From positions 1 through 64,000 of the forward strand of contig JACDDA010000007.1 of assembly GCA_013817245.1 (NCBI GenBank): a stretch of 64,000 bases of DNA, read 5' to 3'. The notes beneath the pieces are model-generated. The model saw only the letters and a list, made by a program, of their open reading frames with translations, was not told where the DNA came from and did not search any database. This document shows positions 1 to 64,000 of this stretch, in pieces (position 1 is the stretch's first letter; each line of letters begins with the position of its first letter). The stretch is from Gammaproteobacteria bacterium. Lineage in GTDB: Bacteria; Pseudomonadota; Gammaproteobacteria; HTCC5015. A program made the translations under genes and the position numbers.

Positions 1-526
1 CTTGATAGGCTTCGTAGCCACCAAATGCATCTAAGAAAAATACGCCGTCGTCTTTTAACGCAGCGCGTACTTTACTGAAGTATTCGACCAGTTCTGCGCG
101 TTGTTTAAAAATCCAGTAACTAAAGTTCATGGCTAACACTACATCGACGGGTGCGGTTTTAGCGGTGAGTACATTTTCATTTAATAATGTAACGCGTGAT
201 TGTTGTTCGGCGGTTAATTTCGCTAAATGATGTTCGCGTCCCCACGCTAATACATCGGCATCTAGATCTACGCCGATGGCGGTATTTTTAGCGTCAAGCG
301 CTACCCATGCTGTTGCACAATGCGCGGTGCCGCAAAAATCTTCGCGGATGGCATGCGCTGCGCGACCACGGATTTCTTTAAAAAGATTCGCGACAAATTC
401 GGTTTCATGTTCGACGTTTTGTACTGATGATTCGTACAACGCGTGTTTGTCTGCTGTTTCTGCACGACCTGGGCCGCTGCGTTGTTTTTTGTGTTTTTTA
501 TGTTTCTCTTTTTTATTACGGCTCAT
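1..526 (-). CDS. Class I SAM-dependent methyltransferase, C-terminus cut by window edge
   Basis: The reverse strand reads open from an ATG at 526 to the window edge. The first 20 residues are very Lys-rich (MSRNKKEKHKKHKKQ), followed by a Rossmann-like methyltransferase core: EDFCGTAHCATAW resembles motif I, IGVDLD motif II, and VDVVLAMNFSYWIF the motif IV region. The ATG overlaps the stop of the upstream dus gene by one base (TAATG), so the two are probably translationally coupled. The basic N-terminus could contact RNA, but that is inference. The substrate cannot be told from sequence. At least 175 residues are visible and the C-terminal part is missing. Confidence 0.8.
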   Translation of the reverse strand, partial: MSRNKKEKHKKHKKQRSGPGRAETADKHALYESSVQNVEHETEFVANLFKEIRGRAAHAIREDFCGTAHCATAWVALDAKNTAIGVDLDADVLAWGREHHLAKLTAEQQSRVTLLNENVLTAKTAPVDVVLAMNFSYWIFKQRAELVEYFSKVRAALKDDGVFFLDAFGGYEAYQ

Positions 527-1545
527 TACGATACGACCTCAGTAGATGATGAAACAAATTCGGGATTACGCAAAACAATTTGCAGGGCATTATGTAACAC
601 ATTAATACCGGCGGTTTTATTACAGACTTGTTCGCAAATATACCGCCGCCAATGACGCGCGCCCGGCATGCCTTGAAATAATCCTAACATAGGCCGTGTC
701 ATGTATTTTAAAAACACATCGTTGGCGAGTTGCGATTCTATATAAGGAATATAACGTTCTACAATCTCAACGCGACTGGGTAAATTCGTAGCACCAAATA
801 TTTGCCGGCGCACATCTAACAACGCAAAAGGATTGTTATACACTTCGCGGCCTATCATTACGCCATCGACATGATTTAAATGCTCTACGCAATCGTCTAC
901 GGTTTTAATGCCACCATTAATGGTAATGGATAAATCGGTCCGCTCGCGTTTTAAACGATACACATTGTCGTACATCAGCGGCGGCACTTCGCGATTTTCT
1001 TTTGGGCTTAAGCCTTGCAACCACGCTTTACGTGCGTGCACGATAAACACTTCACAACCTGCTGCGGCTACGTGATCGACAAAACGTCGCAGATCATCGT
1101 AGTCATCCATGTCATCTATGCCGAGTCGGCATTTTACAGTAACGGGAATCTCAACTTGATCGCGCATGGCACGCACACAATCTGCCACGCGTTGCGGTTG
1201 CGCCATTAAACACGCACCAAAAATACCGGCTTGCACACGGTCACTGGGACAACCGACATTGATATTTACTTCGTTATAACCCCAGTCTTGTGCAATGCGT
1301 GCGCACGCGGCCATCTCCGCAGGATCGCTGCCGCCGAGCTGTAATGCCAAGGGATGTTCAGCGGCATTAAAATCTAAAAACCGCGCGCGTTCGCCGTACA
1401 AGATTGCGCCGGTGACGACCATTTCGGTATAGAGCAATGCTTCGGGAAACATCAGGCGCAATAAGTACCGACAATGTTTGTCGGTCCAGTCCATCATTGG
1501 TGCGACAGAAAAACGTCTATCGATATTATTCATGAGCATCATCAA
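526..1545 (-). CDS. dusA: tRNA-dihydrouridine synthase DusA
   Basis: FMN-dependent enzyme that reduces uridine to dihydrouridine in the tRNA D-loop. The protein has 339 residues, the usual length. The N-terminal APMMDWTD motif starts the TIM barrel. NINVGCPSDRVQ holds the catalytic Cys (about C99), and GIFGACLM follows, a pattern specific to the DusA branch. VKCRLGID and INGGIKT are FMN and phosphate-binding strands, and the C-terminal helical domain (RPMLGLFQGMPGARHWRR) is present. The start could be any of several Met codons in the first six residues. It lies 5 bp after a secreted-protein gene and is followed by a methyltransferase in TAATG overlap. Confidence 0.95.
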   Translation of the reverse strand: MMMLMNNIDRRFSVAPMMDWTDKHCRYLLRLMFPEALLYTEMVVTGAILYGERARFLDFNAAEHPLALQLGGSDPAEMAACARIAQDWGYNEVNINVGCPSDRVQAGIFGACLMAQPQRVADCVRAMRDQVEIPVTVKCRLGIDDMDDYDDLRRFVDHVAAAGCEVFIVHARKAWLQGLSPKENREVPPLMYDNVYRLKRERTDLSITINGGIKTVDDCVEHLNHVDGVMIGREVYNNPFALLDVRRQIFGATNLPSRVEIVERYIPYIESQLANDVFLKYMTRPMLGLFQGMPGARHWRRYICEQVCNKTAGINVLHNALQIVLRNPEFVSSSTEVVS

Positions 1546-1550
1546 TCGCG

Positions 1551-2243
1551 CTATTGCATTGACAGCGCAGCAGGAGAAATGACGCGCTGATAAACAAAAT
1601 GAAGTTTTTGGGCTTTAATAAAACGCGGCGTACGAATTTCAAGGTCTAACTTTAATTGTTGATTAGCCGCATTCAAGGTGTACGTTTCAACAATTTGCGC
1701 GCCGGAGCTGGTATTAGTTTCAATGGTTATAATATTGTTAGTTTGTGATGCGACCACTAAGTGCTGGTCAGTTTGATTACTCAAGGTTTGCGTACTGCTA
1801 GGATCACTATTGTTTAGATTAATATGCCGAGTGAATTTGTTTGCATAGTGTAATGTTATTGCGCTGCCATCATAGCGTGTTTGCTGCAGAGCAGCTAAAG
1901 GGACAATGCTATCAAGATAGCTATACAATTTATCGAGCTGTTGATTTTTAGTATTGGCATTCACTTTAACGACGGTGCCATCTGGATGAGTGGACGTCAT
2001 CGTCGGGGACATTGCATTAATGCGTTGTAGCTGTTCCCGTACATAAGCTTCATCGCCTTTGAGTCGCTGCCATTCAATAGCGGGAACTGCGTTCCAGGGA
2101 TTTATTGGCGGCGATGAAATATTTTGAGCGAATGCCGTTTTCTCATCCACAGCAAAAACCGAGCTTAATGCGCTAGTAAAAACCATACTCGCCATTAACA
2201 CTCGTACAAAACCACCACCATGAAAACTTGCCAGCAATCGCAC
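1551..2243 (-). CDS. Predicted secreted protein of unknown function
   Basis: This 230-residue protein has an N-terminal hydrophobic stretch (about residues 13-32, ending SSVFAVDEKTAFA) that looks like a Sec signal peptide, so it is probably periplasmic. The remainder is polar and rich in Asn, Thr and Gln, with alternating hydrophobic residues towards the C-terminus (IVETYTLNAANQQLKLDLEI) that suggest beta-structure. I recognise no family. It is upstream of dusA on the same strand with a 5-bp gap, so it is likely cotranscribed, and it diverges from the MBL gene at 2320. No catalytic motif is visible. Confidence 0.65.
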   Translation of the reverse strand: MRLLASFHGGGFVRVLMASMVFTSALSSVFAVDEKTAFAQNISSPPINPWNAVPAIEWQRLKGDEAYVREQLQRINAMSPTMTSTHPDGTVVKVNANTKNQQLDKLYSYLDSIVPLAALQQTRYDGSAITLHYANKFTRHINLNNSDPSSTQTLSNQTDQHLVVASQTNNIITIETNTSSGAQIVETYTLNAANQQLKLDLEIRTPRFIKAQKLHFVYQRVISPAALSMQ

Positions 2244-2319
2244 GTAAACGCTACCCTAAATTTGACCCGGCCATTATAGTGAATACCACCTATTAAAGTA
2301 TCCAACAAATCATACGATC

Positions 2320-3147
2320 ATGAGCTTACAAACTAAGCAATTCGACAAACTCTCGCCGCAGGTGCTGCGCCTGGTCGCGCCTAATCCCGGGCTGATGACG
2401 GGGCCCGGTACCAACACCTATATAATAGATCCCGACAATGCATGGATCATTGACCCGGGCCCGGCTGATCCAGAGCATATCGAACGCATTTTGCAATGTG
2501 TCAAAACGGTGCGTGGCATTTTATTAACTCACACTCATCCTGATCATTGGCCCGCCGCCCCGATATTAGCGCAGCGCAGCGGCGCACCTATTTATGCGGC
2601 AACACTCGCGATGGGCAACACGCCGGTTACGCCCGATCATCTATTGCACGATCAACAAACGTTCACCACTGCACAAGGGCATATCACCGCCATTCACACG
2701 CCTGGGCATGCCTCCAACCATTTTTGTTTTTTATTACAACCAGAGAATTGGCTGCTGACCGGCGACCATATAATGAATGGCTCAACCGTCGTCATCGCGC
2801 CACCCGACGGTGACATGCAAGCCTATTTGGATTCGTTAGAAAAACTTAAAACACCTGCGCCCACCTGTTTATTACCCGCGCATGGCGATGTAATAGATGA
2901 ACCGATTCGCGCGATTGAACAACTAATCGCCCACCGCCTGCGGCGTGAAGCCAAGATATTACACATATTACAGTTAGAACACGGATTGAGTTTAAGCGAA
3001 CTGGTTAAACTTGTTTATGACGATGTGTCAGCAGAATTACATCCGATCGCACAACAATCTTTGTTAGCGCATCTGTTGAAACTGCAGCAGGAAGATCGTG
3101 TCAGTTATAAAAAAAACGTTTGGTATTTACACGCATCTGATTATTAA
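2320..3147 (+). CDS. MBL-fold hydrolase with C-terminal winged helix (LACTB2-like)
   Basis: Metallo-beta-lactamase-fold protein of 275 residues. The metal-binding signature THTHPDH (H71, H73, D75, H76) is intact. H130 in HTPGHASNH, D149 in LLTGDHIM and a late His in PAHGD complete the dinuclear zinc site. The C-terminal 70 residues form the winged-helix domain typical of the LACTB2/glyoxalase II-like subgroup, whose characterised members include nucleases and thioesterases. The substrate cannot be predicted. It diverges from the secreted-protein gene across a 76-bp gap and appears monocistronic. Confidence 0.85.
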   Translation: MSLQTKQFDKLSPQVLRLVAPNPGLMTGPGTNTYIIDPDNAWIIDPGPADPEHIERILQCVKTVRGILLTHTHPDHWPAAPILAQRSGAPIYAATLAMGNTPVTPDHLLHDQQTFTTAQGHITAIHTPGHASNHFCFLLQPENWLLTGDHIMNGSTVVIAPPDGDMQAYLDSLEKLKTPAPTCLLPAHGDVIDEPIRAIEQLIAHRLRREAKILHILQLEHGLSLSELVKLVYDDVSAELHPIAQQSLLAHLLKLQQEDRVSYKKNVWYLHASDY

Positions 3148-3177
3148 TACCTCCCAACCATACAACAGATATTAAAG

Positions 3178-3211
3178 GCTAGGCGATTGAGCCCCCACTC
3201 TTCCGCCTAGC
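3178..3211. repeat. 8-bp perfect inverted repeat in a convergent intergenic gap
   Basis: GCTAGGCG (3178-3185) and CGCCTAGC (3204-3211) are exact reverse complements separated by 18 bases. They lie between the 3' ends of the MBL gene and the LuxR-type gene. No T-run follows on either strand, so it would be a weak intrinsic terminator at best. Confidence 0.35.
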
Positions 3212-3328
3212 TAGCACACTTCGCCCAACACACCTATCATTCAATCAATAATATGTGTGCGAGACTGTAAAGAATTTTTATCAAACCTACATCATCCAAA
3301 TGGATGATAAAAATAGTATTTACGTAAT

Positions 3329-4480
3329 TTATCGCCGCTTAGAAGTACTGCTGAGCAAAATAGGTGCTTTTAATAAACTACTTACTAATTCAGCCTGTCG
3401 TCTAGTTTGAGTTTTTGCAAAAATACTTTGCAATTGTGAACGTACGGTATTTTTAGAAACTTGCAAATGGCTAGCAATTTCATTGAGCTCATAACCATTA
3501 ATTAACTCATTTACCAAACGACTTTCCGCGGGTGTTAATTGATATAAAGCTTCTAATATTTCATAAGGATATTGTAGCTTTTGCTCTACTCGCATAATAA
3601 ACAAAGTCGCCACAGTCGGTTGGGAAATATAATCCAGCGGTGGGGCTAATTGTCTGGTAGGACAAAAAACCATATTTAAGGGCGACAAATGAGGTTTTGG
3701 CGAAGGAATATTTAACGCAGCATCCGCCGCGCCAACCTGTCCCTCCACAATGCGAGCCAACACCGCATCTATTTTAATTTGTAAAGCATGAGACTTGGCG
3801 CAAAACTTTCCTTGGCGAATATCTAGTCCATAAGCCTCTCGAAGAATATCTATGGCCGCCCTATTAAAATGCACTACTTTTTTATTAGCATCAAAAAATA
3901 ACTGGCCAATGGACATTTTATTAAACGCATCATCAACAATTTGTAGCTTAGCTTCGGCTTGTAAAAGTTTTTTAGAGAGGTTCAGCGATTTTTTAATATG
4001 GGGAAATAAAAACTCTATGCTCTTTAACTCTTCTTTATTGAAGAAGTCGCCTTTCAATCCCCGCGAAAAACGAATTTGAGCCTGATAATCAACTTCATGC
4101 ACTGCATATCCACCTCCGCAATAATAGTTATTTTGCGGCTTTAGAAATTCATTGAAATATTGAGACCTTAGAAACTGTTCGCGACTATAAAAATCTTCAC
4201 TCGCATAGGCAACACCTTCAACCGTTTGAGAAAAAAGCTGAGGGTATGGATCGATACCAGCATAATAAGCGCCGTATTGTTGCAAAGCGGAAGACTCATA
4301 ACCATGCGCAAAAGCTTGATTAAGCCTGACATCAGAATCAGCACTAATACGTAATAACATAGAATCGCATTGTGTTTGTCGACAGATATTATCGAGGCAC
4401 GCTTGCCACCGCGTACTATCACTCGCGGCATCATATATATCAGTAATTAAAGCCAATAAATCTAATTGCCTATCTTCCAT
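3329..4480 (-). CDS. LuxR-family transcriptional regulator
   Basis: The 383-residue protein ends in a LuxR-type HTH (about residues 315-375). The segment LTPAESRLVNELINGYELNEIA is followed by the recognition helix VSKNTVRSQLQSIFAKT. The N-terminal 180 residues (TRWQACLDNICRQTQCDSM) resemble the unannotated sensory region of many proteobacterial LuxR proteins. The middle (residues 185-215, FFDANKKVVHFNRAAIDIL) looks PAS-like. No receiver or acyl-homoserine-lactone domain is apparent. It stands alone between convergent neighbours, so its targets are unknown. The upstream 146 bp before ffh is A+T-rich and probably holds its promoter. Confidence 0.85.
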   Translation of the reverse strand: MEDRQLDLLALITDIYDAASDSTRWQACLDNICRQTQCDSMLLRISADSDVRLNQAFAHGYESSALQQYGAYYAGIDPYPQLFSQTVEGVAYASEDFYSREQFLRSQYFNEFLKPQNNYYCGGGYAVHEVDYQAQIRFSRGLKGDFFNKEELKSIEFLFPHIKKSLNLSKKLLQAEAKLQIVDDAFNKMSIGQLFFDANKKVVHFNRAAIDILREAYGLDIRQGKFCAKSHALQIKIDAVLARIVEGQVGAADAALNIPSPKPHLSPLNMVFCPTRQLAPPLDYISQPTVATLFIMRVEQKLQYPYEILEALYQLTPAESRLVNELINGYELNEIASHLQVSKNTVRSQLQSIFAKTQTRRQAELVSSLLKAPILLSSTSKRR

Positions 4481-4626
4481 GATGATGCCCTATTTTAAAT
4501 TCACCCAACATCCTTCCTAACTTAAAGCTATGACACAAACAAGTGTATTTTTAGATTTTTTTACTTGATGGCGCAAAACTACTATTTTCTATTTATCAAG
4601 ATTAAATTAACGCTTCTTTTCCAACC

Positions 4627-5994
4627 CTACTTACCCAAAAATCCAGGCGGTAATTTCCCTTGCAAGCTGCGCATCATGCCTTGCATGCCGCCTTTAGAAA
4701 ACTTTTTCATCATCGTGCTCATTTCTTTATGTTGTTTAAGCAAACGATTAATGTCTTGAATCTGCGTGCCGGAACCTGCTGCAATGCGACGCTTACGTGA
4801 ACCACTGATGATGTCGGGTTTTTTGCGTTCGATAGGTGTCATGGAATTAATCATCGCAATTAAACGCCGATTTTTTTTATCATCCATTTGTTTACGAGCT
4901 GCTTCTGGCAGTTGCCCCATGCCGGGTAATTTATCTAATAACGCGGCCATGCCGCCCATATTTTCCATCATCAACAATTGATCACGTAAATCATTTAAGT
5001 CAAAGCCCTGACCTTTTTTAACTTTCGCTGCGAGTTTTTCTGCTTTTGCCGCGTCGACTTGTTGTCCGGCTTGTTCAATAAGTGATAACACATCACCCAT
5101 GCCTAAAATACGCGAGGCCATTCGATCGGGATGAAATATTTCTAGTGCGTCAGTTTTTTCACCCATACCAACAAACTTAATTGGTTTGCCGGTGATATAA
5201 CGAATCGACAATGCAGCACCGCCACGCGCATCACCGTCAAGTTTAGTTAAGATAACGCCAGTTAATGGCAATGCATCATTAAAAACTTTAGCGGTGTTGG
5301 CGGCGTCTTGACCCGTCATGCTGTCAACTACAAATAACGTTTCGATCGGTGTGATGGCTTTATGCAGGGTTTTAATTTCGTCCATCATGTCATTGTCAAT
5401 ATGCAAACGACCTGCAGTATCAACAATTAGTACATCTACAAAGGCTTTGCGTGCTTCATCAATTGCACGTGTCGCAATCGTTATGGGGGTTTCGCCCGCG
5501 TGACTGGCTGACCACGCGATGTCTAAACTTTGTGCTAAGGTTTTTAATTGTTCAATCGCAGCCGGTCGATAAATATCACAACTGACCAACATAACTTTTT
5601 TATTGAGTCTATCGCGCAAGTACCGTGCGAGTTTTGCCGCGCTGGTAGTTTTACCCGCGCCTTGTAAACCGGCTAATAAAATAACGGCTGGCGGTCTTGT
5701 AGTAAAATTTAATTCGGTTGCGGCCTCACCCATTAATTGCGTGAGTTCTTGATTAACAATGCGAATAAAACTTTGGCCGGGATTTAAGCTCTCGCTCACT
5801 TCTGCACCTAAGGCACGGGTTTTAACTTGCTCGATAAAACCTTTAATCACAGGCAAAGCTACATCGGCTTCGAGCAAGGCCATGCGCACATCACGCATAG
5901 CGCTTTGAATGTTTTCTTCGGTTAAACGACCACGACCGGTGACATTTCGCACCACACTGTTTAAACGTTGACTAAGATTTTCAAACATTGGCAT
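4627..5994 (-). CDS. ffh: Signal recognition particle protein Ffh
   Basis: SRP GTPase that binds 4.5S RNA and signal sequences and docks on FtsY. The protein has 455 residues. The N-domain is followed by the G-domain with P-loop GLQGAGKTT (109-117), DTAGR (192-196) and TKLDGDARGG (250-259). The M-domain from about residue 300 carries many Met residues, the GSG-containing RNA-binding helix (SGSRKRRIAAGSG) and a Met-rich tail (KGGMQGMMRSLQGKLPPG). An ATG at 5988 gives the more usual start MFENLSQRL; the ATG at 5994 adds two residues. It follows the MBL gene at 6031 by 36 bp, so the two may share a transcript. Confidence 0.98.
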   Translation of the reverse strand: MPMFENLSQRLNSVVRNVTGRGRLTEENIQSAMRDVRMALLEADVALPVIKGFIEQVKTRALGAEVSESLNPGQSFIRIVNQELTQLMGEAATELNFTTRPPAVILLAGLQGAGKTTSAAKLARYLRDRLNKKVMLVSCDIYRPAAIEQLKTLAQSLDIAWSASHAGETPITIATRAIDEARKAFVDVLIVDTAGRLHIDNDMMDEIKTLHKAITPIETLFVVDSMTGQDAANTAKVFNDALPLTGVILTKLDGDARGGAALSIRYITGKPIKFVGMGEKTDALEIFHPDRMASRILGMGDVLSLIEQAGQQVDAAKAEKLAAKVKKGQGFDLNDLRDQLLMMENMGGMAALLDKLPGMGQLPEAARKQMDDKKNRRLIAMINSMTPIERKKPDIISGSRKRRIAAGSGTQIQDINRLLKQHKEMSTMMKKFSKGGMQGMMRSLQGKLPPGFLGK

Positions 5995-6030
5995 TAACCG
6001 CTATAAGTGATAACAAGAGTAGAAGGACTA

Positions 6031-6801
6031 TTAATCAAATTGATATTGTTCGTTGCCGACTAAGGCAATGATTTGACGATGCGCTAATAAAGCGCTGCAT
6101 TGTTTTATAATCACTGCTTCGTCACCGGGTTTCATATGCGTTAGCGCGATCAAGGGTTGATGTTGCAGCTTTTGTAAATCTTGCGCTAACCAATCAGGGC
6201 AATAATGTTGTGCAAGTTGTGCGACCGCCGCATCTTCATTGCTAAAAGCACATTCAACGATTAACAAATCTAACGTAGGATAACGATTTAATGCTTGCCA
6301 CAAACTATCATTTTTCGAAGTGTCACCACTAAATGCAAATACACGTTGACGCTGACTAACAATGTAACCCACCGCTGGTACGGCGTGTGCAACGGCCACT
6401 GATTCAATTTTTCTATCGTTTGATAAATAAATAAATGAACCGGCCACTAATGGAATAAATCGCACGACGGGATTTTGCGGATTCGGCAATTCGCTAAAAT
6501 CAGGCCAGATATGCCAATTAAAAATATGGCGTTTAATCGCATCAATCGTTTCGGGCAGAGCATACACTTGCAGCGGCTCTTCTAATTCGCCAAATAAAGT
6601 ATCAACCAATAAAGGCAATGTCACCAAATGGTCGAGGTGGCTATGAGTAATGCAGATATGACGAATCTGTCGCATCTCCGCTAGCGACAAATCAGCCGCG
6701 CCAGTGCCTGCGTCAATCAACACATCGTTATCAATTAGCAGCGAGGTCGTCCGGCGCTGACCGCCGACCCCGCCACTACAACCTAAAACTCGAATTTGCA
6801 T
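6031..6801 (-). CDS. MBL-fold phosphodiesterase-like protein (RNase Z / class II PDE superfamily)
   Basis: Metallo-hydrolase of 256 residues counted from MQIRVLGCSGGVGG. THSHLDHLVTLPLL is the metal-binding HxHxDH signature. VAVAHAVPAVGYIV and FSGDTSKND supply further ligands, and ALTHMKPGD provides the late His. The overall pattern matches the family that includes class II cyclic-nucleotide phosphodiesterases and RNase Z. I cannot tell cAMP from RNA as substrate. An upstream in-frame ATG at 6864 would add 21 residues lacking homology to the fold start, so the ATG at 6801 is preferred. It precedes ffh in the same direction. Confidence 0.8.
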   Translation of the reverse strand: MQIRVLGCSGGVGGQRRTTSLLIDNDVLIDAGTGAADLSLAEMRQIRHICITHSHLDHLVTLPLLVDTLFGELEEPLQVYALPETIDAIKRHIFNWHIWPDFSELPNPQNPVVRFIPLVAGSFIYLSNDRKIESVAVAHAVPAVGYIVSQRQRVFAFSGDTSKNDSLWQALNRYPTLDLLIVECAFSNEDAAVAQLAQHYCPDWLAQDLQKLQHQPLIALTHMKPGDEAVIIKQCSALLAHRQIIALVGNEQYQFD

Positions 6802-6968
6802 GAATCTGTCCCTATCAGGGATTCTTTTGAAAATGCTACTATGAAGCGGAACAAGGTACTGCAACGCCAGCGGGGATTGTAACGGAAAGTTTGCAGCTCT
6901 TCACAATCCCGTGCGCCGATCGCGCAATCTGCCGATTGGTTCACGTCTCTGCTTGGATCATATTTAGG

Positions 6969-6980
6969 CCATATATATGG
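6969..6980. promoter_or_regulatory. 12-bp perfect palindrome upstream of the CcsA-like gene
   Basis: CCATATATATGG is self-complementary and lies between the divergent starts of the MBL gene (6801) and the CcsA-like gene (7020). It may be a protein-binding site or simply part of an A+T-rich promoter. Confidence 0.25.
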
Positions 6981-7019
6981 TATAGAACATCCGCCCACGA
7001 AATAATGGAATCGACCTTC

Positions 7020-7826
7020 ATGATGAACAATATTCTTATCGGCATCGCGACGTGCAGTTTTTATGGCATCAGCTGGCTTTTACTCATGTTGCGCTTACGC
7101 GACACGCGCAGCACTTACACACCTGGCATGGGCCGAACCGCGTTGTTTCCAGCGTGTCTCGGGGCTTTGTTTCATGTGGGCTTATTAACAGAATTGCTTA
7201 TCATGCCAACGGGTTTAAGTTTTAGTTTCGCTTATAGCTTAAGTTTATTTACGTGGGTCAGCGTGGTTATTATTTTACTGATGTCGTGGCGCGCAAATGT
7301 CGAAACGCTGAACCTGCTTAGCCTACCGATTGCAATCCTGAGTATCGTATTGGCCGTGTTAACACCCGTCCACCAAAATCATGTTACGCATTTAAATCCG
7401 CAACTCGAAATTCATATTATTATTTCTATCATTGCGTATTGCGTATTAACCGTTGCCGCTTTGTTAGCCATTCTGCTCGCCATTCAAGATAAACAATTGC
7501 ATGAGCATCGCATTAGTCGTTTTGTGCAAACCTTGCCAGCATTAGTCACGATGGAAAATTTATTATTCAAAGTGATTGAATCAGGTTTTGTACTTTTAAC
7601 ATTGGCGCTTATTACCGGCTTTGCTTACACGTCTAATTGGTTTAATCACAAAATCATATTTTCAGTTATCGCCTGGTTAGTATTTTTATGTTTATTACTC
7701 GGCCGCCATATTGCAGGATGGCGCGGTAAAATCGCCATTCGCTGGACGCTGGGCGGTTTTATGCTGTTAATGCTGGCGTTTTTTGGTAGCAAATTTGTAT
7801 TAGAAATTATTTTGCATCGTTCTTGA
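7020..7826 (+). CDS. ypjD: CcsA/HemX-like inner-membrane protein (YpjD family)
   Basis: This 268-residue integral membrane protein has about eight hydrophobic helices. It resembles the cytochrome c assembly (CcsA/CcmC-like) family, of which E. coli YpjD is a member encoded beside ffh. His residues in and near membrane segments (ACLGALFHVGLL, NWFNHKI, GRHIAGWRGK) match the haem-handling pattern of the family, although YpjD itself has no firmly established role. The ATG at 7020 is preferred because GGAA lies upstream at a usable distance; an ATG at 7005 is possible. The ffh neighbourhood supports the assignment. Confidence 0.85.
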   Translation: MMNNILIGIATCSFYGISWLLLMLRLRDTRSTYTPGMGRTALFPACLGALFHVGLLTELLIMPTGLSFSFAYSLSLFTWVSVVIILLMSWRANVETLNLLSLPIAILSIVLAVLTPVHQNHVTHLNPQLEIHIIISIIAYCVLTVAALLAILLAIQDKQLHEHRISRFVQTLPALVTMENLLFKVIESGFVLLTLALITGFAYTSNWFNHKIIFSVIAWLVFLCLLLGRHIAGWRGKIAIRWTLGGFMLLMLAFFGSKFVLEIILHRS

Positions 7827-7869
7827 TGCTTTAATAATTATAAACATTTTTTAAGGAGCTACTTTTCGC

Positions 7870-9189
7870 TTGGATACTATTTCGGTCGGCACACTTTTTC
7901 TGCTGCTAAGTATTCTTTTATTACTCTCTGCGTGGTTTTCCGGCACCGAAACCGCGCTCATGTCAGTCAATCGTTATCGTCTGCGCCACAAAGCACGTGC
8001 GGGCCATCAAGGTGCCATTTTGGTGCTGCGCTTACTCGAACGTCCCGATCGTCTTATTGGGTTGATTTTACTCGGCAATTGCGCGGCTAATTTATCCGCG
8101 CCTATTGTCACCACGCTTATTGCGCAGCAATTATTCCCGGAGCAAGTGTCGCTCGCGGTCAGCATCGCTGCCGTGTTATTAATTATTGTGGTGTTGATTT
8201 TTTCCGAAGTATTACCCAAAACATTTGCCGCATTACATCCTGAAAAACTTTCATATATCGCAGCGTACGTGTACACGCCTTTACTAAAAATTATGTATGT
8301 GTTCGTCTGGTTTATTAATCTTATTGTTAACGGCATTTTGCGTACATTGGGCATTCAATCATCTAACAATGACATAAACCTCAGCAAAGAAGAATTGCAC
8401 ACTGTCGTCAAAGAAGCCTCAGCCTTGCTGAGCACTCGTCACCAAGCAATGTTAATCAGTATTTTAAATTTAGAAAATGCCACAGTCGAAGATATCATGG
8501 TGCCGCGCAATGAAGTTATTGGCATAGATTTAAACGATAACTGGAGCGAGATTCTCGAACAATTAAACCATTTCCCGCATACTCGTTTGCCGGTCTACCG
8601 AAACAGCATTGATAACATCATCGGCATGCTGCATGTAAAGCGCATTGTGCATTTATTAGCCGAACATCGCGATGAAGACCTCAACAAGAATGTACTGGAA
8701 ACCGCCGTTACTGAAACTTATTTTATTCCAGAAGGCACATCGTTGATGCAGCAACTGGTAAATTTCCAAAAACAAAAACGGCGCATTGGTTTAGTAGTAG
8801 ATGAATACGGCGATTTATTAGGTTTGGTTACCTTAGAAGATATTTTAGAAGAAATTGTAGGAAAATTTACTACTGACACTGTTTCTAGCAATAAAGATAT
8901 TTTATCGCAAATCGACGGCAGTTATCTCATAGACGGCGGCACTCACGTACGGGACATTAATGCTTATTTAAACATAAGCCTGCCTACTGATGATGCAAAA
9001 ACCTTGAATGGTTTAATCCTAGAACATTTGGAAATGATTCCAGAGCCAGGCACTAGTTTATTAATTAATGAATGCCCTATCGAAATTATTAAAGCGCAAA
9101 ACAATACCGTTAAGTTGGCGCGACTGTCGCCTTCAAAAGCGCAAAGTATTCAAGCCAATCGCAAAAATGGTTCTCCATCTTCACTATGA
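7870..9189 (+). CDS. CNNM/HlyC-CorC family transporter (YfjD-like), CBS-pair protein
   Basis: This 439-residue protein has an N-terminal CNNM transmembrane domain (residues 1-180; WFSGTETALMSVNRYRLR is the signature), two CBS domains (about 200-330, beginning DIMVPRNEVIGID) and a C-terminal CorC_HlyC domain (345-425, containing IDGGTHVRDINAYL). Family members act in magnesium or other divalent-cation efflux. The start is TTG at 7870, supported by AAGGAG at 7853-7858. The gene overlaps radA by 4 bp (ATGA), so the two are cotranscribed. E. coli yfjD and ypjD are also neighbours of ffh, so synteny agrees. Confidence 0.9.
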   Translation: MDTISVGTLFLLLSILLLLSAWFSGTETALMSVNRYRLRHKARAGHQGAILVLRLLERPDRLIGLILLGNCAANLSAPIVTTLIAQQLFPEQVSLAVSIAAVLLIIVVLIFSEVLPKTFAALHPEKLSYIAAYVYTPLLKIMYVFVWFINLIVNGILRTLGIQSSNNDINLSKEELHTVVKEASALLSTRHQAMLISILNLENATVEDIMVPRNEVIGIDLNDNWSEILEQLNHFPHTRLPVYRNSIDNIIGMLHVKRIVHLLAEHRDEDLNKNVLETAVTETYFIPEGTSLMQQLVNFQKQKRRIGLVVDEYGDLLGLVTLEDILEEIVGKFTTDTVSSNKDILSQIDGSYLIDGGTHVRDINAYLNISLPTDDAKTLNGLILEHLEMIPEPGTSLLINECPIEIIKAQNNTVKLARLSPSKAQSIQANRKNGSPSSL

Positions 9190-10538
9190 GCAAAATCAAA
9201 AAACATTATCAATGCAATGAATGCGGCGCTTTGCATATGCAATGGTCGGGACAATGCAGTGATTGCAATGAATGGAACACGCTGCAAGAAGTGATCATCA
9301 GCAAATCCAGTAGTCGCGGCCAAATGGCGGGCGATGCCAACAAATCTATTAGTTTATTAAAAAATATCAGCGCGGCCGAAACTACGCGCATTTCTATTGG
9401 CTTAGAAGAATTAGATCGTGTGCTCGGCGGCGGTTTAGTTGCAGGTTCGGTTATTTTAATTGGCGGCGATCCCGGCATTGGAAAATCAACTTTATTACTG
9501 CAAGTGTTAGCCCAATTAAATACACAATCACCTTGTTTGTATGTTTCGGGTGAAGAATCTTTGCAACAAATATCGTTACGCGCACAACGTTTAAAAATTG
9601 ATGCAGGTGAATTAAGACTGGCGACTGAAACACGCATTGAAACGGTATTAGCCTTAGCGGAACAAGAAAAACCTCACGTGATGGTGGTCGATTCAATTCA
9701 AACCTTGTACACCGATAGTTTAAGCGCAGCACCCGGCTCGGTTAGTCAAGTACGCGAATCGGTCGCACAACTGGTGCGCTTTGCGAAACAATCTAACACT
9801 GCCATTTTTATCATCGGCCATGTTACTAAAGAAGGCACGCTCGCAGGGCCACGCGTAGTCGAACACATGGTAGATACGGTTTTATATTTTGAAGGTGATG
9901 CGAGTAGTCGTTATCGCATCGTGCGTGCGGTTAAAAATCGTTTCGGCGCGGTGAATGAACTCGGTGTATTTGCAATGACGACCCAAGGTTTAAAAGCCGT
10001 TAGCAATCCTTCTGCGATTTTTTTATCACGTCATGAACAACCCGTGCCCGGCAGTATTATTATGGTGACGCGTGAAGGTACGCGTCCATTATTAGTTGAA
10101 GTGCAAGCCTTAGTCGATGACAGTCAAGGCAACAATCCACGGCGCGTAACATTAGGCTTAGAACAAAATCGCTTAGCCATGTTATTAGCGGTGTTACATC
10201 GACATGGCGGTTTAGCGATGTACAACCAAGATGTTTTCGTTAATGTGGTCGGCGGTGTGCGCGTGACTGAAACGGCGTCTGATTTACCCGTGGTGCTCGC
10301 TGCGTTATCGAGTTTTCGGAATCGTCCCTGGGATCATCAATTAGTTACTTTTGGCGAAATTGGTTTAGCCGGTGAAATTCGTCCCGTGCCGAACGGCGAA
10401 GAACGTTTAATCGAAGCCTCAAAACTGGGCTTCACGCGCGCCATTGTGCCGATTGCCAATCTGCCCCGTAAATCCGTGCAATTAGATATGGAAATTATCC
10501 CGGTGCAACGCATTAGTGACATCATGAATTTAATCTAA
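9186..10538 (+). CDS. radA: DNA repair protein RadA
   Basis: RecA-like helicase that promotes branch migration during recombination. The protein has 450 residues. The N-terminal C4 zinc finger uses C10, C13, C24 and C27. Walker A is GGDPGIGKS (93-101), the RadA-specific KNRFG motif lies at 250-254, and the C-terminal Lon-like domain holds GGVRVTETASDLPVVLA. All key elements are intact. It begins in the last codon of the CNNM gene (ATGA overlap). Confidence 0.97.
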   Translation: MSKIKKHYQCNECGALHMQWSGQCSDCNEWNTLQEVIISKSSSRGQMAGDANKSISLLKNISAAETTRISIGLEELDRVLGGGLVAGSVILIGGDPGIGKSTLLLQVLAQLNTQSPCLYVSGEESLQQISLRAQRLKIDAGELRLATETRIETVLALAEQEKPHVMVVDSIQTLYTDSLSAAPGSVSQVRESVAQLVRFAKQSNTAIFIIGHVTKEGTLAGPRVVEHMVDTVLYFEGDASSRYRIVRAVKNRFGAVNELGVFAMTTQGLKAVSNPSAIFLSRHEQPVPGSIIMVTREGTRPLLVEVQALVDDSQGNNPRRVTLGLEQNRLAMLLAVLHRHGGLAMYNQDVFVNVVGGVRVTETASDLPVVLAALSSFRNRPWDHQLVTFGEIGLAGEIRPVPNGEERLIEASKLGFTRAIVPIANLPRKSVQLDMEIIPVQRISDIMNLI

Positions 10539-10586
10539 TTTAAGTTTGACCGAATCTCTGCGACTCGCTACCTTAGCAACCCATTC

Positions 10587-10606
10587 AGCAGTGCGTTAAC
10601 ACTGCT
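10587..10606. repeat. Hairpin between radA and xseB
   Basis: AGCAGTG (10587-10593) pairs with CACTGCT (10600-10606) around a 6-base loop. It is followed by GAGGA, the likely ribosome binding site of xseB. It has no T-run. It may limit read-through from radA or act as an RNA-processing site. Confidence 0.4.
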
Positions 10607-10623
10607 CGCACGAGGACCTTAAC

Positions 10624-10875
10624 ATGGCCAAAAAAGCTACCACCGACAGCTTTGAAAAAAATCTCGCTGATTTAGAAAAGCTCGTGGAACAACTTGAACA
10701 AGGCGAGCTAAGTTTAGATAATGCTTTGCAATATTTTGAACGCGGCGTTGCTTTAGCAAAAGCCTGCGAAAAAACGTTACGTGAAGCCGAACAAAAAGTT
10801 CAAATTTTAACGCGTCAATCCGCCACTGCAGAACCTGAACCTTTTGCACTGGATGATGATGGCGATGACAATTAA
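10624..10875 (+). CDS. xseB: Exodeoxyribonuclease VII small subunit
   Basis: The 83-residue protein has the XseB helical core: SFEKNLADLEKLVEQLEQGE, LSLDNALQYFERGVALAKACEKTL and a short acidic tail. It partners XseA, which is not in this window, to degrade single-stranded DNA. A GAGGA ribosome binding site lies 8-12 bases upstream. It is followed after 24 bp by ispA and then dxs, the conserved xseB-ispA-dxs order of gammaproteobacteria. Confidence 0.95.
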   Translation: MAKKATTDSFEKNLADLEKLVEQLEQGELSLDNALQYFERGVALAKACEKTLREAEQKVQILTRQSATAEPEPFALDDDGDDN

Positions 10876-10899
10876 AACTCTTCTATAAAATCTTCCACC

Positions 10900-11796
10900 A
10901 TGCCAACTGATTTTGAAAATAAATTAAATGTATTACGGCAACGTGTTGATGCTGCATTAGATTTAGCATTACCGTCTGCCGAAAAATCACCCACACAATT
11001 ACACGCAGCGATGCGTTATGCCGTCACCGCTGGTGGCAAACGCATACGACCCGTTTTAGTTTACGCTTGCGGCCAAGCCTTAAATATTTCTTTAGACAAA
11101 TTAGATGCAGCCGCCTGTGCCGTTGAAATGATTCATGCCTATTCACTGGTGCATGATGATTTACCCGCGATGGATGATGATGATTTACGCCGTGGCCAAC
11201 CCACCTGTCATATCGCATTTGATGAAGCGACTGCAATTTTAGCCGGTGATGCTTTGCAAGCAATGGCATTTGAAGTGTTACTCCAAGCGCCCATTGTGCA
11301 AACATCTGCGACGCACGGAATTGCATTAATTCGTACACTCGCACATGCATCCGGTTCTTTAGGTATGGCCGGTGGCCAAGCGATTGATTTAGCGGCGGTT
11401 GATCAACAATTAAATCTCGCCGAATTAGAAAACATGCATCGTCATAAAACCGGTGCGTTGATAGAAGCCTGCGCGCTATTAGCGTGTGATAGCAGCGAAC
11501 AGATTGCTGCCGCGCAACGTCAAGCATTACGCGATTACGCACGCCATGTGGGTTTAGCGTTTCAAATTCAAGACGATATTCTTGATGTTATCGCGGATAC
11601 AAGCACCTTGGGCAAAACCCAAGGCGCTGATATTGCACGCAATAAACCCACCTATCCCAGTTTGTTAGGCTTAGACGGTGCCCGCGTCAAATTAAACGAT
11701 ACTCACGCACAAGCACTCGCCGCCTTATCTGAATTTGACGATAGCGCGGACTTGTTACGCCAAATCGCTGATTACATCGTCCAGCGCAGTTATTAA
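10900..11796 (+). CDS. ispA: Farnesyl diphosphate synthase (geranyltranstransferase)
   Basis: Trans-prenyltransferase that condenses IPP with DMAPP/GPP to give farnesyl diphosphate for quinone, undecaprenyl and haem O synthesis. The protein has 298 residues. Substrate-binding GGKRIRP (45-51), first aspartate-rich motif DDLPAMD (86-92) and second DDILD (225-229) are intact. Short side chains before the first motif (AYSLVHDD) fit a short-chain product. It lies between xseB and dxs, so precursor supply and elongation are in one operon. Confidence 0.96.
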   Translation: MPTDFENKLNVLRQRVDAALDLALPSAEKSPTQLHAAMRYAVTAGGKRIRPVLVYACGQALNISLDKLDAAACAVEMIHAYSLVHDDLPAMDDDDLRRGQPTCHIAFDEATAILAGDALQAMAFEVLLQAPIVQTSATHGIALIRTLAHASGSLGMAGGQAIDLAAVDQQLNLAELENMHRHKTGALIEACALLACDSSEQIAAAQRQALRDYARHVGLAFQIQDDILDVIADTSTLGKTQGADIARNKPTYPSLLGLDGARVKLNDTHAQALAALSEFDDSADLLRQIADYIVQRSY

Positions 11797-11869
11797 TTTT
11801 CTTATACCCATAAAATAAAAGCCTATTCTCGTAATAAGCAGTGGTCAGGCGCTTTGCGCTACCGGTAAA

Positions 11870-13798
11870 ATGCGCCCAATGACAAAGCCTGATACTTTCC
11901 CGCTCCTAAGTCGTATTGATTCGCCTGCCGATCTGCGTGCGCTCAACGATAAACAGCTTCCCGAATTGGCGGATGAATTGCGTCAATTCATTATTCAATC
12001 GGTTTCGAGCACGGGCGGCCATTTTGGCGCTAATTTAGGTACGGTCGAACTCAGCATCGCCTTGCATTATGTGTTTAACACGCCCAACGATCGCATTACT
12101 TGGGACGTGGGTCATCAAGCCTATGCGCACAAAATTCTTACCGGTCGCCGCGAACGCATGAATAGCATGCGCAAACACGGCGGTTTAAGTCCTTTTCCGA
12201 AACGAGCCGAAAGTGAATATGACGCGTTTGGTGTAGGTCATTCCAGCACGTCGATCAGTGCGGCCATGGGCATGGCGCTCGCCAGCCAATTACGCGGCGA
12301 AGCCCGTCAATGCATAGCTGTCATTGGCGATGGCGCCATGACCGCCGGCATGGTGTTTGAAGCCTTAAATCACGCCGGTGATGTGTTACCCAATGTGTTA
12401 ATTGTGTTGAACGACAATGAAATGTCGATTTCTCCGAACGTGGGCGCGTTGAATAAATATTTAACCCGTCTGCTATCCGGAAAAATTTATTCCAGTGTGC
12501 GCGAAGGCGGCAAAAAAGTTTTAGAAACCATGCCAAAAGGTTTTGCCGAATTAGCCCGCAAAGCCGAAGAACACGTGAAAGGCATGGTAACGCCGGGCAC
12601 TTTATTCGAAGAACTAGGCGTGCATTATTTTGGCCCCGTGGATGGCCATGACTTACCTAACTTATTAAAAGTATTAGAAAATCTGAAAGAATTACCGGGG
12701 CCAAGACTGCTGCATATCGTCACCAAAAAAGGCAAAGGTTATGCCCGCGCTGAAGAAAAACCGACGGTCTATCACGGCGTTAGCGTCTTTGATCCCGAAC
12801 TTGGTTTACCCGCCGCGCAAGCAGGTGGCAGTCCTACTTATACTCAGGTGTTTAGTGACTGGTTATGCGATATGGCCGCGCACGATGAACGCTTAGTGGG
12901 CATTACGCCGGCTATGCGCGAAGGTTCAGGCTTGGTGGAATTTGAACAACGATTCCCCACCCGTTATTTCGATGTTGGCATCGCCGAACAACACGCGGTA
13001 ACGCTAGCAGCGGGTATGGCATGCGAAGGCATCAAACCGGTAGTGGCAATTTATTCGACTTTCTTGCAGCGCGGCTACGATCAATTAGTCCACGATGTCG
13101 TGATTCAAGATTTACCGGTGTTATTCGCCATCGATCGCGCCGGTTTAGTGGGTCAAGACGGGCCTACCCATGCAGGTAGTTTTGATATCAGCTTTTTACG
13201 CTGCTTACCGAATATGCTGCTGATGGCGCCTGCGGATGAAAACGAATGCCGGCAAATGTTAAGCACGGGGTTCTTACATAAAGGCCCAGCTGCTGTGCGT
13301 TACCCACGCGGTAAAGGCGCAGGCGTTGCGGTAACCGCCGGTTTAGAACCTTTAGCCATTGGCAAAGGTGAGATTCGCCGCCACGGCCAAGAAGTAGCTA
13401 TTTTAGCGTTTGGCGCCTTAGTTCAACCCAGCTTAGAAACCGCAGAAGCGTTTAACGCCACGGTCGTCAATATGCGTTTTATCAAGCCGCTGGATAAAGA
13501 GCTATTGCAACAGATTGCCAGTCAACACGCTTATTTAGTCACTACCGAAGAAAACGCCATTCCTGGCGGCGCCGGCGCTGCCATTAGCGAGGCTTTGGCC
13601 GAATTGAATATCGTATTACCCGTATTACACATTGGTTTACCCGATAGCTTCACCCAACACGGCAGTCGCGAAGAAATGCTCAGCGCTGCAGGTCTGGATG
13701 CCGCCGGTTTACAACAACAGATCCAAACATGGTTGAATAAACAAAGCGGCTGGTGCGAGCACCACCCCGCAATTGCCACTCGAACTAATCTCGGGTAA
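11870..13798 (+). CDS. dxs: 1-deoxy-D-xylulose-5-phosphate synthase
   Basis: Thiamine-diphosphate enzyme that joins pyruvate and glyceraldehyde-3-phosphate at the head of the MEP isoprenoid pathway. The protein has 642 residues. The N-terminal [17 protein letters not shown] and [14 protein letters not shown] supply substrate-binding His residues. GDGAMTAGM through to [10 protein letters not shown] is the ThDP-binding motif. The transketolase-like middle contains [12 protein letters not shown] with the conserved Glu. The start may be the ATG at 11870 or at 11879; no strong ribosome site distinguishes them. It follows ispA by 73 bp. Confidence 0.97.
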
Positions 13799-13845
13799 TC
13801 TCCCACTAAATTACTCAACTTTTCGACAGACTGTATACAAGCCCT

Positions 13846-14220
13846 ATGCCTCTTTACACCTTAAAAATCCTGACAGATTTTGCTTCAGCTCATACCTTGC
13901 GGGGTTATCCCGGCGCTTGTGCGCGCATGCATGGTCATAATTGGAAAGTCGAAGTCGAAGTACAAGCGCAGCAACTCGATGAGCTGGGTATCGCCATTGA
14001 TTTTAAAACTATACGCCGCGAAACCAATGCCATTTGTGATCGGCTAGATCATCACTATTTAAACGATATAGAACCGTTTACCGAGATTAACCCTACTGCG
14101 GAAAATATTGCCGCTTATTTATTTAACGCTATCGCGACTGTAATTAACAATGAACGTGTGCGGGTTTCTGCCGTCACACTCTGGGAAACCGATCGCGCCT
14201 GTGTGCGCTATACCGAATAG
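13846..14220 (+). CDS. queD: 6-carboxy-5,6,7,8-tetrahydropterin synthase QueD (PTPS family)
   Basis: Zn-dependent enzyme that converts dihydroneopterin triphosphate to 6-carboxytetrahydropterin in queuosine synthesis. The protein has 124 residues. The zinc ligands are H16 (DFASAHTL) and H29/H31 (MHGHNW). C25 lies four residues before H29, the catalytic Cys spacing of the QueD branch. [11 protein letters not shown] and the ETDRACVRY end are also typical. It sits 8 bp before folE2, which would make its substrate from GTP, so the pair forms a short pterin pathway. Confidence 0.92.
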
Positions 14221-14228
14221 GCAAACTT

Positions 14229-15053
14229 ATGTCTAAATCTACGCTCAATTCTGACCATACCGCTGCGCCAATGGCGGATGTACAAGGCAGTAAAGATTCA
14301 CGTCATATTGCGATTGATCAAGTCGGCATCAAAGCGATTCGCCATCCTGTTCAAGTCAGTGATCGTAGTGACGGCGTGCAACACACAATTGCACATTTCA
14401 ATATGTATGTGCATTTGCCACAGCAATTTAAAGGCACACACATGTCACGTTTTGTGGAGATTCTAAATTCTCACGAACGCGCCATCACCGTGCAATCCTT
14501 CCAAGAAATGTTGCGTGAAATGGTTGAACGTTTAGAAGCAGAATCTGGCCATATCGAAATGAGCTTTCCCTATTTTGTTAACAAAGCCGCGCCTGTCAGT
14601 GGCGTAAAAAGTTTATTAGATTACGAAGTTACTTTTATTGGTGAGATTCGTCAAAATGTTGTGTATATGCACACGAAAGTAGTCGTGCCTGTTACTAGCT
14701 TATGCCCTTGCTCAAAAAAGATTTCCGATTACGGCGCTCATAATCAACGTTCACACGTCACCATTACCGCGCGCACCAGTGAATTTGTTTGGATAGAAGA
14801 ATTAATTGATATCGTCGAAGATACCGCGTCTTGCGAATTATATGGTTTGTTAAAACGGCCGGATGAAAAATATGTTACTGAACGCGCTTATGACAATCCG
14901 AAATTTGTTGAGGATATGGTGCGCGACGTTGCGACTAAATTAAATGACGATACGCGCATTCGTTCCTATGTTGTTGAATCCGAAAATTTCGAATCTATTC
15001 ACAATCACTCCGCGTATGCTTTAATCAAACGCGATAAAGATGCTGAACAATAA
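14229..15053 (+). CDS. folE2: GTP cyclohydrolase I, type IB (FolE2)
   Basis: This enzyme converts GTP to dihydroneopterin triphosphate, the first step for folate and queuosine. The 274-residue length and [20 protein letters not shown] (C159, C161) are diagnostic of the FolE2 family rather than FolE1. FolE2 is less dependent on zinc, and in several bacteria it is induced by zinc limitation; no Zur-like site was identified here. It follows queD by 8 bp, so the likely main role is to feed the 7-deazaguanine (queuosine) branch, although folate supply is equally possible. Confidence 0.94.
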
Positions 15054-15060
15054 TTATTGT

Positions 15061-15393
15061 TTAATTATTTTCATCTTCTTTGACTTTTACGGGTTTAGTT
15101 AATTCTTTATCGTCAGGTACTAACGTCGTATCTTCTGGTTTGCTTAACTCTATTTGCAATTCTGCCAAAATAGGCGGCTCCACCAAATCGGCTGGATGAT
15201 AGGGTTTTTGTTGCACCACTTCATCAATTGCAGGAATGTTATAAGTCGATTGCGTTTCAACCGCTTTTACACCGGGCGGATAACGTACAGGGGCTGCCGC
15301 TTGTGCGCTCATATACACAGGTAAAGGTTCTTTTTTCGGATCACTGCTACAAGCAGCCAATAACAACACGATAAAAACTAAACTTATTCTCAT
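15061..15393 (-). CDS. Short BamC-like lipoprotein downstream of dapA
   Basis: Starting at the ATG at 15393 the protein has 110 residues: a signal peptide with lipobox LLAAC followed by SSDPKKE. The ATG overlaps the dapA stop (ATGA), with GGAG upstream, which supports this start over the ATG at 15453. In E. coli the gene after dapA is bamC, whose unstructured N-terminus contains PAGMILPVTSGDYAIPV. Here [18 protein letters not shown] aligns with it. The two folded BamC domains are absent, and the rest is acidic, Lys/Glu/Pro-rich and probably disordered. I infer a minimal BamC that binds BamD, based on synteny and this short match only. Confidence 0.65.
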
Positions 15394-16265
15394 AAAATCT
15401 CCGCTTGTTGCAATGCCGCACGAACGCGTGAACGACAAGACTCTGATAACCACGTCATCGGTAATCGAATACCGGTTTTGATCAAACCCATTTCATTTAA
15501 CGCCCATTTAACTGGAATAGGATTCGCTTCAATAAATAAATCTTGATGCAAACCCTGCAGTTTTTTATCCAGCATCATCGCGCTATCCGCATCACCCGCA
15601 AGCGCGGCGTCACACACTTGGCGCATAGCAGCAGGCGCAATATTATTAGTGACAGAAATCACACCATCAGCGCCGGCTAACATAGCTTCGACGGCCGTTG
15701 CATCATCACCTGAATAAATAGCAAATTCTTTGCCGCATAATTCACGAATTTCACGAATGCGCGGAATATCGCCCATCGCTTCTTTGATGCCGATGATGTT
15801 GGAAATTTTACTTAAACGCGCAACAGTGGCAGCTTTCATATCCACCGCCGTGCGGCCGGGAACATTGTATAAAATCTGCGGAATATCAACCGCGGCGGCA
15901 ATCGCTTGATGATGTAAAAATAAACCTTCTTGCGTAGGCTTGTTGTAATAAGGCGTCACCAACAAACATGCATCAGCACCCACCGACTGCGCTTGTTGTG
16001 TCATATAAATAGCTTCAGACGTAGCATTAGCACCGGTACCGGCAATAACGGGCACTCGACCATTCACCATCTGTACGACACGACGAATGACTTCGGTATG
16101 TTCATCAAAATCTAATGTGGCTGATTCACCCGTGGTACCAACCGCCACAATGCCTTGCGTACCTTGTTCACAATGCCAATTAATCAAATATTCCAGTGCC
16201 GCATAATCAACTGCGCCATCGGGCTGCATCGGCGTAACCAAGGCCACTAAACTGCCGCGAAACAT
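15390..16265 (-). CDS. dapA: 4-hydroxy-tetrahydrodipicolinate synthase
   Basis: Class I aldolase that condenses pyruvate with aspartate semialdehyde on the lysine/diaminopimelate route. The protein has 291 residues. GTTGE (43-47) binds pyruvate, Y133 lies in LYNVPGRT, and Schiff-base K161 in [19 protein letters not shown] ribosome site precedes the ATG at 16265. It is coupled to the downstream BamC-like lipoprotein by ATGA overlap and diverges from bcp across a 215-bp region. Confidence 0.97.
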
Positions 16266-16423
16266 AGTATTACCTCATTAAAAATCAGCACCGTGATAAT
16301 CGGTAACATTGCGCTGATATCATTCAAAAAGACGGGGAAATGTGCGGGCATGGTACTGCTGGGCTTGAGCAATGACAACTCCTAGACGGAAAAGAATATA
16401 CTGACAACGGTGCGTTTGAATGC

Positions 16424-16451
16424 TTGCATGAAATATTCGATGCGGTACACT
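16424..16451 (+). promoter_or_regulatory. Candidate sigma-70 promoter for bcp
   Basis: TTGCAT (16424-16429) and TACACT (16446-16451) are separated by 16 bases and lie about 30 bp upstream of the bcp start. The match to consensus is moderate and no transcript data support it. Confidence 0.3.
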
Positions 16452-16480
16452 GAAGTAACACTGAGGCAACCGACAGCAAC

Positions 16481-16957
16481 ATGCCGATAGCTACATTAGG
16501 AAAGAAAGTTCCTGCTTTTAAAGTACCCGCAACGGGTAACACGCCTCTGACTCATCAAGATTTGCGCGCACAACTTTCTATTCTGTATTTTTATCCTAAA
16601 GATAATACGCCTGGCTGTACGCAAGAAGGCCACGATTTTCGCGATCACCACGCCGCCTTCAAAAAATTAGGCGCGGCAATTTACGGCGTCTCGCGCGACA
16701 CCTTAACAAGCCATGAAAAATTCAAAATCAAACACGCATTTCCTTTTGAGCTAATCGCGGATAGCGAGGAAACCTTATGTGTTTTATTTGATGTTATCCA
16801 AATGAAAAATTTATATGGTAAAAAAGTGTTAGGTATAGAACGTAGCACCTTTCTCATTGACCAAGAAGGTGTGTTACAGCAAGCGTGGCGCAAAGTTAAA
16901 GTTAAAGGGCATGTCGAAGAAGTACTGGCTGCCGTTAAAACTTTTAATCGCGCTTAA
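16481..16957 (+). CDS. bcp: Thioredoxin-dependent peroxiredoxin, Bcp/PrxQ family
   Basis: Thiol peroxidase that reduces hydrogen and organic peroxides. The protein has 158 residues. The peroxidatic C46 sits in YPKDNTPGCTQEG. The position five residues later, which is the resolving Cys in E. coli Bcp, is His-Asp here, so there is no C50 equivalent. The only other Cys is C100 in SEETLCVLFDV. It may therefore be an atypical 2-Cys enzyme using C100 or a 1-Cys enzyme. It is followed 27 bp later by the PhoH-like gene on the same strand. Confidence 0.92.
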   Translation: MPIATLGKKVPAFKVPATGNTPLTHQDLRAQLSILYFYPKDNTPGCTQEGHDFRDHHAAFKKLGAAIYGVSRDTLTSHEKFKIKHAFPFELIADSEETLCVLFDVIQMKNLYGKKVLGIERSTFLIDQEGVLQQAWRKVKVKGHVEEVLAAVKTFNRA

Positions 16958-16984
16958 TATTAACTCCATCACGAGGTAACACCC

Positions 16985-18391
16985 TTGCGCTTATTTGTAT
17001 TAGATTCTTCCGTGCTGATGCACGACCCCTCTGCCTTATTTCGTTTTCAAGAACACGATGTTTATATTCCGATGGTGGTGCTGGAAGAGCTCGATGGCGG
17101 CAAACGCGGTATGTCAGAAGCTTCGCGTAATGCGCGCCAAGCGAGTCGGTTTCTTGATGATTTAGTAAAAAGTATCGGCAACCAACCCATCGAACAAGGC
17201 ATTACCATTAATCCTTTAGGTTTAAGTGGTAATTTACACGGCCACGCTAAAGGCGTGAGTCCAACGGGTAAATTATTTTTCCAAATTCAACAACACAACG
17301 TCGCTTTACCTGTTGGGTTACCCGGCGGAAAAAATGATAACAACATCCTTGCTACCGCACTCGCCGCTCGCGATACGCGTCCCGAATATGATGTTACGCT
17401 CGTTTCTAAAGATATTAATTTACGTTTAAAAGCACGCGTCATTGGCATTAATGCTGAAGATTATTTCAGTGATCAAGCCTTAGACGATGTTAGCTTATTA
17501 CCCACTGGCATGGCGCAATTGCCAGACGATTTTTGGGATACGCACAGCAAAGACATGGAATCGTGGCAACAAGAAGGCCGTACATTTTATCGTCTAACCG
17601 GCCCGCTTGTTGAGCATTGGCAATTAAGTCAGTGTATTTATCTCGGTGATGGCAGTGAATTTCAAGCCATTGTGCGGAGCATAAACGATGACCAAGCCGT
17701 GGTTGAATTAGCGCATAACTACATGAATCCGAAACATTCAGTATGGGGAATTACCGCGCGTAATCTCGGCCAAAATTTTGCGCTGAATTTATTGATGGAT
17801 CCCGATATTGATTTTGTAACGTTGTTAGGTATCGCCGGTACTGGCAAAACCTTACTCGCACTCGCAGCGGGTTTAACTCAAACATTGGAAAGCAAACGCT
17901 TCAAAGAAATCATCATGACGCGCGTCACTGTACCTGTCGGTGAAGATATTGGTTTTTTACCCGGCACGGAAGAAGAAAAAATGACACCGTGGATGGGCGC
18001 TTTGATGGACAACTTAGAAGTGTTAACGTCACCACAAGGTAACAGTCAATGGGAACGTCAGGCTACGAATGATTTAATCGCTAGCCGTATTAAAATTCGT
18101 TCGTTGAATTTTATGCGAGGACGTACTTTCCAAAGCAAATATATCATTATTGATGAAGCTCAAAATCTCACCGCTAAACAAATGAAAACGTTGATTACCC
18201 GTTGCGGGCCCGGCTCAAAAATTGTTTGTTTAGGCAATGTTCAGCAAATTGATACGCCTTATTTAACCGAAACAACATCGGGCCTGACCTATGTTGTTGA
18301 TCGTTTCAAAGGCTGGCCTTATAGCGGTCACATTACCCTGCTACGCGGCGAACGTTCACGACTCGCCGATCACGCTTCCGAAGTCCTTTAA
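16985..18391 (+). CDS. PIN-PhoH fusion ATPase (PhoH2/YlaK-like)
   Basis: This 468-residue protein carries an N-terminal PIN nuclease domain (about 1-150) with the acidic residues D7, E35/E36, D118 and D143. A PhoH ATPase domain follows (about 260-460) with Walker A GIAGTGKT (282-289) and Walker B YIIIDEAQN. Characterised PhoH2 proteins couple RNA unwinding to cleavage. The start is TTG at 16985 (MRLFVLDSSVLMHDP), supported by AGG eight bases upstream and by the PIN fold beginning there. It is probably cotranscribed with bcp and ends at a strong hairpin. Confidence 0.9.
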   Translation: MRLFVLDSSVLMHDPSALFRFQEHDVYIPMVVLEELDGGKRGMSEASRNARQASRFLDDLVKSIGNQPIEQGITINPLGLSGNLHGHAKGVSPTGKLFFQIQQHNVALPVGLPGGKNDNNILATALAARDTRPEYDVTLVSKDINLRLKARVIGINAEDYFSDQALDDVSLLPTGMAQLPDDFWDTHSKDMESWQQEGRTFYRLTGPLVEHWQLSQCIYLGDGSEFQAIVRSINDDQAVVELAHNYMNPKHSVWGITARNLGQNFALNLLMDPDIDFVTLLGIAGTGKTLLALAAGLTQTLESKRFKEIIMTRVTVPVGEDIGFLPGTEEEKMTPWMGALMDNLEVLTSPQGNSQWERQATNDLIASRIKIRSLNFMRGRTFQSKYIIIDEAQNLTAKQMKTLITRCGPGSKIVCLGNVQQIDTPYLTETTSGLTYVVDRFKGWPYSGHITLLRGERSRLADHASEVL

Positions 18392-18395
18392 GATA

Positions 18396-18422
18396 ATTCA
18401 CGCCCGCTTTGTGGGCGTGAAT
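18396..18422 (+). terminator. 10-bp stem hairpin after the PhoH-like gene
   Basis: ATTCACGCCC (18396-18405) pairs perfectly with GGGCGTGAAT (18413-18422) around a 7-base loop, starting five bases after the stop codon. The stem is strong, but the bases that follow (CCTATATAAT) are not a clean T-run. It is probably a terminator or an mRNA 3'-end stabiliser. Confidence 0.6.
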
Positions 18423-18535
18423 CCTATATAATCAACTCACTGCAACAAGGATTTGGGAATCCCCAAAGCAGCAAGCTAACGCTCAATATATGACGTAAAG
18501 CCTTAAATACCCTTTAATATCGTGGAGACAAAAAT

Positions 18536-19009
18536 ATGTTTAAAACTTTTTTAATATATGCCAGCACCGCATTTATTAGCTTAGTGTTCATCGCCAGCGC
18601 CAATGCTGCGATGTATCGCGTAACTGATGATAAAGGTAATGTAAGTTATACGGATAAACGACCCAAAGAAGAAGGTCAAGATGTTCAACGTATGACAACT
18701 TCTTCTGGCCCTCGCCCCGATAACGATGACAGCGCCACCAGCAACACAGATGCAAATAAAGACAAAGACAAAGACAATACTAAAACCGATGCTAACGCTA
18801 ATGCAGCCAAAGACAAAACCGCCGCCGCTGCCGCACAAAAAGATAATAAAGAAAACTGTGAAAAATTACGCGCTAATTTAGCAACATTGCAAAGCAGTGG
18901 TCGCATCCGTGTCGCTAAAGATAATGGCGAAACCGAAGTAATGCCCGACGAAGAAAAAGAAAAAACGATGCAAGAAACTCAAGATCGCATCGCCAAAGAA
19001 TGCAAATAA
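18536..19009 (+). CDS. DUF4124-domain envelope protein
   Basis: This 157-residue protein has a signal peptide (residues 1-24, ending ASANA) followed by a DUF4124 domain, MYRVTDDKGNVSYTDKRPK. The family is common in gammaproteobacteria and has no known function. The centre (residues 60-110) is low-complexity, rich in Asp, Lys, Asn, Thr and Ala, and probably disordered. The C-terminal 45 residues (NCEKLRANLATLQSSGRI, EETQDRIAKECK) are helical with paired Cys. A GGAGA ribosome binding site lies upstream. It stands between a terminator hairpin and proS. Confidence 0.8.
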   Translation: MFKTFLIYASTAFISLVFIASANAAMYRVTDDKGNVSYTDKRPKEEGQDVQRMTTSSGPRPDNDDSATSNTDANKDKDKDNTKTDANANAAKDKTAAAAAQKDNKENCEKLRANLATLQSSGRIRVAKDNGETEVMPDEEKEKTMQETQDRIAKECK

Positions 19010-19108
19010 TGTTTAATGACTAAACCCCGCTTCTACAACACAGGGATGTGTTGATATTTTTACTTAAGCACCACACTATTTAAACACTACACCGATTACA
19101 TAAAACTC

Positions 19109-20824
19109 ATGCGCACATCACAATTTCCTATTAGCACCATCAAAGAAACGCCTGCGGATGCAGAAGTTATCAGTCATCAACTTATGTTGCGAGCTGGCTT
19201 GATTCGTCGCTTAGCGGCTGGTTTATATACGTGGACACCGTTGGGTCTGCGCGTATTACGCAAAGTCGAAGCCGTGATTCGCGAAGAAATGAATAATGCC
19301 GGCGCCTTAGAATTACTTATGCCCACCGTGCAGCCTGCTGAACTATGGCAAGAATCGCAACGTTGGCAACAATACGGCCCTGAATTATTACGCATTCGTG
19401 ATCGCCATGATCGCGAATATTGTTACGGCCCTACGCATGAAGAAGTTATTACTGATTACGCGCGACGCGAATTAAAAAGCTATAAACAATTACCCATTAA
19501 TTTTTATCAAATCCAATTAAAATTCCGCGATGAAATACGCCCGCGTTTTGGCGTCATGCGTTCACGCGAATTTATTATGAAAGACGCTTATTCATTCCAC
19601 GCTGACAGCGACTCCTTGCAAGCTACTTACGATGCCATGCATCGCGCCTATACCAATATTTTTACGCGCTTAGGTTTAAAATTTCGCGCCGTCGCTGCTG
19701 ATGCGGGTTCTATTGGCGGCAATCGTTCACAAGAATTTCACGTGCTCGCCGATAGCGGCGAAGATGCCATCGCGTTTTCAAATCAAAGCGATTACGCGGC
19801 TAATCTTGAATTAGCGGTTGCAGTAGCCCCTCAAACACCTCGACCTAATGCAAGCGAATCTGCCAGCTTAGTGGATACGCCGCATCAAAAAACGATAGAC
19901 GAAGTAGCTAAAAAATTAACTATAAAAGCCGCGCAATGCTTAAAAACATTAATCGTTAACGGCGTAGATAATAGTTTAATCGCATTGGTTTTACGCGGTG
20001 ATCACACCTTAAACGAAATCAAAGTAGCTAAATTACCTAATATCGCCGAGCCTTTTAGTTTCGCTAGCGAAGAAGCCATTCGCAATGTTTTATCTTGCGG
20101 CCCCGGCTCTATAGGTCCTAAAGATCTCGGTATAACATTAATTGTTGATCACGCAGCAGCGCAGCTCGCTGATTTTGTCTGCGGCGCTAATCAAGACGGT
20201 AAACATTGGCGCGGCATGAATTGGGGACGTGATTTACCAGAACCCACAACAGCAGATATTCGCAACGTCGTAGCAGGTGACGCTAGTCCTGATGGACAAG
20301 GTACATTAGAAATTGTACGCGGCATTGAAGTAGGACATATTTTTCAGTTAGGCGACAAATACAGCAAAGCCATGAACACTACCGTATTAGATGAGAATGG
20401 TAAAAGTATTATCATGCAAATGGGTTGTTACGGCATCGGCGTTACGCGCGTCGTCGCTGCTGCGATTGAACAAAATCACGATGCGAATGGCATTATTTGG
20501 CCAGCTCAACTGGCACCTTTTGATATTGCTTTAGTGCCTATTAATTTACAAAAATCACCACGCCTCACCGAAGCCGTCGAACAACTCTACAACGACTTAC
20601 GCAATGCAGGTGTTAGCGTTTTATTAGATGATCGTAATGCACGCCCGGGCGTTATGTTTGCGGATATGGAATTAATTGGCATTCCGCATCGCATCGTCAT
20701 CAGCGATCGTGGTCTCGATGAAGGCTTAGTCGAATACAAAAATCGGCGTGGCGATGTCGAGAAAAAAATTCCGCTAACACAATTACAATTTGCATTAAAA
20801 GAAATCATGCTCGGTAAACACTAA
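19109..20824 (+). CDS. proS: Prolyl-tRNA synthetase, bacterial type
   Basis: Class II aminoacyl-tRNA synthetase of 571 residues. The N-terminal catalytic core contains [20 protein letters not shown] (motif 2). A YbaK-like editing insertion spans about 225-390 and hydrolyses misacylated Ala-tRNA. Motif 3 is [18 protein letters not shown], and the anticodon-binding domain forms the end. The insertion marks the prokaryote-type enzyme. It is followed by a lytic transglycosylase gene 20 bp later. Confidence 0.97.
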
Positions 20825-20844
20825 ATAGATGAAGCATTAAACAA

Positions 20845-21429
20845 ATGAAATATTTAAACGTCACAGCACTGTTTATAATATTCAGTCTCGCGAATACGCC
20901 GGCCATCGCTGATTCACAATATCAGCGTCAAGCACCCACGCCAGAATTGCGCGCCTTATTAAAAGCCGCCATTCACGATGCCAGTAGTTTTGAAGATCGT
21001 TTTGAAGCGGAAGTCTGGCTAATGGACATGAGCATGCGCATGTCGCGTTATCTAAAAGATACACAAGAGCGTTTGACTATTTTGCATACAACTCATCACG
21101 AAGCTAAGCGCGTTAAATTGTCTCCCGAACTCGTGTTAGCTGTCATGGATGTTGAAAGTCGTTTTAATCGCTACGCGATCTCAAGCGTGGGTGCGCAAGG
21201 CTTAATGCAAGTCATGCCGTTTTGGCGCAAAGAACTTAATGAACCACAAGCTAATTTGTTTAATATAAAAACTAATTTACGAATGGGCACCACTATTTTG
21301 CGTTATTACTACGACATGGAAAAAGGCGATTTACGCAAAGCACTCGCGCGCTATAACGGCAGCGTAGGCAAACGCAAATATCCTGATAAAGTTTTTACCG
21401 CATTAAGCGAGCGGTGGTTTGTGAAATAA
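20845..21429 (+). CDS. Lytic transglycosylase, SLT domain
   Basis: This 194-residue protein has a signal peptide (about 1-22, cleavage near AIA-DS) and a C-terminal SLT lysozyme-like domain (about 90-190). The catalytic Glu is E104 in VMDVESRFNRYAISSVGA, followed by GLMQVMP. ARYNGS and KYPDKV are typical late motifs. It should cleave peptidoglycan glycan strands in the periplasm. Members of this short type often accompany proS in gammaproteobacteria. It lies 20 bp behind proS on the same strand and may be cotranscribed with it. Confidence 0.9.
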   Translation: MKYLNVTALFIIFSLANTPAIADSQYQRQAPTPELRALLKAAIHDASSFEDRFEAEVWLMDMSMRMSRYLKDTQERLTILHTTHHEAKRVKLSPELVLAVMDVESRFNRYAISSVGAQGLMQVMPFWRKELNEPQANLFNIKTNLRMGTTILRYYYDMEKGDLRKALARYNGSVGKRKYPDKVFTALSERWFVK

Positions 21430-21571
21430 GATCTTTCGAAGTGGTCGTTAAAGCGAGGTAATTTCAAGGCCTTTTTACAAGAGCCCTTTTATAGGTGACT
21501 TTTGACGTCACTAATAATGGCGGGGCACTAACTCCAATTTAAGATCTATGCCTTTATTTTTCAAAGCGCTC

Positions 21572-21895
21572 TCATATTCTTTTTTTTGTTAATCCCATAT
21601 TTAAAACCTTGGTAGATTTATCATAAATAAAATATCCGTAAGCTTGATCTGTAAAACCGGCTGACTCAACAACTTTATGAGCAGGCACTTCTCTAAGACC
21701 GACTATGTAGCGTTTATTATCTATAGCCTTGCTTACATTTGGATTGACTAATACATTATCATTTGGATCTACAATCAAATTAGCTCCACCATATACTGTT
21801 TCGTATTGATAACCATCTTGAAGTTGAATCTCAGGCATTTCGTCGCAACCCATCAAAACACAAAACAAACTAAATATCACGTATCGCATTATCAT
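21572..21895 (-). CDS. Small predicted lipoprotein, unknown function
   Basis: Taking the ATG at 21895 (MIMRYVIFSLF), the protein has about 107 residues. A hydrophobic signal ends in lipobox-like VLMGC, then DEMPEIQLQDGYQYETVYGG. The mature part carries repeated Asn/Val stretches (NDNVLVNPNVSKAI) and ends in basic KKRI. An upstream ATG at 21922 would add charged residues before the signal and is less likely. I recognise no family. It stands alone next to REP-like repeats in a poorly coding stretch, consistent with accessory content. Confidence 0.6.
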   Translation of the reverse strand: MIMRYVIFSLFCVLMGCDEMPEIQLQDGYQYETVYGGANLIVDPNDNVLVNPNVSKAIDNKRYIVGLREVPAHKVVESAGFTDQAYGYFIYDKSTKVLNMGLTKKRI

Positions 21896-22011
21896 GGGTT
21901 TATGTTCCTTTGAATCGTCCATGTGTAATTAATCTGGAATGGTTGCGAAAAAGGAACATTCTGCGTGCTACCTTAAAGGCGTCAGCTTGAATCCTTGATT
22001 TATGTTCGCGC

Positions 22012-22043
22012 GTAGGATGGGTTGAGCAACGTGACACCCATCA
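22012..22043 (+). repeat. REP-like palindromic repeat, copy 1
   Basis: It begins with the GTAG head common to extragenic REP elements. GATGGGT (22016-22022) then pairs with ACCCATC (22036-22042) around a 13-base loop. A second copy lies inverted at 22198-22230. Confidence 0.65.
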
Positions 22044-22197
22044 TCGTGCACTCCTGTCATTCAATTCATGTAATTCATAAACCGACTTCATAGCTAAAAC
22101 CCTTTACGCACATAATTATCAAACAAAGAATAGTTCACCCTTCCATTCTTTCAGCATGCCCAGTGCATCTTGCACCATATTAAATGCAGCATTTTTA

Positions 22198-22230
22198 TTG
22201 TTGGGTAGCGCGTTGCTTAACCCATCCTAT
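22198..22230 (-). repeat. REP-like palindromic repeat, copy 2 (inverted)
   Basis: Read on the reverse strand it is ATAGGATGGGTTAAGCAACG, near-identical to copy 1 over its first 20 bases. One mismatch weakens the stem. The two inverted copies resemble a REP doublet. Confidence 0.6.
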
Positions 22231-22324
22231 CTCGCTTATGTGCGATGACAAACAGAAAATACAAGTGAATCATATAATATGATCAATAGATTAAAGCTAA
22301 AAACTATTTTATAGGATTACACTA

Positions 22325-22948
22325 ATGGCCAGCGATTTTCATACTTTGCCTAAACTTCCTTATTCGGTAACCGCTTTAGAACCCTATATTGATGCAGAAA
22401 CGATTATGGTTCACCATAAAAAGCATCATGCTAAGTACGTTAAAGAACTTAACGAAGCATTAACGCATCTCCCAGAATTTCAAGATAAATCCCTTGAATG
22501 GTTATTAAACCATTTGAATGCTATTCCAGATAGCAGTCGTACTGCAATTCGAAATAATGCGGGCGGCCATTACAACCATAGTCTTTATTGGCAAATGATG
22601 TCTCCCAATAACGGCGGCTCACCCACCGGAGAATTAGCAAAATCAATTAAAGAGACTTTTGGTAGTATTAGTAAATTCAAATCGGAATTTGAAGATAAAG
22701 GAAATAAAATTTTCGGGTCAGGATGGGTTTGGCTTATTAAACCTTCGCATAATTCTGCCGCATTAGAAATAATAACAACGTCTGGGCACGACACTCCATT
22801 AATGGAAAGACACATACCTCTCCTATTAAATGATGTCTGGGAACACGCTTATTACTTGCAGTATAAAAATAGCCGTGCAGATTACCTTAAAAAATGGTGG
22901 TCTATTACTAATTGGTCAGAAGTTGAAAAACGTTATGACAATACTTAA
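22325..22948 (+). CDS. Superoxide dismutase, Fe/Mn family
   Basis: The enzyme dismutates superoxide to peroxide and oxygen. The protein has 207 residues and no signal peptide, so it is cytoplasmic. Metal ligands are H30 (MVHHKKHH), H85 (HYNHSLYW), D170 and H174 (DVWEHAYY). The position occupied by Gln in Mn-type enzymes (ANQDSPL in E. coli SodA) is H155 here (SGHDTPL), and the Fe-type Gln position is Gly (NNAGGHYNH). The gene can therefore not be called sodA or sodB with confidence. It stands alone with REP-like repeats on both sides. Confidence 0.93.
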   Translation: MASDFHTLPKLPYSVTALEPYIDAETIMVHHKKHHAKYVKELNEALTHLPEFQDKSLEWLLNHLNAIPDSSRTAIRNNAGGHYNHSLYWQMMSPNNGGSPTGELAKSIKETFGSISKFKSEFEDKGNKIFGSGWVWLIKPSHNSAALEIITTSGHDTPLMERHIPLLLNDVWEHAYYLQYKNSRADYLKKWWSITNWSEVEKRYDNT

Positions 22949-23074
22949 AAAACTTATGAAGTTACACCACTCTTTTAATGTTTTCATCAAGTAATCGAGG
23001 ATCAGACTCTCAATTAAAAAATGAAACCGACTGAGTCTATGACGTTGTCATTTCATTAATTAGCCGTGCAAGAC

Positions 23075-23098
23075 ATCTGCTCTCATCATTGAGCAGAT
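23075..23098 (+). terminator. Hairpin downstream of the sod gene
   Basis: ATCTGCTC (23075-23082) pairs perfectly with GAGCAGAT (23091-23098) around an 8-base loop. It lies about 130 bp after the sod stop with a weakly T-rich continuation. It is a possible terminator. Confidence 0.4.
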
Positions 23099-23133
23099 AG
23101 TTATACTGGTTTGTTATGACTTATGATAATAAG

Positions 23134-23170
23134 CATGCGGCGCATTGCGCTAGCTTATTGCGCCCTACCG
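23134..23170 (-). repeat. REP-like element of a second type
   Basis: On the reverse strand it begins CGGTAGGGCGCAATAAG. GGCGCA and TGCGCC (forward positions 23139-23144 and 23159-23164) form the stem. It shares the GTAG head with the repeats at 22 kb but differs in body. It lies between the convergent ends of the sod and pilB-like genes. Confidence 0.5.
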
Positions 23171-23216
23171 CGTTCCTGCTTAGCTCAGCAGATATTCATC
23201 ACACTTAAAAACCGCT

Positions 23217-25007
23217 CTAACCCAAACTCGCCGGCGGTGCGACTTTCATCACTTCGGCAATCGTCGTTAAACCCGCAGCTACTTTTTGCGCACCACTTAA
23301 ACGTAACGGCACTAAACCTTCTTTCAGTGCTTGTTTGCGAAACTCAACTAAATCCATATCTTGGGTGATGCGACTTCTTAAGCTATCACTCATCAAGAAA
23401 ATCTCATAAATACCCGAACGACCACGATAGCCAGTTTGCCTGCACTCGAGACAACCTACCGCAGCGCACATTTGTTTCGGCGCATTTACTTTCCACGGCG
23501 CAACTAATTCAGACCAGCCTTGTTCTTCAACAGCGATCGGTGCTTTGCAATTAGTACACAAGACTCTTATTAAGCGTTGCGCCATCACGCCTAATAAACT
23601 CGCGTTGATCAAATACGGCGGTACACCAATTTCGATTAAACGCGCAATTGCAGAGGTTGCGTCGTTAGTATGTAACGTGGATAAGACCAAATGCCCAGTG
23701 AGTGACGCTTGAATCGCCATTTGCGCAGTTTCTTTATCACGTATTTCACCGATCATGATAATGTCGGGATCTTGCCGTAATAACGTTCTTATGCCCGCCG
23801 CAAAATCTAAACCAATATTATGCTGCACTTGCATTTGATTAAATTTGCCTTCGATATTTTCGATAGGGTCTTCAACTGTACAAACATTTACATCGGGCGT
23901 GGATAATTGTTTTAACGAGGAATATAGCGTGGTGGTTTTACCCGAACCGGTGGGACCGGTAACTAAGATAATGCCATGTGGCTTACTAATCATGTGCGAC
24001 CACTTTTCGCTATCTTGCTTAGTAAAACCTAATTCTTCAAATGTTTTGCCGACGGTTTCTGGATCAAAAATCCGCATAACCATTTTTTCGCCGAACGCGG
24101 TCGGCATGGTGGATAAACGTAACTCTACTTCGAAACCCGATTTATCACGGGTTTTCACGCGACCATCTTGCGGTCTGCGTTTTTCTGCAACGTCCATACG
24201 ACCTAAAATTTTAATACGACTTGTGACCGCAATTAACACCGATGGTGGCATGTCATAAACGGGATGCAAAACACCATCGATCCGAAAACGTACATGACCT
24301 AAATCGCGACGCGGTTCTAAATGAATATCACTGGCGCGCTGTTCAAAAGCGTATTGCAGCAACCAATCAACAATATTAACAATGTGTTGGTTGTTCGCGT
24401 CAAGCGTACCTGCTTTACCTAATTCGATTAACTGTTCAAAATTTTGCACCAAACTCGGCGCATCGGTATGCCGATCTTTAGCGCCTTTCATGTTTTTTGC
24501 GAGATTATAAAACTCTACTTGATAGCGCCGAATATCATCAGGTTTAGCGATGACAAAACTAATATTTTTATTCGTCATGCGGGAAATTTCTTGCGTCCAC
24601 ACCATCGAATAAGGCTCAATCGTGGCCACAGTGATTTCGTTCATCGTGACTTTAACCGGCAACACTAAAAAACGCTGCGCATAGGCATAGGACATAACTT
24701 CGGTAATAGAAGCCACATCAATTTTTAAAGGATCAATTTGAAAATACGGCAAGCCGGTTTTTTTAGCTAACCACTGACTGAGGAATTCTAAATTTAATTT
24801 TTGATTAACTTCTTTGGGATTAGTCAGATTTTTTTCGGCCAAGAACTCAATCGCGTTTTTACGCTCTGCATCTTCAGGGCGAAAAATGTTGCGCATTAAA
24901 TCTGCTTTATCTTTAGCAATGAGGCCGTCTTGCTCCAGCTCGCGCAGTAATTCCAATACGTCTAACTTACGATCCTTAGTAAGCCCTTTGGCTGGAATAC
25001 TACTCAT
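23217..25007 (-). CDS. GspE/PilB-type secretion or pilus assembly ATPase
   Basis: This 596-residue protein begins with an MshEN-like N-terminal region (residues 20-180). The ATPase core carries Walker A GPTGSGKTTTLYS, an Asp box (CTVEDPIE), Walker B DPDIIMIGEIRD and a His box (STLHTNDATSAIARL). A C-terminal zinc motif pairs CTNCK with CLECRQTGYRGRSG. It powers type IV pilus or type II secretion assembly. No pilC, pilD, gsp or pilin gene is nearby, so which machine it serves is open. The start is the ATG at 25007. It lies downstream of acyP on the same strand with a 26-bp gap. Confidence 0.9.
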   Translation of the reverse strand: MSSIPAKGLTKDRKLDVLELLRELEQDGLIAKDKADLMRNIFRPEDAERKNAIEFLAEKNLTNPKEVNQKLNLEFLSQWLAKKTGLPYFQIDPLKIDVASITEVMSYAYAQRFLVLPVKVTMNEITVATIEPYSMVWTQEISRMTNKNISFVIAKPDDIRRYQVEFYNLAKNMKGAKDRHTDAPSLVQNFEQLIELGKAGTLDANNQHIVNIVDWLLQYAFEQRASDIHLEPRRDLGHVRFRIDGVLHPVYDMPPSVLIAVTSRIKILGRMDVAEKRRPQDGRVKTRDKSGFEVELRLSTMPTAFGEKMVMRIFDPETVGKTFEELGFTKQDSEKWSHMISKPHGIILVTGPTGSGKTTTLYSSLKQLSTPDVNVCTVEDPIENIEGKFNQMQVQHNIGLDFAAGIRTLLRQDPDIIMIGEIRDKETAQMAIQASLTGHLVLSTLHTNDATSAIARLIEIGVPPYLINASLLGVMAQRLIRVLCTNCKAPIAVEEQGWSELVAPWKVNAPKQMCAAVGCLECRQTGYRGRSGIYEIFLMSDSLRSRITQDMDLVEFRKQALKEGLVPLRLSGAQKVAAGLTTIAEVMKVAPPASLG

Positions 25008-25033
25008 GCTTTAATTCCCATGTTATTAATTTG

Positions 25034-25321
25034 TTAATGCGTATCGTAACGCACCATAAAGTCAGCGAATATTTCTAGTGCGGCCGCTTGTATCTCGATG
25101 TCATGCACTTGTGCTAATTCAGGGCCTTGCCATAACCATTGTTCTAACGCAGCCAATTGCTGCGCATCACCACAGGCCAATAATTCTACACTACCCTCTG
25201 CAAGATTCCGTACCCAGCCAGTTACACCTAATAGAACAGCCTGTTCGCGTGTGCTAGCGCGATAGAATACACCTTGCACACGACCCGTCACTTTAAAGCG
25301 TTTGCAATGAATACTATTCAT
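25034..25321 (-). CDS. acyP: Acylphosphatase
   Basis: This small enzyme hydrolyses carboxyl-phosphate bonds. From the ATG at 25321 it has 95 residues, the normal length. The catalytic Arg sits in VTGRVQGVFYRAST and the catalytic Asn in GWVRNLAEGSVE. An ATG at 25345 would add eight residues ahead of the fold. The lower start is preferred because GGAAAAG lies directly upstream. The gene reads away from a terminator hairpin at 25360-25385 and towards the PilB/GspE-type gene. Confidence 0.93.
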   Translation of the reverse strand: MNSIHCKRFKVTGRVQGVFYRASTREQAVLLGVTGWVRNLAEGSVELLACGDAQQLAALEQWLWQGPELAQVHDIEIQAAALEIFADFMVRYDTH

Positions 25322-25359
25322 AGTCTTTTCCGCACGAATTAACACCGATCGTACAATAA

Positions 25360-25385
25360 AAAAGGGGCCTTAGTAGGCCCCTTTT
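25360..25385 (-). terminator. Intrinsic terminator of the LysM lipoprotein gene
   Basis: A perfect 10-bp stem joins AAAAGGGGCC (25360-25369) to GGCCCCTTTT (25376-25385) around a 6-base loop. Read on the reverse strand it is followed by TTATT, giving the expected U-rich tail 24 bp after the LysM gene stop. The A-rich arm could also let it work on the other strand. Confidence 0.85.
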
Positions 25386-25408
25386 AAACTTTCAAAATAA
25401 TGTAGAAC

Positions 25409-26044
25409 TTATTTTGCTAAGTAAGAGCTATCAGAAGCTTCTGCAGGACCTACGCTCCACGCGCCACGGGTCTTAGCATGCATAACTGCTGCATCTACTT
25501 CTGCCGCGCTCGGCGCAGAATTGATGTTCAGTTTTTGACCTTTCTCAATAAGATCAGCGTCTTTGATGCTGTCTTTGTTCGCTTTATAAATCAACGGCCA
25601 TTGATAAGGATTGCCATAAGTTGAGCTCTTACCAGAAATTGCCCACAAGCTATCACCCTTTTTCACTGTATAAGCATTGCTAGCGCCGCTATTGCCATTG
25701 CTGGCACCCGTTGCAGTACCGGCTGCTTTGTCTTGCTCTGCGGTCTTCAATTGCGCAATTGCATTACGCGCTTGAGCTTCCGCTTTATTAGCCAAATCTT
25801 TTGCTGTTACATAATCAGCTTTTTCGAATGCTGCTTTCGCTTCATCCAAGATTTTTTGACTGTCGCGCCATTCAGCACCTAATGCAGACGCTTCTTCGAT
25901 AGCTGACTGTGCAGAAGCAATCGCTTGTTCAGCGGCTTGTTTAGCAGCCAATTCGTCTTTGCTAGGACCAGTAGAGCAACCTACGGCCAAGCCTACAACC
26001 AATACCAAAATACCTAAATTTTTGAAAATGTTAGTTAACTTCAT
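25409..26044 (-). CDS. LysM-domain lipoprotein
   Basis: This 211-residue protein has a lipobox LAVGC at about residues 19-23. A helical, Ala/Glu-rich region (30-105, resembling DUF4398) contains an ASAQSAIEEASALGAEWRDS-type heptad pattern. A Gly/Asn/Ser linker follows, then a LysM domain (about 123-173) beginning AYTVKKGDSLWAISG. LysM binds peptidoglycan, so the protein probably tethers the outer membrane to the wall or acts as an envelope scaffold. GGAGG lies 8-12 bases before the ATG. It is monocistronic, with its own terminator. Confidence 0.9.
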   Translation of the reverse strand: MKLTNIFKNLGILVLVVGLAVGCSTGPSKDELAAKQAAEQAIASAQSAIEEASALGAEWRDSQKILDEAKAAFEKADYVTAKDLANKAEAQARNAIAQLKTAEQDKAAGTATGASNGNSGASNAYTVKKGDSLWAISGKSSTYGNPYQWPLIYKANKDSIKDADLIEKGQKLNINSAPSAAEVDAAVMHAKTRGAWSVGPAEASDSSYLAK

Positions 26045-26248
26045 AAAGCACGGCCTCCATTCAACCTATTTGTGTAATATCTCGAACCAATAAAACGCTG
26101 GGCACAAAACTACCTATCTATATAGTGAGTGTCAAGCCAGACTCGGTTTTAATTTGCCGTAAAGTCATGAAGACGCAACAATGCCGGCAAAATAAGTTAA
26201 AGCGGTCATAAAGCATTCATTTTCACTTAAATTAGCTAATACAGGTTC

Positions 26249-26851
26249 ATGATGGGAAATATTTTAATTCTATTTGATAGCCGTCACGGCTCCACGCGCA
26301 ATCTGGCGTATGCGTTGGCGCGCGGCGTTGAACAAAGCGGCTTAACCGCACAGATTCGTTGTGTCCCGCCGGTCAGTAATAACATGACTCAGCATGCTGA
26401 TAGCTCACAGCCTCTTGATGGTCCGCCTTACGCAACCATCGAAGAATTGCGGCAATGCAGCGGTTTGATTCTCGGTAGCCCGACCCGTTTTGGAAATATG
26501 TCGGCTAATTTGCAATATTTTCTCGAGCAAACATCAGCAGACTGGTTGCGCGGTAGCTTGGCAGGTAAACCCGCAGCAGTATTTACGTCTTCTAGCAGTT
26601 TGCACGGCGGCCAAGAATCAACTCTGCTGAGCATGATGTTGCCTTTATTACATCATGGTATGGTGCTGGTCGGTTTGCCTTATACCGAAGCACTACTAAG
26701 TAGCACACGTAGCGGCGGCAGTCCTTACGGTGCAAGTCATGTTGCTTTTGAGCACAACACGCAACTCACCGATGAAGAACAACGCCTAGCGCGTGCCTTA
26801 GGTGAACGCGTCGCGCGGATTGCACAACAATTAACATCAACGATAAAGTAA
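26249..26851 (+). CDS. wrbA: NAD(P)H:quinone oxidoreductase, WrbA family
   Basis: FMN flavodoxin-like enzyme that reduces quinones by two electrons. The protein has 200 residues. The FMN phosphate loop is FDSRHGSTRNLA. GLILGSPTRFGNMSANLQYF and FTSSSSLHGGQESTLLSMM are the WrbA active-site loops. Two adjacent ATGs offer the start. It lies 5 bp before the DUF2069 gene, an arrangement seen widely in gammaproteobacteria. Confidence 0.93.
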   Translation: MMGNILILFDSRHGSTRNLAYALARGVEQSGLTAQIRCVPPVSNNMTQHADSSQPLDGPPYATIEELRQCSGLILGSPTRFGNMSANLQYFLEQTSADWLRGSLAGKPAAVFTSSSSLHGGQESTLLSMMLPLLHHGMVLVGLPYTEALLSSTRSGGSPYGASHVAFEHNTQLTDEEQRLARALGERVARIAQQLTSTIK

Positions 26852-26856
26852 ATAAT

Positions 26857-27231
26857 ATGCTCAAAACTATTAGTCGAATTAGCGCGTTAGCTGCATTAGG
26901 CATTTTATTAATACTGATGTTGATTCAATCCATTGGCAATGATCATCCGGTGCAACGTATGGTTATGTTGCTGTGTCTCGCGTTACCGTTGACCTTACCG
27001 TTGCGAGGTTTATTGCATGCACGCGCATATACGTTTGCGTGGTGTAGTTTTTTGAGTTTGTATTATTTTACCGTCGGCGTGATGTGGGCATTTCCGAATA
27101 CACCCGCACGCATGATTGGCATCATGACAGTATTGAGCAGCGTAATATTATTTATCAGCTGTTTAGTATTTATCAAAGCTAATAAAACGCTTACGCCTGT
27201 TGTGCCAGAATCTGTTTCACAAACGGAATAG
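26857..27231 (+). CDS. DUF2069 inner-membrane protein
   Basis: This 124-residue protein has four hydrophobic segments separated by short basic loops, e.g. LAALGILLILMLIQSIG and LCLALPLTLPLRGLL. It matches the DUF2069 family that accompanies wrbA; no function is known. Its last 41 bases overlap the 3' end of hda on the opposite strand, so the two transcripts must overlap tail to tail. Confidence 0.82.
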   Translation: MLKTISRISALAALGILLILMLIQSIGNDHPVQRMVMLLCLALPLTLPLRGLLHARAYTFAWCSFLSLYYFTVGVMWAFPNTPARMIGIMTVLSSVILFISCLVFIKANKTLTPVVPESVSQTE

Positions 27232-27880
27232 TTAAAGCCCGTTGTTCCGCTAACGAAGCACGATCTAAGGTTTGCAAAATATCGCAGAGAATGGCGAGAT
27301 TACGCGGATAACGACTCAACATATAATCCGCTACATCTTCTTTTAATACTAAACCGCGCAAGGCTGCACGTTTAATTAACACTTCGGCTTTTTGTTGATC
27401 CGACAAACTGCGTAATTGATACACCGGCCCCCAACTTAAACGTGATTGCAAATCAGCTAATTGCCACGCATAACTCACTGGTTTGCGACTCGCTAAGATC
27501 AATCGCGCTTGCCGACTACGCAACTCATTAATCAAATTAAATAAAGCGCGTTCCCAGTCTGCTTGCCCTGCTAGCAAATGCAATTCATCTAAACACACGA
27601 GATCCAATGCATCTAAACCTTCTAACGCGTTTGCACCATACGACATTGCGACATCGAGCGGAATATAAACACTGCGCAAACCCGCGCTGTTCGCAACATG
27701 ACATGCCGCTTGTAGTAAATGGGTTTTGCCAACACCACTTTCACCCCAGACATAGGCTTGCAATTCACTATGACCCAGCGCCATCGCATTTAATAACGCA
27801 ACTAAATCGGCATTATCAGCCGCGATAAATGCAGCCAAGGTTGCCGTTTCGGGCAAATGAATATTCAGCGCTAATTGCAT
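27191..27880 (-). CDS. hda: DnaA regulatory inactivator Hda
   Basis: AAA+ protein that, bound to the DNA clamp, stimulates ATP hydrolysis by DnaA after initiation. The protein has 229 residues. The N-terminus carries a clamp-binding motif QLALNI. Walker A is GESGVGKTH, Walker B LVCLDELHLL, and SYAWQLADLQSRLSWG holds the arginine-finger region. It is preceded by the DUF2066 gene with a 2-bp gap, so the two are cotranscribed. Its 3' end overlaps the DUF2069 gene. Confidence 0.93.
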   Translation of the reverse strand: MQLALNIHLPETATLAAFIAADNADLVALLNAMALGHSELQAYVWGESGVGKTHLLQAACHVANSAGLRSVYIPLDVAMSYGANALEGLDALDLVCLDELHLLAGQADWERALFNLINELRSRQARLILASRKPVSYAWQLADLQSRLSWGPVYQLRSLSDQQKAEVLIKRAALRGLVLKEDVADYMLSRYPRNLAILCDILQTLDRASLAEQRALTIPFVKQILAQQA

Positions 27881-27882
27881 GT

Positions 27883-29001
27883 TTAACGACGCAGCGTGTA
27901 ATGCAGTTCTGGCACAGCATTCGAATTGTTTGTCGCTCTAGTCGATGACTCTCTGCTTGCGGGTTGCAACAAGTTTGAAGCATCTAGCGCACGTTGCAAT
28001 TTTATAATATCGCTGCGTTGTTGAATTTGATAATCAATACGATCACCTTGCAAATTAATAGGTGTCACTTGTTCAATAAAGGTTTGTTTTTTTAAATACT
28101 GCAAAACGTTAGCATAATCTCGCGCCGACGTTGCACCATCGACTCGCAATAACACTTTGTTTAATGCACTACTCGCACCTTGTTGCCCGAGTGATTGTTG
28201 CGCGACGATATTCACCATGTCGTCTACCGCTTTTGCAACAGCGGACTCGGCGTTATCTGCACGGCCGCGCCACGTTTGCGCGTCACCACCAAAATGCAAA
28301 CTCCAACGCGCATCCGCCGTGCTGCCGTTATCATTCACATAACCAACCAAAGCGGCCGGCGTACCGTAACGAGCTGAAGCAACTCGAATATTATTGACGA
28401 CATCATTCATTACATCGGTGGTTTTTAAAGCTTGTCGATCTTGCGCATCTAACAAAGGCAATACCACATCGATGCCGCGTCGATAAGCCGCCGTCATTAA
28501 GGCGCTGTGTAATGCTGCGCTCCACTCGTCTTCATCCGCAATAAACTCACGCTGTCCCGCACGTTCAACCACTATCCACACCAATACTTTCGGACGTTCG
28601 CCGCGCCAATACGGTAAACCGGCTGCTTCCACCGCTTGCAATACCGCACGCTCATTAAAACTTACTTCAATAATTTGCTGCTTGTCTGATGCCGCCGTAT
28701 CAACACTTATATATCGATAGCTGCGCACCCATTGGTTAGCGTTAGCGCGTAAATCTTTGGCTTGCTGGGTTTGCAATACATTCGGATTGCCGCCCAACTT
28801 CACCAACACTTGATCAAACGCTTGAGTAAATGCGGCGGAACGCGCATTCAAACTGGTATCGGCCACCGGCACGCGGCCACTGGTCAAATCCACCGCATGA
28901 CTGCTAACAGAGGCACCGAGCAACAAACCACCTATAAATAGGTATGCCGCCAGCTTGTATTGCACACGCCGAGCTAATAACGAGGTATATCGCACTATCA
29001 T
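27883..29001 (-). CDS. DUF2066 periplasmic or envelope protein
   Basis: From the ATG at 29001 the protein has 372 residues. A signal peptide (hydrophobic AAYLFIGGLLLGASVSSHA) leads into VDLTSGRVPVADTSLNARSA, the usual start of DUF2066. The repeating Gln/Ala-rich helices and the late LQYLKKQTFIEQVTPINLQG fit the family, whose role is unknown. An ATG at 29070 is in frame but would put a charged extension before the signal. AAGG lies nine bases before the preferred start. Coupling to hda is conserved in gammaproteobacteria. It diverges from purM. Confidence 0.82.
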   Translation of the reverse strand: MIVRYTSLLARRVQYKLAAYLFIGGLLLGASVSSHAVDLTSGRVPVADTSLNARSAAFTQAFDQVLVKLGGNPNVLQTQQAKDLRANANQWVRSYRYISVDTAASDKQQIIEVSFNERAVLQAVEAAGLPYWRGERPKVLVWIVVERAGQREFIADEDEWSAALHSALMTAAYRRGIDVVLPLLDAQDRQALKTTDVMNDVVNNIRVASARYGTPAALVGYVNDNGSTADARWSLHFGGDAQTWRGRADNAESAVAKAVDDMVNIVAQQSLGQQGASSALNKVLLRVDGATSARDYANVLQYLKKQTFIEQVTPINLQGDRIDYQIQQRSDIIKLQRALDASNLLQPASRESSTRATNNSNAVPELHYTLRR

Positions 29002-29166
29002 GATCCGAAGCCTTATGGGTTGGGCCGCTATCTTAATGGCTGCCCTCAATAAAAACATCTGCGAAATCATCCATTAACCGAAACCTCGGTTTCACAACGG
29101 TGTTGCCTCAGCGGCGCTCGGTGTACAATGCCGCCCCCAATCCCATAGCCACACGAGCGATTTTTC

Positions 29167-30240
29167 ATGGGCGATTCGTCGAATTCAAATACTTCTCTGA
29201 GCTACGCAACTGCGGGCGTTAACATTGATGCGGGCAATGCCTTAATCGAACGGATTAAACCCTTAGTAAAACGCACCCAACGGCCTGAAGTCCTCGGCGG
29301 GCTGGGTGGTTTTGGCGCCTTGTTTGAATTACCGCTGCATCGTTATCGTCAACCCGTATTAGTGTCCGGCACCGACGGCGTGGGCACTAAATTAAAACTC
29401 GCGCAACAAATGGGTAAACACGACACGATTGGTATCGACTTAGTCGCCATGTGTGTCAACGATATTTTGGTGCAAGGCGCCGAACCTTTATTTTTCTTAG
29501 ATTATTTCGCCACAGGCAAACTGAATGTCGATACCGCAACTGCGGTGATCAGCGGAATTGCTGAGGGCTGTTTGCAATCTGGCGCGGCATTAGTCGGTGG
29601 TGAAACCGCCGAAATGCCCGGTATGTATGCCGATGAAGAATATGATCTCGCGGGTTTTTGCGTGGGCATTGTCGAAAAAGAACAGCTGCTCGATGGTCAA
29701 GCCTGTGTTGCGGGCGACGTTATTCTCGGCGTGCATTCATCGGGGTTGCATTCGAATGGTTATTCTTTAGCACGCAAAGTGATTGAACACAGCCACGCGA
29801 CGCTCGACAGCGCGTTTGGTGATCGCACATTAGGTGAAGCGTTGTTAGCACCGACGCGTATTTATGTAAAACCGGTGCTCGCATTGCTAAGCAAATATCC
29901 TTTGCACGCGATTGCGCATATTACCGGCGGTGGTTTACCAGAAAATTTACCCCGTGTTTTACCCAAAGGTCTGCAAGCGCGGATTGATTGTCACGCATGG
30001 CAACGCGCGGAAATTTTTAACTGGTTACAAAGCGCTGGCAATATTGAAGCATTTGAAATGCACCGCACTTTTAACTGCGGTATTGGTTTAATTATTATTA
30101 CTGCCGCCGAACACGTTGATGCGATCATGCGTGACTTAAAAACGGCAGGCGAGCAAGTCGATATTATTGGACGACTTGAAACCAATAGCGCAGCTAGCAA
30201 CGCAGCGCCGCATGTGATTCTCGATAATTTAAGTAATTAA
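29167..30240 (+). CDS. purM: Phosphoribosylformylglycinamidine cyclo-ligase
   Basis: AIR synthetase, which closes the imidazole ring in purine synthesis using ATP. The protein has 357 residues. Characteristic strings are [20 protein letters not shown] near the start, [25 protein letters not shown] and [16 protein letters not shown]. It is followed 14 bp later by purN and then the DUF3108 gene, the common gammaproteobacterial cluster. No PurR-like operator was recognised by eye. Confidence 0.97.
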
Positions 30241-30254
30241 AAATTTAATTATTT

Positions 30255-30911
30255 ATGACAGCGTCAACCCGCACGGTGATTCTGGTTTCGGGCAATGGAT
30301 CAAATTTGCAAGCGATCATCGATGCCTGCCAACAACAACGCTGTCATGCAACCGTCGTCGGCGTAATTAGCAATAATGCTAATGCCTATGCATTACAACG
30401 TGCACAAGCTGCGCAAATTCCTACCGCGTATGTTGATCATCGAACGTATGCAACGCGCGAAGAGTTTGATCAAACACTGCAACTGACTATCGATACCTAT
30501 GCATCGGATCTCATCGTGCTGGCTGGTTTCATGCGCATCTTAACACCGACGTTTGTACGGCATTACGCGGGACGTTTACTCAATATTCATCCCTCACTGT
30601 TACCCAAATATCGCGGTTTGCATACTCATCAACGCGCACTGGATGCCGGTGATAGCGAACATGGTAGTACCGTGCATTTTGTCACTGAAGAATTAGACGG
30701 CGGCCCCTTAATCGCACAAGCACGTATTCAGATCTGCGCCGACGACACTGCCGCAACCTTGGCAACTAAAACTCAAACCAGGGAACATCAACTTTATCCT
30801 CGGGTCATAGACTGGTATGCCCAAGGTCGTTTACACCTGGTTAATCAACACGTGGTATTCGATCAACAACGCTTGTCACAGCCACTGAATTTAGATACTG
30901 TGAACCCATGA
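30255..30911 (+). CDS. purN: Phosphoribosylglycinamide formyltransferase
   Basis: This enzyme transfers a formyl group from 10-formyl-THF to GAR. The protein has 218 residues. VSGNGSNLQAIID binds phosphate, and the catalytic centre NIHPSLLPKYRGLHTH and TVHFVTEELDGGPLI contains the conserved Asn, His and Asp. The C-terminus is slightly shifted relative to E. coli but within family range. It overlaps the DUF3108 gene by 4 bp (ATGA). Confidence 0.96.
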   Translation: MTASTRTVILVSGNGSNLQAIIDACQQQRCHATVVGVISNNANAYALQRAQAAQIPTAYVDHRTYATREEFDQTLQLTIDTYASDLIVLAGFMRILTPTFVRHYAGRLLNIHPSLLPKYRGLHTHQRALDAGDSEHGSTVHFVTEELDGGPLIAQARIQICADDTAATLATKTQTREHQLYPRVIDWYAQGRLHLVNQHVVFDQQRLSQPLNLDTVNP

Positions 30912-31732
30912 AAAAAATATGTTTCGGTCTTATGGTTTTATTTAACCTCAATGCAGTCATTGCGGGCGGTGAAGCCCAATCGACTGAAGCAAACCCTGCT
31001 GCTAATGCACCGGCCGTAGTAGCTCCAACGGCGTTGCCTCCTACCGTATTAACTCCCACCGACAGCAACAAGCCCGCGACAAAAGTAACACTTACTCCGT
31101 ATGTAGCAGAATATAAAATAGAAAAACTTGGCGTTGCGGTTGGTCACGCAGTCATGACATTAAGCGATAAAGGCAACGGCATTTGGGAATACAGTTCGCG
31201 CGTTAAACCTTATGGCGTGGCTTCACTTTTCACTAAACAAGAAGTTGTTGAATCGAGCCAAGTGCGACTCATGCCGGACAATAGTATTAAACCGCTGATT
31301 TACGAACATAAACACAAAGGCGGCGACAAAGCCAAAAATGTGCAATACGTTTATGACTGGAATCAAAAAACTGTCACAACCGTTGTAAATGGCGCCCCCA
31401 AACAGTTTCCTTTAGACAAGCCATTATATGACCCACAATCTGCCCAATTATTTTTAAGCATCGCATTACAAACCGGCGCAAAATCGATTGAAGTGCCCGT
31501 GCTCGATGATGGCGAGATTAATAACTACACCTTAAGTTTCTCTGGCACGGAAACACTTAAAACCAAACTCGGCGAATATCAAACACAAAAATTAAGTCGC
31601 GTCCATGGCAAGCGGGTTACTCATACCTGGATTGCACCGCGCTTAAATTTTATTCCAGTGCGCATTGAACAAATCAAAAATCAAGACAGCTCTGTTTCGA
31701 TGTCATTAGATTCGGTACGTTGGTCGCAATAA
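30908..31732 (+). CDS. DUF3108 periplasmic protein
   Basis: This 274-residue protein has a signal peptide (about 1-20, FGLMVLFNLNAVIAGG), then an Ala/Pro/Thr-rich linker (21-60). A beta-rich DUF3108 domain starts TPYVAEYKIEKLGVAVGHAV and ends near the C-terminus with FIPVRIEQIKN. The family is predicted to adopt a lipoprotein-like beta fold with unknown ligand. It is coupled to purN by ATGA overlap, a conserved arrangement whose reason is not known. Confidence 0.85.
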   Translation: MKKICFGLMVLFNLNAVIAGGEAQSTEANPAANAPAVVAPTALPPTVLTPTDSNKPATKVTLTPYVAEYKIEKLGVAVGHAVMTLSDKGNGIWEYSSRVKPYGVASLFTKQEVVESSQVRLMPDNSIKPLIYEHKHKGGDKAKNVQYVYDWNQKTVTTVVNGAPKQFPLDKPLYDPQSAQLFLSIALQTGAKSIEVPVLDDGEINNYTLSFSGTETLKTKLGEYQTQKLSRVHGKRVTHTWIAPRLNFIPVRIEQIKNQDSSVSMSLDSVRWSQ

Positions 31733-31812
31733 ATTTCATTCGTAAGTTCGTTCGTTCATAAAAATGCCATATTCCATAGGTAAGCTATCGCCCATTAGGG
31801 ATACCGACACCT

Positions 31813-33210
31813 ATGTCATCTACAAATATTGCTGTCTCTGTTGCACCACTTGTCATTACGACAGTTGAAGGCTTAGCGGTCAACGTGCCGCCTATTTCCA
31901 CTATCGTTAAAGTGGAAGAAGTCGCACTATTATTTCTTCGTCCCGAATACAAACTCGTTTTATCGATTCCAGTAGTGGAAGGTCGTTGTGCTGTCGGCAT
32001 TATTAGTCGACATCGCTTCATGGAAATTTATTTGCGCCCGTATGGTCGTGATTTGTTCGGCAAAAAAACCGTTGCTCACATCATGTATAGCGAAGCACTG
32101 ACGGTGCGACATGATGAGTCCATCGACTCCGCTGCGCGGCATATTACTGAGAATATCGAATATCCCGTTAAAGATGACTTCATCATCACTAAAGACGGTG
32201 AATATTTTGGCATGGCGGCGGTACCGAGCTTATTAACCGCGCTAGAAAATCAATATCGTTACAACAGTTTAAAACTGCAAAAAGCTTATAAACAATTAAA
32301 AGCTTCACAAAGCCAACTGATCCAATCCGAAAAAATGGCGTCTATCGGTCAAATGGTAGCGGGCGTTGCGCATGAAATTAATACGCCGTTAGGTTACGTT
32401 TCTAATAACGTCAACATGAGTCGCGGTATATTTTTACAAGTCATGCAATTAGTCAGCAAATTTGAAGACTTACTGCACATGATGGCGGATGAAAATGTCG
32501 ACAGCACTACATTAGATCAGGCCATTCTAGAAATCATGCAAGAATGTGAACAACAACGCGAAGAAAAACTCTACGCGGAAATTAACAACTTAATTGACGA
32601 CAGCCTGTATGGACTCAATCAAATCGGCGAAATCGTTACCGGCTTAAAAGATTTTAGCCGCATCGACAAAGCAGCCGTTGCCAACGTCTCCATTCATGAA
32701 TGCATTGATAACGCTTTAATGATAGGGAAAAACGTTATAAAAAATAAAGCTAACATCCATAAAAAATATGCGGACGATATTCCGTTAATTACGTGCTCGC
32801 CATCTAAACTAAACCAAGTATTTTTAAACTTAATCACCAATGCAGCGCAAGCGATCGAAGCATTCGGCGATATTTACATTAGCACTAAAAATGACGGCTC
32901 GCATGTCATCATTAGTATTCGTGATTCAGGCAAAGGCATTCCTGACAGTTTATTAAATAAAATTTTCGATCCTTTCTTTACCACTAAAAAAATCGGCGAA
33001 GGCACGGGCTTAGGCTTGTCGATTGTTTATCAAATCATCAAACAACACCGCGGCCTCATTAGCGTGAAATCAAAAGTAGGACATGGCACTCTTTTTAATA
33101 TCAAGCTGCCCATTAGACAATTACAAACAAACGAATCAATGTCTCCGGAAATTTTGTCTAATACACTGACCGCCGCGCCTTTAGAACTCAAAAAGGTGAT
33201 GGATTTTTAA
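31813..33210 (+). CDS. Sensor histidine kinase with N-terminal CBS-like pair
   Basis: This 465-residue protein has no membrane segment, so it is a cytoplasmic kinase. Residues 1-145 look like two CBS motifs (LVLSIPVVEGRCAVGIISR and DDFIITKDGEYFGMAAV). A coiled segment (145-175) leads to the H-box VAGVAHEINTPLGYV (H187). An extended dimerisation helix region (200-290) precedes the HATPase with N-box FLNLITNAAQAIEAF, G1 IRDSGKGIPD, F-box FDPFFTTKK and G2 EGTGLGLSI. All catalytic motifs are intact. CBS domains often bind adenine nucleotides, so energy or nucleotide sensing is a reasonable guess. It lies 24 bp before a tandem-receiver protein. Confidence 0.88.
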   Translation: MSSTNIAVSVAPLVITTVEGLAVNVPPISTIVKVEEVALLFLRPEYKLVLSIPVVEGRCAVGIISRHRFMEIYLRPYGRDLFGKKTVAHIMYSEALTVRHDESIDSAARHITENIEYPVKDDFIITKDGEYFGMAAVPSLLTALENQYRYNSLKLQKAYKQLKASQSQLIQSEKMASIGQMVAGVAHEINTPLGYVSNNVNMSRGIFLQVMQLVSKFEDLLHMMADENVDSTTLDQAILEIMQECEQQREEKLYAEINNLIDDSLYGLNQIGEIVTGLKDFSRIDKAAVANVSIHECIDNALMIGKNVIKNKANIHKKYADDIPLITCSPSKLNQVFLNLITNAAQAIEAFGDIYISTKNDGSHVIISIRDSGKGIPDSLLNKIFDPFFTTKKIGEGTGLGLSIVYQIIKQHRGLISVKSKVGHGTLFNIKLPIRQLQTNESMSPEILSNTLTAAPLELKKVMDF

Positions 33211-33234
33211 GTCCAACAAATAAAGGCACCTATT

Positions 33235-34179
33235 ATGACGCAAACTACACTGCCTACACTTTTGCTGCTAGATGATGAAGAACGCATTCTTCGTTCATTA
33301 CGCATGTTATTTCGCAATGAATATCAAATCTTAACCGCCACATCAGGACAAGAAGCACTGGCCTTATTAGAAAAACATAATGTGCAGGTTTTATTATCCG
33401 ATCAACGCATGCCGAATATGACCGGCGTAGAAGTCTTACGCAAAGCCCGCGATATCTCACCTACAACAATGCGGATCTTATTAACGGGTTATTCTGATTT
33501 CGAAGCGGTCATGAACTCGGTTAACGAAGGCGAAGTGTTTCGATTTTTACGCAAGCCGTGGAGCATCGACACGTTAAAAAGCGCCGTTGCAGAAGCGGCT
33601 ACCGCAGCTCAAGAAACCGCGCAATTGCTGCGCTCAACGCCGCAGACCACCGAACCCATCATTAGCAGCGATGGCAAAGTCAATATTTTAATATTAGATG
33701 AAGACAAAGAAACCTTACATGCCATCAATGATATGGCTTTACAACACATCAATATTTTTTGTGCTCGCACTTTACGCGAAGCTTTTGAAATTATTGCCAA
33801 ACACGATATTGCCATTTTAATTTCCGAATTAGTCATTAATCAGCAAGACATCAGCGGCACGATTAAAGCCTTACGCAAACACAAACCGAGTTTGTTAGCG
33901 ATTGTTGTCACGTCTTTTAGCGATGTTACCTCTTTAATTGATTTAATTAATCAAGGCCAAGTCTATCGATATTTACCTAAACCTGTGTCTAGCGGATTAT
34001 TACAACGCGCCATCAGCACCTCGCTCATTCGTTTTGAGCAGCTCCGCGCGCGTCCGGAATTAAACAAACGTTATGCCGTAGATGCGCCTCAAGATGATGA
34101 ACAACGCAGCTTCTCAGACAAAGTAAAAAATTACTTGGATAAAATTCGCAGTCGCAGCAATCATATGCGCGCTAATTGA
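33235..34179 (+). CDS. Tandem-receiver response regulator, no output domain
   Basis: This 314-residue protein has two REC domains. The first (8-125) is canonical: acidic pair DDEE at 13-16, phosphoacceptor D56 in LLSDQRMP, T84 in LLTGYSD and K107. The second (148-265) has D155/E156/D157 and K249, but Glu (E198, LISELVIN) at the phosphoacceptor position, so it is probably a pseudo-receiver. The C-terminal 45 residues are basic and charged, with no HTH, GGDEF or other known output. It is cotranscribed with the kinase at 31813. Confidence 0.88.
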   Translation: MTQTTLPTLLLLDDEERILRSLRMLFRNEYQILTATSGQEALALLEKHNVQVLLSDQRMPNMTGVEVLRKARDISPTTMRILLTGYSDFEAVMNSVNEGEVFRFLRKPWSIDTLKSAVAEAATAAQETAQLLRSTPQTTEPIISSDGKVNILILDEDKETLHAINDMALQHINIFCARTLREAFEIIAKHDIAILISELVINQQDISGTIKALRKHKPSLLAIVVTSFSDVTSLIDLINQGQVYRYLPKPVSSGLLQRAISTSLIRFEQLRARPELNKRYAVDAPQDDEQRSFSDKVKNYLDKIRSRSNHMRAN

Positions 34180-34196
34180 TAAAGCAGAAAAAAGAA

Positions 34197-34216
34197 CGAG
34201 CGCACACATGCGCTCG
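34197..34216 (-). terminator. Intrinsic terminator of argG
   Basis: CGAGCGCA (34197-34204) pairs perfectly with TGCGCTCG (34209-34216) around a CACA loop. On the reverse strand the stem is followed by TTCTTTTTT, a good U-tract. It lies 18 bp after the argG stop and also separates it from the convergent response-regulator gene. Confidence 0.8.
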
Positions 34217-34233
34217 CTCACAAAGGTAATAAA

Positions 34234-35463
34234 TTATTTAATGTTGCGTTTGTTAGCCGCGATACGCATGCGCAAGGCATTTAACTTAATAAAGCCTTCT
34301 GCATCTTTTTGATTATAGGCACCGCCATCATCTTCAAACGTAGCAATATTGGCATCAAACAAACTGTCGCTTTCTGATTGGCGTCCGACCACAATGACAT
34401 TGCCTTTGTAGAGTTTTAAACGCACTACGCCATTCACTGGCGTTTGTGTTTCATTAATTAAAGTTTGCAGCGCTGAACGTTCCGGGCTCCACCAATAGCC
34501 GTTATAAATCATACTGGCGTAACGCGGCATTAATTCGTCTTTTAAATGCGCGACTTCACGATCTAAGGTAATCGACTCAATCGCACGATGCGCTTTTAAT
34601 AAAATCGTACCGCCCGGTGTTTCATAACAACCGCGTGACTTCATACCAACATAACGATTTTCCACTAAGTCCAAACGCCCAATGCCATTCGCGCCGCCGA
34701 TTTTATTTAAGGTTTCTAAAATAGTCGCAGGGCTTAAGGCTTTACCGTCTAATGCTACGGCGTCACCTTTAGCAAAGGTAATTTCTAGATAGCTTGCTTT
34801 ATCCGGCGCATTTTCTGGTGACACCGACCAACGCCACATGTCTTCTTCGGGTTCGCTCCACGGATTTTCTAGAATCTGACCTTCGTAAGAGATGTGCAAT
34901 AAATTCGCATCGGTTGAATACGGTGAGCCACCGCCTTTTTTACGTTCAATCGAAATATTATTTTTTGCTGCGTACTCCAATAATTTTTCACGCGACGTTA
35001 AATCCCATTCACGCCACGGTGCAATTACTTTTACGCCGGGCTTTAACGCATATGCACCTAATTCAAAACGCACTTGATCATTGCCTTTACCGGTTGCGCC
35101 ATGCGAAATCGCATCGGCACCTGTTTCATTAGCTATTTCAATCAAACGTTTAGCAATCAGGGGCCGCGCAATTGAAGTGCCAAGCAAATATTCACCTTCA
35201 TAAATGGTGTTAGCACGAAACATTGGGAAGACAAAATCGCGGACAAATTCTTCACGCACGTCTTCGATATAAATTTCTTTAATGCCCAATGCTTCAGCTT
35301 TGGCACGCGCGGGTTCAACCTCTTCGCCTTGACCTAAGTCAGCGGTGAAGGTCACTACTTCGCATTGATAAACGTCTTGCAACCATTTCAAAATCACGGA
35401 AGTATCTAAACCACCGGAATACGCGAGTACTACTTTTTTAATAGCTTGTTTAGGTGTCGTCAT
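34234..35463 (-). CDS. argG: Argininosuccinate synthase
   Basis: This enzyme ligates citrulline and aspartate using ATP in arginine synthesis. From the ATG at 35463 it has 409 residues. The PP-loop [17 protein letters not shown] lies near the start, and [13 protein letters not shown] and [15 protein letters not shown] are conserved substrate sites. The frame stays open 198 bp upstream, but that extension has no family counterpart, and GTGGAT precedes the ATG at 35463, so the shorter form is chosen. It diverges from aceE across 304 bp and ends at a strong terminator. Confidence 0.97.
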
Positions 35464-35767
35464 GAGATCCACTTGGCTGACTGATGAGAATTGCAAGGCG
35501 GCGAATTGTACACGGTTGCTGCGCTCGCCGTGAATCGAGGATGGTGCAAAATGCCTAGCACATTCAGCGAGAATACACATGACTGTAAATTCTGCCCTAA
35601 GCACGTTAAGATTAAGCCCGCTTATATGGTGTATTGGCGCATTTCCAATACAGCACCGCAAACCCTTAATTTCCTGGCCGAGTTTTCGTTCGCCATACGC
35701 TGCGTAAATTCGGTCACCCAGTTAATACTTGCTTCTGCACACCGCAAAGAAGCTATGAGGATTTCGA
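35464..35767. other. Divergent promoter region between argG and aceE
   Basis: The 304 bp hold no convincing gene; an in-frame run near 35491-35775 has poor codon character and overlaps the aceE ribosome site. The main feature is the inverted repeat at 35630-35652. TGAGGAT just before 35768 is the aceE ribosome binding site. Promoters for both genes should lie here, but no -35/-10 pair stands out. Confidence 0.5.
35630..35652. promoter_or_regulatory. Possible operator upstream of aceE (inverted repeat)
   Basis: TGTATTGG (35630-35637) pairs with CCAATACA (35645-35652) over a 7-base spacer. The ATTGG/CCAAT half-sites resemble those of the pyruvate-sensing regulator PdhR, although the E. coli operator has a shorter spacer. 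It lies 116 bp before the aceE start. The regulator itself is not in the window. Confidence 0.4.
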
Positions 35768-38428
35768 ATGACTGACCCGCAATTCAAAGATCAGGATCCC
35801 CAAGAAACCCAAGAATGGTTAGACGCGCTAGAGGTTGTCCTCGAACTAGAAGGTGCCGAGCGTGCGCACCAATTACTCGAACAACTGATTGAAAAAGCGC
35901 GCCGTTCGGGTGCTTATTTACCGTTTACGGCCAATACCGCTTATTTAAATACCATTCCCCCCCATCTTGAAACCCGCAGCCCCGGCAACCGCGAATTAGA
36001 ATGGAAGTTACGTTCATATATAAGGTGGAACGCCATGGCCATGGTGGTCCGCGCCAATCGTTATAACAGCGAACTTGGGGGCCACATTGCCACTTTTGCC
36101 TCGATGGCGACGCTTTATGACGTGGGTTTTAACCATTTTTGGCATGCACCGCATGACGACCATCCTGGCGATTTGATCTACTACCAAGGCCATTCTTCAC
36201 CGGGTATTTACGCCCGCAGCTTCCTCGAAGGCCGTTTCAACGAAACCCAATTGGATACTTTTCGCCAAGAAGTCGATGGCAAAGGTTTATCGTCTTATCC
36301 GCATCCCTGGCTAATGCCAGACTATTGGCAATTCCCGACGGTTTCGATGGGCCTTGGCCCGATCACGGCGATTTACCAAGCGCGTATGTTGAAATACATG
36401 CACGCGCGTGGCATTGCTAATACTGAAAAACAAAAAGTGTGGTGTTTTGTCGGCGACGGTGAATCGGACGAACCCGAAACCTTGGGCGCTATTTCCCTGG
36501 CGGCCCGCGAAAAATTAGATAACTTAATTTTTGTCGTGAACTGTAATTTGCAACGCCTTGATGGCCCAGTGCGTGGCAACGGCAAAATTATTCAAGAACT
36601 CGAAGCGGTGTTTCGCGGTGCGGGTTGGGAAGCGATCAAAGTTATTTGGGGTAGTTATTGGGATCCATTAATCGCCAAAGATAGCGAAGGTCGTTTATTA
36701 AAAATTATGGAAGACACCGTTGACGGTGAATACCAAAACTATAAAGCCCAAGGCGGCGCCTATACGCGCGAATTTTTCTTTGGCAAAGATCCAAAAGTAA
36801 AAGAAATGGTCGCGAATTTATCTGATCAAGATATTTGGCGTTTAAATCGCGGCGGTCATGATCCGCATAAAGTGTATGCGGCCTATTCCAAAGCCGTAAA
36901 CACGGTTGGCAAACCCGTCGTAATTTTAGCGAAAACCGTAAAAGGTTATGGCATGGGCGCTATCGCTGAAGCGAAAAATCCTACGCATCAACAAAAGAAA
37001 CTCGACGCAGAATCATTAAAATATATTCGTGATCGTTTTCGTTTGCCTATTTCCGATGCCGATTGCGAACAAGCGAATTATTTTAAACCGGCTGAAGACA
37101 GTCCGGAAATGCAATACTTGCGCGAACGACGCAGCGCACTCGGTGGTTCTTTACCACAACGTCGCACCAGCGCACCGACTTTAGCGATTCCTGAATTAAG
37201 TAGTTTTGATGCGCTATTAAAAAGTAGTGAAGACCGTGAAATGTCGACCACGATGGCATTCGTGCGTATCTTAGCCGCGTTAATTCGTGATAAATCCATT
37301 GGCTCACATATAGTGCCTATCATTCCGGATGAAGCACGCACCTTCGGCATGGAAGGCATGTTTCGCCAAATGGGAATTTATTCTTCCGTTGGACAACTTT
37401 ACGAACCGGTCGATAAAGATCAAGTAATGTATTACCGCGAAGATAAAGCCGGACAAATTTTAGAAGAAGGCATTAACGAAGCTGGTGCAATGTCATCGTT
37501 CATCGCCGCCGGTACAACGTACAGCACACTCGGCGTGCACATGATTCCGTTTTACATTTTTTATTCGATGTTTGGTTTTCAACGCGTCGGTGATTTATGT
37601 TGGGCAGCCGGTGATAGCCGCACTAAAGGTTTCTTGTTAGCCGGCACTGCGGGCCGCACCACACTCGCGGGTGAAGGTTTACAACATCAAGATGGTCACA
37701 GTCAATTAATGGCCGCGATGGTACCGAATTGCATTTCTTATGATCCATGTTTTGCGTATGAACTAGCCGTCATTATTCACGAAGGTTTGCAACGCATGTA
37801 TATGCGTGGCGACAACGTGTATTACTACATTACCGTGATGAACGAAAATTATTCACACCCTGCACTTCCTGAAGGCGTAAATGAAGACATCATCAAAGGT
37901 ATGTATTTATTTAAACAAACAGCTAAAGCTAAACTCAAAGTGCAATTACTCGGCAGCGGTACCATATTACGCGAAGTTATTGCAGCGGCAGAATTATTAG
38001 AACAAGACTTTAAAGTGAGTTCCAATATCTGGAGTGTCACCAGCTTTAATGAATTACGTAGGGATGGTATTGATGTTGAACGTTACAACATGCTGCATCC
38101 TGAAGAAAAACCTAAAGTCAGTCACGTGCAACACTGCTTGCAAAATCAAGAAGGACCGATCATTGCCGCCACGGATTATATGCGCAGTTATGCGGATCAA
38201 ATTCGCCCCATGATTCGTCGTTATTATATTGCGCTCGGCACAGATGGTTTTGGTCGCAGCGATACACGCGCTAAATTGCGTGATCATTTCGAAGTCAATC
38301 GTCATTACATTGTGGTTGCCGCACTTAAATCACTGGCTGATTTAGGTCAAATACCGGTCACGACCGTAAGCCAAGCGATTAAACAGTACGGCTTAAATCC
38401 CAATAAACTTAATCCGCTGTACGTGTAA
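35768..38428 (+). CDS. aceE: Pyruvate dehydrogenase E1 component, homodimeric type
   Basis: This component decarboxylates pyruvate on ThDP and passes the acetyl group to lipoyl-E2. The 886-residue length and single-chain form match E. coli AceE. The ThDP motif begins CFVGDGESDEPETLGA and runs to the conserved Asn region NLIFVVNCNLQRLDGPVRGN. The N-terminal DPQETQEWLDALEVVLE region that contacts E2 is present. It is first in an aceE-aceF-lpdA operon with 17- and 24-bp gaps. No pdhR gene precedes it; argG diverges instead. Confidence 0.98.
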   Translation: MTDPQFKDQDPQETQEWLDALEVVLELEGAERAHQLLEQLIEKARRSGAYLPFTANTAYLNTIPPHLETRSPGNRELEWKLRSYIRWNAMAMVVRANRYNSELGGHIATFASMATLYDVGFNHFWHAPHDDHPGDLIYYQGHSSPGIYARSFLEGRFNETQLDTFRQEVDGKGLSSYPHPWLMPDYWQFPTVSMGLGPITAIYQARMLKYMHARGIANTEKQKVWCFVGDGESDEPETLGAISLAAREKLDNLIFVVNCNLQRLDGPVRGNGKIIQELEAVFRGAGWEAIKVIWGSYWDPLIAKDSEGRLLKIMEDTVDGEYQNYKAQGGAYTREFFFGKDPKVKEMVANLSDQDIWRLNRGGHDPHKVYAAYSKAVNTVGKPVVILAKTVKGYGMGAIAEAKNPTHQQKKLDAESLKYIRDRFRLPISDADCEQANYFKPAEDSPEMQYLRERRSALGGSLPQRRTSAPTLAIPELSSFDALLKSSEDREMSTTMAFVRILAALIRDKSIGSHIVPIIPDEARTFGMEGMFRQMGIYSSVGQLYEPVDKDQVMYYREDKAGQILEEGINEAGAMSSFIAAGTTYSTLGVHMIPFYIFYSMFGFQRVGDLCWAAGDSRTKGFLLAGTAGRTTLAGEGLQHQDGHSQLMAAMVPNCISYDPCFAYELAVIIHEGLQRMYMRGDNVYYYITVMNENYSHPALPEGVNEDIIKGMYLFKQTAKAKLKVQLLGSGTILREVIAAAELLEQDFKVSSNIWSVTSFNELRRDGIDVERYNMLHPEEKPKVSHVQHCLQNQEGPIIAATDYMRSYADQIRPMIRRYYIALGTDGFGRSDTRAKLRDHFEVNRHYIVVAALKSLADLGQIPVTTVSQAIKQYGLNPNKLNPLYV

Positions 38429-38445
38429 GCGGAGGTAACAATAAC

Positions 38446-39762
38446 ATGGCAGTCATTAAAGAAATTACCATCCCCGATATCGGCGACTTTAAAAGTGTTG
38501 ACGTGCTTGAAATTTTGGTCAGCGTGGGTGACAGCGTTAAAGTCGAAGACTCACTGATCACAGTGGAATCTGATAAAGCTACTTTAGATATTCCTGCACC
38601 GTACGCCGGCGTAGTTAAAGAAATAAAACTTAAAGTCGGCGATAAAATTTCTAAAGGCGATTTACTGCTGCTGTTAGAAGTTAATGAAAGCGCGACAGAA
38701 AAAACTGACACAGAAAAATCCGTTGCAGCACCGGCATCAGTATCGGCACCCGTCGCTAACAACACCGACATCCCAACCAAAATCGAAGCGCCAAAACCTG
38801 CCAGCACGCATCCCAACGGTCCCAGCGCTGCACCACTCGCGCCAATTAATGATGGTCGCTTTCGCAAAGCTCATGCGAGTCCTTCAGTGCGACGTTTTGC
38901 GCGTGAACTTGGTGCGGATTTAGGTTTAATTCAAGGTCGTGGGCCGAAAGGCCGTATTTTAAAAGAAGATGTGCAATCGTATATCAAACAAGTATTAAGT
39001 CGCAGCACGGGCGGTCAACCCGGTTTGTATGTTGCGGAATTACCGGATATTGATTTCACGAAATTTGGTGAGACCGAAATTTTACCATTGACTAAGATCA
39101 ACAAACTCACCGGACGTTTTTTACATCGCAGCTGGTTTTATGTTCCTCACGTCACACAGTTTGATGAAGCCGATGTCACCGACCTTGAACAATTTCGCAA
39201 AGATCTAAATAAAGAATATGCCAGTAAAGATGTCAAAATCACCGTCGTCGCTTTTTTAATTAAAGCCGTCGTCTCCGCGCTTAAAGAATATCCGCGTTTT
39301 AATTCATCACTTGATAATGCGCAAGAAAATATCATCTTAAAAAAATACTATAACGTTGGTGTTGCCGTTGATACACCCGAAGGTTTAGTAGTGCCGGTGT
39401 TTAAAGACGTGGATAGAAAATCGCTGGGCGAACTTGCCAAAGAACTCAGCGAAGTGGCCGAACGTGCGCGTGCACGTAAATTAGCACCGCATGAATTGCA
39501 AGGCGCTTGCTTCACCATTTCTAGTTTAGGTGGTGTTGGCGGTACGGCATTCACACCTATCGTGAATCAACCCGAAGTTGCAATCCTCGGCGTGTCACGC
39601 GCCGATATAAAACCTGTCTTTCAAGAAGGCGTATTTGTACCTCGTTTAATATTGCCCTTGTCATTATCGTACGATCATCGCGTGATTGATGGCGCGCAAG
39701 CGGCGCGCTTCACTACTTACTTAGGCAAAGTCTTGTCTGACGCACGTCGTTTAGTGCTTTAA
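38446..39762 (+). CDS. aceF: Dihydrolipoamide acetyltransferase (E2), single lipoyl domain
   Basis: Core of the pyruvate dehydrogenase complex. The protein has 438 residues. One N-terminal lipoyl domain (1-80) has lipoylated K44 in VESDKATLDIP. An Ala/Pro/Ser-rich linker follows (85-135), then a subunit-binding domain (ASPSVRRFARELGADLGLI). The catalytic domain has SYDHRVIDGAQAARF with the active His near residue 410. E. coli AceF has three lipoyl domains. Here there is one, but lpdA next door carries another, so the complex still holds at least two kinds of swinging arm. Confidence 0.97.
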   Translation: MAVIKEITIPDIGDFKSVDVLEILVSVGDSVKVEDSLITVESDKATLDIPAPYAGVVKEIKLKVGDKISKGDLLLLLEVNESATEKTDTEKSVAAPASVSAPVANNTDIPTKIEAPKPASTHPNGPSAAPLAPINDGRFRKAHASPSVRRFARELGADLGLIQGRGPKGRILKEDVQSYIKQVLSRSTGGQPGLYVAELPDIDFTKFGETEILPLTKINKLTGRFLHRSWFYVPHVTQFDEADVTDLEQFRKDLNKEYASKDVKITVVAFLIKAVVSALKEYPRFNSSLDNAQENIILKKYYNVGVAVDTPEGLVVPVFKDVDRKSLGELAKELSEVAERARARKLAPHELQGACFTISSLGGVGGTAFTPIVNQPEVAILGVSRADIKPVFQEGVFVPRLILPLSLSYDHRVIDGAQAARFTTYLGKVLSDARRLVL

Positions 39763-39786
39763 CCAAAACAAATTAGATAAAAAATT

Positions 39787-41541
39787 ATGAGCGCATCTAC
39801 AGCCATCGAAGTTCCGAATATTGGTGATTTTAAAGACGTCGAAGTGATCGAGATATTGGTCAAAGTCGGCGAGACTATCAAAAAAGAACAATCACTACTC
39901 ACCGTTGAATCCGACAAAGCCACACTCGATATTCCCGCGCCAGCGGATGGCATCATTGAAAGTCTGCTCGTTAAAATTGGCGATAAAATTTCGCAAGGTA
40001 CTCTGCTAGGCCATTATCGCAGCAGTACAGGCAACACTGCTTCTGGCACTAATACAACAACGCCTGCTGCAACTGTTAGCACTGTTAAATCAGACAAACA
40101 AAAAACCAGCGCTCCTTCTAAAACTAATGATAGCGATCCTGCCTTGCACGCAGAAGTCATTGTCATTGGCGGCGGCCCAGGCGGTTATACCGCCGCGTTT
40201 CGCGCAGCCGACTTGGGCAAACAAGTTGTATTAATTGAAAAAGATCCGATGTTAGGCGGCGTATGTTTAAACGTAGGTTGCATTCCATCAAAAACGTTAT
40301 TGCATGTTGCGCAAATCATTAACGAAACCAAAACGATGGCCGCGCACGGTGTTGAATTTGACGCGCCAAAAATTGATATTAAAAAACTCGTCGCACAAAA
40401 AAATGACGTAATTAAAAAACTTACCGACGGACTAATAGGTTTAACCAAAAAACGCAATGTTGAAGTCATTTACGGCATCGCACAATTTGACTCACCCCAC
40501 AGCGTCAGCATTCAAACCAAAGACGGCACAAAAAATTTACAGTTTGATTACGCCATTATTGCAGCCGGTTCAGAACCTGTTGTATTACCACAACTACCCA
40601 AAGACCCGCGCATCATTGATTCAACTGGCGCATTAGCACTCGATGATATTCCAGAAAAATTATTAGTGATCGGCGGCGGCATTATTGGTTTAGAAATGGC
40701 GATGGTCTACGACGCCTTAGGTTCAGCCGTTACCGTCGTCGAATTATCACCCGGATTAATTCCTGGCTGTGATCGTGACTTAGTTAAACCTTTAGAAAAA
40801 ATGATTCGTGCGCGTTATGCAGCCATTTATCTCGGCACCCAAGTGACTGAAATAAAAACCGGAAAAAAATTAAACGTCAGCTTTACCGGTAAAGACGCAC
40901 CTACTAACGCAGAATTCGACAAAGTACTAGTGGCTGTTGGTCGCAGACCGAATGGCGATAAAATTTCCGCACAAAACGCCGGCATCATGGTTAGCGAACG
41001 TGGCTTTATTCAAACCGATAACCAAATGCGCAGCAACGTCCCGCATATTTTTGCGATTGGTGATATTACAGGCCCACCGATGTTAGCGCACAAAGCAACG
41101 CATGAAGCGAAAGTAGCCGCAGAAGTTATTGCAGGCCACAAAACTTACTTCGATGCGCGCACTATTCCATCGGTTGCATACACCGATCCGGAAATTGCAT
41201 GGATGGGTTTAACTGAAGAAGAAGCCAAACAACAAAACATCGATTACGAAAAAGGTGCGTTTCCATGGGCAGCCAGCGGGCGCTCGTTAAGCCTTGGACG
41301 CAGCGAAGGTTTAACAAAATTATTATTTGAAAAAAACAGCGGCCGCATTTTAGGCGCCGGCATTGTCGGTCCTAATGCGGGCGAATTAATCGCCGAAGCT
41401 GTGCTGGCATTAGAAATGAATGCTACCGCAGCAGACATCGCGCTGAGTATTCATCCACATCCTACTTTGTCGGAAACGCTGAACTTCGCTGCAGAGATTG
41501 TGGAAGGTAGTATTACGGATTTGTATTTTCCGAAGAAATAA
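39787..41541 (+). CDS. lpdA: Dihydrolipoamide dehydrogenase (E3) with N-terminal lipoyl domain
   Basis: Flavoenzyme that re-oxidises dihydrolipoamide with NAD+. The protein has 584 residues, over 100 longer than E. coli Lpd because of an N-terminal lipoyl domain (1-78, K44 in VESDKATLDIP) and a Thr/Ser/Lys linker (80-120). FAD-binding VIGGGPGGYTAAFRA, the redox pair in GGVCLNVGCIPSKT, NAD-binding VIGGGIIGLEMA and the C-terminal HPHPTLSE with catalytic His follow. Its lipoyl domain closely resembles that of aceF next door. Such fusions occur in several Beta- and Gammaproteobacteria. It is the last gene of the operon. Confidence 0.97.
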   Translation: MSASTAIEVPNIGDFKDVEVIEILVKVGETIKKEQSLLTVESDKATLDIPAPADGIIESLLVKIGDKISQGTLLGHYRSSTGNTASGTNTTTPAATVSTVKSDKQKTSAPSKTNDSDPALHAEVIVIGGGPGGYTAAFRAADLGKQVVLIEKDPMLGGVCLNVGCIPSKTLLHVAQIINETKTMAAHGVEFDAPKIDIKKLVAQKNDVIKKLTDGLIGLTKKRNVEVIYGIAQFDSPHSVSIQTKDGTKNLQFDYAIIAAGSEPVVLPQLPKDPRIIDSTGALALDDIPEKLLVIGGGIIGLEMAMVYDALGSAVTVVELSPGLIPGCDRDLVKPLEKMIRARYAAIYLGTQVTEIKTGKKLNVSFTGKDAPTNAEFDKVLVAVGRRPNGDKISAQNAGIMVSERGFIQTDNQMRSNVPHIFAIGDITGPPMLAHKATHEAKVAAEVIAGHKTYFDARTIPSVAYTDPEIAWMGLTEEEAKQQNIDYEKGAFPWAASGRSLSLGRSEGLTKLLFEKNSGRILGAGIVGPNAGELIAEAVLALEMNATAADIALSIHPHPTLSETLNFAAEIVEGSITDLYFPKK

Positions 41542-41579
41542 ATTGTTTTATTTTAGCTTTTTAATAGCAGAGCATAACC

Positions 41580-41649
41580 GTTTCGCTCGTCGCTACGCGA
41601 CTACAGCGAGTAACTTTTTGTCGTAACAAAAAGTCACCAAAAAATACTT
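41580..41649 (+). repeat. Left terminal inverted repeat of element A
   Basis: Begins GTTTCGCTCGTCGCTACGCG and ends AAAAAATACTT. Every one of its 70 bases is matched in reverse complement at 42064-42133; after one mismatch two further bases also agree. Confidence 0.9.
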
Positions 41650-42063
41650 GCCCGGATGTTGTGTGCGTTAATGGAATTAAATTCCATTAACGCATGCCCT
41701 CGCGATGTTTAAGGGCTAACGCGTCGCCTCAACGCAACATCCTGTTGCGATCGGCTCACATGAACATCCCTGTTCATATGCCGCTATCCCTTAAACACAG
41801 CTCGGCACACCATAACGGGCATTATCCCTTCGTTTAGGATCAGCCAAACTTAAAACGTTTTCTAAGATTGATGTGCTTCAAAAACAGGACGAAGTAAATA
41901 CCCCTCATGACTCACCGAGTGTTGCGAGGCTTGTAGGGGAAAACAAACAGGAGGTTTGTTTTAGTCCCGCCGCGACAAGGACGGCGCGTCGGGACGACCC
42001 GTTACAAGTCGCGCAATACGAGGGTACTGCGCGTGTTGTTTGCGCGCAGCGAGACGTTGGGGA

Positions 42064-42133
42064 AAGTATTTTTTGGTGACTTTTTGTTACGACAAAAAGT
42101 TACTCGCTGTAGTCGCGTAGCGACGAGCGAAAC
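42064..42133 (-). repeat. Right terminal inverted repeat of element A
   Basis: Exact reverse complement of 41580-41649. Near-identical sequence recurs at the right end of copy B (about 52754-52822). Confidence 0.9.
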
Positions 42134-42194
42134 ACTTTTGTTTTTAATTAAATTAAAACACGCGCAGCGTTTTTAAATTTCAGAAGTTAAAAAA

Positions 42195-44078
42195 TCACGC
42201 TCTCGTTGCAGAGGCGTTATCAAGATCTTTTAAATCGACGGGATCAATGCGAAAGGGTTCTACTTGTGCAAGATAATGCACCAGGTGGGTTTTGCCGGAA
42301 AGCAATGCGAGCATGTCTTTTTCGCAGATGGGTTTACTAAAATACCAACCCTGAAATTCATCGCAGCCTAAACGCTGTAAGATTTCTAATTGTTCGTGGG
42401 TTTCTACGCCTTCGGCAATGACGTGTAAGAATAGACTATGCGCCATGGAGATGATGGCGTGTACCACGGCTTTAGCGCCTTGGGTTTCGGTGAGTTTTAA
42501 AACAAAGGAACGATCTATTTTTAAATAATCAATGGGCAGTTGCGTAAGGTAACTGAGCGAACAATAACCGGTGCCGAAATCATCAATCGCTAAACTAATG
42601 CCCATGTCTTTAATGCCTGACAATAATTGCTGCACTTGGCGCATATCATGCAACAAAATATTTTCAGTAATTTCAAATTCTAAAAAACTTTTACTTAAAT
42701 CTAAACCCGTATCCCGCACCACGCCTTTGACGATATCAATAAAACTATCGCGCTTTAATTGACGCGGTGAAATATTCACGGCCATGTGCACGGGGTGTTC
42801 GGATTTTTCTTGAATGGATACTAATTTTTCACACACACGGCGCAGCAACCATTCAGTAACGGGTTCGATTAAACCGGTTTCTTCGAGAATAAATAAAAAT
42901 TCATCGGGCCCGACTAGACCACGTTCGGGATGTTGCCAACGAATTAATGCTTCGGCACCTACGACGCGGCCTAAACGTACGTTCACACGCGGTTGATAAA
43001 ACACGCGGAATTCTTCGTTTTGCAAGGCGCGGCGCATTTCGGCTTGTAAAGAAATACGGCTGGTGGAAAGTTTGTTTAATTCTTCGGAATAAAAACGGTA
43101 ATTATTGCTGCCATGTTCGCCGCGCACTTCGCGCATGGCGGCTTCCGCGTGACTGAATAATTCTGGTGGCGTTTCGCCGTCATTCGGGAATAAGGAAATA
43201 CCGATGTGGCCATTGATGGAAATGGCTTGGCCATTAATAAAAAAGGGTTCGGCTACAACATTTAAAATCTTATCGGCTAACTCACCGACTTTTTCGGTAG
43301 TGCCCGAATTATTAATCACTAAACAAAATTTATCACCATACATGCGCGCAACGGAATCACCGTCCCAAACATACATTTGCAACCGTTCGGCTAATAATCG
43401 TAATAAACCATTACCCGCTTCATGACCCATGCTTTCATTTACTAAGCTAAATTGTTCTAGGCCTAAAAATAAAACCGTAACCATTTCATTGGCGCGACGC
43501 GCAGCTTTAATCGCGAGTTCTAACCGATCAGTCATCAATAAACGACTCGGCAAGCCGGTCAAGCTGTCGTAATACAAAGCTTCCATTAATTCTTGAGTTT
43601 TACTTTCGACGCGTTCTTCTAAGGTGCTGCTAAGCACTTTAAGTTCTTGATTGGCTTGTTGTAATTCTTCTGTTAATAAATGGTGTTCACGTACTGCTTG
43701 GAAATGTTGCGCCGCGTCACGCACGGCTCGCATGACTTCGGCAGACTCACAAGGCTTGGTCAGTAATTTGAAAATGCCCCCGCGATTGATCGCATCCATT
43801 ACTACTTGTGGATCGGGATCGCCGGTTAACAAAATGCGAATAGTTTGCGGCCATTGCTGACGAATTTGTTCCAGCAATTGCACGCCATTCATACCCGGCA
43901 TGCGTTGGTCGGAAATGATAATAGGTATGCCATCGTCTATGTGGCTGGCTTGCAGAATTTCTAAGGCGGCTTCACCGCTGGCGGCGGTTAATACCTGAAA
44001 ACCTTGGCTTTGAATGATGATTTGCAACGTGGCTAGTAAGCTAGGTTCATCATCTACAAGCAACACGGTATGCGACAT
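42195..44078 (-). CDS. REC-GGDEF-EAL protein, probable c-di-GMP phosphodiesterase
   Basis: This 627-residue cytoplasmic protein has a receiver domain (1-120, phosphoacceptor D57 in IIISDQRMP) and a coiled-coil linker (130-165, EELQQANQELKVLSSTLEER). A GGDEF domain (about 170-330) has the signature degraded to MYGDKF, so it is unlikely to be a cyclase. The EAL domain (about 345-600) is intact: GAEALIRWQHP, AVNISPRQL, IDDFGTGYCSLSYL and EGVET. The expected activity is c-di-GMP hydrolysis controlled by phosphorylation. Its receiver resembles the first REC of the protein at 33235 (SDQRMP). It appears monocistronic. Confidence 0.92.
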   Translation of the reverse strand: MSHTVLLVDDEPSLLATLQIIIQSQGFQVLTAASGEAALEILQASHIDDGIPIIISDQRMPGMNGVQLLEQIRQQWPQTIRILLTGDPDPQVVMDAINRGGIFKLLTKPCESAEVMRAVRDAAQHFQAVREHHLLTEELQQANQELKVLSSTLEERVESKTQELMEALYYDSLTGLPSRLLMTDRLELAIKAARRANEMVTVLFLGLEQFSLVNESMGHEAGNGLLRLLAERLQMYVWDGDSVARMYGDKFCLVINNSGTTEKVGELADKILNVVAEPFFINGQAISINGHIGISLFPNDGETPPELFSHAEAAMREVRGEHGSNNYRFYSEELNKLSTSRISLQAEMRRALQNEEFRVFYQPRVNVRLGRVVGAEALIRWQHPERGLVGPDEFLFILEETGLIEPVTEWLLRRVCEKLVSIQEKSEHPVHMAVNISPRQLKRDSFIDIVKGVVRDTGLDLSKSFLEFEITENILLHDMRQVQQLLSGIKDMGISLAIDDFGTGYCSLSYLTQLPIDYLKIDRSFVLKLTETQGAKAVVHAIISMAHSLFLHVIAEGVETHEQLEILQRLGCDEFQGWYFSKPICEKDMLALLSGKTHLVHYLAQVEPFRIDPVDLKDLDNASATRA

Positions 44079-44281
44079 TCATACACCTTTTGTTTTCCGA
44101 GCTCATTCAAAACCGGATCTGCGTCCGCTCGGTCTTTAATGATCATAGCCCCCTGCCTGCTGCAGACCAAGCTCAGCAATGAATTAATTCCCGCAGTTGA
44201 TCGGTTAGTCAGTTCCGTCAAGCTGCTCAAAGAGAGCTGAACGAAAATTCATTAAACTCTACAAACATTCGAGAAAATATT

Positions 44282-44755
44282 CTAAAAGATATTCACCGGC
44301 ACTTCGGGGCTGCGATCCAGAATCGCTATGGTTAAGCGCGCAATACAGACTAAACGATCTTGTTCATCGGTGATCGGAATGTCCCACACATGGGTGCGCT
44401 TACCCAAATGCAAAGGCCGCGCAGTCGCCGTCACCACGCCATTGGTTTTGCCGCGTAGATGATTAGCGTTAACTTCTAAACCGACACAATATTGCGTCGC
44501 TTGATCTAAACAAAAATAAGACGCCAAGCTGCCCAACGTTTCCGCTAACACTACCGAGGCACCGCCGTGCAAATTACCAAAAAATTGGTGCGTTTTCCCC
44601 ACCACGGGCATCGTTGCTTTAATGTAATCATCGCCTACTTCGCTCACTTGAATATCCAAGGTGCTATACAGCGTTTCCATTTTCAAACCATTGATGGCGG
44701 CAATTTCCGGACGTATCGTCCAAATAGAACCATCACTTTTTTTATGCACGCTCAT
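44282..44755 (-). CDS. Hotdog-fold thioesterase, PaaI/YdiI type
   Basis: This 157-residue protein has the 4HBT/PaaI core FFGNLHGGASVVLAETLGSLAS, with the catalytic acidic residue in AETLG. GLEVNANHLRGKTNGVVTATA and THVWDIPITDEQ follow. The family hydrolyses acyl- or aryl-CoA thioesters, including DHNA-CoA for menaquinone; the substrate is uncertain. The start overlaps the stop of the hydratase-like lipoprotein by 4 bp, so it is the last gene of the long leftward murA-his cluster. Confidence 0.88.
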   Translation of the reverse strand: MSVHKKSDGSIWTIRPEIAAINGLKMETLYSTLDIQVSEVGDDYIKATMPVVGKTHQFFGNLHGGASVVLAETLGSLASYFCLDQATQYCVGLEVNANHLRGKTNGVVTATARPLHLGKRTHVWDIPITDEQDRLVCIARLTIAILDRSPEVPVNIF

Positions 44756-45594
44756 GGCGTTTCCTCTACTGTAAAGCCAATTCGACCTAAGTCACCAAAA
44801 TCGGCGACATACACACCTTTTTGCGCAGGCACTACCGTTCCTAAAGCGCCGGTAATTAAAATATCACCGGGCTGCAAAGACCAACCTTGTGCGACAGCAG
44901 CGTTAATTAACCAACGCAATGCGACCCATTGATCGCCTAACGCATCACTCGCATGACCCTGACTCATGATTTCGTTATTCAAAGTCAACTTCGCGCTAAC
45001 CTTATTTACATCGCGATTTTTTAAGGTAACCGGCTCACCGAAAATATAACCCGCTGCACCCACATTGCTAGCAATCAAATCCATCGCGGTCAAATTATTA
45101 GGATCCGCAAACGCCATATCCGGCAATTCAATCACCGGTAATGCCATCACTATTTTTTGTGATAAATCTGTTTCTGCGCTTACCGCTTCAGCAATAGCAA
45201 CTGAAATAATAAAACCAATTTCTGTTTCAATTAAAGGTTTGTAATAGGGTTTTAATTTAATATTTCGATCTTGCGGATACGCGCCGCGCGCAAACAACGC
45301 ACCTATCAGCGGCGTGTCAATGCCGAATTTTTGTTGTAACGCCACATTCGTTAATCCGGCTTTGTAACCAACCACGCGCTCACCCGCTTGGACGCGCTGC
45401 GCGACTAAGGTTTTTTGTAAAGTCTGCGCATCAGCGACGGTGACAGCAGGCAATAATTGCGACACTTTAGGTACCGCGGCGCCTTGCGCTTGAGCACTAA
45501 TAACGTGGTCAATAAAAACCTGCTGCGTAGGCGGCGGCGCAACTTTCGCGCAAGCACTTAATAAAAATACTAGACCTAATAATCCGCCACGCAT
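44752..45594 (-). CDS. Lipoprotein with 2-keto-4-pentenoate hydratase-like fold
   Basis: From the ATG at 45594 (MRGGLLGLVFLLSACAKVAPP) the protein has 280 residues, with a clear lipobox LLSAC. The mature part matches the hydratase/decarboxylase branch of the fumarylacetoacetase superfamily: VVGYKAGLTNVALQQKFG, PLIETEIGFIIS with metal-binding Glu residues, VIELPDM and GDILITGALGTV. Family enzymes are normally cytoplasmic and act in aromatic catabolism; a lipidated form would face the periplasm. The start forms TAATG with the upstream MAPEG gene, which supports it over an ATG at 45630. The substrate is unknown. Confidence 0.8.
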   Translation of the reverse strand: MRGGLLGLVFLLSACAKVAPPPTQQVFIDHVISAQAQGAAVPKVSQLLPAVTVADAQTLQKTLVAQRVQAGERVVGYKAGLTNVALQQKFGIDTPLIGALFARGAYPQDRNIKLKPYYKPLIETEIGFIISVAIAEAVSAETDLSQKIVMALPVIELPDMAFADPNNLTAMDLIASNVGAAGYIFGEPVTLKNRDVNKVSAKLTLNNEIMSQGHASDALGDQWVALRWLINAAVAQGWSLQPGDILITGALGTVVPAQKGVYVADFGDLGRIGFTVEETP

Positions 45595-46004
45595 TACAAC
45601 AACCCCAACCCGACCCAAATCCACAAACAACCCAAAATAAAATTACCCGCCATAAACGCTATCATGCGATGCAAAATATTGTTGTATGACAAATGAATGA
45701 GCGCATGTACTAAACGCGCTACTACATATAACCACGCCAAGATAATCATTCCGGGTTGATCAAGCTTAAAGATCAGCATTAATACGCCTAGTAAATAAAA
45801 CAGCACAGGCATTTCAAACAAATTAGTAAAGTGACGCCCACTTTTAACTATAAATTCTGGTAACTGCTCACTGCCATCCATTAGTTTGAAATAACGCACT
45901 GATACTTTACCGGTGCGTACCGCATTAATCCGCGCAATGCCGAAAATCGGAATCAAAACAAAAGTAAAAGCGACCAACGCAAATATGGGATACAAAATAT
46001 TCAT
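45594..46004 (-). CDS. MAPEG family membrane protein
   Basis: This 136-residue protein has four hydrophobic segments: YPIFALVAFTFVLIPIFGIARI, MPVLFYLLGVLMLIF, GMIILAWLYVVARLVHALIH and the C-terminal GNFILGCLWIWVGLGLL. ARLVHALIHLSYNN with preceding RHFTNLFEMPVLFY is the family signature. MAPEG proteins are glutathione-related membrane enzymes, and the bacterial members are mostly uncharacterised. It lies 41 bp after hisC and joins the hydratase-like lipoprotein by TAATG overlap. Confidence 0.88.
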   Translation of the reverse strand: MNILYPIFALVAFTFVLIPIFGIARINAVRTGKVSVRYFKLMDGSEQLPEFIVKSGRHFTNLFEMPVLFYLLGVLMLIFKLDQPGMIILAWLYVVARLVHALIHLSYNNILHRMIAFMAGNFILGCLWIWVGLGLL

Positions 46005-46045
46005 TACTTGCTCCTAATTTTATTAAAAAGAATAAACAAGAAAAA

Positions 46046-47176
46046 CTATTTAGCGAGCTTTACCGCACAAGCCATTAAATGCTCTAAGCTCGCTAGAAAC
46101 TGATCATTTTCTGCAGCAGTACCGACGGTTACGCGTAAATAATCTTTTAACACGGCAAAACTTTTACTCATATCCTTAATCAAGACTTTGTCTTTTAATA
46201 AACCTTGATTGATAGCCGCCGCTTGATTAGTCGGTACTTTAAATAATATAAAATTAGCGTCGCTAGGAAATACTTGAACGCCGGGAATTTTTTGTAAACA
46301 ATCCAACAGGCGAGCACGTTCTGTACGAATTTCCGTCGCTTGCGCGGCATACACATCTAAATGCTGCAAAGCGAATAACGCCGTTGCTTGCGTGAGCACA
46401 TTGATATTGTAAGGGAAACGCAATTTATCAAACTCACCAATCCATTCCGGTCGACCCGCTAACAAACCTAAACGAATACCAGCCAAACCCATTTTAGATA
46501 CGGTGCGCATGACTAATAAATTATCAAACTCTGGCAAACGCGACATAAAACTCGCTTGCGCAAAAGGATGATACGCTTCATCTACAACAACTAATCCAGG
46601 CGCGGCTTTAATGATTGTTTCAATATCTTGCACGCCAAACAAATTTGACGTGGGATTGTTTGGATAAGCAATATAAATCAAGGCCGGTTGATGTTGTGTA
46701 ATCGCCGCTAACATAGCCGCAACATCTAAACTAAAATCGGATTTTAAGGGCACGCCGACATAATCTAAACCTACTGCATTCGCAGATAACTCATACATCA
46801 CGAAGGCAGGATCCACTGATAAAATCACCGGACGTTTATGCTGCGCGGCATAAGGCGCGTCAACCAACCCTAATGCTAGTATCAAAATTAATTCGTCAGA
46901 ACCATTCCCTAACAACACATCCATGCCAGCAGGCACGTCCATCGCTGTTTTTAATTGTTCGCGTAAATTCGCCATCTCCGCACCGGGATAACGATTAAGC
47001 GCAACATGGCGCACCGCTTCTAACCATGCCGTTTGTAGTTCTGCTGGCAAGTTGTACGGACTTTCCATCGCGTCTAATTTAGTTAAGCCGCGCGCATCTG
47101 GCACGTGATAAGCCGATAATTTGCGCACGCTCGGACGAATCAGTTGTTCAACAGTATATTTCACAGGCTTAGTCAT
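46046..47176 (-). CDS. hisC: Histidinol-phosphate aminotransferase
   Basis: PLP enzyme that converts imidazole acetol-phosphate to histidinol phosphate. The protein has 376 residues. LGNGSDELI binds cofactor phosphate, YIAYPNNPTSNLF and VVDEAYHPFA position PLP, and the Schiff-base Lys is in MRTVSKMGLAGIRLG. It follows hisD by 38 bp in the murA-hisG-aroG-hisD-hisC order. Related class I aminotransferases can also act on aromatic amino acids, which is notable beside aroG. Confidence 0.95.
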   Translation of the reverse strand: MTKPVKYTVEQLIRPSVRKLSAYHVPDARGLTKLDAMESPYNLPAELQTAWLEAVRHVALNRYPGAEMANLREQLKTAMDVPAGMDVLLGNGSDELILILALGLVDAPYAAQHKRPVILSVDPAFVMYELSANAVGLDYVGVPLKSDFSLDVAAMLAAITQHQPALIYIAYPNNPTSNLFGVQDIETIIKAAPGLVVVDEAYHPFAQASFMSRLPEFDNLLVMRTVSKMGLAGIRLGLLAGRPEWIGEFDKLRFPYNINVLTQATALFALQHLDVYAAQATEIRTERARLLDCLQKIPGVQVFPSDANFILFKVPTNQAAAINQGLLKDKVLIKDMSKSFAVLKDYLRVTVGTAAENDQFLASLEHLMACAVKLAK

Positions 47177-47214
47177 CTCGAAGATATTCAGCTAAAAAAT
47201 TAAAATTAAAAAAA

Positions 47215-48516
47215 TTAAGAAGTTTTCAAGCGATATTCTGCTGAACGCGCATGCGCAACTAAACCTTCACCATGCGCTAACACAGCGGCGGTTTTTGCTA
47301 ATTGTGCCGCACCTTCAACAGAGCAATGAATGATGCTGCTGCGTTTTTGAAAATCGTAAACACCCAAGGGTGATGCAAAGCGTGCAGTGCGCGACGTGGG
47401 TAATACATGATTAGGGCCAGCACAATAATCACCTAAGGCTTCAGGCGTATGCCGACCTAAAAAAATTGCGCCAGCATGACGCACTTTTGCCGCCCAATGC
47501 TGCGGCTCATCCACTGACAACTCTAAATGTTCGGGCGCAATATAATTAACAACATCGATGGCATCCGTTAAATCACGCACGTGAATAAACGCACCGCGTC
47601 TACTTAATGATTGTTTGATGATCTGGGCTCGCGGCATGTCTTGAATCAAACGTTGAATGCTCGCGTCGACCTTATCCAAAAATGTCGCGTCGCTACTAAT
47701 CAAAATAGACTGCGCACTTTCGTCATGTTCTGCTTGCGAAAATAAATCCATCGCGATCCAATCAGGATCGGTTTTGCCATCACAGACAATCACAATTTCC
47801 GAAGGCCCCGCCACCATATCAATGCCCACAGTGCCAAACACTAAACGTTTTGCAGTGGCTACATACGCATTGCCAGGGCCGACAATTTTATCAACGGCCG
47901 CAATACTTTGTGTGCCGTAAGCTAAAGCGGCAATGGCTTGCGCACCACCAATAGTAAATGCAGTATCAACACCGGCAATTTTTGCCGCAGCTAATACCAA
48001 ATCATTTAATTGACCTTGCGGTGCCGGTACCACCATCACTAATTCACGCACACCGGCGACTTTCGCAGGAATCGCATTCATTAATACCGATGATGGATAA
48101 GCCGCTTTACCACCCGGTACATATAAACCGACGCGATCTAAGGCTGTAACTTGTTGACCCAACACGGTGCCATCAGCTTCTACGAACGACCACGACTGCA
48201 AGGTTTGATGTTCTGCATATTGACGAATGCGCGCAGCGGCCGTTTCTAATGCATGGCGTTGTTCGACACTGATGTTTTGTAGCGCTTGCGTAAAACGTTC
48301 TGCAGGAATTTTTAGCTGCGCAATATTGGCGGCGGTGCTGTGATCAAACTGTTGCGTATATTTTAATACTGCGCTGTCACCGTTTTGTTTTACATCACGC
48401 AAAATAGTTGTGACGCTGGCAACCACGGCTTCATCTAAGGCCGCATCCCATGCAGTGAGTGCTTGCAACTGTGTCGCAAAATCTGCTGCACTACTTTGCA
48501 AGCGACGCATGTTCAT
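47215..48516 (-). CDS. hisD: Histidinol dehydrogenase
   Basis: Zn-dependent, two-step NAD+ oxidation of histidinol to histidine. From the ATG at 48516 it has 433 residues, the normal length. [35 protein letters not shown] and AGPSEIVI are hallmark motifs, and EHDESAQ and [13 protein letters not shown] carry the metal and catalytic residues. The ATG overlaps the aroG stop (TAATG); a longer in-frame extension to 48606 lies within aroG and is rejected. A second ATG two codons later is also possible. Confidence 0.96.
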
Positions 48517-49586
48517 TATTTTTTTGCACTCGTTTGTAAACGACGCGTGCTCACGGCTTCTGCCATACGCCGCAATAAAGGTTCGGTGTCTTCCCAGCCA
48601 ATACACGCATCGGTAATACTTTGGCCATAGGTAATAGGTTTGCCAGGCTCAACGTTTTGTCGACCGCCGACTAAATGTGACTCCAACATGATGCCAAAAA
48701 TTCGCGCATCACCGCGCGCAATTTGTTCTGCAATGTTGTGACATACATCTATTTGGCGTTCATAAATTTTGCGACTGTTCGCGTGACTCGCATCAATCAT
48801 AATACGTGCAGGTAGTTTTGCTTTTTCTAATAGCGCGGCCGCATCATCAACACCGGCTGCATCATAATTAGGTTGTTTGCCGCCACGCAAAATCACATGG
48901 CAATCAGGATTACCCGTGGTGCGCACAATTGCGGTATGACCGGCATCAGTAACACCTAAAAAACTATGCGGACGAATCGCTGCGCCGATCGCATCAACGG
49001 CAATTTGTAAATCACCACTGGTGCCATTTTTAAAACCTACTGGGCAAGATAAACCTGATGCGAGTTCACGATGACCTTGGCTTTCCGTGGTGCGCGCACC
49101 AATCGCGCCCCAACTCACTAGATCAGAAAAATATTGCGGCGAAATTAAATCTAAAAATTCAGTGCCGGCCGGCAAACCCATACTATTAATATCCAACAAT
49201 AACTTACGCGCTAAGCGCACGCCTTTGTTGATTTCAAAGCTATCATCCAAATTAGGATCATTAATTAAACCTTTCCAACCCACGGTGGTGCGGGGTTTTT
49301 CAAAATACACTCGCATAATAATGACGAGGTCTTTGGCCAACTCTTTACGCAACGCATTCAAACGATTCGCATACTCTAATGCCGCTTTGGTATCGTGAAT
49401 GGAGCAAGGGCCCACTACAACGACTAAACGATCATCTTCGTCATTCAAAATATTGTGCTGTGTAGCACGTGCTTCATGCACCACTTGCGCGGCGGCATCG
49501 GTCAGCGGATATTCTTCATGCAACTGCTTAGGCGCTGAAACTTCTTGCAAACTTTGAATGCGTAAATTGTCCGTTTGGTATTTCAT
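48516..49586 (-). CDS. aroG: 3-deoxy-7-phosphoheptulonate synthase, AroG/AroF/AroH type
   Basis: First step of the shikimate pathway, joining PEP and erythrose-4-phosphate. The protein has 356 residues, as in the E. coli isozymes. Active-site strings are [48 protein letters not shown] and [12 protein letters not shown], with the metal ligands in MIDASHANS and IMLESHL. N-terminal [17 protein letters not shown] corresponds to the feedback-inhibition region. It sits between hisG and hisD with a 35-bp gap before it and a TAATG overlap after it. Which aromatic amino acid inhibits it cannot be told here. Confidence 0.95.
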
Positions 49587-49621
49587 GTCGTTACCCTGTT
49601 GTCTTACTGTTAAATATTAAG

Positions 49622-50278
49622 TTAATCAATCACGGCCGCGAGCTGTGCAATAAATGCTTGCACCACTGCATGTTTCATTTTCATTGACGCTTTGTTCACC
49701 ACTAAACGCGATGAAATATCCGCAATTTTTTCTTTTGCTTCTAAACCATTCGCTTTCAAGGTGTTACCGGTATCAACTAAATCCACAATTAAATCTGCTA
49801 AGCCTACTAACGGCGCTAATTCCATTGAGCCATATAATTTAATGCACTCAACTTGTCGACCTTGTTTCGCAAAATATTCACGCGTGATGTTGACGTATTT
49901 AGTCGCTACTCGTAAACGAGTGCGATCTTCGGTAACACCGGGTTTACCCGCAACCATTAAACGACAGCGCGCGATTTTTAAATCCAACGGTTCGTATAAA
50001 CCTGCACCACCATGTTCCATTAATACATCTTTACCGACTACGCCTACATCGGCGGCACCGTATTGCACATAGGTCGGCACATCGGCAGCGCGAATCACGA
50101 CCAGTTTTACAAAAGGATTATCGGTATCCAAAATTAATTTGCGACTTACTTTTGGATCATCCACCAACCGAATGCCGGCTTTCGCAAGCAACGGCAATGT
50201 GTCATCTAGAATACGACCTTTAGATAACGCTAATGTTAAGGTCGCCGGTGTATTTGGCGGTTTATTGGTTTGCGTCAT
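49622..50278 (-). CDS. hisG: ATP phosphoribosyltransferase, short form
   Basis: Committed step of histidine synthesis. The 218-residue length marks the short form, which lacks the C-terminal regulatory domain and normally needs HisZ as a partner. [19 protein letters not shown] starts the fold, [17 protein letters not shown] is the PRPP-side loop, and [21 protein letters not shown] is the phosphate-binding loop. No hisZ lies in the window. It follows murA by 25 bp in the same operon. Confidence 0.95.
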
Positions 50279-50303
50279 TACTCTTATCTCAATATTTTTA
50301 TTA

Positions 50304-51575
<1,272 letters not shown>

Positions 51576-51714
51576 TCAGAATGCTGGTGCGAGAAACGCA
51601 CGCAGCGGGCTCAACGAAGGGGGGATTTTAGCGCGTCAGCGCGCTGATTGACATGCCTACACTCTAGGCCGTAGATTCCAAATCCCCGAATCATCTACGC
51701 ACTCGAGACTTCTC

Positions 51715-52089
51715 ATGATTACTTATTTGTACTGGATCGCAACCTTCGGCGCCGCCGTTCTCACTTTGTTTTTACTGGGCAGCGCGAAGCAATGGAAGTT
51801 TGGTGTTATTGGCGGATTATTAATCCTGTTCGGTAGTTCATTAGCTTATTATTTTCATTACCAACAAGTTTTCGTAAAACAATACGGCGGCGTGATGTCC
51901 ATCAGCGTACCCGAAGGACAGTTACATTTATCCACTACTTGGAAAGATGATAATTTGTGGGTGGAAAATTACGATCCCAGCACTCATACCTGTTACTTCA
52001 ATGAATATTCAAAAAGTAATTTGTTAGAAGGCAAAGTGATTATTAAAAATTGTCATCCGGTATTACCCAATACGGTTATTGCTCAATAA
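51715..52089 (+). CDS. Small membrane protein, unknown function
   Basis: This 124-residue protein has two transmembrane helices near the start (about 3-22 and 27-47), then a soluble domain of about 75 residues with beta-like alternation and two Cys (HTCYFNEYS and KNCHPVLP). No family is recognised. It diverges from murA across 151 bp and stands alone; repeat element B follows it. The hairpin at 52104-52120 may end its transcript. Confidence 0.65.
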   Translation: MITYLYWIATFGAAVLTLFLLGSAKQWKFGVIGGLLILFGSSLAYYFHYQQVFVKQYGGVMSISVPEGQLHLSTTWKDDNLWVENYDPSTHTCYFNEYSKSNLLEGKVIIKNCHPVLPNTVIAQ

Positions 52090-52103
52090 ATTAAATAATA
52101 AGC

Positions 52104-52120
52104 GCAGCGCATGGCGCTGC
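52104..52120 (+). terminator. Short hairpin after the small membrane protein gene
   Basis: GCAGCGC (52104-52110) pairs with GCGCTGC (52114-52120) around ATG, 15 bp after the stop codon. It has no strong T-run, only TTTAATTG a few bases later. It is a possible weak terminator. Confidence 0.4.
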
Positions 52121-52148
52121 ATGCTTTAATTGAATTAAAAAATAAAGC

Positions 52149-52822
52149 GTTTCGCTCGTCGCTCGCTACGCGACTACAGCGAGTAACTTTTGAATGGCAT
52201 GAATGCGGATTTTGCAGGAGCAAAAATTTGCTGTCGTCATAACAATGTATTTTCTATAAAAGTATTTTATTAGCCGGTTGCGCACCGGCGGGCGGTTACT
52301 TTCTTGTCGCGACAAGAAAGTAACCAAAGAAGCGCTTCCCCATGTCTCCCTGCGCGTAAATATTACGCGCAGTTCCCGTCGCGTTTGATCTGTTGTTGCG
52401 GGTAGTCACGACGCGACATCCCTGTCGCGGCGTGACTAAAACAAACGTCCTGTTTGTTTTTCCCGACAACCGTTCAAATGCTCGGCGGGCCATGAGGGGA
52501 ATGTTCCTTTGTTTAAATTCACGAATGAATAAACATCTTGAGAAGTTAAAAATCTCTTTGTGCTCAAACGAAGGGATAATGCCCGTTATGGTGTGCTGAG
52601 CTGTGTTTAAGGGGTAGCGACACATGAACAGGGATCTTCAGGTGAGCCGATCGCAACAGGATGTTGCGTTGAGGCGACGCGTTAGCCCTTAAAACACGAC
52701 GAGGGCATGCTTGAATGAAATGCTATTTCATTCAGGCGCACGCTATTCGGGCGAGTACTTTTTGGTGACTTTTTGTTACGACAAAAAGTTACTCGCTGTA
52801 GTCGCATAGCGACGAGCGAAAC
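52149..52822 (-). mobile_element. Hairpin-rich repeat element, copy B, inverted relative to copy A
   Basis: Read on the reverse strand it aligns with copy A over its length. Shared blocks include the right terminal repeat (about 52754-52822), GCAACA-GGA-TGTTGC (52653-52667), CCATAACGGGCATTATCCC, AAAACAAAC-GTCCT-GTTTGTTTT (52438-52460) and the 34-base hairpin 52404-52437. The left end differs: only 52149-52191 matches the terminal repeat (with a 4-bp duplication). About 102 bp of unrelated DNA follows, then a 32-bp perfect palindrome (52294-52325). No transposase gene is present. Confidence 0.8.
52294..52325. repeat. 32-bp perfect palindrome in element B
   Basis: The sequence from GGTTACTTTCTTGTCG to its mirror CGACAAGAAAGTAACC is fully self-complementary with no spacer. 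It occupies the place of the 28-base imperfect palindrome of the copy A terminal repeat. Confidence 0.9.
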
Positions 52823-52975
52823 GCTTTTTTTAATATTAAATCTATCAGCATCAAAAAATACGCTATCAGTTAAATCGCCGAATCTATTAAGAAATTCATC
52901 AGTGTTTTCAAAAAAAGACATAACTCACCAACTCACTAAAAGTATAGCGAGCATAAAAGCAAATCGATGGCATTG

Positions 52976-53386
52976 TTAACTCTGGATACGTGCATCACGC
53001 TCTAACACCCAACAACGCAAATTATTGGTAAAGCCAATATGCTCATAATAGTCATTAGCGGCTGGTGCAGCGATTAAAATGAGTTTGCAACTTGGGCCAA
53101 GTTGATTTTGTGTAAGAATCTGTAATTGTTTACCAATACCACGTTTTTGATAGTGAGCGCTTACGGCTAAATCTGAAAGATAACAAGCATAATGAAAGTC
53201 AGTTATTGAGCGCGCAATCCCCACTAAATTGCCTGAATCCCAAGCGCTGATTATGAGATTACTATTGTTAATCATTCCTTTCATGCACTCACGATCTTCA
53301 ATTGGGCGACGATCTCCTAATGTAGAGCTTGCCAGCAATTCGATAAATTGATCGGTGCTTATTGGCTCATTAATTTTATATTCCAT
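52976..53386 (-). CDS. GNAT family N-acetyltransferase
   Basis: This 136-residue protein has the GNAT acetyl-CoA motif LSDLAVSAHYQKRGIGKQL (the R/Q-x-x-G-x-G/A signature is QKRGIG). A preceding beta strand is NLVGIARSITDF, and ANDYYEHIGFTNN matches the family's C-terminal motif B. The substrate is unknown. AAAGGA is better spaced for the ATG at 53386 than for the one at 53392. It lies between element B and mlaC, on the same strand as mlaC but about 90 bp downstream of it. Confidence 0.88.
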   Translation of the reverse strand: MEYKINEPISTDQFIELLASSTLGDRRPIEDRECMKGMINNSNLIISAWDSGNLVGIARSITDFHYACYLSDLAVSAHYQKRGIGKQLQILTQNQLGPSCKLILIAAPAANDYYEHIGFTNNLRCWVLERDARIQS

Positions 53387-53472
53387 GCCCATTATCCTTT
53401 AAACACATTCTGCAAAAAATATATACTGAGTCCACTACGCATGGGTTGACCTACTTATTTTGCTTATTAAAA

Positions 53473-54126
53473 TCACCTAGCCTTTTCCGGTGCTGCTGGC
53501 GCTTTATTGCGTTCTTTTAATTGTTCAATCAGCTTATCAATACCCTTTTGCGAAATCTCGCGATTAAAGCTCGCACGATAGTTCGTTACAAGACTCATAC
53601 CTTCAACACCAATGTCATACACTTTCCAGCCGTCTTCGATGGTGTAACGCAAATTATAAACTAACGGTATCGACGGACCATTAGCACGTTTAATTTGGCT
53701 GCGCACGATTGCAAGTTTAGTGGGTTGTTGGCCGGCTATAAAAGGTTCAAACACGATGTATTCATTATCAAATTCTTTCAGCACATGTTGGTAAGTGCGT
53801 ACTAATAATTGACGGAACTCAATTACAAACGCTTGTTGTTGTGCGGCCGTGGCTTTTTTCCAATGTTGTCCCAGAATGAATTTCGACATGGCAAAAAAAT
53901 CAACTGCAGGAAAAATAAGTTCTTCAACTTTCGCGGTTAGATAGGTCGGATTTTTAGCGATCTTGTCTTTGTCGTTCCGCAATACTTGCAATAGGTCAGC
54001 AGTTACTTTTTCTACCAGTGCTTGCGGAGGCACGTGCACCTTGACCGTAGCTGCTGTGGTCGGGGGCGCGGCAAGTGTGGTATTACTCACAATACATAAT
54101 AATAGAATGATGATTTTACGTAACAT
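53473..54126 (-). CDS. mlaC: Phospholipid-binding periplasmic protein MlaC
   Basis: This 217-residue protein has a signal peptide (about 1-19, ILLLCIVSNTTLA) and the MlaC/Tgt2 fold: ILGQHWKKATAAQQQAFVIEFRQLL and LVRTYQHVLKEF are family hallmarks. DGWKVYDIGVEGMSLVTNYRASF is the C-terminal part. MlaC shuttles phospholipids between the outer and inner membranes. The usual partners mlaF, mlaE, mlaD and mlaB are not beside it here. It diverges from kdsD. GAGG precedes the ATG by eight bases. Confidence 0.92.
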   Translation of the reverse strand: MLRKIIILLLCIVSNTTLAAPPTTAATVKVHVPPQALVEKVTADLLQVLRNDKDKIAKNPTYLTAKVEELIFPAVDFFAMSKFILGQHWKKATAAQQQAFVIEFRQLLVRTYQHVLKEFDNEYIVFEPFIAGQQPTKLAIVRSQIKRANGPSIPLVYNLRYTIEDGWKVYDIGVEGMSLVTNYRASFNREISQKGIDKLIEQLKERNKAPAAPEKAR

Positions 54127-54460
54127 GCTGCGACCTCAAATATTAAAATGTGCGACTCATGCAAGGCGGTGCTCTTTAGTCATCGCTGCGCGGGTTTTAT
54201 CTTACTATTAGGAAAATAGACTTAAAAAAACTTTCTCCGTTTTTCTAAACCTTATTAAATACAAATCGTGTATTCGAATCTGCTTCGGCTTTTTGGAAAT
54301 TCACGGGGTTTTTACGACCTGTTTAGCACGCGCCAATTAAGCTACCCCTTAAGCGATAGGATGCTCAGCGCTAGCCGAGACCGATCTTAGTCTCTAAAGC
54401 CGTACAAAAACCAATATTTTTTCGGCAATGAAGCCGTACAAACCGTTAGAATCAACCCCT
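54127..54460. other. Divergent intergenic region between mlaC and kdsD
   Basis: The 334 bp contain no gene. A 12-bp direct repeat AAGCCGTACAAA occurs at 54397-54408 and 54431-54442, and the second copy covers an alternative kdsD start at 54428. The stretch around 54210-54300 is A+T-rich and probably carries promoters. No RNA gene was recognised. Confidence 0.5.
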
Positions 54461-55444
54461 ATGTCAAATGAACTCATTAAACAATTAGGTCGCGCCGTAT
54501 TAGAAACGGAAGCCCGCGCCGTCAGTGATTTAATTGCACGCGTAAACGATGATTTTGTACGCGCCTGCGACTATATGCTGCATTGCCAAGGTCGCGTGGT
54601 GGTTATCGGCATGGGCAAATCGGGCCATATCGGTTCCAAAATTGCCGCGACCTTAGCCAGCACCGGCACACCCGCGTTTTTTGTGCATCCTGGCGAAGCG
54701 AGTCATGGCGATTTAGGCATGATCACGCGGCAAGACGCGGTCTTAGCGATTTCAAATTCGGGCGAAACTGCTGAAATATTAACTATCTTGCCGTTGATTA
54801 AACGCATGGGCATTCCATTGATTGCGATGACAGGCAAACCGACCTCCTCATTAGCGCAAAATGCAAATGTACATATCGATGTCAGCGTGCACCAAGAAGC
54901 CTGCCCCTTAAACTTAGCGCCCACCTCTTCCACCACGGCCACTTTAGCCATGGGCGATGCAATGGCGATTGCTTTATTAGAAACGCGTGGCTTCACCGCA
55001 GAAGATTTTGCCTTATCGCATCCGGGCGGCAGCTTGGGTAAACGTTTGTTATTACGGATTCGCGATGTGATGCACAGCGGCGAACAATTGCCGCGGGTTT
55101 TACCGACCGCGAGTATTGATGATGCTTTAGCAGAAATGACCCGCAAGGGTTTAGGTATGACGGCGATTGTGGATGCTAATAATATTTTGCTGGGCATTTA
55201 TACCGACGGTGATATTCGTCGTACCTTAAGCAAATTACAAAGCAGCGCTTTAAATTCTGCTAACACGCCGATTTCAAATGTTATGACCACACACTGCAAA
55301 ACCGTAGGCGCCGATATGTTAGCGGCCGAGGCGTTAAAGCTAATGCAAGATCATGCTATTAATGGTTTGTTAGTCGTTGATGAACAACAGCATTTTATCG
55401 GCGCTTTAAATATGATCGATATGCTACGTGCAGGAATTGTCTAA
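54461..55444 (+). CDS. kdsD: Arabinose-5-phosphate isomerase
   Basis: This enzyme interconverts ribulose-5-P and arabinose-5-P, the entry to Kdo and LPS synthesis. From the ATG at 54461 it has 327 residues, like E. coli KdsD. The SIS domain contains VVVIGMGKSGHIGSKIAATL, STGTPAFFVHPGEASHGDLG and ISNSGETAEI. Two CBS domains (about 200-320) end in GLLVVDEQQHFIGALNM. An upstream ATG at 54428 would add 11 residues. It opens the kdsD-kdsC-lptC-lptA-lptB-rpoN run and overlaps kdsC by one base (TAATG). Confidence 0.95.
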   Translation: MSNELIKQLGRAVLETEARAVSDLIARVNDDFVRACDYMLHCQGRVVVIGMGKSGHIGSKIAATLASTGTPAFFVHPGEASHGDLGMITRQDAVLAISNSGETAEILTILPLIKRMGIPLIAMTGKPTSSLAQNANVHIDVSVHQEACPLNLAPTSSTTATLAMGDAMAIALLETRGFTAEDFALSHPGGSLGKRLLLRIRDVMHSGEQLPRVLPTASIDDALAEMTRKGLGMTAIVDANNILLGIYTDGDIRRTLSKLQSSALNSANTPISNVMTTHCKTVGADMLAAEALKLMQDHAINGLLVVDEQQHFIGALNMIDMLRAGIV

Positions 55445-55977
55445 TGCCCGAAAAAAATGCAGAACAACGCGCACAACTTATTAAAGTAGCGATTTTTGAT
55501 GTCGACGGTGTACTCACCGACGGCAGTCTGATTCTCGGCGATGATGGCCAACAATATAAAAGTTTTAATGCGCAAGATGGTCAAGGTTTAAAACTGTTGC
55601 AAGCGGCTAACATTGAAGTCGGTGTTATCACAGCACGCCAATCAACCGTCGTGCGTAGACGCATGCAAGAACTCGGTATTCGCCACGTTTATCAAGGTCA
55701 ACAAGATAAACGTGAGACCTTTAATGCATTACTGAATCGTCTCGGCGTAACCGCCGAACAAGTCGCCTATACCGGCGATGATTTACCCGACTTACCTTTA
55801 TTACGGCGTGCGGGTTTAGCTTGCACGGTGGCAAATGGCACAGATATCGTTAAACAACACGTCCACTTTATTGCGCCCCGTGCGGGTGGCAATGGCGGCG
55901 TCCGCGATATTTGCGAATTTATTCTGAAAGCACAGCAACGTTATGACGAATTGCTGGCGCGTTATTTAACCGACTAA
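55444..55977 (+). CDS. kdsC: 3-deoxy-D-manno-octulosonate 8-phosphate phosphatase
   Basis: HAD-family phosphatase that releases Kdo from Kdo-8-P. The protein has 177 residues. The nucleophile D19 and acid D21 lie in IFDVDGVLTDGSL. VGVITARQS supplies the second motif, and AYTGDDLPDLPLL the metal-binding acidic pair. It is coupled to kdsD upstream and lptC downstream by TAATG overlaps on both sides. Confidence 0.95.
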   Translation: MPEKNAEQRAQLIKVAIFDVDGVLTDGSLILGDDGQQYKSFNAQDGQGLKLLQAANIEVGVITARQSTVVRRRMQELGIRHVYQGQQDKRETFNALLNRLGVTAEQVAYTGDDLPDLPLLRRAGLACTVANGTDIVKQHVHFIAPRAGGNGGVRDICEFILKAQQRYDELLARYLTD

Positions 55978-56549
55978 TGCAACTCGCCTTACGCCAACGC
56001 TTCGGTTTAATTGTATTGCTGACACTTGCGATCGTAGCCGCTGTCAGTTCGTGGTATCGGTTACAAGAAGAAGCGCCGGAAATACGCGATGTCCGTGCCG
56101 ATCAATTACCCGATGCATTTTTTGAAAATATAAAATTACAAATGTTCGATGCAAACGGTAACCTGCAAATTCAACTCGCTAGCGATAAAATTGACGCACA
56201 TATCAAACGTAAACAATTAATCATTGATCATCCAATCATGGTTTTTAACGAAACTTTGCGCGCGCCGCCTAAACAATGGCAACTACGCGCTGATCAAGCT
56301 CGCGCCGATGAACAACTTAATGAACTACACCTCACGGGAAATGTGCATTTACAAAGCCATTCAGTACAAGCGCCCTTAGAACTACGCGCACAAACATTAT
56401 ACTTCTGGCCAGATACAGCCAAACTGAAAACGGAAGGCGCTACACAATTGGTGGGTGCTGGTTGGCAATTAAATAGCCAAAGCATTGATGCGGATATTGC
56501 CGCGCAACATTGGGAATTACAAAAAGTAAAAATCCGCTATGAACGCTAA
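55977..56549 (+). CDS. lptC: LPS export protein LptC
   Basis: Bitopic inner-membrane component of the Lpt bridge. The protein has 190 residues. One N-terminal transmembrane helix (about 7-24, FGLIVLLTLAIVAAVSSW) precedes a periplasmic beta-jellyroll with PDAFFENIKLQMFDANGNLQ and a WQLRADQARADEQLNELHLTGNVHLQ pattern typical of the OstA-like fold. It receives LPS from LptB2FG (LptF and LptG are not in the window) and passes it to LptA. It starts in the kdsC stop (TAATG) and overlaps lptA by 11 bp. Confidence 0.92.
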   Translation: MQLALRQRFGLIVLLTLAIVAAVSSWYRLQEEAPEIRDVRADQLPDAFFENIKLQMFDANGNLQIQLASDKIDAHIKRKQLIIDHPIMVFNETLRAPPKQWQLRADQARADEQLNELHLTGNVHLQSHSVQAPLELRAQTLYFWPDTAKLKTEGATQLVGAGWQLNSQSIDADIAAQHWELQKVKIRYER

Positions 56550-57042
56550 ACTCATCTTATTAAGCTTGCTGTGGATAGTGTCGACACGGGTTTACAGTGT
56601 GCCACTTAATATTGAAGCGGATACTGCGGTACTTGATCAACGTAAAGGTACGGCAGAATATCGCGGACATGTGCGCATTGAACAAGGCAAACTAAAAATC
56701 CAAGCGATGATAGTGCGCGTGCTCGCGGAAAATAATCAAGTGCAAGATATTTGGTTAGAAGGCACGCCCGATGACCCTTTTCAATTTGTAGATGACAGCG
56801 CGGTACCGCCTATGCGCGGCAGTGCAACTAAAGCGCATTACCGAGTAAAAGAACAAACCATGCAATTATCTGGGCAAGCTCGTTTAGAACAAGGTGGTCA
56901 ACTTTTGCAAGGCCCTACCTTAGACTACGATCGTAAATTAGGTCGCTTACGCGCCGGCCACAATCCTACCAATAACCCACAAACTCCATCTGACCGCGTA
57001 AAATTTATTATCAAAGATGGCCGCATTCAAGGTTCTCCATAA
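56539..57042 (+). CDS. lptA: LPS transport periplasmic protein LptA
   Basis: This 167-residue protein has a signal peptide (about 1-20, [15 protein letters not shown]) and the OstA-like jellyroll: [21 protein letters not shown] and [14 protein letters not shown]. It oligomerises to bridge LptC and LptD across the periplasm. The C-terminus ends soon after [10 protein letters not shown]. It overlaps lptC by 11 bp and is followed by lptB with its ATG two bases after the stop. Confidence 0.92.
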
Positions 57043-57043
57043 T

Positions 57044-57790
57044 ATGTCCACTAACATTGATAACACCTCGAGCACTTTGGTCGCCGAACACTTGGCCAAG
57101 CATTACGGCAAACGCACCGTTGTCAGTGATGCGAGTTTTATTTTACGCAGCGGTGAAATCGTTGGTTTGTTAGGTCCTAATGGTGCCGGCAAAACCACCA
57201 GCTTTTATATGATAGTCGGATTAATCGCCGCCGATGCGGGACGTATTTTGCTCGATGGCAAAGACATTACTAGCAAACCCATGCATAAACGGGCGCGCTT
57301 AGGTGTGGGGTATTTACCACAAGAAGCATCCGTGTTTCGTAAACTCAGCGTTGCAGATAATATTTTAGCGATTCTAGAAACGCTGCCTATGTCGCGTCTT
57401 GAACGCGAACAACGCCTCGATGAATTATTAGAAGACTTTCAAGTGTCACATTTACGTGACACCTTAGGCATAAGCTTGTCGGGTGGCGAACGTCGTCGCG
57501 TGGAAATTGCCCGCGCCTTAGCAGCCAACCCACGCTTCATCTTGTTAGATGAACCGTTCGCCGGAGTAGATCCTATTTCGGTGATTGAAATTCAAAAAAT
57601 TATCCGACAATTAAAAGCCCGCGGCATCGGTGTTTTAATTACCGATCACAATGTACGCGAAACATTGGGGATTTGTGAACGAAGCTATATACTGAATGCG
57701 GGAAAAGTTATTGCAGAAGGCACGCTTGAGGTCCTATTAAATAATCCGGAAGTGAAACAAGTGTACTTAGGCGAAAATTTTCGTCTATAA
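57044..57790 (+). CDS. lptB: LPS export ABC transporter ATP-binding protein LptB
   Basis: Cytoplasmic ATPase driving LPS extraction. From the ATG at 57044 it has 248 residues. Walker A is GPNGAGKTT, the Q-loop region [14 protein letters not shown], signature [15 protein letters not shown], Walker [14 protein letters not shown] and switch His in [12 protein letters not shown] longer frame from 57017 overlaps lptA and is rejected. It is followed by rpoN after 73 bp, the standard order. Confidence 0.97.
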
Positions 57791-57863
57791 GTTTAATCTG
57801 ATTTCGACGCGCGTATTTATTGGGATGGATCCATCAACATTGCATATGTAGGTTAGGGATATC

Positions 57864-59402
57864 GTGAGTACCATGAAGCAATCATTACAACTTCGCCTTG
57901 GTCAACAGCTGACAATGACGCCGCAGTTGCAGCAAGCTATCAAATTATTGCAATTACCTACATTTGAATTACAAAACGAAATCCAACAAATTCTTGAATC
58001 CAATCCTATGTTGGAACTCACTGATGAAGCACAACCTTTCGGCGAAACCGCAGAAAGTTTTGATAGTGTCGGTGAAAACAATACGGAAAATTTTAGCGAA
58101 GATTTTTCTACTGCAACTTACGAAGGTACTAACGCTAACGATATTCACGAACATGCGCCCGAAAAAGCCAATGATGATAGCGAATTACCCGTTAGCAGTG
58201 ATTGGGAAAGCGCGTGGGAAAATGAAGGTCAATACAGCAGCAGCGATGGCCAACATCAAGGCGAATTCAACGGCCGCGAAGCCTATGAAAATCAGGATTT
58301 AGAAGTTGCGACCTTGCACGACCATTTATTGTGGCAGTTAAATCTTAGTCACTTTAGCGATGTTGATTATGTTATCGCCACCGCTATTATTGATGCTATC
58401 AACGAAGATGGTTATCTCACTGAGTCCTTAGAAAGTTTACACGCTGCATTACAAACTGAAATTCAAGACGATGCGTTAGAGATAGAAGAAATCATTACCG
58501 TGCTGCATCGCATTCAGCACTTTGATCCGATTGGCGTAGGCGCACGTAGTGCCGCTGAATGTTTATTATTGCAACTCAGTTTATACGATGCGAATACGCC
58601 CAGCTTAGATTTAGCTAAAATTATTTTGCGGGATCACCTAGAGTTACTCGCTTTGCATGATTATGCGCGCTTGAAAAAAGTCACCGGCGCAACAGAAGGT
58701 GAGTTACACGCCGCCGAAATCTTGATTCAAGCGTTAAATCCTAAACCCGGCGCATCGGTTGCTTCCACTCAAGCCGCTTATATCGTTCCTGACGTGTTTG
58801 TTACTAAACGTGCTAACAGTTGGCGCGTTGAACTTAATCCAGACTTAGCGCCGCGCTTACGAATTAATCAGCTGTACGCCAATTTAATTCGTCGTGCTGA
58901 TAAAAGTGATGACAATACGTATCTAAAAAATAACTTACAAGAAGCGCGCTGGTTTTTAAAAAGTTTACACAGCCGCAATGAAACCATTTTAAAAGTAGCG
59001 TCAGTGATCGTCGAGCGGCAGCGCGCTTTTTTAGAATATGGCGACGAAGCGATGAAGCCGCTCGTATTACGTGATGTTGCCGACACCTTGGATATGCACG
59101 AGTCGACTATCTCGCGCGTCACTAATCAAAAATATATGCACACGCCACGCGGAATTTTTGAACTCAAACATTTTTTCTCTAGTCATGTCGGCACCGCCGA
59201 TGGCGGCGAATGCTCATCGGTCGCCATTCGCGCCATGATCAAAAAACTGATTATCGGCGAAGACACACGCAAACCGTTAAGTGACAGCAAAATCGCTGAG
59301 CTCTTGGATCAACAAGGCATCAATGTCGCCCGCCGTACCGTGGCTAAATATCGGGAAGCCTTAGAAATTCCTCCGTCAAATGAACGCAAACGTCTCATTT
59401 AG
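57864..59402 (+). CDS. rpoN: RNA polymerase sigma-54 factor
   Basis: This 512-residue protein has Gln/Leu-rich region I (SLQLRLGQQLTMTPQLQQAI), an acidic region II (about 60-135, rich in Glu, Asp and Asn) and the core-binding domain. The promoter-contacting HTH contains DMHESTISRVTNQKY, and the RpoN box ARRTVAKYRE lies near the C-terminus. The start may be GTG at 57864 (AGGGA four bases upstream) or the ATG at 57873, which gives the MKQ start of E. coli RpoN. It needs AAA+ activators, none of which lie in this window. Confidence 0.96.
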   Translation: MSTMKQSLQLRLGQQLTMTPQLQQAIKLLQLPTFELQNEIQQILESNPMLELTDEAQPFGETAESFDSVGENNTENFSEDFSTATYEGTNANDIHEHAPEKANDDSELPVSSDWESAWENEGQYSSSDGQHQGEFNGREAYENQDLEVATLHDHLLWQLNLSHFSDVDYVIATAIIDAINEDGYLTESLESLHAALQTEIQDDALEIEEIITVLHRIQHFDPIGVGARSAAECLLLQLSLYDANTPSLDLAKIILRDHLELLALHDYARLKKVTGATEGELHAAEILIQALNPKPGASVASTQAAYIVPDVFVTKRANSWRVELNPDLAPRLRINQLYANLIRRADKSDDNTYLKNNLQEARWFLKSLHSRNETILKVASVIVERQRAFLEYGDEAMKPLVLRDVADTLDMHESTISRVTNQKYMHTPRGIFELKHFFSSHVGTADGGECSSVAIRAMIKKLIIGEDTRKPLSDSKIAELLDQQGINVARRTVAKYREALEIPPSNERKRLI

Positions 59403-59408
59403 GCTCTA

Positions 59409-59475
59409 TAGTCTTAGTCTGTCTGCCAATGACATTTGGCCAGCGACTCTTGGTAAATGAATGAGGGTAAGACTA
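59409..59475 (+). promoter_or_regulatory. Structured leader between rpoN and hpf
   Basis: TAGTCTTA (59409-59416) can pair with TAAGACTA (59468-59475), enclosing the hairpin GCCAA / TTGGC (59425-59429, 59436-59440). The region lies directly after the rpoN stop and about 120 bp before hpf. It could be a terminator-like structure or a 5' leader element. Confidence 0.35.
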
Positions 59476-59592
59476 GCGGCTAACCCCGCCCCGCTTTACG
59501 CCCATCTCGGTAGCCAAGCTTTAATGGATGGCCCATAATCACAGGACGCCGTGGTTTTGGTTCTTTCCCTTTTCAACGTGAGGAGAGGTTCT

Positions 59593-59916
59593 ATGAATAT
59601 TGATGTATCTGGTCACCATCTCGAACTTACTGATGCTTTAAAAAGTTATGTTATGGACAAAATGGATCGCCTCGAACGTCATTTTGATCATGTCACTAAA
59701 GTCCATGTTGTTTTAGGCGTGGAAAAAACCCGCCATAAAGCTGAAGCGACCTTACACGTACCCGGTGGTCAAGGTAACTTACATGCGAATTCCGTTAATG
59801 ATGATATGTATGCCGCCATTGACGCTTTGATTGATAAATTAGATCGACAAATTCTCAAACATAAAGAAAAAGTCACCGACCATCATCGCCGGGATAAAAT
59901 CGAAATTGCGCAATAA
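59593..59916 (+). CDS. hpf: Ribosome hibernation promoting factor, short form
   Basis: This protein binds the 30S decoding site in stationary phase and promotes ribosome dimers. From the ATG at 59593 it has 107 residues: MNIDVSGHHLELTDALKSYV starts the fold, followed by HVVLGVEKTRHKAEATLHV and a basic tail LKHKEKVTDHHRRDK. AGGAGAGG (59581-59588) gives a clear ribosome site for this start; a frame opening at 59551 is longer but lacks support. It has no C-terminal dimerisation domain, so it is short-type HPF. The position between rpoN and ptsN is conserved. Confidence 0.95.
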   Translation: MNIDVSGHHLELTDALKSYVMDKMDRLERHFDHVTKVHVVLGVEKTRHKAEATLHVPGGQGNLHANSVNDDMYAAIDALIDKLDRQILKHKEKVTDHHRRDKIEIAQ

Positions 59917-59968
59917 AACCGTGCCGCAGTTGTAACATTTTTTATGAACACTGTTATTTGTAGTACTA

Positions 59969-60448
59969 ATGATTAGTCATTTATTAAGTCTTGAGCGCAT
60001 CATTGTCCATGATTCGATCAGTAACAAAAAGCGAGCGCTGGAAACGCTTAGCCGTTGTTTAGCTAACAACCAGCCTTCGCTTAATGTCACTACCATTTTC
60101 AATAAATTAATGGAACGCGAAGATTCAGGTAGCACCGGTTTTGGCAAGGGTGTGGCCTTGCCGCACTGTCGTCTTAATGATCTACCGCAAGCGACCTTAG
60201 CATTAATGACGTTAACGACACCTCTCGATTTTAATGCGCTGGATGATCAGCCAGTGGATTTATTATTTGCCTTGGCCGTCCCCGAACAGGGTACGGATAT
60301 TCATTTACAAATTTTGGCGCAGCTCGCACAACTGCTTAGCAATAAAACCTTGTGTTTAAATTTACGTAAAGCCACACATCCGCAAACGCTACTTGATTTA
60401 ATTCACGCGTGGGAAGCCGATCAAACTCTTCAAGATATTTCTGCTTAA
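59969..60448 (+). CDS. ptsN: Nitrogen-regulatory PTS EIIA, PtsN
   Basis: This 159-residue protein has the EIIA-Ntr fold. The phosphorylated His is H66 in GFGKGVALPHCRLND. It takes phosphate from an HPr/NPr-type carrier and regulates rather than transports; known targets in relatives include potassium uptake and sigma-54-linked functions. It lies between hpf and hprK, six bases before the latter. No obvious ribosome site precedes the ATG. Confidence 0.93.
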   Translation: MISHLLSLERIIVHDSISNKKRALETLSRCLANNQPSLNVTTIFNKLMEREDSGSTGFGKGVALPHCRLNDLPQATLALMTLTTPLDFNALDDQPVDLLFALAVPEQGTDIHLQILAQLAQLLSNKTLCLNLRKATHPQTLLDLIHAWEADQTLQDISA

Positions 60449-60454
60449 AAAATC

Positions 60455-61399
60455 ATGGAAAAAAATACTACAGTTGCCGATTTAATTAGTACCCTACAAC
60501 GGCGCTTGCAGTTGGAATGGGTTGCGGGTCTTAACGCCGCGGATCGAAATGTTATTAATGATTTGGGCTGGAGCAATCATCCTAAAGTAGTGGGACATTT
60601 AAATCCTATCCACCCCAACAATATTCAAGTCATCGGCAATATCGAGCTCAATTACATCGAAAATCTTAATGCCCCCGAACGCCAACGTTTACTCGAGACT
60701 GTTTTCACAGGGCACAATTTCACTCTCATTATGGCTGAAGGATTAACACCGCCGGCAGATTTTTTAAACCTCGCCAATCAACATCGCGTGGCTTTATTAA
60801 TTTCTCCGATGGCCAGTAACGAGTTAGTTACTAAATTACGTTATGTTTTAACCCGCTTATTAGCAGACAAACAAACCATACACGGCGTGTTCATGGAAGT
60901 TTCTTCAGTGGGCGTATTAATCATTGGTGAAAGCAGCGTCGGTAAAAGCGAACTAGCGCTGGAGCTCATTACGCGCGGACATCGCTTAATCGCGGATGAC
61001 ACGCCTGAATTTGTTTTAATTACTCCCGATATCGTTTCTGGTTCTTGTCCTGCATTGTTACAAGATTTGTTGGAAGTACGCGGCTTAGGTATTTTAAATG
61101 TCCGCGAGATGTATGGCGACGGCGCAATTAAACACAGCAAATATTTACGCTTAATGATTAATTTAGTGCCCGCAGGTTTTGACACGAATGTTAATCGACT
61201 CGCACCCAATAGCCGCACGTGCAATGTGATGGGCTTAGACATTACTGAAATTACTTTACACGTTGCGCCCGGGCGTAACTTGGCCGTATTAGTTGAAGCA
61301 GCCGTGTTGAGTTATTTGTTAGGCGCACGCGGTTACGATGCTGGCGAAGAACTTATTAGTCGGCAACGTTCTTTGATGCACAACAATTATTCTGATTAA
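60455..61399 (+). CDS. hprK: HPr kinase/phosphorylase
   Basis: Bifunctional enzyme that phosphorylates or dephosphorylates HPr at Ser46. The protein has 314 residues. N-terminal HprK_N domain (to about 130), then TIHGVFMEVSSVGVLI with H143, Walker A GESSVGKS (158-165), acidic LIADD and the signature LLEVRGLGILNVREMYG. HPr at 62741 retains Ser46, so the enzyme has its substrate in the same cluster. In Proteobacteria it is thought to regulate rather than mediate sugar catabolite repression. Confidence 0.95.
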   Translation: MEKNTTVADLISTLQRRLQLEWVAGLNAADRNVINDLGWSNHPKVVGHLNPIHPNNIQVIGNIELNYIENLNAPERQRLLETVFTGHNFTLIMAEGLTPPADFLNLANQHRVALLISPMASNELVTKLRYVLTRLLADKQTIHGVFMEVSSVGVLIIGESSVGKSELALELITRGHRLIADDTPEFVLITPDIVSGSCPALLQDLLEVRGLGILNVREMYGDGAIKHSKYLRLMINLVPAGFDTNVNRLAPNSRTCNVMGLDITEITLHVAPGRNLAVLVEAAVLSYLLGARGYDAGEELISRQRSLMHNNYSD

Positions 61400-61430
61400 C
61401 CCTGTCCCTTATAATGATTGAGCTCACTTC

Positions 61431-62297
61431 ATGAAATTGATTATTGTCAGCGGCTTATCGGGCTCCGGTAAAACCGTGGCCTTGCATACACTAGAAGATG
61501 AAAATTATTTTTGTATTGATAATTTACCTTTAGCCTTATTACCTGCTTACATTGATGAGCTCCAACACAAAGCATTAATCCGCCGCGACAAAGTTGCCGT
61601 CGGTATTGACGCTCGCGCTTACAGCGATGATTTTTCTAAGTTTGGCGAATATTTGCAGCAGATCCGTCAACGCGGTATTGATATTGAAATTTTATTTCTA
61701 ACCGCAAGTGATGTGGTGCTATTAAAACGCTTTAGCGAAACACGGCGCAAACATCCGCTATCAGAAAACAATATGCCCTTGGCAGATGCCATTCGCCACG
61801 AACGCGAACTGCTCAGCAATATTCAAGAACACGCCGATTTAATGATCGACACTACGCGCAAAAATGTTCACGAATTACGTTCATTGGTCATTGATCGCGT
61901 CCGCGCACAAGCCGATGATGTACAACCTTTATCAATTTTATTGCAATCTTTTGGTTTCAAACACGGCGTACCCAACGATACGGATTTTGTATTCGATGCG
62001 CGTTGTTTGCCAAACCCGCATTGGTTACCAGAACTGCGTCCATTGACCGGCAAAGACGCGGCGGTGATTAAATTTCTCGAACAAGAACCCATGGTGAATA
62101 CCTTGCTGGAAGATGTGCATCATTTTCTAGAAGCGTGGTTACCAAGATTCATGAATGAAAATCGCCGTTATCTGACTATTTCAATTGGCTGCACCGGCGG
62201 CCAACATCGTTCCGTTTATTTAGTCGAACAATTAGCGATGATCTTACGACGTAAAATGGGTAATATCGCCATTCGACACCGTGAACTCTCTTCCTAG
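61431..62297 (+). CDS. rapZ: RNase adapter protein RapZ
   Basis: This 288-residue protein has P-loop SGLSGSGKT (7-15), a middle region with TRRKHPLSENN and DTTRKNVHELRSLV, and a C-terminal domain with TISIGCTGGQHRSVYLVEQL. In E. coli RapZ binds glucosamine-6-phosphate and directs sRNAs to RNase E to set GlmS levels. No glmS or GlmY/GlmZ sRNA gene lies here. It sits between hprK and the EIIA-Man gene. Confidence 0.95.
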   Translation: MKLIIVSGLSGSGKTVALHTLEDENYFCIDNLPLALLPAYIDELQHKALIRRDKVAVGIDARAYSDDFSKFGEYLQQIRQRGIDIEILFLTASDVVLLKRFSETRRKHPLSENNMPLADAIRHERELLSNIQEHADLMIDTTRKNVHELRSLVIDRVRAQADDVQPLSILLQSFGFKHGVPNDTDFVFDARCLPNPHWLPELRPLTGKDAAVIKFLEQEPMVNTLLEDVHHFLEAWLPRFMNENRRYLTISIGCTGGQHRSVYLVEQLAMILRRKMGNIAIRHRELSS

Positions 62298-62314
62298 CTG
62301 AATAATGGCAACCC

Positions 62315-62713
62315 ATGACTGTTGGCCTATTACTGATTACGCATAATGATATTGGCGCGCATTTATTAGCCACTGCACGCGAAATTATGGGCGGCGCGAT
62401 AAAAACGCCAGTCGATTGCATGGCCATTAGATCACAGTGCGAACCTAGTCTTGAGCTGCAACAGGCGACACGACAAATTGCGCTATTAGATAGTGGTCAA
62501 GGCGTTTTGATATTGACCGATTTATATGGTGCCACGCCCAGCAATATTGCTAATCGCTTAGCCTGTCACTCAGGTATTCGTGTGGTTGCCGGACTTAATC
62601 TGCCCATGTTAGTGCGCGTATTAAATTATGCGGATTTAGGTTTAGACGAATTAACTGAAAAAGCCGTTAGCGGTGGCCAAGCCAGCGTGTTTACTTGTAC
62701 AAATAAACCGTAA
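62315..62713 (+). CDS. PTS EIIA component, mannose family, probably regulatory
   Basis: This 132-residue protein has the EIIA-Man fold with phosphorylatable H10 in LLLITHNDIGAHLL. DSGQGVLILTDLYGATPSN and GLNLPMLVRVLNYAD are family landmarks. No IIB, IIC or IID permease gene is nearby, so it is unlikely to transport sugar and is best read as part of a regulatory PTS with PtsN and HPr. It is 27 bp upstream of the HPr gene. Confidence 0.9.
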   Translation: MTVGLLLITHNDIGAHLLATAREIMGGAIKTPVDCMAIRSQCEPSLELQQATRQIALLDSGQGVLILTDLYGATPSNIANRLACHSGIRVVAGLNLPMLVRVLNYADLGLDELTEKAVSGGQASVFTCTNKP

Positions 62714-62740
62714 CACCTTTCACTGATAATGGATTAACCC

Positions 62741-63010
62741 ATGCTAGAAAAAGAAATTTTAATTATTAACAAACTTGGTTTACATGCACGCGCATCTGCC
62801 AAATTAGTTTCCACCGCGTCACGCTTTAAATCCCATATAGAGCTCAGCCGTGGCAGCAAAACTATTAACGCCAAAAGTATTATGGGAGTGATGATGTTAG
62901 CGGCCGGTCAAGGTACTACTTTGCAACTGCGCATTGATGGTATTGATGAAAACGAGGCGTTAGTGGATATTGAAAAACTTATTAATGATCGCTTTGGTGA
63001 AGGCGAATAA
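62741..63010 (+). CDS. Phosphocarrier protein HPr
   Basis: This 89-residue protein carries catalytic H15 in LGLHARASAKLV and regulatory S46 in INAKSIMGVMML. Both phosphorylation sites are therefore present: His for enzyme I and Ser for HprK. Enzyme I (ptsI or ptsP) is not in the window. Whether it is best named ptsH or ptsO is a matter of convention; the context with ptsN and an orphan EIIA-Man argues for regulation. Confidence 0.93.
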   Translation: MLEKEILIINKLGLHARASAKLVSTASRFKSHIELSRGSKTINAKSIMGVMMLAAGQGTTLQLRIDGIDENEALVDIEKLINDRFGEGE

Positions 63011-63122
63011 GCCGCTCGCGCTTTTATTTAATCTGCAACATTGCCTCAAACCGTCACTGACCAACAAAGCCATTTGTCATTAAAGTGCGATACACTTAAC
63101 GCCTACCTTATGAGCGTTTGGT

Positions 63123-64000
63123 ATGTCGGAAAAAAAACCAGTCGAGCAAACATCGGATCGCATTAGTTCATTGCGCAAGCAAATGAACAGCGGCACGATG
63201 CTCGCTGCGCGCCGCATGTTAAATGCGTTACACCCTGCCGAAATCGCTGACCTCTTAGAATCTTTACCGACCCGCGAACGTAAAGTTGTGTGGGAGATGG
63301 TGGATCCTAGTTTCGATGGTGAAGTATTAATCGAACTGGGCGAAGAAGCGCGTGAAGCCTTATTGGCGGACATGGATAAAGCCGAAGTATTGGCTGCGAC
63401 CGAACATCTTGACGCCGATGACTTTGCCGACTTGTTAATGTCTTTGCCGGAAACGGTAATCCAAGAAACCTTGCTCAGTATGGATAAGCAACGCTTAGCC
63501 CAAGTTGAGGCCGTGTTGTCTTATCCCGAAGACACCGCCGGCGGCTTAATGGATTTGGATGTCGTCACGGTACGTCCCGACGTAACCGTCGATGTCGTAT
63601 TACGTTATCTGCGGCACTTGGGTGAATTACCTTACAACACTGATCGCATTATTGTCGTGGATCGTTTTACTCGTTATCTCGGCACCTTACCGCTACAAAA
63701 ATTATTGGTCAGTGATTTAGACGACAGTGTTGCTGAAGTCATGGATTGGAAAGAAGAACCAATTTCAGTGAATACGCCTGATATTGAAGTCGCACGTTTA
63801 TTCCGTAATCGCGATTTAATTTCTGCGCCAGTCGTGAATGAAAAAAATGAATTAATCGGCCGCGTGACAGTAGATGACGTGGTCGACGTAATTGTTGAAG
63901 AAGCCGATCGATCCGTATTACACATGGCCGGTTTACAAGAAGATATGGATATCTTCTCGCCGATTTTACGCAGCACGCGTCGACGCGCGATTTGGTTAGG
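63123..64000 (+). CDS. mgtE: Magnesium transporter MgtE, C-terminus cut by window edge
   Basis: At least 292 residues are visible. The N-terminal MgtE_N superhelical domain (about 20-140) has ARRMLNALHPAEIADLLESL. YPEDTAGGLMDLDVVTVRPD opens the CBS pair, the second CBS ends near VTVDDVVDVIVEEADRS, and the connecting helix (STRRRAIWLG) leads to the missing transmembrane domain. MgtE is a Mg2+ channel gated by Mg2+ binding to these cytosolic domains. It follows HPr by 112 bp, a neighbourhood conserved in many proteobacteria. Confidence 0.93.
   Translation, partial: MSEKKPVEQTSDRISSLRKQMNSGTMLAARRMLNALHPAEIADLLESLPTRERKVVWEMVDPSFDGEVLIELGEEAREALLADMDKAEVLAATEHLDADDFADLLMSLPETVIQETLLSMDKQRLAQVEAVLSYPEDTAGGLMDLDVVTVRPDVTVDVVLRYLRHLGELPYNTDRIIVVDRFTRYLGTLPLQKLLVSDLDDSVAEVMDWKEEPISVNTPDIEVARLFRNRDLISAPVVNEKNELIGRVTVDDVVDVIVEEADRSVLHMAGLQEDMDIFSPILRSTRRRAIWL

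Follow-up and report, generated by a model that had tools for sequence, protein, structure and literature searches.

A dispersed inverted-end repeat with two divergent TwoAYGGAY arms and its putative link to CsrA

What kind of element is the non-coding repeat with inverted ends that lies in the 64,000-nucleotide stretch of gammaproteobacterial DNA analysed here (the window), and which role may its hairpin-rich interior play? An earlier note on this DNA had regarded it as a candidate for an undescribed system, with recent mobility or gene-conversion-like repair suggested by its ends. Its description as a dispersed, multicopy, inverted-end repeat without a transposase was borne out, while recent mobility and the undescribed status were not. 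According to our analysis the element is probably a dispersed, non-autonomous repeat whose arms, once transcribed, represent CsrA-binding RNAs.

Architecture of the element and its genomic copies

The inverted ends of the window copy comprise 81 nt each (41573-41653 and 42060-42140; 95% complementary) and share a perfect core of 70 bp (41580-41649 and 42064-42133), as the earlier note had described. The note was also right that the element lacks a transposase and coding content (no open reading frame of at least 100 aa was detected inside the window copy), that its interior is packed with numerous short hairpins and that an inverted homologue is located 10 kb away (Table 1). This second copy has a type-B left end (~52260-52330), an extra outer A-type end and a GGA module. 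Neither promoter-like nor terminator-like sites were found in the element.

Table 1. Features of the repeat element in the window.
Feature	Position	Strand	Remarks
Whole repeat element	41573..42140	.	one of ~12 full-length genome copies
Left inverted end	41573..41653	.	contains end hairpin 41610-41637 and outer hairpin GTCGCTACGCGAC
Right inverted end	42060..42140	.	contains end hairpin 42076-42103
Alpha arm, TwoAYGGAY RNA (RF01731)	41678..41824	-, outward	43.3 bits (cut-off 43); covariation
Alpha hairpin 1, ATGAACA-GGGA-TGTTCAT	41760..41777	-	CsrA-consensus-like loop ACAGGGAUGU
Alpha hairpin 2, CGCAACA-GGA-TGTTGCG	41733..41749	-	
Alpha hairpin 3	41664..41694	-	14-bp stem, covarying among copies; loop without GGA
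Variable centre separating both arms	41825..41907	.	no promoter-like site found
Beta arm, second TwoAYGGAY RNA (RF01731)	41908..42030	+, outward	43.2 bits; fold
Beta hairpin 1, AAAACAAAC-AGGAG-GTTTGTTTT	41940..41962	+	
Beta hairpin 2, CGCGAC-AAGGAC-GGCGCG	41971..41988	+	one mismatch here; perfect in most copies
Beta hairpin 3, CTGCGCG-loop-CGCGCAG	42027..42049	+	
Second window copy	52144..52828	.	inverted orientation; beta arm left, alpha arm right

Where the earlier note had known two copies, the 2.27-Mb assembly contains about 12 full-length and about 7 partial ones (about 18 loci), so that the note's refuting condition of just two genomic copies does not apply. The full-length copies are 77-86% identical, the same range as their interiors, compared with ~95% identity between copies at the ends, and two end types, A and B, are mixed in varying combinations. 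As a new observation, full copies always contain both arm types, one alpha and one beta, in divergent, outward-reading orientation. The stems of the two arm types differ throughout and the fold is common to both: from the centre outward, each arm comprises two GGA-loop hairpins, the first with the loop GGGA or AGGAN and the second with GGA or AAGGAC, then hairpin 3, a T-rich segment and, in last place, the end hairpin GTNACTTTTTGT-NNNN-ACAAAAAGTNAC. The use of two different arms may serve to avoid a long perfect palindrome.

In some copies (L131, L135-L139) the end hairpin is interrupted, always at the same insertion point, by a 49-nt module with two GGA-loop hairpins whose GGA lies on the inward strand. 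Genes were detected within related structures as well. In L149 (G051:C107, 6718-8298) a passenger gene of 317 aa, predicted to encode an SH3 and a staphylococcal-nuclease domain, is framed by the two divergent arms with their end hairpins, in L147 a helix-turn-helix gene is located between duplicated right ends, and in L130 two open reading frames (3195-3737, 180 aa; 3785-4150, 121 aa), neither with a Pfam or NCBIfam match, lie between two half elements. These genes were considered as parts of an autonomous version of the element and dismissed, as none of them encodes a transposase.

Relationship to the TwoAYGGAY RNA

Exactly two Rfam matches were obtained in the window, both to the TwoAYGGAY RNA (RF01731), one per element half, on opposite strands and directed outward. 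TwoAYGGAY was described as a motif without assigned function by Weinberg et al. 2010 (PMC2864571). With 43.3 and 43.2 bits the window copy barely reaches the curated gathering cut-off of 43 bits, and most other copies score 43-58 bits. The alignment spans the model from end to end, covering both GGA hairpins, the closing stem and the conserved unpaired residues. Two hairpins with AYGGAY-like loops are enclosed by one closing stem and GGA is present in both, although the loop letters mostly read A(N)GGA and do not strictly follow AYGGAY. The alpha arms furthermore show covariation (see below). The arms belong to RF01731, and the element can no longer be called undescribed since both halves reach the curated cut-off.

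It might be argued from scores of merely 43-58 bits that an unrelated repeat resembles RF01731 by a coincidence of GGA hairpins. This reading, already disfavoured, is extremely improbable, given that the matches are full-length on both arms and in most copies, extending over the closing stem of the multi-branch fold and over unpaired residues that are conserved, and that other genera show the same family with the same plan and higher scores (50-69 bits).

GGA loops, folding and covariation

The GGA loops of the hairpins, overlooked in the earlier note, are highly regular. The 12 copies examined, with their 24 arms, should contain 48 GGA hairpins; 44 of these possess a perfectly matched stem of six or more pairs, and in all 44 the loop carries its GGA on the outward strand, the reverse being found in none. 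The elements (10.9 kb) contain 72 GGA-loop hairpins compared with 12 in the 62.8 kb of window background, which corresponds to 35 times the density in the rest of the window; the respective numbers of WCANGGANGW sites are 28 and 7.

For either half of the window copy, the predicted fold lies far below those of dinucleotide shuffles (z = -6.4 and -7.5). In an alignment of the alpha arms from 17 loci, 11 pairs were altered on both sides, with 41 such cells, where shuffles gave 12.2 and controls with slid partners 2-6. For the beta arms 12 pairs altered on both sides were detected. Quasi-palindrome repair could account for part of the covariation in the hairpins, and less easily for that of the long closing helix of the alpha arm, which is not a simple palindrome and in which three pairs are altered on both sides.

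Link to CsrA

The host encodes CsrA (G000:C5:219930-220085, E 8.7e-25), and element loops such as ACAGGGAUGU agree with the CsrA/RsmA consensus RUACARGGAUGU (quoted in PMC7937890). The arms carry A(N)GGA in loops of their hairpins, as CsrA-titrating sRNAs do, and binding of TwoAYGGAY by CsrA has already been proposed in a motif study (PMC4333381). Among 398 genomes of the phylum, which are phylogenetically non-independent, the RF01731 motif was detected in 18 of 212 genera, and all 34 RF01731-positive genomes encode CsrA compared with 220 of the 398 overall, an association that is confounded by phylogeny because nearly all of the RF01731 matches are gammaproteobacterial.

In Pseudomonas putida, RNAs pulled down with RsmA, RsmE and RsmI included intergenic RNAs, among them palindromic regions adjoining ISPpu8, and the authors judged rsmY and rsmZ to be the main antagonists (PMC7937890). 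The "long palindromic region" of that study, which lies downstream of PP_3547 in strain KT2440, may be a relative of the present family. In the literature on CsrA-linked repeat families, the nearest cases found were only RsmU, Aln1 and this pull-down.

Occurrence in other genomes

In 35 relatives, of which three belong to the same family, no DNA match to the element was obtained at E 1e-10; plasmid and phage collections likewise yielded none. The divergent two-arm plan with end hairpins is also present in distant gammaproteobacterial genera. In a sample comprising one RF01731 match from each of 27 genomes, the strict end hairpin was located downstream of the match in 11 cases, in most of them followed by (C)TCGC (controls: 0), and a divergent partner upstream in 8 of 27 compared with 2 in the control. 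Many other RF01731 matches are single arms. Each full element of G160 and G270 likewise pairs two different arm types. In G550 (L170) the TwoAYGGAY unit occurs in tandem direct repetition with a period of ~577 bp.

Repeats of Rheinheimera, Burkholderiales, Thiohalophilus, Pseudoflavonifractor and others (L031-L075) share a terminal hairpin, ACTTTTTG-N6-CAAAAAGT and then (N)ACTCGC, and have quite dissimilar interiors. With regard to GGA loops, repeats with a similar end hairpin in CsrA-negative genomes (Flavisolibacter, Burkholderiales and a Ruminococcus) have GGA-loop hairpins in none of the cases. Of the CsrA-positive genomes, three possess GGA-loop hairpins and one more has a short version, whereas the end-hairpin repeats of Rheinheimera and of one Pseudoflavonifractor, both likewise with CsrA, lack GGA loops.

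Genomic placement and mobility

The neighbouring genes are convergent at 12 of the 18 loci, with gene calls uncertain at a few loci, compared with about 6 of the 26 longer gaps in the window. This placement, together with the strong folds and the precedent of the 3'-UTR-derived RsmA-binding RNA RsmU (PMC7694677), would be compatible with a REP/BIME-like element acting in cis, which ends and protects the transcripts of its convergent neighbours and at which CsrA, if involved, is bound locally rather than titrated. Five or six copies nevertheless have co-directional neighbours or an unclear context, a consensus terminator was not found, and such a role alone does not require two arms with conserved GGA loops. 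Taken together, a purely cis-acting element appears improbable.

An empty orthologous site, regarded in the earlier note as support for mobility, was found once: in G002, a member of the same family, the orthologues of lpd and of the GGDEF-EAL gene converge on a gap of ~22 bp that lacks the element, which fits either an insertion here or a loss in G002. The target duplications that the note had suggested looking for did not exceed chance, the best flanking direct repeats averaging 6.15 nt compared with 5.92 nt for mismatched flanks, with the exact ends of the element uncertain. The recent mobility assumed in the note is not supported, as copies are just 77-86% identical and target-site duplications not detectable. 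The identity of the two ends within a copy does not indicate recent movement either, because the ends are ~95% identical between copies too; the perfect ends rather reflect a conserved self-complementary terminal module that also occurs in other genomes.

The element is short, multicopy and devoid of a transposase and has terminal inverted repeats, as is characteristic of MITEs. Since MITE membership fails on the target duplication, the most that can be claimed is that it works like a non-autonomous mobile repeat. Mobility is supported by the dispersal of the copies and not by target duplications or a transposase. No transposase was found between element-type ends among the part of the genome's transposase genes that was searched. 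A Y1/RAYT transposase was considered as mobiliser and rejected: the flanks of the three genes in the genome are unrelated to the element, and no module was detected within ~1.5 kb of them, so that the element does not flank a RAYT gene as REP/BIME repeats do. The three Y1/RAYT-like genes (L190, L191, L192) are flanked by AAGGGGTCAGA-type palindromes, which constitute a separate repeat family.

Alternatively, the element may be a selfish, MITE-like or hairpin-recognised one, whose hairpins and loops would be DNA features recognised by a trans-supplied transposase or recombinase, with CsrA being irrelevant. The many dispersed copies with long inverted ends, the empty junction in G002, the nesting of modules at one point of the end hairpin and the similar terminal hairpin followed by CTCGC in other phyla lacking GGA loops are in line with this. 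However, apart from the missing target duplication and internal transposase and the unrelated flanks of the Y1/RAYT-like genes, it leaves the GGA on the outward strand only and the co-occurrence with CsrA unaccounted for, and seems rather unlikely.

Proposed role as a CsrA-binding repeat

In the reading favoured here, that of a dispersed repeat with CsrA-binding arms, the repeat would be composed of two TwoAYGGAY RNA domains in head-to-head arrangement, both reading from the centre towards the ends. Each domain is predicted to adopt a multi-branched fold with two A(N)GGA-loop hairpins, a third, covarying hairpin and a terminal hairpin located in the inverted end. Transcription of either strand, most likely by read-through from convergent neighbours, would generate one arm in sense, which presumably binds one CsrA dimer via its two GGA hairpins. 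Because the arm hairpins resemble CsrA docking sites, the repeat may sequester CsrA or attract it locally: about 18 loci would offer dozens of sites and could thereby titrate CsrA, and the element may also recruit CsrA to the 3' ends of adjacent mRNAs. Binding, transcription and titration are all inferred.

More tentatively, these repeats might be widespread gammaproteobacterial (once-)mobile elements with paired CsrA-binding RNA domains as cargo, i.e. genomic CsrA sponges spreading as repeats. Owing to their symmetry, a functional arm would be exposed whichever side transcription comes from, and the unlike arms would avoid a long perfect palindrome. We regard this generalisation as possible but doubtful.

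The loop sequence and the co-occurrence tie TwoAYGGAY, a motif without function since 2010, to CsrA and turn it into a testable case. If the proposal holds true, a repeat family could set the free level of the global regulator CsrA, and repeat copy number would be a hidden variable in CsrA/Rsm regulation.

Comparison with known systems

Several A(N)GGA hairpins in which the CsrA consensus is found are a feature that the element has in common with the CsrA-titrating sRNAs CsrB, RsmY and RsmZ. The latter are encoded by single promoter-driven genes with many sites, whereas the element is multicopy, offers two sites in each arm and lacks a recognised promoter; models of RsmY and RsmZ gave nothing over the cut-off in the host genome. 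RsmU of Xanthomonas (PMC7694677), an RsmA-binding RNA derived from an mRNA 3' UTR, resembles the proposed element RNA, but originates from one 3' UTR without Rfam homologue according to its authors, while the element forms a repeat family.

Among small dispersed inverted-end repeats of gammaproteobacteria, QMITE1 and QMITE2 of Coxiella (PMC5896051) are similar to the element by description. Some of them yield sRNAs and they are often located at gene 3' ends (PMC5896051); in contrast to the element they have direct repeats at their insertion sites, and CsrA is unmentioned in that study. REP/BIME sequences with RAYT transposases are dispersed intergenic palindromes as well. The element is far longer and has Rfam-matching arms, and the RAYT-like genes of this genome carry other flanking repeats.

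With TwoAYGGAY itself the arms share a full-length covariance-model match and two GGA hairpins in a multi-branch fold. No description of paired divergent arms in an inverted-end dispersed repeat was found in the literature on TwoAYGGAY. The RF01731 motif and its predicted CsrA binding were already known from others; the pairing of alpha and beta arms, the outward GGA, its 35-fold density and the covarying stems are new. TwoAYGGAY as published is a single motif, whereas here it is paired and divergent within a dispersed repeat with inverted ends.
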